Virus record (IMG/VR): IMGVR_UViG_3300020439_002420
Span: 1 to 33,798 of that record
Length of the DNA: 33,798 nucleotides
Strand: one strand, 5' to 3'
Source of the DNA: a virus
Every line of letters starts with the position of its first letter. Position 1 is the first letter of the stretch. Under the pieces are notes generated by a model. It saw nothing but the letters and a program-made list of their open reading frames with translations, had not been told where the DNA came from and did no database searches. A program made the position numbers and the translations under genes. Shown in pieces: positions 1-33,798 of this stretch.

Positions 1-52
1 TGTAGCTTGGCGCGAGGTTTGGGACAATTTTAAAAATATATGGGACAGTTTT
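1..52 (-). repeat. Putative right terminus of the phage with two transposase-site-like repeats
   Basis: The window opens with TGTAG, the 5'-TG expected at the ends of Mu-like elements. Two near-identical 14-mers follow, at 18-31 (TTTGGGACAATTTT) and 39-52 (TATGGGACAGTTTT). They match at 12 of 14 positions and start exactly 21 bp apart, about two helical turns. Mu carries paired MuA-binding sites with similar spacing just inside its right end. The last gene of the phage map stops at 74, leaving only this short non-coding tail. That base 1 is the true terminus is inferred, because no flanking host DNA or target duplication is visible. A terminal repeat of an IS21-type element is an alternative. 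Confidence 0.45.
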
Positions 53-73
53 CCGGCCACTACCGGCCCCTAT

Positions 74-880
74 TTATACATTCGAGATGATCAGCTCACT
101 GGCACGGGTATCCTTCGAATTCTTCCCCGCGATGCTATAATGCAGATCAACCTCAATGAACTTGAAATCTGAAAACAGCTCCCGGATTTTTGCCCGGTCA
201 TTGATGCTCATGACGAATTTGCCTTTGATGCACTTCAGCAGCCGAGCCATATATTCAAAACTGTCCCTGGCAAACATGTCCTTGCCGTAATCTTCCTCAC
301 AATCGAAATAGGGCGGGTCCAGATAAAACAGGACATCTTCCCGATCATATTTCTTGATAAAGTCCGCCCAGTCCAGGCACTCGATCACCACCCCTGCAAG
401 GCGCTCATGAACGTCCTGGAGCATGGGTTCCAGTGTGGTCAGATTGAACCGTCCAGGACGGCCGGGTGACACGCCGAAAGTCTGGCCGGTGACCTTGCCG
501 CCAAATGACGTTTTCTGCAGGTAGAGGAATCGGGCAGCACGCTCCAGATCAGTGAGAGTATTGCTGTCCTGGGCCACCAGGCGCTGGAACTCATCACGGC
601 TGGTGATCTGGTAGCGCAACATCTCAATGAACGGCGTATAGTGCTTATTGAGGATCCGGAACAGGTTAACAACATCCCGGCTATAATCGTTGATCACCTC
701 CGCCTTGGGGATACGGGTTCTCCGGAAGAAAATCCCGCCCATGCCGACAAAGGGCTCCGCATAGGTGGTGTGGTCGATTTCCGCTATCAAAGACACCAGG
801 CGTTTGGCGAGTTTGTTCTTGCCGCCCAGCCAGGGGGCGACGGGTTTTGCCGGGGCGACTGCTTTATACATGGACTCCAT
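74..880 (-). CDS. dam: D12-class DNA N6-adenine methyltransferase (Dam-like)
   Basis: This 268-aa protein should transfer a methyl group from S-adenosylmethionine to adenine N6 in DNA. It has the D12-class order: a PWLGGKNKL segment (about residues 16-24, the PFxWxGGK-type motif), AEPFVGMGG (41-49, the SAM-binding FxGxG motif) and the catalytic DPPY (188-191). Its length is usual for Dam-type enzymes. It is the last gene before the putative phage end, where Mu carries its DNA-modification gene mom, so protection against host restriction is the likely role. A second in-frame ATG lies at 871; neither start has a strong ribosome-binding site. The recognition sequence cannot be read from the sequence; GATC is only the family default. 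Confidence 0.9.
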   Translation of the reverse strand: MESMYKAVAPAKPVAPWLGGKNKLAKRLVSLIAEIDHTTYAEPFVGMGGIFFRRTRIPKAEVINDYSRDVVNLFRILNKHYTPFIEMLRYQITSRDEFQRLVAQDSNTLTDLERAARFLYLQKTSFGGKVTGQTFGVSPGRPGRFNLTTLEPMLQDVHERLAGVVIECLDWADFIKKYDREDVLFYLDPPYFDCEEDYGKDMFARDSFEYMARLLKCIKGKFVMSINDRAKIRELFSDFKFIEVDLHYSIAGKNSKDTRASELIISNV

Positions 881-908
881 ATCAAAACTCAGTTAAAAAC
901 CCTCCATC

Positions 909-990
909 GATCCGCTGGGTCGATAAGTGGGGGGCGGGTTATCCCGTGCAGTGGTTGTGCACTGCGGTTCGGATCGTTGCCGCGATCCGA
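909..990. promoter_or_regulatory. Intergenic segment with two hairpins and three GATC sites ahead of the methylase gene
   Basis: The 121-bp gap between the acyltransferase-like gene and the methylase holds two adjacent perfect inverted repeats: GCAGTG/CACTGC (948-953 with 960-965) and TCGGATCG/CGATCCGA (969-976 with 983-990). Three GATC sites fall at 909-912, 972-975 and 984-987, two of them inside the second stem. No T-tract follows on the minus strand, so this is not an obvious Rho-independent terminator. It may be a processing or translational control element, or an autoregulatory site for the methylase. GATC looks common throughout this G+C-rich sequence, so the clustering may be chance. 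Confidence 0.35.
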
Positions 991-1001
991 CCCCCTGCCT
1001 A

Positions 1002-1523
1002 CTAAGGAGCAGAGGTTTTTCCTTCAAATCTCATCAGCCACCTCCTCCCCTTACAGTCCACCACCGGCCCGCAGCGCACCATATTGAAGCCGGCGCGGCG
1101 GAGGACCCGTTGCAGGCTGGGGCGCATCAGGGCCAACACCTCCTGCGCCTGATGCAGGTTGCGCAAATAATCCAGGCCGGCGGCCAGGAACTTACACACT
1201 TTGACCCGGTCAAGCGCCGGGTGGCCGGCTTTGGGAGAAGGCATACATAGCCGGCTGACCTCCATCGCGCCTTCTGACAGCTGATAGTCTGGTAGATATT
1301 TCTTTAAAGGCAAGTCCGGGCCGAGACACAGCCGGGCGGTGGCCACGGGCCATTCCTCAAAAAAAACCAGCACATGGGCTGCCCGGCGGTCATATCCGTC
1401 CGTCTCTATTGCGCCCAGGTCCAGCGGCTCCCAGGGGCGCTCCTCGGCAAAATGCCGGTGCCGCAGGTGGCGCGCGGCATCAATCAGTTCTGGCGTATCC
1501 GCAATCATAAAATACAACCCCAT
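1002..1523 (-). CDS. LuxI-type (autoinducer synthase-like) GNAT-fold acyltransferase
   Basis: The 173-aa product carries the pattern of acyl-homoserine-lactone synthases: R21, F25 and W31 (in RHRHF...W), E40-x-D42-x-Y-D45, R64 (TARL) and E88-V-S90-R91. From memory of EsaI (R24, F28, W34, D45, D48, R68, E97, S99, R100) the first five are offset by a constant three residues, and the E-x-S-R spacing is kept. Such enzymes take an acyl chain from acyl-ACP or acyl-CoA and pass it to S-adenosylmethionine or, in FeeM-type relatives, an amino acid. The gene is tail-proximal, its start overlaps the previous stop (TAATG), and GGGAGA precedes the ATG. The substrate is unknown. Mu Mom is also predicted to have a GNAT fold and sits at the same genomic place, so a nucleic-acid role is the main alternative. 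Confidence 0.75.
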   Translation of the reverse strand: MGLYFMIADTPELIDAARHLRHRHFAEERPWEPLDLGAIETDGYDRRAAHVLVFFEEWPVATARLCLGPDLPLKKYLPDYQLSEGAMEVSRLCMPSPKAGHPALDRVKVCKFLAAGLDYLRNLHQAQEVLALMRPSLQRVLRRAGFNMVRCGPVVDCKGRRWLMRFEGKTSAP

Positions 1524-2302
1524 TAGACCATCTCCCGTATATTGATCGTGGTCTGATATTCATTGAGCATTTTGCGGAATGTGGGCTGGCCCACATCCAG
1601 CACGCCATAAATCAACTGCCGCTGGACATAATCATGATCCATGTCCGGGATCATCAAGACCGCTCGGCCAACGGCGCGCTCGCTGAGCGCATAATAGTCG
1701 GTCCAGGCCTCGTCCTCGGTGAGGTAGCTGAGCTTGGTCTGGAATCCCCGACACGCCCCGCTGGGCGCCGGAATGAACGCGCCGCTGCTTAACTGGGTGC
1801 CCGATCCGGTCTTGATATAACGATAATCCGCCTTCCAGCCCATATTCCAGGTGGGCTGAAACGCCGGACCGATGATCAGCCGGCCCAACTGCAACAGCCC
1901 GCCGGGCACCGTACCGCCCAGCACCTTGACCTGCCACCATCGATACGCCGGCGGCGCGGTGAGGTGGGCAAGGCCGTGCGCCCGACCGTCCTCGCGGATC
2001 ACCGTGCCGTTGCGAAATGGCCCTGACGCCTTGATCACTGTACCGGTGGCGAGCCCGCCTTGCGTCGCCGCGGCGCGGATCTCCCATGTGGCGTCAGGCC
2101 CCGCATTGGTATAAAGGAGAGCAATCAGGTCCGGCGCCATCGCCTGGCCCAGGTCAATCTGTAGCGTGGCGTCGGCCGTCGTGCTCTGGTGGATGTCGCG
2201 GGGTTGTTGAGCGGCAAGCATCGTCGCCGGCATATCCGCATGTTCGCCGATCGTGTTGACGACGTCATAATCGTAGGAATCTGCAAGTATTATGGTGCCC
2301 AT
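1523..2302 (-). CDS. Putative minor tail or tail-tip protein
   Basis: This 259-aa protein has no family I recognise. It starts with a beta-rich segment followed by a jelly-roll-like stretch (repeated beta hydrophobic patterns, a WEIRAAAT segment and a RWWQVKV segment near residues 120-127) that resembles discoidin-type carbohydrate-binding domains. The C-terminal half is rich in Y, W and D. GTG at 2305 and ATG at 2302 are both in frame; the ATG is preferred. It lies between a tail-region protein and the LuxI-like gene in a continuous run with overlapping ends, so a distal tail role is inferred from position. Confidence 0.55.
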   Translation of the reverse strand: MGTIILADSYDYDVVNTIGEHADMPATMLAAQQPRDIHQSTTADATLQIDLGQAMAPDLIALLYTNAGPDATWEIRAAATQGGLATGTVIKASGPFRNGTVIREDGRAHGLAHLTAPPAYRWWQVKVLGGTVPGGLLQLGRLIIGPAFQPTWNMGWKADYRYIKTGSGTQLSSGAFIPAPSGACRGFQTKLSYLTEDEAWTDYYALSERAVGRAVLMIPDMDHDYVQRQLIYGVLDVGQPTFRKMLNEYQTTINIREMV

Positions 2303-2306
2303 CACT

Positions 2307-2660
2307 CTATCCCCATAAGCTCAGCAGGGTCCGGCCCTGGGCAGGCTGCTCGGTGACCCCGGTGATGATAAAATTCCTGCCGGTCTCAAGCCCGAAACGG
2401 GGATATTTAACCGTCACGGTCTGCCCGCAGGAAAACATAAAATTATGACCGAAGATTTGGGCGGTGAAGCGGTCCCGCGCGACCTTCAGCAGGTTAAACT
2501 GACGCTGATTTTCCGTGGCCGCAGCGACGCTGTCCTGTAATAATGTCGGAATCTCCAATGTGCGGGCGTTTCGCACAAACACCTTAACCCCTGCGTCCTC
2601 GCTCTTGACGATGCGCGCCGCCTGGGTCACCTTGGCGATGCGGTCAGGATCAGCAGCCAT
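2307..2660 (-). CDS. Small tail-region protein of unknown function
   Basis: The 117-aa product has an N-terminal half with helix-like character and a beta-rich C-terminal half ending in a TLLSLWG motif. The FGLETGRNFIITGV segment looks like a structural beta-strand pair, as seen in siphovirus tip proteins. Its ATG overlaps the stop of the membrane-protein gene (TGATGG) and GGAGGCGAA supplies the ribosome-binding site. I do not recognise a named family; a minor tail role is inferred from its neighbours. Confidence 0.55.
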   Translation of the reverse strand: MAADPDRIAKVTQAARIVKSEDAGVKVFVRNARTLEIPTLLQDSVAAATENQRQFNLLKVARDRFTAQIFGHNFMFSCGQTVTVKYPRFGLETGRNFIITGVTEQPAQGRTLLSLWG

Positions 2661-3019
2661 CAGTTCGCCTCCCAGAAAATATTACCGAAATCCTCACATG
2701 TTTCCGCCTGCCAGGCCTTTTCGGTATGGCCCGCCTCAAGCCGGTTGAGGATCGGCCGCAACAGGTTAAACAACCACCAGTCATAAACATGCACCAGTGC
2801 GGATATCACCACGTCCGGGGAAAAACCCAACAGGCTCGCCCCATGTTGATCAATGCTGATCAGCTGATTAAAGGCATAGGTCTGCACCCGCCCCGAGGAG
2901 AGTAAAAACACCAGCCCCCAGAACCCCGCTTTATAAATCAGCATGGGCAGCCAGTAGGGCAGCAGCAGGATCATCAACCCCGTCATGATTAAGGTCCCTT
3001 TTAAAGGCACTTTTTTCAT
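2660..3019 (-). CDS. Small membrane protein in the tail module
   Basis: The start is placed at 3019 because AAGGTG sits a few bases before that ATG and a longer reading from 3103 would overrun the 44-aa gene upstream. The 119-aa product begins MKKVPLKG and has one or two hydrophobic segments (about residues 9-27 and 31-43, rich in L, M, I and aromatics), then a less hydrophobic, aromatic C-terminal part. It is not obviously secreted. Membrane proteins in this position could serve DNA entry, superinfection exclusion or lysis; the sequence does not decide between them. Confidence 0.6.
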   Translation of the reverse strand: MKKVPLKGTLIMTGLMILLLPYWLPMLIYKAGFWGLVFLLSSGRVQTYAFNQLISIDQHGASLLGFSPDVVISALVHVYDWWLFNLLRPILNRLEAGHTEKAWQAETCEDFGNIFWEAN

Positions 3020-3077
3020 ATGTTCACCTTGTTTTCCCGGTAATGCGGACCGGGCGCATTGACCCGGTCCTGTATAT

Positions 3078-3212
3078 TTAATGTCGGTGTTGTTTCCGGC
3101 CACTGCGGCCGCCGCCGGATCCCTGGGTGTCTTCGCGGCGGGCGATTTTAAACCCTAAAAATCCCGCGAAAACCGCAACGGCCAAAATCGCCAGAGCCAG
3201 TCCGATTGACAT
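3078..3212 (-). CDS. 44-aa single-pass membrane peptide
   Basis: A short ORF starting MSIGLALAILAVAV has an excellent ribosome-binding site (GGAGGTGATC) seven bases before its ATG at 3212. Residues 3-20 are one hydrophobic helix, followed by KIARRE and a glycine- and basic-rich tail ending in HRH, so the expected topology is N-out/C-in. It lies between the 107-aa tail-region gene and the 119-aa membrane protein. It resembles small phage membrane proteins in general and I cannot assign a family. It could act together with the next gene. Confidence 0.6.
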   Translation of the reverse strand: MSIGLALAILAVAVFAGFLGFKIARREDTQGSGGGRSGRKQHRH

Positions 3213-3232
3213 GCTGATCACCTCCTCTCTTT

Positions 3233-3556
3233 TTAAAAATTCGCATAGGGCGCGAGCCAGATCGTGCCCGGCTTGACGACCCCGGTCGGCGCCGGATTAA
3301 ACGGATCGCCGGTCGGGTCCAGCGCCTCGATATCCCCCTCCAAAAGCACCCGCAGCTGCCGCATCACGGTATAGAGTCCCAGAAGCTCCATCTTTTCTTC
3401 GTCCGGCAGATTGACCACCGTGGGGGCGCTCAGGAAATCGCGTGCGTCAAACATGCGATCGAGCTTGGTGATGTCCGTATAAATATCCTCCAGGCCCGCC
3501 GCCATCGCCCGCGCCTTTTGAATGACCATCTGCACATCGCTCTCGTTAACTGTCAT
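3233..3556 (-). CDS. Small protein following the tail tip/fibre gene, unknown
   Basis: The 107-aa protein is mostly helical and acidic in its first 80 residues, then proline-rich with a TIWLAPYANF end. It follows the large tip/fibre gene directly: the stop at 3558 is two bases from its ATG, and TAGGAGC provides the ribosome-binding site. Small proteins in this position are sometimes fibre assembly chaperones, but there is no family signature, so this is position-based inference only. Confidence 0.55.
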   Translation of the reverse strand: MTVNESDVQMVIQKARAMAAGLEDIYTDITKLDRMFDARDFLSAPTVVNLPDEEKMELLGLYTVMRQLRVLLEGDIEALDPTGDPFNPAPTGVVKPGTIWLAPYANF

Positions 3557-3557
3557 T

Positions 3558-6500
3558 TTATGCTCCTATCCCTGAATGTGACCCTGAGCCGGACAGGCTC
3601 AAGATATGACCGTTTTTCTTAATCCCATCACCCTTGGGGCCGCCGGCGCCGCCCGCATAGGTCGCGCCTTGACCTGAGGCTCCGGCCTGCGGCGTAATCC
3701 CGCTCACCCCGCCACCAGTCCCGCCATTGCCGGCGCCGGATGCACCCGCACCCCCGGTGCCGCCGCCGGACGTGGTGCCAGGATTGCCCGCTGTGCCGTC
3801 ACTGCTGCCCGGCGCGTTACCACCAGACCCGCCACCGCCATTGGGCCAGCCGCCACCACCGCCGCCGCCGCCATAAAAGAAATACTCGCCGCCGGAAAAT
3901 ATGCGCGCGCCGCCACCACCACCGCCGCCGCCGGATCCGCCGGAAATCACCCCATTATTAACCAGTGTAAGATCCTCATTAAGTATCACTCCATGCCCGC
4001 CTGGACCGCCATTACCGCCCGCCTGAGTACCACCACCAGACCCGCCATTGCCGCCGGCGCCCCGGATTGTGACCCCGGTATTAATGTTGAGTGTTAAATT
4101 TATGGTCGCGGCCGCGGGCCAGACGCCGGTATCAATGGCATTGCCGCTTGTTGCAGTGATGCTATTGCTTACAGTGACCGTAAAATTAACGTCCGACTGG
4201 CCGTCATACCCCAGCGAATCCGCAAGCGTGCGCATATTAAGTGGCTGACCATTGTTATGTGTTGCGGATGCTGTAAATGCCGACGGCGGATCGCCGCTGT
4301 CGCCCTTGCCGCTGATCAGGTCCCACACACTGTTCGAGCTGTTGCTCGCGGGCGGCGCGACGCCGGTGATGCCGGCCGAATTGGTGCTGGTGCAGATGAA
4401 AAAGCGTTCCTGATAGCTCACCGTCTGGCCCAGATAATAGGTCGCGGCCGCCGAATACACGCCGCGATAATCGGCCTTATACAGCTCTGGTGCGGTCCAG
4501 TCGGCCTGAATTGACCCGTCGCCATTTTTAATGGCCCGGCTCACCCATGTGGTGCCGGCGCCGGGCACATCCTGCCAGCCCACAGGATTTTCGCCGCTCG
4601 GCGTGCCGGGCTTTGTAGCACTCACATAAAATTTAAAATCGGTATAGCGGCCCTCATTCCCTACCGCACCTTGGGGCCCAAAGGCAATATTTGTCGCCTT
4701 AGTTCCGACTGCAGACAACGCGGCGTCCAGGTAAAGCTTAAGCCCCTCCGGAGCGGCGACCTCTCTCTTCAGGACGCCGTCCATATAATATCGGACATAG
4801 GCCCCATCATATGTAATCGAGAATACAGTATCATCTGGGCTATATGATCCGAAACCACCCTTCGGTGCGCCGCTCTCATAGATGTAAGCGCTGCCGTCCA
4901 AATGTATGTACCAGGCATAATCCAGCGACGTGTAATTAGAATCCAGTTCCGGGTCTGTGTTCAGTCCGAGCATATAATGTCCGACAGACCCTGTTTTAAA
5001 CGTGACATATGCCCCGTTTACATGAGCTTCTTCGCTCCGCGCCCCGGATGTCCCCCACACGCTGCTGCCTGTGATCTTCTCAATAATATTTGACTTTGTA
5101 ATAACCCCGGTACCTGTTGGTACGAGCGTAAAATTCGCCGGGCCCTCGATGCGCGACCAGGCATAATCCGCCGGATTTGTGCTCTCGGTCGGGGCGCTCT
5201 TGTTATAGGCGAGCCCGATATAGGTCCGCGACCCCGGGGCGCCGTTGGTAAAATTGATGGTTCCGTCCGCGCTGTCGGCATAGGCGATCCAGGTATATAG
5301 TGACTGACCGTCCGATCCCGCCGGACCCTGGATGCCTTGCGGACCCTGGTCCCCGTCCGCGCCCTTGATCAGGGACCAGGCATAATCGGCTGGATTTGCG
5401 CTTTCCGTCGCCGATGTTTTATTATAAGCCACCCCGATATAGGTCCGCGCGCCGGGCGCACCGTTGGTAAAATTCAGCGTGCCATCGGCGCTATCGGCAT
5501 AGGCGATCCAGGTGTATAGCGATTGCCCGTCCGCGCCCGCCGGCCCCTGAATGCCTTCTGGGCCTTGCTCGCCAACCAATCGGATCGCATTAGTCCACGT
5601 CCCCCCCTCGCCGATCTTGTGACGCATATAAATATCGCCGTCGGTGAACGTGCTATGCCATCCCGACACCCCGTCGACCGAATACTCGGTGATCAGGCCG
5701 TCTCCGTCCGCGCCCGCCGGCCCATCAGGCCCCCGTAAATTCCCGCGCAGCGTCCAGGAGAGCACCCCGGTTTTTTCATAAAAATCGCCGCCCGTCTGGT
5801 CCAGATAATAATCCCCCAGGCTGCCGAGCGATCCGGCCGGCGCGCCGGTGCCGTTATGCCATTCGGCACCTGTCCGGCTCACAATCTCCGCCTGACTATG
5901 CACGCGATAGGTAGGCTCAAAGCTGTGTTTTAATTGCCAGACAGGCGGCAGAGTTACCTGCCGTTGCAGCTGATGCAGATGCCGATCGTCCAGGGTTTTT
6001 ACCGCTGCGCCAAAATCGACGATATCCAGGATAATCTTACCGTTCCAGTCCACATACCAATAGCCGCCCACCGAGCGCATCACCGCATCCAGCGCCTGGG
6101 CGCCGGATATGGCGGACGCCATATGCAGGCCCACCGTCGCCGTAGTCTTGCCATTCAGCGCCGCGACCATGCCGGGATCCAGGGTGATGTCCTCCATGTC
6201 CGTGAACTCCAGCAGCCGCGCAATCATGTCGCCCGCAGAGCTGACATAGCCGCCTGTGCTATCCCCGCGCACGTCTGCGGTGATCAACCCTGCGGGCAGC
6301 GCCCCGAGGCGGAAAAGGCCCTTGCTCAGGTCGGTCTTGTATTTACCCGGCAGCGGCGTCCAGGCCGCAAGATCGGTTGTATCTCCATCGCTGATCAGCG
6401 GGGCGGCCATGTCATACACCCCGTCAATCGCCTGGACGCTGCGAAAATGCACCTGATAAATCAGGTCCGTGGCATCCACCAGCACCGGCTCCATATTAAA

Positions 6501-6995
6501 GACCTGGCCAAACGTCGCCGGTTTTTGAATATCTTTTAAATCCACCGGCCCTTCGGCGCCGCCGGCGCCCGTATAGGCCGGGAGGGAGAGCGGAGCGTCA
6601 AATCGCGCGGAGAAGTCGCTTAAACTGAGGATCATTTCCGCCTCGTTAAAGCTCATATCCTCCACAGGCCCCGAATAGCGCAACACATAGGCCCCGAAAT
6701 CATCCCCGTCGCCGACCCAGATGCGCACGCGAAAGCCGGTATAATGATATTGAGTCACCTCATCCATGGCGCCGTCCGATATCAAGACGGCGAGCTGGCC
6801 GACGCTGGGCGCGCTGCCGGCGCCCTCGAACTCGTCCAGGAAGATTTCGCGGCCGAATGAGACATCCCCCTTCAACCGGTCGCGCCAGAGCATGCCATTG
6901 ATCACTGCCGGGCCCGGCGCGCCATGGCTGAACCGCAGGACCTCCTCGGCCCCGGCCGCCGGATTATAACAGGTGATTTCGGCGAGGATAATCAT
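3558..6995 (-). CDS. Large tail tip/fibre protein with collagen-like, lectin-like and glycine-rich regions
   Basis: This 1145-aa protein is likely the tail-tip or receptor-binding protein. Residues 1-370 form a structural N-terminal region of the type that follows the tape measure in siphovirus tails. Gly-X-Y collagen-like runs occur near residues 421-431, 478-490 and 551-563; the last two begin two nearly identical 73-residue modules. Residues about 630-780 look like a beta-sandwich lectin domain (tryptophan, tyrosine and DGVLKREV-type strands). The last 160 residues are extremely glycine-rich with N, S and aromatic interruptions, recalling polyglycine-II adhesin tips of some phages. Its ATG overlaps the tape-measure stop (ATGA). 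Tip assignment comes from position and composition, not from a recognised catalytic motif. Confidence 0.75.
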   Translation of the reverse strand: MIILAEITCYNPAAGAEEVLRFSHGAPGPAVINGMLWRDRLKGDVSFGREIFLDEFEGAGSAPSVGQLAVLISDGAMDEVTQYHYTGFRVRIWVGDGDDFGAYVLRYSGPVEDMSFNEAEMILSLSDFSARFDAPLSLPAYTGAGGAEGPVDLKDIQKPATFGQVFNMEPVLVDATDLIYQVHFRSVQAIDGVYDMAAPLISDGDTTDLAAWTPLPGKYKTDLSKGLFRLGALPAGLITADVRGDSTGGYVSSAGDMIARLLEFTDMEDITLDPGMVAALNGKTTATVGLHMASAISGAQALDAVMRSVGGYWYVDWNGKIILDIVDFGAAVKTLDDRHLHQLQRQVTLPPVWQLKHSFEPTYRVHSQAEIVSRTGAEWHNGTGAPAGSLGSLGDYYLDQTGGDFYEKTGVLSWTLRGNLRGPDGPAGADGDGLITEYSVDGVSGWHSTFTDGDIYMRHKIGEGGTWTNAIRLVGEQGPEGIQGPAGADGQSLYTWIAYADSADGTLNFTNGAPGARTYIGVAYNKTSATESANPADYAWSLIKGADGDQGPQGIQGPAGSDGQSLYTWIAYADSADGTINFTNGAPGSRTYIGLAYNKSAPTESTNPADYAWSRIEGPANFTLVPTGTGVITKSNIIEKITGSSVWGTSGARSEEAHVNGAYVTFKTGSVGHYMLGLNTDPELDSNYTSLDYAWYIHLDGSAYIYESGAPKGGFGSYSPDDTVFSITYDGAYVRYYMDGVLKREVAAPEGLKLYLDAALSAVGTKATNIAFGPQGAVGNEGRYTDFKFYVSATKPGTPSGENPVGWQDVPGAGTTWVSRAIKNGDGSIQADWTAPELYKADYRGVYSAAATYYLGQTVSYQERFFICTSTNSAGITGVAPPASNSSNSVWDLISGKGDSGDPPSAFTASATHNNGQPLNMRTLADSLGYDGQSDVNFTVTVSNSITATSGNAIDTGVWPAAATINLTLNINTGVTIRGAGGNGGSGGGTQAGGNGGPGGHGVILNEDLTLVNNGVISGGSGGGGGGGGARIFSGGEYFFYGGGGGGGGWPNGGGGSGGNAPGSSDGTAGNPGTTSGGGTGGAGASGAGNGGTGGGVSGITPQAGASGQGATYAGGAGGPKGDGIKKNGHILSLSGSGSHSGIGA
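5127..5564 (-). repeat. Two tandem 219-bp units (73 aa each) in the tail tip gene
   Basis: Residues 478-550 and 551-623 of the tip protein are a direct duplication with exact 73-residue period. Each starts with a GPxGIQGPAG collagen-like run, then DGQSLYTWIAYADSADGT, a NFTNGAPG loop, a TYIG strand and ends with PADYAWS. Nucleotide identity is also high, so the duplication is fairly recent or kept alike by recombination. Confidence 0.9.
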
Positions 6996-9900
6996 CTGAG
7001 GAACACCCTCCTGCCGATCCCGCCGCGCCCGCCGGCATAAATGGGATCACGACGGCCGGCCGGGGCGGGGGGATTGACGGTCAGCCAGTCCCTGATCTCC
7101 TCCAGGAGCGAGGCGATCGTGATATTGCCGTCTGAAATGACATCCGTCATGTCATCCAGGCCATCGGCGAGGTCGGGGAATACATTTTCAATCGTCGCCG
7201 TCGGCACCTCCGTTTCCACCTGTCCCAGGTCAACGCCCAGCTTGTCTTCCAGGGATCTTAGGCTCGCGAGAATGTTGCCTTCGGCCGTGAAAAACTGTTC
7301 GGTCGAGGCGAAAGCGCCGAGGTAAAGGTTGCGCAGCTCCGCCGCCACATCTACGATATCGCCCAGCGCCGCCTCGTCGCCGCCGAGCGCCGCCTCATAA
7401 AGCGTGCCGAAGCGGGCCTCCGCATTGCCGATTTGTTCCACGGGCGATAGCTGGCTTGATCCGCCGAAGCGGATATCATCCATGAACCGCTCAAGGTCGT
7501 CGGAATATCCCTGGATGATCCGGCTCGCCTGACGGCTGTATTCCTCGATCACCGCCTGGCGTTCGAGCATGTTAAGCCGCTCCACCTCCACCAGGTCGGC
7601 CCCCAGCGTGCGGGCTTCCTCTAGCCTTTCGACCTGCGCGTCATACAGCACCTGCAGCTGCGCTTCGAGCGGATTCTCAAATTCGAGGATGCCGATATCG
7701 ATGCTTTTCTCAAACTCGGTTTTAAGTTTAAAAGCTTGCTTTTCAAAGGCATCACTCAAATCATTGACATTAAGCCCCAGATCCCGCGCCCGCCGAGCGG
7801 TGGCCAGGAATTCCTCCTGCAACGCGGTGAGCGCCTCTTCGGCCTTGTTCAAATCGCGGGCATTGATGATATCTTCGTACTTCTTCCCGAATTGCAGGTT
7901 GTCGAGGATGCTGTCCGGATCCAGCCCCTTGCTGGCCCGCAGGATCTGGTCATAAATTGGGCTGAGATCCAGCTTTCCGGACCCTTGCGCATACGCAAGC
8001 TGTGCGGCGATTGCTGCTTCGGCGCTGCCAAATTCCCGGCGTTTCCCGCGAGGGGCCTGAAAAAAATATTTATCGTCGCGAATACCAATTCGACCGAGAT
8101 TGCCGGATATCCTACCGGCACCGTCTATTTCGAGGATAGCATTATAAAATTCAATGGCCGCATTGGCGAGCGCGCCGGCCGCGGCACGGTCGCCACCAGA
8201 TTTGGAATATGACGCCCCGCTGCGCGCGCCGGTGCGGGATCCCGTGATGCTCACCCCAGCTTCCGGCGTGCCGCCGCCAAAAATCAATCCGGCGATACCG
8301 CCAATGATGGCACCGGGGATGCCGCCAATGGCTAAGCCGGCGCCGCCCAATGTCAAGGCTGTTGACCCTTTACCCCCTAACCCCAGAATATCGGCCAGGA
8401 TATTACCATATGCCGCGCCCTGGAACCCGCCGCCAAGCGCCCCCATTAAGGTTAGCCCCTGGGCCTGGCCGGCCGGCAACGGTCCTATAAATCCCGGTCC
8501 CTTGCGCGCAAACCCGAGGATGGAGCCAAAATCATTAATCGTATCAGTAAGAAATCCCATACTCCGGCTCAGCTCGATCATGCCACCACCATAGCCTGGC
8601 ACGGCCGTGGGACTTGGGGCGGATTGCTGGCCGGGAAACAGGCCGCTAAAAAGCCCGCCGAACAGGCCGGCGCCTTGACCCGCACCACCGAAAAGACTGC
8701 CCTGGAACACTCGCGCCGCCAGCGTCTCGGCTATGGCGCGACGGCCGATCGCCTTGAAGCTGTCCCAGAAATCGCCGACGCTGTCCAGATTACCTTGCAG
8801 GAACTGATCGAATGTATCGGCCAGGCTTTCCTGGACATTCTCCCGCGCTGTATCCCAGATGCGCCGCAGATCCTCGGCCGCATCCTCGGCCGCCTTGACG
8901 CGCCGCTCCATGGCCTCCGTCGCCGCCACGTGGGTCTGGGCGAGATCCCTCAGCCGGGCAATCTCTTTGTCGCTCAGCACAATACCCCTGGCCTTGGCCG
9001 CGTTTTGCAACTCCCGGGTTTTGAGCTCGATCTTGCGCTCGCTCTCGGACAGGCCCAGCAAGCGGATCTCATCCGCCATTTGGTCGTTGATCTCGGCCAG
9101 GAATTTGGCGGATGAGGGATAATATTTATCGTTTAAATCAGCCACGAGCCGCCGCAATTCCTCCAGGGAAGGAATCAACCCGGCATCATAAGCGTTGGTT
9201 AGAATGTCAACCGCCTCGGTCATCTCCCGATACCGGGCTTCTTCTGGGTCCAGGGTATCGATAATACCGACCAGTTTCTCTTGCAGCTTGTCCAGCGCCT
9301 CGCCGGCCAGCCCGCCGTTGTCGGCGCCGGCGAGAGCCGGATCAAGGACCTCTTTAACCGAAGCGGCAGCGACCTTGGCGACATCGTCCAGCTGAGCGAG
9401 CGCATGTTGGAGCAGCGAAATTTTCGCATCCAGGTCCAGTATATCGGATTGATATCTTCCATCATTTCTTAAAGAATTATTGAGCCGGAAACCGCTGGGG
9501 TTGGGATAGGGTGTATCGTTCGCCGTACGAATACGAGCTTGTTTTAAATCATCAAGTTCATTTTGTAGCGCCAGCCTCTCCTGGGCAATCATCACCTGTA
9601 GTTGCCGCTCCAACTCATCTGCCAACTCGCCTTCCGCCGCCGCCGCTGCGCGCGCCTTCGCCGCAATCCCGGTCAGGCTTTCCTGGTGCCGTGCATGATT
9701 GACTTCGGCTTGTTCTGATGCTTTGTTCAGGAGGACATATGCAGCCCCGAGCGCCCCGATCGCCGCCGCGGCAAGCCCCACAGGATTGGCCGCCATCACC
9801 GCATTGAGCGCCGTAATCCCACCGGTCAGGCTCGCCACCACAGGGGTGAGCGCCAGCGCCGCCAGGCGATAGGACCCATAGCCCACCACCAGCGCCTCGA

Positions 9901-11194
9901 TCAGCTCCAGGTTATCGGCGACAAAGACGGTGATGTCGCCCAGCGCCTCGCCCAGATCGGCGAGTGTGCCGTCGTCAATCAGATCCTGCAACGCTTCTTT
10001 GAATCCATGCGTGCTGTCGGTAAGGCCGTCCAGGAACCCTGTGCCGAACGCCACCCGCGCATCATTGATCACATTGGCCGTGCGGTTAATCTCGGACTGC
10101 GCCGACCTCGCCGCATCTTCTAGACCCGGCCCGAACTCCTTGCGCAACTGGGCCGCGAATTTGGGCAGGAAATCATCAGACAGCACCTTCCCCTGTTCCA
10201 GCATCTTGTCCAATTCCTGGGTGGTGATGCCCATGGCCCGCGCCGCGATCTGGAAGGCGGCCGGGATCCGCTCGCCCAATTGCCCCCGCAGCTCTTCAGC
10301 CTGGACCTTGCCTTTGGACATGATCTGCTCGACCGCAGTCATGGCCCCCGCCACCTGCTCCTGTGACAATTGCAAGACGGTCGCGGCCTCAATAACCCCG
10401 AGATAGATATCCTTGGTCGCCTGCCCCGCAAGATTCGTGCCGCGGGTCGCGGCCTCCAGCTTGCCGAACAGCTCGATCTGCTGCACAAAAACCTGCCCCA
10501 ACCGATCGCTTTCCCGGCGCAGGAAATCCACGTCCCGGGCATATCCTTCAGCTGATCCGGCGGCGAATTTCAACGCCCTGCTTGACCGATCCATCTGCAG
10601 CGTCATGCGGGTGGCGTCGCCGCCGATTTTGGCGAGGCCAAGGCCCAGCAACGCGGTCTTGAGGTTCAGAAATTCCTGCCGGGCGTTGCGGGCGGCGCCG
10701 CCCGCCCCGCGGGTCTGCTTACCCATGCGATCAAGGCCGCGCCCGGCGGTCTTGGCTTTTCTGTCGGTCTGGTCAAGTTCCGCGCCCAGACGATCCAGTC
10801 CAGCCTCGGTCGCCCTGGCCTCCTTTCCGGCCTGATCAAGATCGCCGCCCAAACGGTCAAAATTATTGCCCGCCGCGCGCGCTTCTTTTCCGACCCCCGC
10901 CAGCTCATCCGATAAATGATCCAGGCCCGCGCCGGTCACCTTGGTTTTATTTATCGTCTGGTCAAGTTCGCTCCCCAGCCGCCCGACGCCTGCCACGGTT
11001 GCCTTGGCCGCACCGGCCGTCTGGGCGAGCCCGTCATTAAGACGATCGAGGCCGCTGCCGGCGCCCCGCGCGTCTTTACCCACGCGCCCGAGGTCGCGCT
11101 GCAAGGCGTCCAGCTCTTTTTTGACAATCCGGAATTCGCCGACCAGGCCGCTGCCGTCTGCCTTAAGCCTTATGCCGAGATTTAGATCGCTCAT
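6992..11194 (-). CDS. Tail tape measure protein
   Basis: This 1400-aa protein should set tail length, thread through the tail tube and help DNA entry. Residues 27-152 are exact 21-residue coiled-coil-like repeats. The tape-measure core follows (about 200-390), recognisable by the QIMSKGKVQAEELRGQLGER segment. Residues 420-500 are hydrophobic and include likely membrane helices (VVASLTGGITALNAVMAANP). Long coiled coils and a glycine-rich hydrophobic stretch (about 850-990) follow. It overlaps the chaperone gene upstream by 32 bases and the tip gene downstream by 4. At the usual 0.15 nm per residue it would predict a tail near 200 nm; that figure is inference. Confidence 0.93.
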   Translation of the reverse strand: MSDLNLGIRLKADGSGLVGEFRIVKKELDALQRDLGRVGKDARGAGSGLDRLNDGLAQTAGAAKATVAGVGRLGSELDQTINKTKVTGAGLDHLSDELAGVGKEARAAGNNFDRLGGDLDQAGKEARATEAGLDRLGAELDQTDRKAKTAGRGLDRMGKQTRGAGGAARNARQEFLNLKTALLGLGLAKIGGDATRMTLQMDRSSRALKFAAGSAEGYARDVDFLRRESDRLGQVFVQQIELFGKLEAATRGTNLAGQATKDIYLGVIEAATVLQLSQEQVAGAMTAVEQIMSKGKVQAEELRGQLGERIPAAFQIAARAMGITTQELDKMLEQGKVLSDDFLPKFAAQLRKEFGPGLEDAARSAQSEINRTANVINDARVAFGTGFLDGLTDSTHGFKEALQDLIDDGTLADLGEALGDITVFVADNLELIEALVVGYGSYRLAALALTPVVASLTGGITALNAVMAANPVGLAAAAIGALGAAYVLLNKASEQAEVNHARHQESLTGIAAKARAAAAAEGELADELERQLQVMIAQERLALQNELDDLKQARIRTANDTPYPNPSGFRLNNSLRNDGRYQSDILDLDAKISLLQHALAQLDDVAKVAAASVKEVLDPALAGADNGGLAGEALDKLQEKLVGIIDTLDPEEARYREMTEAVDILTNAYDAGLIPSLEELRRLVADLNDKYYPSSAKFLAEINDQMADEIRLLGLSESERKIELKTRELQNAAKARGIVLSDKEIARLRDLAQTHVAATEAMERRVKAAEDAAEDLRRIWDTARENVQESLADTFDQFLQGNLDSVGDFWDSFKAIGRRAIAETLAARVFQGSLFGGAGQGAGLFGGLFSGLFPGQQSAPSPTAVPGYGGGMIELSRSMGFLTDTINDFGSILGFARKGPGFIGPLPAGQAQGLTLMGALGGGFQGAAYGNILADILGLGGKGSTALTLGGAGLAIGGIPGAIIGGIAGLIFGGGTPEAGVSITGSRTGARSGASYSKSGGDRAAAGALANAAIEFYNAILEIDGAGRISGNLGRIGIRDDKYFFQAPRGKRREFGSAEAAIAAQLAYAQGSGKLDLSPIYDQILRASKGLDPDSILDNLQFGKKYEDIINARDLNKAEEALTALQEEFLATARRARDLGLNVNDLSDAFEKQAFKLKTEFEKSIDIGILEFENPLEAQLQVLYDAQVERLEEARTLGADLVEVERLNMLERQAVIEEYSRQASRIIQGYSDDLERFMDDIRFGGSSQLSPVEQIGNAEARFGTLYEAALGGDEAALGDIVDVAAELRNLYLGAFASTEQFFTAEGNILASLRSLEDKLGVDLGQVETEVPTATIENVFPDLADGLDDMTDVISDGNITIASLLEEIRDWLTVNPPAPAGRRDPIYAGGRGGIGRRVFLR
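10739..11116 (-). repeat. Six tandem 63-bp units (21 aa) near the N-terminus of the tape measure
   Basis: Residues 27-152 read as six consecutive 21-residue units with pattern G-L-D-R-L-G-x-E-L-D-Q-x-x-K-x-A-x-x-x-G-x, followed by a partial seventh. Unit length is constant in all six, equal to three heptads, with leucines at positions 2, 5 and 9. Amino-acid identity is only partial, so the array is old but has kept its register. Confidence 0.85.
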
Positions 11195-11537
11195 TGAACA
11201 CCTTCAATGCTTCCGCTTCCATGATCCAGAGGCCTGCGAAGTGGTCCTGGTCCGCCGGGATGCCCATCATTCGCGCCGCCGCCTCGCAAGCCGTATAATC
11301 AAGCCCCACACGCACGCCGTGCATGCCCGCATACCGCCATTGGGATTGCACTTTCAAAAACCATCTGACGATATCCCAATTGTCATAATGCACCTCGAAA
11401 TCACCCTTGGCAGCCCGCTGCTCATAGCGGGCGATCACTTCCGGTTTTGCCGCGCCCGCTTTAAGCTTTTTAATGATCTCCGGATCAATCCGGTCCTGGT
11501 GATTGCCGTCCAGCAGATGCCGGACGGCGTCTTTCAG
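11163..11537 (-). CDS. Tail assembly chaperone, frameshifted C-terminal part (T of G-T; DUF1799-like)
   Basis: This frame is probably made only as the extension of the upstream chaperone through a -1 frameshift at 11537-11543; its own ATG at 11564 lies inside the upstream gene without a clear ribosome-binding site. The 124 residues contributed include the DUF1799-type signature W-x2-V-x-W-F-L-K-V-x-S-Q-W-R followed by G-V-x-V-G-L-D-Y. The fusion would be 245 aa. In lambda, the G and G-T products load the tape measure before tube assembly, and the gene order here (tube, G, T, tape measure) is the same. Confidence 0.8.
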   Translation of the reverse strand: MKDAVRHLLDGNHQDRIDPEIIKKLKAGAAKPEVIARYEQRAAKGDFEVHYDNWDIVRWFLKVQSQWRYAGMHGVRVGLDYTACEAAARMMGIPADQDHFAGLWIMEAEALKVFNERSKSRHKA

Positions 11538-11899
11538 TTTTTTGACTTGCGACCGGCGAGACAATCCTGATAGGCCTTGTGCAGCGCCCGGGCCGTATAG
11601 GGTTTTTTAAGCAGTTGTTCGAAGCGCGCTTTTGTGAATTTAAGCTCCTTGCCCTTCTCGTCGCTGACCTGACGCCAGTCGGTCACCACATCGGACCAGA
11701 ACGCCCTTTCCCGTGCGGGCAAGTCCTTGATGTCGTTGATATTTGCGGCAAAAGCCGGATATTTATCCTGAAACTCGTCGGTATTGAGGACTTTAAACTT
11801 GCACTCAAACGTGAACTCCTCCACCTCGCCGCCATCCATCGGCACAGCAATGGTCACGGGCCAGAAAACCTCGAGATTTTTAGGGGATAAGACAAACAC
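11534..11899 (-). CDS. Tail assembly chaperone (G-like)
   Basis: The 121-aa product lies between the tail tube and tape measure genes, the place of gpG-type chaperones. It opens with a beta-rich segment (EVFWPVTIAVPM, EEFTFECKFKVL) and ends in a helical, basic part (LLKKPYTARALHKAYQDCLAG). This is the usual architecture of tail assembly chaperones in Mu-like siphoviruses. It ends at a TGA directly after an A AAA AAC heptamer, so part of translation should continue into the overlapping frame. No enzymatic motif is seen or expected. Confidence 0.8.
   Translation of the reverse strand: MFVLSPKNLEVFWPVTIAVPMDGGEVEEFTFECKFKVLNTDEFQDKYPAFAANINDIKDLPARERAFWSDVVTDWRQVSDEKGKELKFTKARFEQLLKKPYTARALHKAYQDCLAGRKSKN
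11537..11543 (-). promoter_or_regulatory. Programmed -1 frameshift slippery heptamer A AAA AAC
   Basis: On the coding strand the zero frame reads TCA AAA AAC TGA; the heptamer A AAA AAC fits X XXY YYZ in the right phase and directly precedes the stop codon of the G-like gene. A -1 slip re-reads the C and continues CTG AAA GAC into the DUF1799-type frame. The stop codon right after the heptamer should favour slippage. I have not established a downstream pseudoknot. Confidence 0.85.
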
Positions 11900-11930
11900 T
11901 TTAAATGTCTCCTGTTAAGTGGTTTAAACG

Positions 11931-12857
11931 TTATTTAACAACCAGCCGAATTTCATCATCACCCACAAGGGGCAGGGGATGCAGCGGCGTGGTCAGCGAC
12001 AGGACATTTTCATCATCGCTATATTCCATGGGCTTCAGTTGCACCTTCGGCGCGCTGAGCTCGACGATATTGCCGGCGACCGTGCCGTGCGTCAGGCTCA
12101 AGGCCCCCGTCGTGCGCGCCGGCACCCGGGTGAAATAATTAAACGTGGCGACGGCCGGCGCATCGAAGATCATTTGACCGCTCGGCGAGCGGTCCTTAAG
12201 CCGCACTTCTTTCTGACCCGGCAGGTTGCGCAACCCCACGTCATTGCCCATGCTGAGCTCCAGGGACTGCAGCACCACATCCTGGCCATGCAGCTGCGCC
12301 GTGGGCGTGTTGTCAAAATTGACCTCCACCGGATCCTGAAAACCGCTGAAATCCGGTGTGGCGATCGTGCCGGTCACCGGATCGTTATAAAGTCCGATGA
12401 AATTAAACCGCAGGAAGGGATAGGCGTTGCGGGGGATGACGAAATCCACAGACCCACGACAGGCCTGCATCTTGTGTAAATCGCCGTCCTGCTCGAAATG
12501 GATGGTGCAGGCCTCAAAACCGCCAGAGACTGGATTATACGTCACATCCGTGCCCACATTAATCACTTCCTGGAAGCCACAGGCCCTGAGAAGCGGGCCA
12601 TAAGCCGGAGCCGTACCAGCGGTCCCGGATCCAGCCAGCTCCACTTCAAAACTCAAAGAAGATCTGAGGTTGGTGTAGCCGAGCTCCGTATTGCCCAGAT
12701 AATTCTGGGCGAAATCCCGGGTGATCTCGTCGGCCTCCAGGATACGCGGCTGGACATTACGGGCCAGGATCGCATTGGTGCCGTCCGGCGCCGCGTCGGT
12801 GCCCACCACGGTTTCGATTTTTGCGGCAATAACCTTCTGGTTGAATTCGCGGCTCAT
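11931..12857 (-). CDS. Major tail tube protein
   Basis: This 308-aa beta-rich protein starts MSREFNQKVIAAKIETVVGTDAAP, the opening typical of siphovirus tail tube subunits, and contains the LLRACGF segment near residues 88-94 that recurs in this family. It precedes the tail chaperone pair and tape measure and follows the tail terminator cluster, which is the canonical order. AAGGAGAC precedes the start, and its ATG overlaps the stop of a 48-codon gene (ATGA). It should polymerise into the hollow tube around the tape measure. No sheath gene is next to it, which supports a non-contractile tail. Confidence 0.82.
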   Translation of the reverse strand: MSREFNQKVIAAKIETVVGTDAAPDGTNAILARNVQPRILEADEITRDFAQNYLGNTELGYTNLRSSLSFEVELAGSGTAGTAPAYGPLLRACGFQEVINVGTDVTYNPVSGGFEACTIHFEQDGDLHKMQACRGSVDFVIPRNAYPFLRFNFIGLYNDPVTGTIATPDFSGFQDPVEVNFDNTPTAQLHGQDVVLQSLELSMGNDVGLRNLPGQKEVRLKDRSPSGQMIFDAPAVATFNYFTRVPARTTGALSLTHGTVAGNIVELSAPKVQLKPMEYSDDENVLSLTTPLHPLPLVGDDEIRLVVK

Positions 12858-13000
12858 GATTTAGTCTCCTTTTTTGCCGGTGCGCTTTTTACAGCGGTAA
12901 CGTCCTTTTCGTCTTTTGAGGCGGGCGGCGCTTTTTTAAGCCGGCCGTTCTCCTTGATGTAGCTGCCGCCCAGGCGGCGGTTTGACTTATCGATAAACAT
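12854..13000 (-). CDS. 48-aa basic protein between tail terminator and tail tube
   Basis: A short ORF starting MFIDKSNRRLGGSY has an AGGAG site seven bases before ATG 13000; a second ATG at 13006 sits too close to that site. It is lysine-rich, with a low-complexity K/A/P/E C-terminal half ending KKETKS, so the second half is probably disordered. Its stop overlaps the start of the tail tube gene, so they are translationally coupled. Its place and size resemble Mu gp38 (DUF2635), but sequence resemblance is weak. Confidence 0.6.
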   Translation of the reverse strand: MFIDKSNRRLGGSYIKENGRLKKAPPASKDEKDVTAVKSAPAKKETKS

Positions 13001-13002
13001 GT

Positions 13003-13416
13003 TCATGCTCCTGTTTTGCGCAGATGATAGGTGGTCCTGAATTTAAGCTCCGTGCCCAGGTAATCGCGGACCCTGAGGATATTCTGGCCCACATATTCCA
13101 CCGGGCTTTCATAGCCCCGGTCCCGGTCGATAAAGCCGGTCAGCAATCCCTTCAGCGCGGTCTCGATCCGGTGCAGATCGCCGGTTTTAGGATTTTTAAG
13201 GACGCTCACCAGGGAAAAGGACAAGGTGACCTTTTGGTCAATGGCGCCGGCGGCAAGCCGGTTCGCGGCGGCGCTTTCCGCCGTCGGCACCACAAAACAG
13301 GCCGGCAGGCGACGCAGCAGATTATCGATATCCGCCAGGCTTTCCACCCCGTCCACATGGTAATTGCGGAATTCCGGATGGTCCTTGATCAGGCGGATCA
13401 GCGGATCAACAATCAT
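13003..13416 (-). CDS. Tail terminator-like protein (Mu gp37 / gpU type)
   Basis: The 137-aa product begins MIVDPLIRLIKDHP, has a LPACFVVPTAES segment, and continues with a core beta sheet (VTLSFSLVSVLK) and a C-terminal RVRDYLGTELKFRTTYHLRK strand pair. This pattern belongs to tail completion/terminator proteins that cap the tube and join it to the head. It lies between a gpG-like morphogenesis protein and the tail tube, where terminators sit in related phages. GAGGGGGAG precedes its ATG, which overlaps the upstream stop (ATGA). The family is assigned by pattern and position. Confidence 0.65.
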   Translation of the reverse strand: MIVDPLIRLIKDHPEFRNYHVDGVESLADIDNLLRRLPACFVVPTAESAAANRLAAGAIDQKVTLSFSLVSVLKNPKTGDLHRIETALKGLLTGFIDRDRGYESPVEYVGQNILRVRDYLGTELKFRTTYHLRKTGA

Positions 13417-13922
13417 ATCGCGTCTCCCCCTCGCCGCACGGCGGCCTCAAAGATGTCCTTAAAAATATACCGGATTTCCTGTTTGTCCTCGTCATTGACG
13501 CCCAGATAGGGCCGCGCCGGGATCGTAACCTGATCCACCAGCCGCAACCCGTCCGGCGTCCGGAAGGCGAGTTTTTTTGCAGATTTAGGCCGGATGACGC
13601 CGCCAAACTGATGAATCGCGGCATAGATCACATTTGTGCCGATCATCACCTCGTCGCCCTGGATCACATAGGTGATGCTGTCCCGCAGATGCCCATGATT
13701 CAAAAGGGTCTGCCCGCCCTCGCGGGCGGCGCGGCGGGACGGCGTCCAGGCTTTGCCATCCGGCCCCACGCCATCGGAAAACCGTAGCTTGGTGGTGTTT
13801 TCCACATAGGATCCAATTTCGTCCAATAGCGGCGTCAGGTCCTCGGCCGCCGTGAGCAGGCCGCCAATCCCCCGGCGAACCTCGACATCGTTAAGGGATA
13901 TGGAGATATTAAATCCGCTCAT
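13413..13922 (-). CDS. Virion morphogenesis protein (Mu gpG / P2 gpS family)
   Basis: The 169-aa protein fits the phage virion morphogenesis family used in tail completion and head-tail joining. It has the signature DGVGPDGKAWTPSRR near residues 50-64, then LLNHGHLRDSITY (73-85), the GTNVIYAAIHQFGG segment (about 94-107) and a final IPARPYLGVN (about 134-143). These four blocks in this order are characteristic of the family. It lies directly between the gp36-like and terminator-like genes. AAGGGG precedes the ATG. Confidence 0.9.
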   Translation of the reverse strand: MSGFNISISLNDVEVRRGIGGLLTAAEDLTPLLDEIGSYVENTTKLRFSDGVGPDGKAWTPSRRAAREGGQTLLNHGHLRDSITYVIQGDEVMIGTNVIYAAIHQFGGVIRPKSAKKLAFRTPDGLRLVDQVTIPARPYLGVNDEDKQEIRYIFKDIFEAAVRRGGDAI

Positions 13923-13923
13923 C

Positions 13924-14658
13924 TTAAAACCCCTTCAGGCTGTCGCGGCTGAATGTCCGCTCAGGGCCGGTGAAGCTGGGCCCGCCGCTGGTCGCGGTGG
14001 GTTTTGCCGCGTTTGCGCTCAGCGTGACATCGCCCCGGGACAGGGCCTTTAACATCTCCATCGCCTTGGCGTATTTCCCGGCGACGCTGTCGGGTACGTT
14101 TTCGGTATGCAGTTCATAAAAAGCGATCGCAAGGACCGCGCCCTTGATGATCTCGGGGACTGGATCAAGTGGCGTCTGATATCTTTTTGCCGCATAGCCA
14201 TCCGCCATCGCCGTGGCATATTGCAGGGCCTGGCCCAACCGCTCCACATCGATGCGGCCGACCTGATGCGTATCGGTGAGCACCAGGACCGTGTCATAGT
14301 CATATTTTGTGACAAATTCCGCCGGGCTGACATAGATATGGCCCTGGCCGTCGGGCACCGCCCAGGTAAAATCCTGGACGCGGATCTGCACGTCCTCTTC
14401 CAGCTTGTCTCCATTTGAGGTCAGCACCCTGACCCGGATCGCATAATCCTCGCCGTCCGTGCCGCCCGCGACGCGGAACTGTGCCTGATCGCCGCTCACC
14501 ACGGCGTCCGTTGCCAGCAGAGGATCAATTTCCGCGACCCGCCCGCGCGGCGTGACCAAAAGGCTGTCCACACCAGCAAGGGTTTCTCCTTCATTCAGGG
14601 GATAGGCAAGCTGGTAGATCTTGTCCTCCCAGGGCTGTTTGGTGAGCGCGTAACTCAT
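13924..14658 (-). CDS. Mu gp36-like (DUF1320) head-completion protein with an extra N-terminal domain
   Basis: The start is set at 14658, where TGATG couples it to the upstream stop and AGGGGA provides a ribosome-binding site; a longer reading from 14742 is unlikely. The 244-aa product is longer than classic gp36. About the first 115 residues form a beta-rich Ig-like domain (GVDSLLVTPRGR, DYAIRVRVLTSNGD). The DUF1320 part then runs from IYVSPAEFVTKYD through DGYAAKRYQTPLDPVPEIIKG, the family core, ending with a proline- and glycine-rich tail. It likely joins the portal ring at the neck. The domain fusion is the unusual point. Confidence 0.82.
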   Translation of the reverse strand: MSYALTKQPWEDKIYQLAYPLNEGETLAGVDSLLVTPRGRVAEIDPLLATDAVVSGDQAQFRVAGGTDGEDYAIRVRVLTSNGDKLEEDVQIRVQDFTWAVPDGQGHIYVSPAEFVTKYDYDTVLVLTDTHQVGRIDVERLGQALQYATAMADGYAAKRYQTPLDPVPEIIKGAVLAIAFYELHTENVPDSVAGKYAKAMEMLKALSRGDVTLSANAAKPTATSGGPSFTGPERTFSRDSLKGF

Positions 14659-15410
14659 CACGCGGCTCCCCTGCCTGTAATCTTGGGCGTAAAGCTCCCC
14701 GCGTTGGCAGCCTCGCCGGCGGCAAGCGTAAGCTTGAGCCACATGCCTATGGCCGCACCCGGAGGAAGATCCCCGCCCGGGACCGACTTTGCTCCAGCGT
14801 CAAAGATGATGCCAACCGGTGCGGTGAGCCGGCCGTTGGCGCCATTATCGCCAGTACCATTCAAGGCGGCCTCCAGCCCGAAGGTGATCTTGCCGCCCAG
14901 ATCCGTCTCCAGCAGCACCTGCGCCATCAGCAGCGCGTCGGTGGTTGAGGTATTTTTGTAAAACACCTTGTCATGGTATTCCCTCACCACACCGCCCGCC
15001 ACATCGGCGGCCGCGTTATAAAACGGCCTGCGGATCGTGGTGATGCCGGCCGGGAAGATCATCAGGTCCCCACCAGCGCCGTTTTTACGCAAGGTCACGA
15101 TGCCGGCGGCAGGCGCGGACAATTCCGCCTTTAACAGCCGTTTAAAGGATCCCGCAAGATCCACGACCGTGGTACCGTTTAAGGATTTGGTATCGGTCAG
15201 GATCCTGCCGTCCGCGGCGCGGCCGGTGACCGTGATGGTCTGGGTGGTGTCCCCCGCATTATCGCTGACCATCTCAATGGGACCGGTCACATCCAGCGGC
15301 GTGAAGCTCACTAAAGTAGTCTCATCAATTGCGCCGCCGACATTCGTCGTCACGTCGTCTTCCGGCATGACGGCGGATCCGTAAATCTGTAAATCTGTAG
15401 CGGATAACAT
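14658..15410 (-). CDS. Putative structural protein of the head-decoration cluster
   Basis: This 250-aa beta-rich protein has no family I can name. It is rich in T, G and V with alternating strand patterns (TQTITVTGRAADGR, LSAPAAGIVTLRKNG) and a RPFYNAAAD segment in the middle, consistent with one or two Ig-like or beta-sandwich domains. Its ATG overlaps the previous stop (TAATG) and GAGGAGA precedes it. Neighbours are a repeat protein upstream and the gp36-like gene downstream, so a virion surface or neck role is plausible. Confidence 0.55.
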   Translation of the reverse strand: MLSATDLQIYGSAVMPEDDVTTNVGGAIDETTLVSFTPLDVTGPIEMVSDNAGDTTQTITVTGRAADGRILTDTKSLNGTTVVDLAGSFKRLLKAELSAPAAGIVTLRKNGAGGDLMIFPAGITTIRRPFYNAAADVAGGVVREYHDKVFYKNTSTTDALLMAQVLLETDLGGKITFGLEAALNGTGDNGANGRLTAPVGIIFDAGAKSVPGGDLPPGAAIGMWLKLTLAAGEAANAGSFTPKITGRGAA

Positions 15411-16426
15411 TATTTTCTCCTCTTGAAGATCACACCCCGGCCGCGGGCGCCTTTGACCGGGAACCAGGACCGGTCCGGACGATCCGCGAACCGTGTTGCG
15501 GGTCCGGCGCGGCGTTTAAAAATTCTGGTAACGCCGGCGATAAAACCGCTCACGCCGTCCCAGGCGACGGGTAGAACATCGTCGCGCGCGATGACGGCCA
15601 CAAAGTCCGCCTGGATATCCCGCGCCGCGATCATCTCCCCCAACTGTTCGACGCTCATCTCCCGCTCAGCCACGATCATTGCCACGCTGTCGATATGCAG
15701 GGCGGGGGTGGTCTCAAGGCCGGCCTGTATATCCACCGGCAGCGGGCTCAAGAATTCCAGCAACAGCATCCCCGTCCACAGCACCGGCAGTTCGGCGGTC
15801 TGGAGCAGGTCGCCTAAATGTTCGATCCGGATTTCCGAAGATGTTGCGAGATCTGCTTGATGATCTGCGGGAAGGGGGCGGCCAACAGCGATATTCTGGT
15901 CATATTCTGCTGGAAGAGATGCCCCTTTTTCCAGCTCCATAAGCCAGTCCAGCGGCAAATCCACGGCCAGGTCCACAGCAAGCGCCCCGGACCACAGCAC
16001 CGGCAGAACCGGGCCCGCGGAAAGGCCGCTCAGCTGCTCCGTCGGTACCTGGTGCGCCCGGATGATCTCCAGTGCCTGTTCGATCTGCAGCTCTGCGGAG
16101 CTGGTCAACGGGGCGATAACCTCGGTGGGCAGGCCACGGGCCACCGAAACCATGACCTGATGATCCAGCAACATACCCGCCGAGCGGGTCAAGAGGTGAA
16201 GGATTTCAACCGGGACAGGCACATCCCGGCTAACACCTCCCACCCAGTCGGCCGCCAGCTCGACACGAGCCTGCACGTCCAGGCCATATTCCACGGGGAT
16301 CACCTGGGCAACCTCTACCGGTGTGCCCCCGGCAGCCGGCGCCGGGAAGGCGTGGACTCCTGCAGGCATATAACGTGTATATGCATTGCCTGTATGCAAT
16401 CCTGAGGGTACCGCCCTGACACTCAT
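15410..16426 (-). CDS. Repeat protein of about 14-residue units, function unknown
   Basis: The 338-aa product is built almost entirely from a degenerate repeat of about 14 residues with core (L/I)-P-(V/A/T)-(E/D/L)-x-(L/W) followed by a hydrophobic and a polar stretch. Clear units include GLPTEVIAPLTSSA, QVPTEQLSGLSAGP, VLPVLWSGALAVDL and ELPVLWTGMLLLEF, about 18 in residues 34-296. The last 42 residues are basic and aromatic (FKRR, RPDRSWFP, GVIFKRRK). It is joined by ATGA overlap to the beta-helix gene upstream and by TAATG to the next gene. A solenoid or fibrous head-surface protein is the natural inference. Confidence 0.6.
   Translation of the reverse strand: MSVRAVPSGLHTGNAYTRYMPAGVHAFPAPAAGGTPVEVAQVIPVEYGLDVQARVELAADWVGGVSRDVPVPVEILHLLTRSAGMLLDHQVMVSVARGLPTEVIAPLTSSAELQIEQALEIIRAHQVPTEQLSGLSAGPVLPVLWSGALAVDLAVDLPLDWLMELEKGASLPAEYDQNIAVGRPLPADHQADLATSSEIRIEHLGDLLQTAELPVLWTGMLLLEFLSPLPVDIQAGLETTPALHIDSVAMIVAEREMSVEQLGEMIAARDIQADFVAVIARDDVLPVAWDGVSGFIAGVTRIFKRRAGPATRFADRPDRSWFPVKGARGRGVIFKRRK
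15539..16327 (-). repeat. About 18 degenerate 14-residue protein repeats
   Basis: Residues 34-296 of the encoded protein divide into units of about 13-16 residues, each starting near an x-L-P-V-E or x-I-E-x-L core. The DNA is diverged between units, so the pattern is visible in protein rather than nucleotide sequence. Proline and acidic residue positions recur most regularly. Confidence 0.75.
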
Positions 16427-17802
16427 GGCGTCACCTCAATTTTCGGGCAGACGAAGATATCCTTTTGTGTTGCCCCACCGGGACACCAGATCAGGATGAT
16501 ATTCACTAAGCCCTCGATGGTCGGGGTGTAACTCACTGACAGTGATTGCTTTACTGTCAGAAGTGGGTTTGCGCCAGACCAACTTTCACCGGGTTCGGTC
16601 GGCAAATCGGCAACTGTATCCCCGATTGTGTAGGACTTTATAAACTTGCCCACGTTAGGACTGACCTCGTCAGAAGGGCCTGTGACAATTGCAATCAACT
16701 CGTCATTTTGCACAACTCCACCAGGGCCAGAACCTACACCAGCGTGGGCAAAGTGGATCTTCAATGTCTTGGCGCCCCCAACAGCCTCGATATATGTGGA
16801 TAACGGGAACTTCACGCCGACCAGACCTTTAAGACTGTAATCGGGGCGTGAGCTAAGCTTCTGAGAGAAGGGATTTGCCTGGAACCCGTCATCGGCCCCA
16901 CTCGCCCGGTAGTGCGTAAGGACAGTATCACACCACCCACCCCGACTGGCCCAGAGATAACGGTAGTCCGGGGAAGTAAGCTCCCCCTGACTTGCGGGCA
17001 ATACCTCTACCTCAACGCTATCCCGATAATACCCACTTGAAGTTTTGTTGATCGCCCCAGCGGCCGTCACGGTTTGCGGGAGTTTACACCCTACCAGCTT
17101 AAGAAGGATTGCAGGCGTACCAGAATTTCCTGCCCTCGTGCAATAGGCCAATGTGGTAAGACCTGTGCTCCCCGTAAAATCAACACCATAAAAGCGGAGA
17201 ATAGCATTGTTTGATCCTCCAAAGTCTGCGCGAGCCGTAACGAGAGTAGTAAAATTGCCAAGAATCTCCCCACCATACCAATCCAGGGTTAGCGCCCCGT
17301 AGCCAAGAGTAAAGGCGTCGTACCCGGCCATTAAGGTACATTGGTCACAGCAAACATAATACCCTGTGGAACCGTACTGGTAAGTCGTATCATAGGGTTT
17401 GTCGGAATCAAAAGTACATCTGGTATAATAACAATAAGTGTCTTTGTCTCCATCCCAGGTAACGTCATTCCCCGCCACAAAAATCAGGCCGTAGGCGAAG
17501 ACACAGTTAAAATCGAGGTGGATGTTATAGGACCCGTTGACTCTACCATCAAAATAGGCTCCGGCGGTTGGGGCATCTGTCCCGAAATCAATCGACGTCA
17601 CATATATCGGTGCTAGAAAACTACCGACTAATCGATAATTCTGGTTTGCGGTGAGCCCTTCGTTATGCAAATGACTGAGGTAAATCGTATCCCCCGCAAC
17701 GGCTACACTCACCGCCTGGCCAAATGTCAGAAAAGCATTCGCCTTTGAGGTCCCGTCATTGGCCCCGCCTGTTGCGTTGCTATCGACATAGTAGGTCGGC
17801 AT
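16423..17802 (-). CDS. Right-handed beta-helix-like structural protein (pectate-lyase-like N-terminus)
   Basis: This 459-aa protein opens MPTYYVDSNATGGANDGTS, then AFLTFGQAVSVAVAGDTIYL: the opening typical of phage and bacterial parallel beta-helix proteins. Short strand-turn repeats with many G, N, T and Y follow to about residue 300, and cysteines are unusually frequent (CVFAYG, CYYTRC, CCDQC). The C-terminal 150 residues look like a separate beta-sandwich. The coding DNA is visibly more A+T-rich than its neighbours, suggesting later acquisition. It may bind or cleave surface polysaccharide, but no catalytic set can be named. Its place in the head cluster rather than the tail suggests a head fibre. 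Confidence 0.65.
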   Translation of the reverse strand: MPTYYVDSNATGGANDGTSKANAFLTFGQAVSVAVAGDTIYLSHLHNEGLTANQNYRLVGSFLAPIYVTSIDFGTDAPTAGAYFDGRVNGSYNIHLDFNCVFAYGLIFVAGNDVTWDGDKDTYCYYTRCTFDSDKPYDTTYQYGSTGYYVCCDQCTLMAGYDAFTLGYGALTLDWYGGEILGNFTTLVTARADFGGSNNAILRFYGVDFTGSTGLTTLAYCTRAGNSGTPAILLKLVGCKLPQTVTAAGAINKTSSGYYRDSVEVEVLPASQGELTSPDYRYLWASRGGWCDTVLTHYRASGADDGFQANPFSQKLSSRPDYSLKGLVGVKFPLSTYIEAVGGAKTLKIHFAHAGVGSGPGGVVQNDELIAIVTGPSDEVSPNVGKFIKSYTIGDTVADLPTEPGESWSGANPLLTVKQSLSVSYTPTIEGLVNIILIWCPGGATQKDIFVCPKIEVTP

Positions 17803-17810
17803 ATCCTACC

Positions 17811-18134
17811 TCAAGAGATGTTAAAATACGCTGCGGCCTCGCGACCGCGGAATGTCTCCCCGTCCGCGGCGGCGGTAAGCGTGGCAGGATCAATCTTCAC
17901 CAGATCCGCTTCCATAAGGTTTCTTGAAAAATGGAAAGACAGGGAAAACCCCAGAATGAAGGCTTTCTGTTCTTCGGGTGTCAGAGCCGCAAATTGCGTT
18001 GACTGAAAAACATTCCGGGTCAACAAAACATCGCCCATCTTCTTGACCTCCTGATAGAGGACATAAAGCTGGCGCTGGATATTTTCTGACTGTGCTTTTA
18101 TGGCATCAAAGTCTTTTTGTCTCAAATCTGGCAT
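17811..18134 (-). CDS. Small helical protein of the head cluster, unknown
   Basis: The 107-aa product is helical: residues 6-45 (FDAIKAQSENIQRQLYVLYQ) look like a coiled coil and LTPEEQKAFILGF resembles a helix-turn. TGAGGATTTTTGA supplies the ribosome-binding site just downstream of a strong G+C-rich hairpin. It precedes the beta-helix gene by eight bases, so it may be a partner or assembly factor for it. There is no recognised family. Confidence 0.55.
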   Translation of the reverse strand: MPDLRQKDFDAIKAQSENIQRQLYVLYQEVKKMGDVLLTRNVFQSTQFAALTPEEQKAFILGFSLSFHFSRNLMEADLVKIDPATLTAAADGETFRGREAAAYFNIS

Positions 18135-18157
18135 TCAAAAATCCTCAGGTTTGGTCT

Positions 18158-18184
18158 ACCCCGGGCCTTAAGTGGGCCCGGGGT
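18158..18184. other. Strong G+C-rich hairpin between capsid genes and the decoration cluster
   Basis: ACCCCGGGCC (18158-18167) pairs perfectly with GGCCCGGGGT (18175-18184) around a 7-base loop. No T-run follows on the minus strand, so this is not a classic terminator. It sits just upstream of the ribosome-binding site of the next gene and may act as a partial terminator, an RNA end stabiliser or a processing site that lowers expression below the abundant capsid mRNA. Confidence 0.6.
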
Positions 18185-18229
18185 CCCGCGATCGTGGCCA
18201 AGGGTAGCGCTCTCGCTGCAGGAATCTGG

Positions 18230-18436
18230 TCAACCCTTCGGGGGCCTGTCCTTTGGCGTATCTTTTTTTACAGGCGCGTCTTTTTCCGCCACCACCAGCA
18301 TGGGCTCGGCCTTTAAAATTTCCAGGTCTTCCCCGGAGAAATAATCACCAGGCCATTCTGTTTCTGCGGCGCTGTGGGCGACGCCGCAGCGCCGGAACCC
18401 GTCTTTTTTTGCGGATATCACGATAACTTTAGGCAT
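18230..18436 (-). CDS. FluMu N-terminal-domain protein (HI1506-like)
   Basis: The 68-aa product has the FluMu N-domain pattern: VIVISAKKDGFRRCGVAHSA near residues 4-23, then WPGDYFSGEDLEILKAEPML (28-47), followed by a charged lysine- and proline-rich tail. Small proteins of this family usually follow the major capsid gene in Mu-like phages, as here (16 bases after gpT). GGAGGGCTGAAGG precedes the start. Role unknown; a virion or head-assembly function is inferred from genome position. Confidence 0.85.
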   Translation of the reverse strand: MPKVIVISAKKDGFRRCGVAHSAAETEWPGDYFSGEDLEILKAEPMLVVAEKDAPVKKDTPKDRPPKG

Positions 18437-18451
18437 CCTTCAGCCCTCCTT

Positions 18452-19345
18452 TTAAGCAATCCACGGACACACGACCACTTTGGCCGTATTCCGATATACA
18501 TTGGTCGCCCCCGCCGCGTTGGTCTCCGCCTGCACCAGTTTGAGCGCGGCCGCCTCAAGACTCGGCGGCACCAAAAGCATCGTCGGACGCACGTTCAGCG
18601 GTTTGCCATTATCGCCCTTGATTGACATCATTGCGGCGCGGGCGGCAGCGTAATTGGTCTCATCCAGCGCGGCCTTGGAACCAAACGCCAGTTGCCACAG
18701 CCCGAAACCGGCATTCACCCGGGCATCGACGCCATAACGGTACTCTTTACGCGTAAATACGGCTTCGTCGTCTTTACGATTCATGGCGACAAAGTCATAA
18801 TCGCGGCGCTTCTGGAAGATCATCGGCTTGAGTGGTTTTGAGGTGTCGAGCAGGAACCAGGGCGTCGAGGCGCCGGACTGCATATTCGACACACTGATCT
18901 CATCGCCATTCTCGTCGAGCACCGGATGATCGCTGTCGAAAAAATACTGGCCGTCATAACACGGCTTTGTGAAACCATCTTTCAACAACCCGAAAACCAG
19001 TTCATCCGGGTGATGCGCTGCATCCTGGCCTAATTGACGGAACAGCTCCCGATAAATTCCCAGTGAGTCATCCTCAATCTCATCCCGATCTACGGCAATG
19101 GTGTTCTCGAAGGACTTGTTTTTGATGGTATAATCATGGCTGGCCAGGTTCTGGATCACCCGGTCGCCAACCCATTCCCGGAAGGCCGTTGTCTTACCCA
19201 GCCAGGCATAGGTCTCCTGCCGGTTTGAGGACATGATTTCTGTGGCCACATCCCGCCACTGGCTTTCTGCGGTATTGAGCCCGTCCTGAAAGTTCTTTTT
19301 AAAGCCCGTCATAAGGGCCTGAAGGGTTGCCGGTGTAATCAACAT
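18452..19345 (-). CDS. Major capsid protein, Mu gpT-like
   Basis: The 297-aa protein is the major head subunit. It starts LITPATLQALMTGFKKNFQDG and contains WLGKTTAFREWVGDRV (about 48-63), then FENTIAVDRDEIEDDSLG (about 79-96), the signature of the gpT family, with a conserved C-terminal block (GKPLNVRPTMLLVPPSLE near 257-274). Length agrees with Mu gpT (about 305). AAGGAGATAACG gives a strong ribosome-binding site, as expected for the most abundant virion protein. It follows the decoration protein and precedes the FluMu N-domain gene. Confidence 0.95.
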   Translation of the reverse strand: MLITPATLQALMTGFKKNFQDGLNTAESQWRDVATEIMSSNRQETYAWLGKTTAFREWVGDRVIQNLASHDYTIKNKSFENTIAVDRDEIEDDSLGIYRELFRQLGQDAAHHPDELVFGLLKDGFTKPCYDGQYFFDSDHPVLDENGDEISVSNMQSGASTPWFLLDTSKPLKPMIFQKRRDYDFVAMNRKDDEAVFTRKEYRYGVDARVNAGFGLWQLAFGSKAALDETNYAAARAAMMSIKGDNGKPLNVRPTMLLVPPSLEAAALKLVQAETNAAGATNVYRNTAKVVVCPWIA

Positions 19346-19357
19346 ATCGTTATCTCC

Positions 19358-19759
19358 TTAGAATTTTACCCAGACGCCAGCGCTATCAACGTCAAAAATA
19401 ACGCCCACAGCGCTACGTGTGCCTGCGCCGTCGGTATTAGCCACAGTCTGATCATCGACCGCATATGCTGGTGCGCCAATATCGGCCGGGGAACAGGTGT
19501 TTGTGATGTCGTTTTCGAATAAAAACACCCCTTTCTCGATTTCCACGCCGACCTCGCCAGCCGCACCGGCACTGTTGTCGGCACGGGCCTTTGCCCGGCC
19601 GAGGCCCTTAAGGCCCGAGGCCGTTTTAGCCGGCACCGCGTACCCATTCTCGAGCGCTACCAGCGCGCCCTGATAAATCGTCACCCCGGCGGCCACCGGC
19701 AGAAATAAAGTCTTGCCATCCCGGGATTTTGTGTTCCGATCTGTGGTCAACGCTGTCAT
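19358..19759 (-). CDS. Head decoration/cement-like protein (DUF2190-like)
   Basis: The 133-aa protein is small and beta-rich, with VTIYQGALVALENGYAVPAK near residues 25-44, a GLKGLGRAKARADNS block and a C-terminal AVGVIFDVDSAGVWVKF. This pattern is common in small proteins encoded between the protease/scaffold and major capsid genes of Mu-like and related phages, where they stabilise the expanded shell. Its ATG overlaps the protease stop (ATGA) and a GGAAG site precedes it. Family assignment is by pattern. Confidence 0.72.
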   Translation of the reverse strand: MTALTTDRNTKSRDGKTLFLPVAAGVTIYQGALVALENGYAVPAKTASGLKGLGRAKARADNSAGAAGEVGVEIEKGVFLFENDITNTCSPADIGAPAYAVDDQTVANTDGAGTRSAVGVIFDVDSAGVWVKF

Positions 19760-20343
19760 TGTTCATCTTCCTTTGTTTTCAGATAATCCTCTTCGGTGAT
19801 GCCGAGTTGACGGCACACCGCCTTTTCTTCGGCCGTCAGTTGCCCTTTACCCTCGACGGCGCTGGCGCCCGTGGCCATGTCCTGTGCGGCAGCCGAAATC
19901 ACCGGCGCTGTAGCAACAAAATCCTCAAACTTTTTCGGATCCGACCGATGTAGAGAGATGCCCCAGTCCCGCATGGCGGGCGTCAGTTTGCCCTCGGCGA
20001 GCGCCGCTTCCACGGCAGCAGTGGCCGCCTTGATGTCCTGATCCTGTTTCATGACCGCGACCTGTTCCTGCAGCTCTTTAAAAACCTGCATGGGCACATA
20101 TTTTGAGGGATCCGGCTGCTTGCCCGGATCTGCTGCGGCGAGCGCAGCATTCAGCGCCACAATCAGCTCTTCCTCCTCAGCCTCTTCGAGGCCAAGGGAC
20201 TGGGCAAGCTGTGCGTGTAGGCTGCTCTTCTCCGGCGCGTCGGCCAGTTTTTGACCCAGTTTTTGACAATGCGTTACCACATCGTCTTCGGTGGCGCCTT
20301 CGGGCAGACCCAGCGCCGCCACCAGTTTGTTCAGAAAATTCAT
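19756..20343 (-). CDS. Nested scaffold protein from an internal start (Mu gpZ-like)
   Basis: An in-frame ATG at 20343 (MNFLNKLVAALGLPEG) is preceded by GGAGAT with seven bases between, a better site than that of the full gene. It would give a 195-aa protein made only of the helical scaffold region, the arrangement known for Mu I/Z and lambda C/Nu3. The boundary falls right after the protease domain. Evidence is the ribosome-binding site, its position and the family precedent. Confidence 0.7.
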   Translation of the reverse strand: MNFLNKLVAALGLPEGATEDDVVTHCQKLGQKLADAPEKSSLHAQLAQSLGLEEAEEEELIVALNAALAAADPGKQPDPSKYVPMQVFKELQEQVAVMKQDQDIKAATAAVEAALAEGKLTPAMRDWGISLHRSDPKKFEDFVATAPVISAAAQDMATGASAVEGKGQLTAEEKAVCRQLGITEEDYLKTKEDEQ

Positions 20344-20844
20344 CTGATGTATCTCCATTGATGAGGGTTGTTGAGATGCGACCGCTTTCAGGTCGAGATT
20401 CGGGACATTCGTAAGCCCCGCCCGCAGCAGCACCCGTGCCCGGCCGTCCGGGCTGTGTATAAATACCGGGCTGATATATCGATATTCGCGGGCCTTAAGC
20501 GCCGCCCGGGCCGCCTCGGTCCATTCCACCCGGCCATAAATCCCATCGGGCCGCGCGGCGAGCTCCTTGATCCACCCGGCCGCAGGCACGGGCCCCCGCT
20601 TGCTGGGAGCCTCTTCGGCCTGGTGGTCATAATCCACCACCAGATCCATGCCACCAGCGCGCGCCAGCGTAGCCCGGATCAGCGCATCCGGGTCATCCAG
20701 CCGATAAGGCCCACGACCGTCGCGCCCCCGGAAAGTGCCGGTCGGCAGCAAATGCACCCACTGATCACCGTTTTCAGGCGGCTCCTGAGCAATCTCAGTG
20801 GTGTGACAAGATATAGTCAGCATGTGTTGTCCGCTCGTTCGCAT
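19756..20844 (-). CDS. Capsid maturation protease with C-terminal scaffold (Mu gpI-like)
   Basis: The 362-aa protein matches the Mu I family: an N-terminal protease domain containing WVHLLPTGTFRGRDGRGPY, MDLVVDYDHQ, PAAGWIKEL and REYRYISPVF (about residues 26-127), then a helical, acidic C-terminal scaffold (after about 165) with a long charged coiled part. The VDYDHQ and YISP blocks are hallmarks of Mu gpI and are likely near the active site. In Mu a nested gene Z encodes the free scaffold; a similar internal start exists here. A second in-frame ATG lies at 20823. The start lies 29 bases after a terminator, so transcription control is unusual here. Confidence 0.92.
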   Translation of the reverse strand: MRTSGQHMLTISCHTTEIAQEPPENGDQWVHLLPTGTFRGRDGRGPYRLDDPDALIRATLARAGGMDLVVDYDHQAEEAPSKRGPVPAAGWIKELAARPDGIYGRVEWTEAARAALKAREYRYISPVFIHSPDGRARVLLRAGLTNVPNLDLKAVASQQPSSMEIHQMNFLNKLVAALGLPEGATEDDVVTHCQKLGQKLADAPEKSSLHAQLAQSLGLEEAEEEELIVALNAALAAADPGKQPDPSKYVPMQVFKELQEQVAVMKQDQDIKAATAAVEAALAEGKLTPAMRDWGISLHRSDPKKFEDFVATAPVISAAAQDMATGASAVEGKGQLTAEEKAVCRQLGITEEDYLKTKEDEQ

Positions 20845-20873
20845 GATCTGCAGATTAGCGGGCTGGCGGGCGT

Positions 20874-20900
20874 AAAAAAGCCCGGACGGCTGTCCGGGCT
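20874..20900 (-). terminator. Rho-independent terminator just ahead of the protease gene (twin copy 1)
   Basis: AGCCCGGAC and GTCCGGGCT form a perfect 9-bp stem with a 4-base loop (20879-20900), followed on the minus strand by six T. The stem-loop core is identical to the one at 28261-28288. It ends 29 bases before the start of the protease gene. It may end the lysis-packaging transcript coming from 28233, or lie in the leader of a promoter at about 20980. Confidence 0.85.
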
Positions 20901-21200
20901 TGATCAGAATTAGGGAGCGGGAGATGAGATTAGCCTAGCGGATTTTCCTGCTGGCGGCAAGACGGACGCGCGATAATTATAAATCGGCCCCGTGCTGCGT
21001 CGTTAAATGGGGTTTTAAATGGGTAAATATGATTTTTGGGGCTAGGGGTGCCAATATGCCATTCAACGCGCCAGGCGGCGCTTATTTTGGCTTGTTGATT
21101 TTAACCCAGACGAGGGCTATAATGGGTGCAGTCGGTCACTGGTCGTGGATGGCCCCGCAAGATCGACTCGACCAGGCGAGACGGCCACGCGTGCTCGCCG
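20901..21200 (-). promoter_or_regulatory. Non-coding gap with candidate late promoter (place of Mu PI)
   Basis: No gene can be supported in these 300 bases. A perfect TATAAT occurs on the minus strand at 20981-20976; no good -35 is seen, which would suit an activator-dependent late promoter (TTAACG lies upstream at a non-ideal distance). Mu has its late promoter PI in this interval, between the portal/MuF genes and I. A weaker inverted repeat (GGCGAG/CTCGCC, about 21175-21199) follows the MuF stop. I see no copy of the dyad found near 28484. Confidence 0.45.
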
Positions 21201-22493
21201 TTATTTTTCCCGCCCCTTCTTGTAAATCAACACACCTTTCCGCCGTCTTTTTACAGCGCCCAGCCAGTCGGCTATAAACGCCGTGGACCCATACCAGGTA
21301 TTATCCCTTTGCTCGAATGCGACGATGCCATCGCGCGGCTTGCCTGCGTCCATAACCTGGAACCGGACCAGGTAACGCCGGTCGAGAAAAAATTGACCTG
21401 TGACCCTGTGCTGAATAAATTCTTCCCAGATTTCCGCCGGATCAAGCAGCGTCTCGGCAAGCAGGGAAAGATATCTCTCGCGTCCCTTTTTAAGGATTTT
21501 CCACTGCCCTTCCGCATCCCTGAACAACAGGTCGTTGATCGGCATAACCCGACCCGTAACGTCCGTAAAAAATCCGCCTTTTTCATCCAGGCCGAATTCC
21601 TGGACAAAGCGCCGGTAATACTCTTCCGGCGCCAGCCCTTCGGGCAGGAGGCGGTCCGCGGACACTTTCCGGACGGGCAGATCGCCTGGCGGAAACGCGC
21701 TGACGCGCGGCGGCTGACCTCGGATCAGGAGCGGTGATCCATCCGAAAATGGCTCGGCTGCCGGCGCCGGCGTGATGCTGCGCAGTCGGGCGCGTCCTAC
21801 ATTATATGCAAATCCAGGATCAATCCCTTCCGGCACGAGGGACGGTTTTCCGGTCCGCGGATTGTCATAGCGGCGGTTTTTAATCACCGGCTGGCGGGAA
21901 ACATTCAAGCGCCGGCGCTGCAAATCCCGCTCGGACAACTGGATCACCGTACAACGGCACTTCCAACCGTTAGGCGGATAATGTGTCTCCCACCAGGAAT
22001 CATCCACCGGCAGGACCGTATTGTCCCAGGCCCGGTGTTGCGGCCGGGTGCGGCCGTCATTGACCGCATCATACATAAGATAGGGGCGACGCTTTTTATT
22101 CCGCTCGATCCGCTCCCAGGCGCCGGCAGCGCGGGCCATGCGCAGATTGGTGTCATAGATGATCCTGAGCCGGCGGCGGCTGCCCAGCTGCGCTTTCCGG
22201 ACCTCGCCGGTCAGCGGATCGACGCTCTCCTTGCGGCCCCACCAGCCTTTCTTGATCAGGGTCGGCTCCAGATCCCGCCGGAACGTCTCGAAGGTCGTGC
22301 CTTCGGCCAGGGCCGAATCCACCGCCCCGAAAATATCGCTCAGGATGTCATAGCCCGTGGATTTCGCGACCGTGAAGGCGGCAGCATGCTCTTCCTGCCA
22401 CACATCCTGCCAGGCATAACTCTCCACCAGGCCCTTTTTTCGGAAAAAATCGACGGCCTCGGCGGGCGGCAGTGGCGTGAAGGATACGGTCAT
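21201..22493 (-). CDS. MuF-like minor head protein fused to a PBECR2-type nuclease-like domain
   Basis: The start is ATG 22493, sharing a base with the portal stop (TGATG). The 430-aa product has the MuF domain, with the signature DGRTRPQHRAWDNTVLPVDD and the zinc-ligand-like HYPPNGWKCRCTV (about residues 147-185). MuF proteins act in head assembly and DNA injection. After a variable linker the last 95 residues (LAETLLDPAEIWEEF, LDRRYLVRFQV, GSTAFIADWL, KGVLIYKK) resemble the PBECR2 family, a predicted RNase-like fold often fused to MuF. This could be a virion-delivered effector. The nuclease call is family-based; I do not identify the catalytic residues with confidence. Confidence 0.85.
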   Translation of the reverse strand: MTVSFTPLPPAEAVDFFRKKGLVESYAWQDVWQEEHAAAFTVAKSTGYDILSDIFGAVDSALAEGTTFETFRRDLEPTLIKKGWWGRKESVDPLTGEVRKAQLGSRRRLRIIYDTNLRMARAAGAWERIERNKKRRPYLMYDAVNDGRTRPQHRAWDNTVLPVDDSWWETHYPPNGWKCRCTVIQLSERDLQRRRLNVSRQPVIKNRRYDNPRTGKPSLVPEGIDPGFAYNVGRARLRSITPAPAAEPFSDGSPLLIRGQPPRVSAFPPGDLPVRKVSADRLLPEGLAPEEYYRRFVQEFGLDEKGGFFTDVTGRVMPINDLLFRDAEGQWKILKKGRERYLSLLAETLLDPAEIWEEFIQHRVTGQFFLDRRYLVRFQVMDAGKPRDGIVAFEQRDNTWYGSTAFIADWLGAVKRRRKGVLIYKKGREK

Positions 22494-24034
22494 CACTCGC
22501 CCTCGATATTACCAGCAAGGCGCGCGTTAAAGGTGGAGCGCGCCACAAGGTTGGCCAGCTGCTCCATTTTCAGATTTGGAATTAACTCCAGAAGGCTTTC
22601 CGCGAAATCGTTATAGTCCATTGAACGCTCCGCGACGTCCAGGATCGCCTGGATCAGATCCTCGCCCGCTGCAGCCTGTAAATCATCCACAAATTTATCT
22701 ACGACATCATCAATATCATCGCGATTTTTTACATGAGAACCCCTTTTCTGCTCAGCATGCACGCTCATTTCCTGCTTGTCTGGATGCGGCGCGACGGCGG
22801 AAGGTGTCAACACATCGTTCTCATCCTGCGGTTCTTTCAGGCCCATTTTTCCACGCACCTCACTCATACTCACCTTCAGGCCCAGCGGCACCAGTTGCGC
22901 AAGCGCGCCGGACAATTCGGTCATGTCCGTATATTCGCTGCGGCCCAGACGGATCTTCGGGTAAGCCGTCTGCGGCCCACGATTAAGATAGACGATCGGC
23001 ACAACAAGTTGACGATTGAGCGTGGCGCAAAGCTGTCGGGCGTCGGCGCGTTCGATATCTTCGCGCACCTCGTTGTGCTCTCTGGAAACCGCGTGGCCGC
23101 CAGAAATTGCATCTGTCGTCGTGGTTTGCCCCAGCACCGCTTTGGACATTTGATGATCCATAAAATTGCAGAGCCGCTCATACATATCAGACGAACTCTT
23201 GCTTGCGGCAGAGATGAACTCCACCATCATGCTTTCCGGGATGATCGCCGCGGCGTCCGTCCCCAGCTGGGCGACGGCCCTCAGCAGCACGCGTTTCTCT
23301 TCATCGCTCGCATTGGGACCGTATTTGCCGACCCTGAGCGGTTGGCCATAAACTTCCGCGAAAGTCATCCAGTCCTTGATCCCGAAATTTTTGAACATCC
23401 AGGCCCAGGCGGCCGCCCGGGCGATGCCGCCCCGGATCGGCAGGCCGGATTTTGCCTTATGGAAATGCACGATGAATTTATAATCCGGCAAATCCACTTC
23501 ATCCATGCCCTGCCGCAGGCGCAGCGTCGTGCCGTCCGCACGGTCAAACACAAACCATCGTGGATCACGCCAGATGATCTTCCGCGGCATCCAGTCGCGC
23601 GCGCTGACCTCCCAATTGATCTCCGAGACAGAGAATCCCTTGCCCACGGCATCGAGGATGTCGAACAATACATTATCGATATCGTCGCGGGCCAGCGCTT
23701 GACGCACCAACTCGGCGTTGGCGACGTCATTTTTATTATCGCTGGCCGGCTCAACGGTGAGCTCCAGCTGACAAACGGCCCGCTTGCGGGTGGACAGGAT
23801 CGATTGATAATGAAGATCCTTCTCCTCGATTTCCTCCGCCATCCCGAGATAATCATGAGGATCGCCCACCTCGGTCTGCCGCAGGATCGACGCGAGCCGC
23901 CCTGGCGTCAGCCCATGCGTGACATGATCGCTAAAAATTTGCCGCACACCCGTCAGGCTTGGGGCGGCCATATCTTGTGTCAAGACTTTTCGGTGCGCCA
24001 CAAGACCGCGACGGTCTATAAATTTATCTGTCAT
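22493..24034 (-). CDS. Portal protein, Mu gp29-like (DUF935)
   Basis: This 513-aa protein should form the dodecameric portal ring. It has the DUF935 pattern: LASILRQTEVGDPHDYLGMAE (about 46-66), LHYQSILSTRKRAV (about 74-87), GFSVSEINWEV (about 133-143) and FGIKDWMTFAEVYGQPLRVGKYG (about 216-238), followed by SDMYERLCNFMDHQMSKAVLGQT. ATG 24034 is preferred to 24040 because AAGGGAG is then seven bases upstream; it shares a base with the terminase stop. Length is close to Mu gp29 (512). Confidence 0.95.
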   Translation of the reverse strand: MTDKFIDRRGLVAHRKVLTQDMAAPSLTGVRQIFSDHVTHGLTPGRLASILRQTEVGDPHDYLGMAEEIEEKDLHYQSILSTRKRAVCQLELTVEPASDNKNDVANAELVRQALARDDIDNVLFDILDAVGKGFSVSEINWEVSARDWMPRKIIWRDPRWFVFDRADGTTLRLRQGMDEVDLPDYKFIVHFHKAKSGLPIRGGIARAAAWAWMFKNFGIKDWMTFAEVYGQPLRVGKYGPNASDEEKRVLLRAVAQLGTDAAAIIPESMMVEFISAASKSSSDMYERLCNFMDHQMSKAVLGQTTTTDAISGGHAVSREHNEVREDIERADARQLCATLNRQLVVPIVYLNRGPQTAYPKIRLGRSEYTDMTELSGALAQLVPLGLKVSMSEVRGKMGLKEPQDENDVLTPSAVAPHPDKQEMSVHAEQKRGSHVKNRDDIDDVVDKFVDDLQAAAGEDLIQAILDVAERSMDYNDFAESLLELIPNLKMEQLANLVARSTFNARLAGNIEGE

Positions 24035-25620
24035 CACCATGCTCCCTTGATCCGGGCAACGGATCCCCGCACAGCGTATCCCGGCCCGATCTCGTCGTCC
24101 TCATTCTCATCATTATCCCCGTGCGCGCTTTCATATCCATATTCCACCACATCCATGATGCTCGCCGCCCAGGCGAGCGCGCCGGCAATAGCCGCGTCCC
24201 CGTGCCGCTGTTGACCGTCGGTCCCTTTGCTACGCCCCCCTTTTTCCGGCAATCGCGCCACACCCTTCTGCACCACCAACGCCCGGTGATCATTCATCAC
24301 GTCCTCATCGCGGGGCAGGCGGATCAGGTCATCTTCAAAGGCCGCTTTGTAGGCCGGCATATTTTCCCGGTACCACGCGATCGACAACATCACCTGGTCA
24401 ATCCGGCCGGAACCATATCGTTGCATGGCATATTCCGCGAGCGCCTGACCATTACCGCGCGCATCCAGCTTGCCGCCGCAAAATTTAGGCAGCCGGTCCA
24501 GGATATAAAACAAGATCTGTTCCTGCTGTCGGAACGGGATATTCCGCAACTCCACAACAAACGGCGTCTGGCGCACCATATTCGGCATCACCTGCAGCGG
24601 CCAGATGACGGTGAGGTCGCCGCTGCGCCCGAAATCTTCCCCGACGCAGGTCCGAAAATTGGGGTGCATGCTCTCCAGATGCCCCCGCAGCTCCCGCTCA
24701 CAAAAATCCCGCGCGTCGGCCTCCCTTATGTGGTCCGGGACCTCGGCGTAACTTGTGTCCTTCTGCCAACGGATCACCGGGATATCGTCCTGCATCCTGG
24801 CCTCGATCAATGCGCGGGTGAGATAGGCGCCGGAGCCATCCTTCGGCACGCAATAAAGCTCCTCTTCCGCGTCCTCGCCATAGGTTGCGACAATCTCATC
24901 CCGCCATGCATCCTGGCCCGGAAGGGTCCATTCGACCCCGCGGACCTCGCAGATGCGTTTATAAAGTCCGTCCCTGAGCGCGTCGTCAAAATCCACCCGG
25001 ATCACATTGCCCGGCCGCCGTCCGCTTTTGATCTCGTTGATCAACTGGTTATAAGGGTTCATGGCACCGTTATGGGTGGAGATCACCACCACCTTGCCGC
25101 CCCAGATCGTGAGCGCCAGCGCCGCTTTCAATACCTCCTCCAGCTCGTCGTGGAATGCCGCTTCGTCGATGATCACCAGACCCTGGCGACCGCGCAGGGA
25201 TCTCGCGGCGCTGCTGAGCGCGATGATCTCATTCCCTGATGCGAATTTGATGCGAAAGGCCAGGATATCCCGATCTTCGCCGCCGGGTTTGCCCTGATCC
25301 CTGAACATAAATTCATCAACCTCAATAGCCGCCGGCAGTAACGCCCGGGCCCAGTCCGCGCAGGCGTCAATAAATTCCCGCGCCATATCCATGCTGGTCC
25401 CTAAATAGAGCACATCCATACCGCCTTCGGATTTATCAAGCGCGGCCGTGAGCACCGATTCGCAGGCCAGCCCCCAGGTGGCCCCGATCCGCCGCGATTT
25501 TTCCACCACCGTGAGCGCGTAATGAGAGACGGACGCATTGATCTTGAGTTGATAGCCCAGCAGGATGCTCGCCGGATCAACAATCTCATCTTCCCGAAAC
25601 TCATATCGCGGCAGGGACAT
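24034..25620 (-). CDS. Terminase large subunit, Mu gp28-like
   Basis: The 528-aa protein is the packaging motor ATPase and nuclease. The P-loop is the deviant EKSRRIGATWG (about residues 40-50), Walker B with catalytic acid is LVIIDE (148-153), and the coupling motif is VVVISTHNG (177-185). The nuclease domain starts with CVGEDFGRSGDLTV (about 325-338, metal-binding D329) and ends with a HGDAAIAGALAWA block near 478. Mu-like phages package by the headful mechanism from their ends. GGGAGGG precedes the start. Confidence 0.95.
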   Translation of the reverse strand: MSLPRYEFREDEIVDPASILLGYQLKINASVSHYALTVVEKSRRIGATWGLACESVLTAALDKSEGGMDVLYLGTSMDMAREFIDACADWARALLPAAIEVDEFMFRDQGKPGGEDRDILAFRIKFASGNEIIALSSAARSLRGRQGLVIIDEAAFHDELEEVLKAALALTIWGGKVVVISTHNGAMNPYNQLINEIKSGRRPGNVIRVDFDDALRDGLYKRICEVRGVEWTLPGQDAWRDEIVATYGEDAEEELYCVPKDGSGAYLTRALIEARMQDDIPVIRWQKDTSYAEVPDHIREADARDFCERELRGHLESMHPNFRTCVGEDFGRSGDLTVIWPLQVMPNMVRQTPFVVELRNIPFRQQEQILFYILDRLPKFCGGKLDARGNGQALAEYAMQRYGSGRIDQVMLSIAWYRENMPAYKAAFEDDLIRLPRDEDVMNDHRALVVQKGVARLPEKGGRSKGTDGQQRHGDAAIAGALAWAASIMDVVEYGYESAHGDNDENEDDEIGPGYAVRGSVARIKGAW

Positions 25621-26165
25621 CAGGACCCTCCCAGAATTTTATCCCGGATCGCCTGGATCGTGTCAGTGGTCAGACCACGCTTCCGGGCTTCTTTCTCGAC
25701 GGCGGCGGCCGCTTTTTGATTGGCTTTCCTTTCTGCTTCCGCGCGTTCTTTTAGGATCCGGTCCGCATCCACTCTCCCGGCCTTCGCCAGATGATCGAGG
25801 GACTTAGCTAAAAACATGGCGTCCGCAGGTTTCAGATTGATTTGGCCATTCTCGTCATCCAGCTGCCCCATCATCTCCATCAGCACCGCCTGCATCATCT
25901 CGATATTAAGCCGGGCGGTCTTGCTTTCCGGCGCATCGCCAAACCGTTTGACGAGGGCATCGGCGATCTCCCGGCTCCTCCGGATGCGCTCCGATATTTC
26001 TTGTAACCCTTTGATATGACGCCCAAGGGCCGACCGTGAGACGCGCGCATCCAGTTCCCAGAGCTTTCCCCGGATCTGATCAATGGTGCACCCCTGGTCC
26101 CGCAGATCGGCAATCAGACTGCGAATTTCTTTTGGCAATTTATCAATGCTGCTGGGACGGCCCAT
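25620..26165 (-). CDS. Terminase small subunit-like protein, Mu gp27 (DUF3486)
   Basis: The 181-aa protein starts MGRPSSIDKLPKEIRSLIAD, the signature of DUF3486. Residues 5-60 form a helix-turn-helix with SRSALGRHIKGL. The rest is helical with a long charged coil (ILKERAEAERKANQKAAAAV) near the C-terminus. DNA binding for packaging initiation is expected from the family. It overlaps the large terminase by one base (TGATG) and follows the gp26-like gene by ten bases. AAGGAG precedes its ATG. Confidence 0.9.
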   Translation of the reverse strand: MGRPSSIDKLPKEIRSLIADLRDQGCTIDQIRGKLWELDARVSRSALGRHIKGLQEISERIRRSREIADALVKRFGDAPESKTARLNIEMMQAVLMEMMGQLDDENGQINLKPADAMFLAKSLDHLAKAGRVDADRILKERAEAERKANQKAAAAVEKEARKRGLTTDTIQAIRDKILGGS

Positions 26166-26175
26166 TCTGTACTCC

Positions 26176-26478
26176 TTATCCGCGCCCCGGTGAGGGGCGC
26201 TTCACGCCGGGAACGCGGGCCCGGCCGGCGGCGACGTCGGACCCGCGCATGGTGATGCGCACGATTTTAAGGCCATGATCAAGGGTACTGACCGTCACCA
26301 GCCCCTGTTCCTCAAGCCAGGCGATTTCGCTCAACACCACATCTTCCGACGTGCCGTGGCCCAGGGCGTCCAGGGCCTGCTTCATGACCGAATGATTGAT
26401 CGAATAATCCGGCTCTTCATTGAGGAGCCGGAGGATACACAACCGTCGGTCTTCGGTGATCACTTTACTGAGGCTCAT
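26176..26478 (-). CDS. Mu gp26-like winged-helix protein (VpaChn25_0724 type)
   Basis: The 100-aa product fits small Mu-like proteins that precede gp27: EDRRLCILRLLNEEPDYSINHSVMKQALDALGHG near residues 9-42, then VLSEIAWLEEQGLVTV, a winged-helix-like core. The C-terminal tail is basic and proline-rich. It may act with the terminase pair in DNA packaging or as a regulator; the role is not known. Its ATG overlaps the upstream stop (GGATGA). Confidence 0.8.
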   Translation of the reverse strand: MSLSKVITEDRRLCILRLLNEEPDYSINHSVMKQALDALGHGTSEDVVLSEIAWLEEQGLVTVSTLDHGLKIVRITMRGSDVAAGRARVPGVKRPSPGRG

Positions 26479-26846
26479 CCTTTTTTCTCCATATTCGCCT
26501 GCATCATCATATCTAAAGGCTTCTCCAGGCGCGCCAGTAGAGCATGCACGCCGTTAAGCTCCGCATTAAGCGTCTTGACCTCACCATTCAGTTTCTCGAT
26601 CTGACGCCCCAGGGAATTCACATGCCTGTCCGATGGCATAACAACAAGTTGTTTTTCCGCCTCAACAAGCTTGCGGGTCAGGACCTCAAACCGCTCTTCG
26701 TCCTTTTTTAAAAACTGGATAAAGTCTCTTTTCTCGACGAATTTACTGCGAAAAACAAAAAACAATCCCGTGGCGATCAACGACGCCACTGTGGCCACGA
26801 TCGGCCAGATGGTCCGAATGAATTCAAGCACGTCTGCCACGCGCAC
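26475..26846 (-). CDS. Mu gp25-like DUF2730 membrane-anchored coiled-coil protein
   Basis: The 123-aa product has an N-terminal membrane segment (about residues 13-31, WPIVATVASLIATGLFFVF), a charged stretch and a long coiled coil (HVNSLGRQIEKLNGEVKTLNAELN). This matches DUF2730 proteins (Mu gp25), which lie between the lysis genes and packaging genes; spanin-like or lysis-related roles have been suggested for such proteins but are unproven. The start is GTG (26846, or in-frame GTG 26840 with GGAG five bases upstream), so translation may be modest. Confidence 0.85.
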   Translation of the reverse strand: MRVADVLEFIRTIWPIVATVASLIATGLFFVFRSKFVEKRDFIQFLKKDEERFEVLTRKLVEAEKQLVVMPSDRHVNSLGRQIEKLNGEVKTLNAELNGVHALLARLEKPLDMMMQANMEKKG

Positions 26847-27045
26847 TCCTTTCTTCCTTTTCCTGGCATTTCACGCAAAATGACGTCCACGGGCAGGCGT
26901 CGCGCCGCGCCGGAGGAATCATATCCCCGCATCCCTCGCACCGGCCGTGGACCTGGGCCGGCGCACGCAGGCGTTCAAGATGCCGGCGCAAAGCCGCCGT
27001 CCGCTGACGTTCCTCCAGAGCCTGCGCCTGATCCACATAATCCAT
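26824..27045 (-). CDS. DksA/TraR-type C4 zinc-finger protein
   Basis: The 73-aa protein has an N-terminal helix (QAQALEERQRTAALRRHLERL) and a zinc finger C-x2-C-x17-C-x2-C (RCEGCGDMIPPAR ... FCVKCQEKEE) typical of TraR/DksA proteins, which bind RNA polymerase through the secondary channel. Many Mu-like phages carry one in this lysis cluster. ATG 27045 shares a base with the holin stop (TGATG) and GGGGGGAT precedes it. It overlaps the next gene by 23 bases. A role in shifting host transcription is plausible but not shown. Confidence 0.88.
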   Translation of the reverse strand: MDYVDQAQALEERQRTAALRRHLERLRAPAQVHGRCEGCGDMIPPARRDACPWTSFCVKCQEKEERSARGRRA

Positions 27046-27659
27046 CACTTATCCCCCCTCGGCCCCCGGATGATTTGCCCCAACCCCTCCAGCAATGTCG
27101 CGGGCCTTTGTCCGGCCGAGACCGCCTTGTCCCGGGATCGTTGAACCACGGATACCCCTAAGATACTCAATGCGATGCCCCAAAGCCCCATGGTCATACT
27201 AAGTGTCGTGCCGATCGCATTGATGATTACCGGCGCCTTGTCCGGATACAGGATCACCGGGACCAGGACCCCGGCCGATGTACAGATCATCATCACGGCC
27301 CAGGTGAGCGAGACGGCATAGCCCAGCGTCGGCCGCCAGCGGCGCACATACGCATCATTGCTCGCGATCTCGCCGCGCATGGTCTTGTTGATCTCTGCCA
27401 GCTGCGCGGTTTCCGCCTGGATCAGCGCTTTTTCCAAATCCACCTTATGTGTGATCTCGATCTCGCGCAGCCGCGACAGGGCCGCCGGATCACGGTGCAG
27501 CGCCGCCTCGACCGCGCGCGGATCATTAACGTCCACATCCTCCCCCAACGCACTGGACAGCAGCCCGCCCACAAGCCCGCCGGCCGGCCCGCCCAGCAGC
27601 GCGCCGATCAATGGCGCGCCGCCGCCGATGATTTTCTTGACGCCTGACCAGATGCTCAT
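27045..27659 (-). CDS. Three-TM holin (GTA_holin_3TM family)
   Basis: The 204-aa product has a glycine-rich N-terminal hydrophobic segment (about residues 13-38), a charged middle with the family motif EIASNDAYVRRWRPTLGY (about 101-118), then two clear membrane segments (about 118-140 and 145-172). This is the pattern of the 3TM holins that release gene-transfer agents of Rhodobacterales. It should form membrane lesions that let the endolysin reach peptidoglycan. It directly follows the endolysin (10 bases). AAGGGGC precedes the start. Confidence 0.88.
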   Translation of the reverse strand: MSIWSGVKKIIGGGAPLIGALLGGPAGGLVGGLLSSALGEDVDVNDPRAVEAALHRDPAALSRLREIEITHKVDLEKALIQAETAQLAEINKTMRGEIASNDAYVRRWRPTLGYAVSLTWAVMMICTSAGVLVPVILYPDKAPVIINAIGTTLSMTMGLWGIALSILGVSVVQRSRDKAVSAGQRPATLLEGLGQIIRGPRGDK

Positions 27660-27669
27660 GTCTTGCCCC

Positions 27670-28233
27670 TTACGAATAGGCCCGGTTGAGCCAGCCCTTT
27701 AAATATTTGTTAAAGACGGGTTTGGCGGCGGCCAGGGCGCGGTAAAACCCGGCCGCTTCTGATCGCAGCGGCCAGAGCAAATCATTGCCAAGCGTCCTGC
27801 ACCACCGGATCGTCTGTGGGCCAAGGATGCCGTCATCGGTAAAATTGGCAACAGCGGCGGCACGGATGGCCCGCTGCAGGCATTTATGGGCCTGCAGCGG
27901 GCCCATATTGACGGACAGGTCAAAGACCTTGCCGCCGATGCGCGCCGGCAGCTCTCCGTAGCGATATTTCCGCCAGAATTCTTGATAATAAAACGCCTGT
28001 GCATCTTCCCAGGCCAAATCCCGGATATCGTCGGCGTCAATGGCGCCGTCGCCGGTAAAATCATAATCCGCATGGCCGTCCAGATCGGCGTCAACCTCGC
28101 CAAGGGCCTTAAGAGTCCTGAGGGAGATACCGTATTTTGTGATGCCACCGGGATCGTCCGGATCATTGACCAGGCCGCCCTCGTGTTCCATCAATCGCCT
28201 GAAAGCTATGAAAAAATTCTCGTCATTCATCAT
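27670..28233 (-). CDS. Endolysin, GH108 muramidase with an EF-hand-like insert
   Basis: The 187-aa protein should cleave the glycan of peptidoglycan at lysis. The GH108 signature is present: FRRLMEHEGGLVNDPDDPGG (the HEGG Glu is the catalytic acid, residue 17 or 18 depending on the start), ITKYGIS and, at the C-terminus, the peptidoglycan-binding LGPQT block. An acidic insert (about residues 47-70, DADLDGHADYD and FTGDGAIDADDI) resembles a dockerin or EF-hand calcium loop. There is no signal peptide. Two adjacent ATGs (28233, 28230) are possible and neither has a good ribosome-binding site. It opens the lysis operon 28 bases after a terminator. Confidence 0.92.
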   Translation of the reverse strand: MMNDENFFIAFRRLMEHEGGLVNDPDDPGGITKYGISLRTLKALGEVDADLDGHADYDFTGDGAIDADDIRDLAWEDAQAFYYQEFWRKYRYGELPARIGGKVFDLSVNMGPLQAHKCLQRAIRAAAVANFTDDGILGPQTIRWCRTLGNDLLWPLRSEAAGFYRALAAAKPVFNKYLKGWLNRAYS

Positions 28234-28260
28234 GACGATGAGGCTAGATTGACATGGAGC

Positions 28261-28288
28261 AAAAAAAAGCCCGGACGGCTGTCCGGGC
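28261..28288 (-). terminator. Rho-independent terminator just ahead of the endolysin gene (twin copy 2)
   Basis: GCCCGGAC and GTCCGGGC form an 8-bp stem with the same 4-base loop as the copy at 20874-20900, followed on the minus strand by eight T. It ends 28 bases before the endolysin start, almost the same distance as copy 1 from the protease gene, and lies downstream of the predicted late promoter near 28446-28492, so it can act inside a leader. Confidence 0.88.
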
Positions 28289-28298
28289 GGGGGTGTCT

Positions 28299-28349
28299 TT
28301 ATAGGGTAATAGTGGCAGAAAAATTTAATAAATCAAGTTCCCGGCTCAC
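28299..28349 (-). CDS. Possible 16-codon leader peptide
   Basis: GTG AGC CGG starts a 16-aa ORF that ends TAA eleven bases before the terminator stem. A full AGGAGG lies nine bases before the GTG, the best ribosome-binding site in this interval, and no longer frame uses it. A leader role (translation-coupled control of the terminator, or a remnant gene) is an inference. The peptide has no run of one amino acid that would suggest classical attenuation. Confidence 0.35.
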   Translation of the reverse strand: MSRELDLLNFSATITL

Positions 28350-28445
28350 ACCGCTGTGCCTCCTTTTAATTGTAGCGGGCTGTCTGTTTTGAACCTGTCC
28401 GGCGAGCCTATAAAATTTCTACTAAGAAGGCTGCTAACTTGTTGT

Positions 28446-28492
28446 GCGCTATTTTCGTACATTTAGGTTGTCAAATAGGGCCTGAGGTCCTA
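28446..28492 (-). promoter_or_regulatory. Candidate late promoter (Plys-like) with activator dyad
   Basis: On the minus strand a perfect TTGACA (28474-28469) is followed after 17 bases by a poor -10 (TAGCGC, 28451-28446). Directly upstream of the -35 is a 17-bp near-perfect dyad, TAGGGCCTGAGGTCCTA as read on the plus strand (28476-28492, one mismatched pair), centred at about -46. Mor and C bind dyads near -43 at Mu promoters. The gene for a Mor/C-type activator lies upstream. A weak -10 plus an activator dyad suggests an activator-dependent promoter. Confidence 0.5.
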
Positions 28493-28500
28493 TTATTGTG

Positions 28501-28530
28501 AAAGGAAAGGGGGAGCGGTTTCCCGCTCCC
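28501..28530 (-). terminator. Terminator of the activator transcript (GAAA-loop hairpin)
   Basis: On the minus strand GGGAGCGG, GAAA, CCGCTCCC form an 8-bp stem closed by a GNRA-type tetraloop (28511-28530), followed by CCTTTCCTTT. The T-tract is interrupted, so efficiency may be moderate. It follows the 32-codon ORF and precedes the predicted late promoter, separating the middle and late transcripts. Confidence 0.7.
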
Positions 28531-28543
28531 AGTCTATTCCTTC

Positions 28544-28642
28544 TTATCGAGAATCAGGTCGTTTTATTTCGATTACCAGTCGTAAGCGGCCTGATTCTTT
28601 CTCTACAAAGAAGGAGAAGTTAAAGCTGAATAAGTTCAGCAT
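28544..28642 (-). CDS. 32-aa ORF following the activator gene
   Basis: ATG 28642 is preceded by AAAGGAGATAGAA, a good ribosome-binding site. The product begins MLNLFSFNFSFFVEKE, aromatic at the front and charged at the back, ending KRPDSR. It lies between the Mor-like gene and the GAAA-loop terminator, on the same transcript. I do not recognise it. The good ribosome-binding site is the main evidence. The 132 bases between it and the activator stop hold nothing I can support. Confidence 0.5.
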   Translation of the reverse strand: MLNLFSFNFSFFVEKESGRLRLVIEIKRPDSR

Positions 28643-28774
28643 TTCTATCTCCTTTCTGTCGGCAGTGATTTTAGTCCGACAAATCGATCATACTGCATGG
28701 CCTGGCCCGGATAAAGGCATTTTTGCAAAGATTTAGTGGTGAATTTTGGTGCAGTTCGGTGAGAAACCGCCGTT

Positions 28775-29170
28775 TCAGAAAAGGTTGCCCTGGCCATCAT
28801 CTGAGCCAGACCCGTTTTTATGACGCCGGACGGTGCGGATGTCGCAACCCACGTCCCGCGCGATGGCCGCATTTGACCGGCCCGCGTCCAGACCTTCATG
28901 GATCCGCTGCGCTGTGGTCCGGATCAACTGGTTATAGGAGCTCGCCGGGCCCAGCGGCACGGCGAACTTGCCGACGCCGAAGTGATCCTGCATTTTTTGC
29001 GCCGCCTCAAGCCCGATACAGTCCACAAGCCGCACTCCCGGGCGAATCTTTTTAGGAATATCCACTTCGGTGCCACCAAAGGCGTGCGCCAGCTTCAGCG
29101 TGGCCGGAAACCCGATCACATCGCAAATCTCACGCAGTTTCGGGGATAAATGGACTTTATGAGGCTGCAT
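28775..29170 (-). CDS. mor: Mor/C-family transcription activator
   Basis: The 131-aa protein matches the Mor family, which activates middle or late phage promoters. The N-terminal dimerisation part reads LSPKLREICDVIGFPATLKLAHAFGGTEVDIP (about residues 8-39); the C-terminal helix-turn-helix is GLDAGRSNAAIARDVGCDIRTVRRHKN (about 92-118), followed by an acidic tail. It lies between the early genes and the lysis operon, as in Mu, B3 and D3112. A dyad upstream of a -35 box 0.3 kb downstream is a natural target. AGGTAGAA precedes the ATG. Mu has separate mor and C genes; only one such gene is seen here. Confidence 0.92.
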   Translation of the reverse strand: MQPHKVHLSPKLREICDVIGFPATLKLAHAFGGTEVDIPKKIRPGVRLVDCIGLEAAQKMQDHFGVGKFAVPLGPASSYNQLIRTTAQRIHEGLDAGRSNAAIARDVGCDIRTVRRHKNGSGSDDGQGNLF

Positions 29171-29176
29171 TTTATT

Positions 29177-29674
29177 CTACCTGATGTGAGCCTTGGGATG
29201 CACTTCGCTGTGACCGCGACGAAGATATTCCGCAAGGCGGTCATAGTCTTCACGCGTTTTGACCGTGGTCAGACCCCGCAGGGGGACTGGATGTGTTTTT
29301 GTAAAATCCGGAATATCCACAATCATTCGCCTTCCTTCAATCCGGTATGTGGTATCAATGGTTGAGGCCTTCATTTGCGGCACATAATCCGGCAAAGGGA
29401 CACTGATGCGTCCGATGGTCGGGCTGTGCCGGGAGATGACATACCCGCGGGCTGCCGCCTCAATGGCGATCTGCCCCTGATGGGCACCTTCGCCCATAAA
29501 TACCGCAACCGCATCCCCATGGGTCCAACCCATGGCAGCCATCAGGTCTTTATACAGGATAATCCTTAATTTATATGCCTTGTTATATGCCTTGCCTTCG
29601 GCGCTCACGGCCATGGCAACGCCGGTCTTGCCGGCCATGGACATTTGACGTTTTTTAAGTGGTACCCAACTCAT
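29177..29674 (-). CDS. Conserved-looking 165-aa protein between GemA and the activator
   Basis: The start is placed at 29674, because GAGGAGAAAGC precedes that ATG and it overlaps the GemA stop (ATGA). The product is rich in beta strands, with LRIILYKDLMAAMGWTHGDAVAVFMGEG (about residues 35-62), a pattern like AbrB/SpoVT-type swapped-hairpin folds (a D-G-D-x-V-x-V strand). The C-terminal half is basic and ends HPKAHIR. I have no family name; a regulatory or DNA-linked role is possible. Confidence 0.6.
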   Translation of the reverse strand: MSWVPLKKRQMSMAGKTGVAMAVSAEGKAYNKAYKLRIILYKDLMAAMGWTHGDAVAVFMGEGAHQGQIAIEAAARGYVISRHSPTIGRISVPLPDYVPQMKASTIDTTYRIEGRRMIVDIPDFTKTHPVPLRGLTTVKTREDYDRLAEYLRRGHSEVHPKAHIR

Positions 29675-30087
29675 TTGCTTTCTCCTCTTTTCGTCCAATC
29701 CTTCAGCGCCTCGATCACTATGTTAGCTTCGTCGACATTAAGCCATTCCGGATTATCGATCCCGGTCATACGTTCCACAAACGCGCACAGTGCCGCGCGC
29801 CATTGCGACTTTTGGGCGGCAAGCTTTCCGGACCGGCCTAGATTCCACCACAGGGCATAGATTTTCCGGACGTGCGCTTTTCGGGAAGCCGGATATTTTT
29901 TATTCTTCCGCGCGGGCGTCCAGCCCTTTTCCCGGAAATGATCTATGACCCGCCGCCGATCGCGGTCGGACAGGTCCCGGGCCGATTCCTTGCCGGCGAC
30001 CTGGTGCAGGACATCGCGATAGGTCGCATCATCCAGGCCAAGGTCCTTTTTCGCGATGTGTATCTGGGCCAGCAGGGCGTTACTCAT
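29671..30087 (-). CDS. gemA: GemA (Mu gp16) family regulatory protein
   Basis: The start is set at 30087 (MSNALLAQIHIAKKDLGLDDATYRDVL), where the GemA family normally begins and a GGAGG-type site precedes it; the longer reading adds unrelated sequence. The 138-aa product contains REKGWTPARKNKK and the C-terminal WLNVDEANIVIEALKDW block typical of GemA. In Mu, gemA affects host gene expression and DNA gyrase/supercoiling. It overlaps the 62-aa gene upstream by eight bases and the next gene by four. Confidence 0.9.
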   Translation of the reverse strand: MSNALLAQIHIAKKDLGLDDATYRDVLHQVAGKESARDLSDRDRRRVIDHFREKGWTPARKNKKYPASRKAHVRKIYALWWNLGRSGKLAAQKSQWRAALCAFVERMTGIDNPEWLNVDEANIVIEALKDWTKRGESK

Positions 30088-30268
30088 GGCGCCCCTCCAG
30101 CTCCTCCGGATCGCACGTGACCTGCAGGGCCGTGGAGACCATTCTGCCGCGATACTCCGGCGGCAGGTTGTAACAAAGGGTGCGGCAGATATCATCCTGC
30201 ACCGCTTCCCGGTCCAAATCCTCGGTCTCGCTAAAAATGCGCACCACGACTTCCACTTCATTGGTCAT
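30080..30268 (-). CDS. 62-aa acidic protein upstream of gemA, unknown
   Basis: The product begins MTNEVEVVVRIFSETEDLDREAVQDD, is strongly acidic, and contains two cysteines (DICRTLCY) and LPPEYRGRMVST. AGAGGAGATAGAA gives a strong ribosome-binding site. The stop overlaps the gemA start by eight bases, so the two are probably translationally coupled. Size and charge recall small anti-restriction or inhibitor proteins, but nothing more specific can be read. Confidence 0.65.
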   Translation of the reverse strand: MTNEVEVVVRIFSETEDLDREAVQDDICRTLCYNLPPEYRGRMVSTALQVTCDPEELEGRHE

Positions 30269-30283
30269 TTCTATCTCCTCTTT

Positions 30284-30907
30284 TCATGAGTTGCGTTCCC
30301 CGTATTTAAAAACTTCATTGCCGAAGCTGTCCCAACCGCGCCGGGTGTTCCGCGCGAACAATTCCAGGTAGGGGCCGTCCACCAGCCGCTCGATGCGCTC
30401 ATAGGCTTCTATGGGTTTCTGGGACTTGTCGGCGCCGCTGCCGGCGATCAGCAATTCACGGACATTCCTGGCATCCGGTCTGCGGGCGATATCGCCCATG
30501 GTGCCGATCAGGCAATGTTCCGTGTTTTGCCGGGTCCAGTAGCCGTTATTCATGCGCCAGTTGAATTCATCTTTCAAAGGCCGCACAGGATCACCATTCA
30601 ACCCCTGTTTCGTGGCTTTCGCCCAGGTAAATCCGACCGCCTTGTATTTAAATCCCCAGGCCCGCATGACCGCCAGGCCGTCCGGCAACATCGGGTTGGT
30701 CACCCACAAAAATAAGACACAATCCTTTGAGGCCATTTGATGCACAGGCAGGGCCGCAATCTCTGCGGTCGGCATGCAGTCATAATCCTGGTTCGGATTG
30801 CGCCCGTCGCCCTTTTCGCTGCGACTTTCAAAAAGCCACGGCGGATCCGCATAAATCACCCGGTATCTGAGGAGGGAAATCCTGTTGATATCAGTGTAGG
30901 CAGTCAT
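30284..30907 (-). CDS. MT-A70 family adenine N6-methyltransferase
   Basis: The start is placed at 30907 (MTAYTDINRIS), preceded by AAAGGAAAG; a longer reading from 31078 would cover the upstream gene. The 207-aa protein has the MT-A70 motif DPPW (residues 21-24) in YRVIYADPPWLF, the LFLWVTNPMLPDGLAVMRAWGFKYK block and the C-terminal YLELFARNTRRGWDSFGNE segment typical of phage MT-A70 enzymes. It should methylate adenine N6 in DNA, likely to block host restriction. It lies in the early region, unlike the Dam-like enzyme at the right end, so the two may act at different stages or sites. Confidence 0.93.
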   Translation of the reverse strand: MTAYTDINRISLLRYRVIYADPPWLFESRSEKGDGRNPNQDYDCMPTAEIAALPVHQMASKDCVLFLWVTNPMLPDGLAVMRAWGFKYKAVGFTWAKATKQGLNGDPVRPLKDEFNWRMNNGYWTRQNTEHCLIGTMGDIARRPDARNVRELLIAGSGADKSQKPIEAYERIERLVDGPYLELFARNTRRGWDSFGNEVFKYGERNS

Positions 30908-31238
30908 CTCTTTCCTTTTCCCCATCTCTTTCTTTTTCAAGCGAACTGAATTCCAGGCATTTTGACGAACTGCTGAGGCACGCCACCAGGTCGCGGTGTT
31001 TGCCGCCGGCCCGGATCCAGGCGCGGACCAGGCGTTCCGGGTCCTGCGGCAAGCCGCCGCCGGCGTCTCCCCCGGCAATCTCGGCCCTGGCCAGGGCGCT
31101 CGCCCGGCAAATCGCGGCGATAAGCCCCGAGCGTCGCGCCCTCTCCCCCGCGCGCCCCGACAGCAGCGATCCGGACAACAAGGCCAGATCCAGTAGCGCC
31201 TGACGCAATTCTTCGGGGGTGGTGCGCGCGGGCGTCAT
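30891..31238 (-). CDS. Helical 115-aa early protein, unknown
   Basis: The start at 31238 (MTPARTTPEELRQALLDLALLSG) is preferred because GGGAGGG precedes it. The product is alanine-, arginine- and leucine-rich and probably all-helical, with a serine-rich patch (CLSSSSKCLEFSSLEK) and a charged end (KERDGEKERDD). Its 3' end overlaps the methyltransferase start by 17 bases. I do not recognise it; conserved phage genes of this size in the region often act on host functions. Confidence 0.55.
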   Translation of the reverse strand: MTPARTTPEELRQALLDLALLSGSLLSGRAGERARRSGLIAAICRASALARAEIAGGDAGGGLPQDPERLVRAWIRAGGKHRDLVACLSSSSKCLEFSSLEKERDGEKERDDCLH

Positions 31239-31240
31239 GG

Positions 31241-31447
31241 TCAAGCCCTCCCGCGCGCCACATTGATGGCGCGGCATTTAAGAGAGATAGGCGCTTCTTC
31301 AACCACGCATTGCGGGCTCAGACCTTCATCGTCCAGATGCTGCTGGGCGATACTCCTCGCGCCCTTGGCGTGGCGCGCCAGAACATAAACCGTCTCGCCG
31401 GTCAGGGGATGCACCAGATAAAGTTTATCGGGCTTCTTTTTACTCAT
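31241..31447 (-). CDS. 68-aa early protein, unknown
   Basis: The product starts MSKKKPDKLYLVHPLTGETVYVLARHAKGARSI, with a basic start, a strand-turn-strand (YLVHPLTGETVYVLA) and a helical middle, ending in a basic AINVARGRA. It looks like a compact folded protein rather than a shadow ORF. Its ATG overlaps the stop of the DUF3164 gene (ATGA) and it ends two bases before the next start. No family is known to me. Confidence 0.6.
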   Translation of the reverse strand: MSKKKPDKLYLVHPLTGETVYVLARHAKGARSIAQQHLDDEGLSPQCVVEEAPISLKCRAINVARGRA

Positions 31448-32088
31448 GATGTCGTCCCCGTTTCTGGCTTCTGCGGACGCGCACTGGCAAGATCCAACGG
31501 AATTTGCTCATATTGATCGCTTTCGCCGATCCGCCGATAGAACCGCACATAGGTGGTGCTGTCATTCACCTGAATGCTGTCGGCAATCGCTTCCATCGCG
31601 CGGCGCCAGTCCGGATCGGTGATGTCCAGGCGCCGCAGGCCCAGGATCCGGGCTGTTGAAACCCGCCCCTCTTTATTGGTCTGAAAGGCATGGTCCACCA
31701 GGACCCTGATATTGTCATTAACACCCTCGGACCATCGCTCTATACACTGATCAATCAATGCCTTGGCGATCTGCAACCTTTCGTCAAAAACGATATGCTC
31801 GGATACGGCTCTGATCACCCTGTACCGTCCGTCAAAACTGGTGAGCGTCACATTACCCTTCTTACCACCATAAGGGGCGTCGTATTCTGCGGCGGACAGG
31901 TCTAAAAACCCACTGATTTCCGACAGGCTTGTGCTTTTAAAATGTGCCAGGATGTCGGCAACGCCAAGGGCTTGTTTAATCAGGCTGGTCACCAGGTCAT
32001 TGCGCAATTTATCAATGGGCTTCACCTTGTCTTCGGGGACCAGGTTACCCTTGCTGTCCTGCATATAGCCTTCAGGAACTTGTGTCAT
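31444..32088 (-). CDS. DUF3164 early protein
   Basis: The 214-aa protein matches DUF3164, common in the early region of Mu-like phages. It starts with PEGYMQDSKGNLVPEDKVKP, then has a helical stretch, the YGGKKGNVTLTSFDGRYRV core (about residues 73-91), FDERLQIAKALIDQCIERW (about 101-119) and DPDWRRAMEAIADSIQV near the C-terminus. Molecular function is unknown; early position suggests replication or host control. AAGGAGAAAG gives a strong ribosome-binding site. Confidence 0.9.
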   Translation of the reverse strand: MTQVPEGYMQDSKGNLVPEDKVKPIDKLRNDLVTSLIKQALGVADILAHFKSTSLSEISGFLDLSAAEYDAPYGGKKGNVTLTSFDGRYRVIRAVSEHIVFDERLQIAKALIDQCIERWSEGVNDNIRVLVDHAFQTNKEGRVSTARILGLRRLDITDPDWRRAMEAIADSIQVNDSTTYVRFYRRIGESDQYEQIPLDLASARPQKPETGTTS

Positions 32089-32210
32089 TTCTTTCTCCTT
32101 AAAACCTGCTTAACCAGCTGTTTAAACTTGCTGTAAAGGGTTGGTTTCAATTCGGTCGTGATCGTGCCTCCTGCGGCCAAGAGACGAGCATCTAGGCGCG
32201 GGTGCTGCAT
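32085..32210 (-). CDS. 41-aa basic early protein
   Basis: AAGGAGGACA lies directly before ATG 32210, so this short frame is credible; the longer reading from 32309 would overlap the previous gene. The product begins MQHPRLDARLLAAGG and ends QVLRRKK, small and basic. Its stop overlaps the start of the DUF3164 gene by four bases (ATGA). It could be a small DNA- or RNA-binding factor; no more can be said. Confidence 0.55.
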   Translation of the reverse strand: MQHPRLDARLLAAGGTITTELKPTLYSKFKQLVKQVLRRKK

Positions 32211-32446
32211 TGTCCTTCCTCCTTTGTCCGATAATCCGAAAGCCGAGTGATATTGTCGAAGGGCTTGAGGTCGATTTCTTCCCGCATGGAACGCGGAATG
32301 GTGCCGCATTCCAGGATGTCGGCGCGGATCAATGTCCCCAGGAGATTAGCAAAAAGGATCTCCGTTTCTGTCGGTGTCAATCCCTTGCCGCGCATATAGC
32401 GATCCTCGAGCCATACGCACATATTTGACAAATCGTCAGACAACAT
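32192..32446 (-). CDS. 84-aa early protein, unknown
   Basis: The start at 32446 (MLSDDLSNMCVWLEDRYMRGK) has AGGAG eight bases upstream. The product is mostly helical, with LTPTETEILFANLLGTLIRADILECG as an amphipathic core and a polar C-terminus ending QCSTRA. The first 10 codons overlap the end of the upstream gene, and the last 19 bases overlap the 41-aa gene. It is an ordinary phage early-region gene of unknown role. Confidence 0.55.
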   Translation of the reverse strand: MLSDDLSNMCVWLEDRYMRGKGLTPTETEILFANLLGTLIRADILECGTIPRSMREEIDLKPFDNITRLSDYRTKEEGQCSTRA

Positions 32447-32813
32447 TTTTCTCGCTCCTGTTCTGGAAATTATTCTTGCAGTCCAGACAGGCGCGACGAT
32501 GCCGGAACACCTGCGGGCTGGCGGTGGTGAGTTTGCTTTGACTGTGGGTGTCGCAGTCCTTCTGAGTGATCTCGGTATTGAGGTAGGGACAGTGGACGGT
32601 CTCATGCATCAAGGCGCTCCGGATCTTCCGCTCCACTTTGTAAAGCTTTGCCCTGTAACGGTTGTTCAGTAGAAGGTTGACGGCCGTGGTGGAGATTCCG
32701 ACCTCTCGGGCTACTCCAGCCTGACTGATTTTGTCGCAAGCCTCTGCCAGAACGACGATGAACTCCGGCGCTTTCTCGCCCCATTTTTCTTTGACTTTCT
32801 CCATGGCGGTCAT
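32436..32813 (-). CDS. Small HTH protein with C-terminal cysteines
   Basis: The 125-aa product has a helix-turn-helix near residues 27-55 (CDKISQAGVAREVGISTTAVNLLLNN), of the Cro/repressor-like type, and a C-terminal cysteine- and histidine-rich part (HCPYLN, KDCDTH, ACLDCKNN) that could hold a metal. Its first ATG overlaps the upstream stop by four bases. The combination suggests a DNA-binding regulator of the early region. A second ATG three codons later is also possible. Confidence 0.7.
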   Translation of the reverse strand: MTAMEKVKEKWGEKAPEFIVVLAEACDKISQAGVAREVGISTTAVNLLLNNRYRAKLYKVERKIRSALMHETVHCPYLNTEITQKDCDTHSQSKLTTASPQVFRHRRACLDCKNNFQNRSEKNVV

Positions 32814-33400
32814 GGACGTGCCTCCAGTTCGTAGATTTTTTTGGTGTTTGGGTCGTAGACCTTGCCGGTCTTGGGGCTATATCTGGGATGAAGGGGGCCG
32901 TTATCGCGGACCAGCAGGTATTTCTTGAAACCGTTGCTGGTCGGCGCCGTGCCCTTTTCCCGGCGCGGAAGCAGCTGCAGGTAACCGGCCTGGTACAGGC
33001 GGCGGATATATTTTCCGGCCGCATCCTCCGGCTTTTTCTCTTTGCCGGTACCGGCCAGCATGACCAGGTCGGGTACAGTGAATTTTCGGCACACCCGCAT
33101 CGCGCGCCAGAGCCTGGCGGTGAAGCTGTCCGGTGAGGTTTTTTTGGCGAAAGTCAGCGGGCCTTTCGGGCCAGATGTCAGGGTGATCTCCTCAGCCTTT
33201 GCCGTCTTGCCTTTTTGGGTCAGTCGGTAACAACCGGCCTCAATGCGTTCCACATAACCTGCCGACAGCAGCTTTTGTGCGCCGTCCTGGAGAGCATGCC
33301 GGTCTAAATCGCTCTGCCGGGACATCTCTTCAATCGTCAGGCATCGCTCCGGACCGATGATGCGCAGGACTTCGTTAAGTCTTGTTGCAACCCCCGGCAT
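32810..33400 (-). CDS. Double winged-helix-like early protein
   Basis: The 196-aa protein contains two winged-helix-like halves: residues about 1-65 (LTIEEMSRQSDLDRHALQDGAQKLLSAGYVERIEAG) and about 90-150 (FTVPDLVMLAG ... YIRRLYQAGYLQLL). The basic C-terminus (KTGKVYDPNTKKIYEL) ends the protein. It lies directly after the MuB-like gene and shares a base with its stop (TGATG). A DNA-binding role in transposition or early control is inferred from fold pattern and position; no family name is known to me. Confidence 0.65.
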   Translation of the reverse strand: MPGVATRLNEVLRIIGPERCLTIEEMSRQSDLDRHALQDGAQKLLSAGYVERIEAGCYRLTQKGKTAKAEEITLTSGPKGPLTFAKKTSPDSFTARLWRAMRVCRKFTVPDLVMLAGTGKEKKPEDAAGKYIRRLYQAGYLQLLPRREKGTAPTSNGFKKYLLVRDNGPLHPRYSPKTGKVYDPNTKKIYELEARP

Positions 33401-33798
33401 CAGTCGGCCCTCACTTTGATGGGCTGACCATTATCCCGGCTGTTGAGCAGGGTTTCCCCGGCCATGGCTTTCCTGGTCACCACGCCGTCGTTGCGTTTTC
33501 CGAACCGTTCAATAGCCATGATAGCTTCCTTGACTTCTCGGATCCGGCCCCTGGACACTTCCAATAAAAACTCGATCAGATCATCACTCACCTCGACCTC
33601 GCAAAGCTCTTTGACCAGGCTATAAACATCGTCGCGGCTGGCAGGAAAGAACTCCACATACTGACCTATGCGGCTGGATATCTGTGGAAACCTGGAGATA
33701 TTGTGACGAACCTTTTGCATGCCTACAAAAATAAACGGGATCTCCAGCAGGTCGGAGAAATCTCGCAAGGTCTCCAGGCATTTTTCCGAGCGGCTGAT
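33400..33798 (-). CDS. MuB-like AAA transposition ATPase (5' part cut by window edge)
   Basis: The reading frame stays open to the right edge, so this is the C-terminal part (about 132 residues) of a longer protein; an apparent start at 33768 is an internal TTG. It contains LRDFSDLLEIPFIFVGMQKVRH (the beta-strand and sensor-1-type GM-x(2)-V region) and a helical C-terminal domain (LLEVSRGRIREVKEAIMAIERF). This fits MuB, the ATP-dependent DNA-binding protein that selects targets and stimulates the transposase. The Walker motifs and the transposase gene would lie beyond 33798. Confidence 0.82.
   Translation of the reverse strand: MSRSEKCLETLRDFSDLLEIPFIFVGMQKVRHNISRFPQISSRIGQYVEFFPASRDDVYSLVKELCEVEVSDDLIEFLLEVSRGRIREVKEAIMAIERFGKRNDGVVTRKAMAGETLLNSRDNGQPIKVRAD

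Follow-up and report, generated by a model that had tools for sequence, protein, structure and literature searches.

A putative late N-acyltransferase of the LuxI and N-acyl amino acid synthase superclade in Mu-like phages

The OlsB/N-acyl synthase family (PF13444) and the exosortase-associated enzymes are known for producing N-acyl amino acids and lyso-aminolipids (PMC11631085, PMC9762135). As for phages, luxI systems were found in 53 out of 93 unique putative Roseobacter prophages of one data set, and xre-luxR-luxI modules are a known phage arrangement (PMC13345283). The gp44 protein of roseophage R26L is annotated as an acyl-homoserine lactone (AHL) synthase (PMC11981692). The same annotation is carried by gp55 of roseophage RDJL Phi 2. 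Thus, the statement that AHL synthases are very rarely reported in phages, made in an earlier interpretation of the DNA studied here (the sequence-only reading), is dated. A cognate LuxR gene nearby is usual for LuxI, though not obligatory. What is new in the present case is a divergent, N-acyl synthase-like member of the group, carried by Mu-like phages as a late accessory gene without a receptor.

The window, that is, the whole stretch of DNA that was analysed, is a virus record of 33,798 bases, and its first base is the phage terminus TGTAGC. It was compared with a sister, the Mu-like prophage G006 (IMG/VR contig 3300027980_000057), which is collinear with it over nearly its whole length. 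The following features of the window are considered:

1–60, no strand assigned: phage terminus (TGTAGC...) with two GGGACARTTTT copies, matching the phage/host boundary of the sister
74–880, minus strand: D12-class N6-adenine DNA methyltransferase (Dam-like), downstream of the acyltransferase (PF02086 E 7.7e-28; phrog_56 E 9.9e-86)
910–1018, minus strand: structured non-coding element of four hairpins, between the acyltransferase and dam (covariation; covariance-model matches)
1002–1523, minus strand: acyltransferase, a 173-aa GNAT of the LuxI / N-acyl amino acid synthase superclade (profile scores, predicted fold, syntenic homologue)
1523–2305, minus strand: 260-aa tail-region gene (phrog_8610 E 8.4e-25)
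28775–29170, minus strand: late transcriptional activator of the Mor/C type, putative driver of the late operon (phrog_836 E 3.7e-24)

The large terminase is about 50% identical to those of Mu-like phages, and Pfam-type matches to Phage_Mu_Gp36 and Phage_tail_S were found in the window. Together with the Mor/C activator and the MuA- and MuB-like ORFs read from the sequence of the sister, these allow us to call the genome Mu-like, as had been proposed. At its other end, the window breaks off within a MuB-like gene and so lacks a repressor end of its own; this region is covered by the sister record.

Additionally, a second DNA methyltransferase (phrog_359) lies in the early region (30284–31078, minus strand), besides the D12 enzyme of the right end. 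The 613-aa PHROG family phrog_8917 is split in the window between 2307–2660 and 3558–6995 (minus strand): its N-terminal part starts a 1145-aa fibre-like protein, its C-terminal part is a separate 117-aa gene, and two genes lie between them. A 107-aa protein (3233–3556, minus strand) yielded no PHROG or Pfam match, yet at 77% identity it is among the best conserved proteins between the two phages, above the capsid; it has a weak paralogue at 17811–18134.

The acyltransferase ORF begins with ATG, is uninterrupted, and is the last gene of the late tail operon. The stop codon of the 260-aa tail-region gene overlaps its start (TAATG), which bears out the proposed link to the tail genes, and the two genes are probably translationally coupled. 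The tail-region gene itself yielded no match among phages by tblastn, and its predicted structure has a pLDDT of 31. In the sister, the same order of tail-region gene, acyltransferase (again with an overlapping start) and dam was observed. The acyltransferases of the two phages, found in the same place, share 55% protein identity, and the Dam-like proteins 68%.

By the Nei-Gojobori method, the acyltransferase pair shows a dN of about 0.40, with dS saturated near 2. The low dN against a saturated dS shows that the gene is held by purifying selection. For comparison, dN is 0.55 for the coupled tail gene and 0.21–0.23 for capsid, terminase and dam; the acyltransferase thus evolves no faster than the tail gene that flanks it.

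In three relatives the slot is empty, and dam directly follows a tail fibre gene: the Sinorhizobium phages StopSmel (fibre L014:2499-4523, dam L014:1555-2358) and Aussie (L048:2041-3750 and L048:1090-1893), and G004, where the ORF upstream of dam was taken as a tail fibre by position only. We conclude that the acyltransferase is an accessory insertion at the right end. A functional link to Dam was set aside, since dam stands without the acyltransferase in all three.

The sequence-only reading regarded nine residues of the intact gene as a LuxI signature. All of them (R21, F25, W31, D42, D45, R64, E88, S90 and R91) are indeed present in the window copy, and all align with counterparts in annotated LuxI/TraI proteins. 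Their spacing, described as that of the family, agrees with EsaI (R24/F28/W34/D45/D48/R68/E97/S99/R100) exactly through the second Asp, but is then shorter by 1 and 5 residues.

The claim that these residues single out LuxI does not hold, however. R21, E40, D45, R64, E88, S90 and R91 also occur in N-acyl synthase-like proteins and therefore mark the superclade. Judged by the alignment, the nine residues as a set would mark a wider GNAT clade made up of LuxI, FeeM, OlsB and the exosortase-linked N-acyl amino acid synthases. W31 and D42 are LuxI-like, the W31 position being F or Y in the three exosortase-type references. At the C-terminus, both phage proteins have G159-x-R161, as do the four N-acyl synthase-like references without exception; the six LuxI proteins all lack it. 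The familiar LuxI residues, in other words, do not identify a LuxI. The only close homologue, the sister copy, retains seven out of nine of them: F25 is replaced by Tyr, the state of the exosortase group, and S90 by Gly. In EsaI, S90 corresponds to Ser99, which is described as a key residue and as central to the active site (PMC5131480). Loss of the listed residues in close homologues was named in the sequence-only reading as evidence that would refute it, so the sister counts in part against that reading.

An ordinary acetyl-CoA N-acetyltransferase of the ElaA type, having kept an ancestral resemblance to LuxI, was also considered. The small size of the protein would suit it, ElaA and other GNAT structures rank close to the predicted model, and ElaA has counterparts of R21, E40, D42, D45, R64 and R91. 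On the other hand, ElaA is without E88 and W31, and its scores against the N-acyl synthase and LuxI profiles are only 4.5–12.1 bits. Moreover, at GNAT motif A the ElaA control reads RKQGIG, but neither phage protein shows a visible acetyl-CoA loop (R/Q)xxGx(G/A) at this position. We consider an ElaA-type enzyme very improbable. The lack of a visible loop favours instead a thioester of a carrier protein as the putative donor.

Among curated families, the best match of the window copy was NCBIfam TIGR03694, the PEP-CTERM/exosortase acyltransferase model (55.7 bits, E=4.8e-15; sister 63.2 bits; cut-off 111.95). The LuxI model PF00765 gave 18.2 bits for the window and 19.2 for the sister, below the gathering cut-off of 24, whereas the positive controls passed it (39.9 bits for RDJL Phi 2 gp55 and 67.9 for the LuxI of a viral contig, G007). 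The NCBIfam TraI-type AHL synthase models scored 14.6 and 12.1 bits in the window (cut-offs 292 and 250), with 16.4 bits for the sister against a TraI model. For FeeM (PF21926, cut-off 27) the scores were 18.0 and 15.5 bits for window and sister, so that LuxI and FeeM are equally sub-threshold for the window copy. In the case of Acetyltransf_5 (PF13444, cut-off 22.4), the window copy stays below with 18.1 bits and the sister passes with 31.4. The OlsB equivalog models left a trace only. The window copy thus reaches no curated cut-off.

It should be noted that TIGR03694 also gives 68 bits to the G007 LuxI that adjoins luxR, and its score alone therefore discriminates little. The families seem to be better separated by profile-profile comparison, in which the phage pair gave E 4.4e-17 (156 columns) against four exosortase-type/N-acyl synthase-like members and E 5.5e-12 (144 columns) against a set of six LuxI proteins. 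This favours the N-acyl amino acid synthases over LuxI, and it agrees with the alternative named in the sequence-only reading, a FeeM- or PEP-CTERM-type acyltransferase, which fits better than its main proposal. In a maximum-likelihood tree with a small reference set, the phage pair was placed on the non-LuxI side with weak support (76/84). In terms of sequence, the protein belongs within the LuxI / FeeM / OlsB / N-acyl amino acid synthase superclade without falling into any of the families named there, and it appears closer to the N-acyl amino acid synthase side than to LuxI.

A divergent LuxI, which would make AHL from SAM and acyl-ACP and either act on a host LuxR or disturb host quorum sensing, could account for the nine residues of the window copy and for its weak PF00765 match. 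It agrees less well with the failure to reach a cut-off that viral LuxI controls pass, and with the Gly and Tyr that the sister has at S90 (EsaI Ser99, PMC5131480) and F25.

The structure predicted with AlphaFold2 from three aligned sequences (pLDDT 74.8, pTM 0.72) has the GNAT order of elements and agrees with solved GNAT structures along most of its length (Z 12.6–16.7). Placement among the GNAT acyltransferases was therefore upheld by both profile and structure searches, with a similarity well beyond what chance would produce. A Foldseek search against the PDB put LasI first (E=6.5e-9), and the best viral structural match was the RDJL Phi 2 AHL synthetase; both would suit a divergent LuxI. 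With VIA-align, FeeM (2g0b) reached a Z of 16.7, LuxI-type TofI 16.5 and LasI 14.5. The modelled fold thus ties LuxI with FeeM and does not appear to separate the two readings.

The mom gene lies at the right end of Mu, and a Mom protein was among the structural matches (rank 36, TM 0.51). Such a match, the neighbouring DNA adenine methylase and, in both phages, the start/stop overlap with a tail-region gene could suggest an enzyme that modifies a macromolecule, acylating either a phage tail protein or, in the manner of Mu Mom, a DNA base. Yet the LuxI and FeeM folds rank far above Mom, the conserved residues match those of acyltransferases that act on small amines, and the three relatives have dam in the same place without the acyltransferase. 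No PHROG family was matched, hence no Mom family. Membership in the family of Mu Mom was set aside for want of a sequence match, and macromolecule modification in general seems rather improbable to us.

No LuxR was detected with PF03472 at E<=10 in the window, as the sequence-only reading had stated, or in the sister prophage, while the same search found it in the control contig G007. On its lysogeny side, the sister has an ORF, read from sequence, for a LexA/S24-like repressor. The lack of a receptor in both phages and the LexA/S24-type repressor of the sister make a phage quorum circuit of the xre-luxR-luxI type unlikely. Phage luxI genes are known, but the late, tail-coupled position of the acyltransferase is unlike that of the described modules (PMC13345283). 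Taken together, these results make a divergent LuxI an unlikely description of the protein.

The control G007 is a 66-kb IMG/VR contig (3300048577_000544) with convergent luxI and luxR genes at L013:5899-6606 (plus strand) and L013:6563-7333 (minus strand), with an SNase gene and a DNA polymerase III beta-clamp domain close by. The luxI product scores 67.9 bits with PF00765 and the luxR product combines GerE with Autoind_bind; the two form a genuine pair for quorum sensing, and the contig that carries them is classed as viral.

Used as a single query, the acyltransferase found no close homologue in IMG/VR or GTDB genomes, nor did a two-sequence alignment query in GTDB genomes; such scans require short exact or degenerate peptide matches and may therefore miss distant relatives. 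The homologues found were the sister prophage, one shorter contig identical to it over the compared part, and the G007 luxI. With tblastn, GenBank phages yielded only ElaA-like matches, in records named Acinetobacter phage MD-2021a. These records (L042; about 254 and 128 kb) carry chromosomal-type genes, e.g., fadJ and lasI, and appear to be bacterial contigs to which a phage name was wrongly given. A related N-acyltransferase gene is present on Alteromonas macleodii plasmids (L002:3950-4606 and L003:3950-4605, both plus strand); it is whole in pMIT1002, and in the annotation of pTE101a it is broken into two shorter pieces.

Between the acyltransferase and dam lies a structured element whose start overlaps the last codons of the acyltransferase. 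The window and the sister share 26 base pairs in it, all standard; 10 are changed on both sides, and no pair with letters on both sides is broken. Folding gave z-scores of -3.3 and -4.2. An alternative partner for the 3′ strand CCCCCyACUUAUCG is AGUAGGCAGGGGG, which belongs to the first hairpin. A covariance model built from the window and the sister, whose E-values are rough, found matches about 55–70 bases upstream of the dam start. The strongest (36.1 bits, E 8e-10) was in Komagataeibacter phage phiKM1, which is unrelated, with weaker ones upstream of dam in StopSmel (23.1 bits, 2e-5) and Aussie (16.4 bits, 0.003). The latter two need care, since the sister also matches itself on the reverse strand, with 24.7 bits. 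Rfam gave no family at its thresholds. We regard the element as a candidate dam-leader RNA, with the following loci:

910-1018, minus strand: window
L012:6505-6614, plus strand: sister
L050:3533-3639, minus strand: phiKM1
L014:2413-2516, minus strand: StopSmel
L048:1963-2058, minus strand: Aussie

The reading that we prefer, and in which we place about even confidence, is that of a putative late-expressed, acyl-ACP-dependent N-acyltransferase that makes an N-acyl amine or amino acid. The enzyme would take a fatty acyl chain from the host acyl carrier protein and attach it to a small amine or an amino acid through the amino group of the latter; E88 would be the likely general base, and R21, W31, D42, D45, R64 and R91 would shape the acceptor and catalytic site. 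Its product may be an N-acyl amine, such as a lyso-aminolipid-like molecule or an acylated signal. Since the late tail operon ends with the gene, which appears translationally coupled to it, production would be expected late in infection. Placed in the right-end slot that precedes dam, this accessory ('moron') gene may change the membranes or the signalling of the host as the cycle ends. If the enzyme is active, the phage would produce a lipid amide late in infection, which would be a kind of host manipulation. More tentatively, and with doubt prevailing, we suggest that a Mu-like phage lineage has a dedicated late enzyme for an N-acyl amine lipid or signal and no phage receptor for it; the product might then be a lipid effector at the host membrane or on neighbouring cells rather than part of a lysis-lysogeny quorum circuit.

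Among known systems, the PEP-CTERM/exosortase acyltransferases (TIGR03694) share the core residues with the phage protein and are its best match by both HMM and profile; the match extends over the two halves and takes in the C-terminal GxR. The phage copy differs in scoring about half of their cut-off, in its length (173 vs about 240 aa) and in its place in a phage late operon. In the case of OlsB and the human-microbiome N-acyl synthases (PF13444), only the sister passes the cut-off. The FeeM N-acyl amino acid synthase (PDB 2g0b, PF21926) gives the highest structural Z and a sequence match as weak as that of LuxI, but at 13% identity, below the cut-off and tied with LuxI structures. The LuxI/TraI proteins (PF00765) have the fold seen in LasI and TofI and the nine residues of the window copy, whereas the phage protein is below their cut-off, has a shorter C-terminal part and no luxR, and its sister is without S90 and F25.

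The best viral structural match, RDJL Phi 2 gp55, is likewise phage-borne, of the same superclade and without an annotated luxR beside it. Unlike the protein described here, it passes PF00765 and gives nothing with the N-acyl synthase profile, and its gene belongs to a non-Mu phage and lies on the opposite strand, between terminase and head genes. Phage LuxI was previously known as part of lysogeny circuits with LuxR partners; the present protein suggests that phages also carry the N-acyl amino acid synthase-like branch, as late, receptor-less accessory genes.
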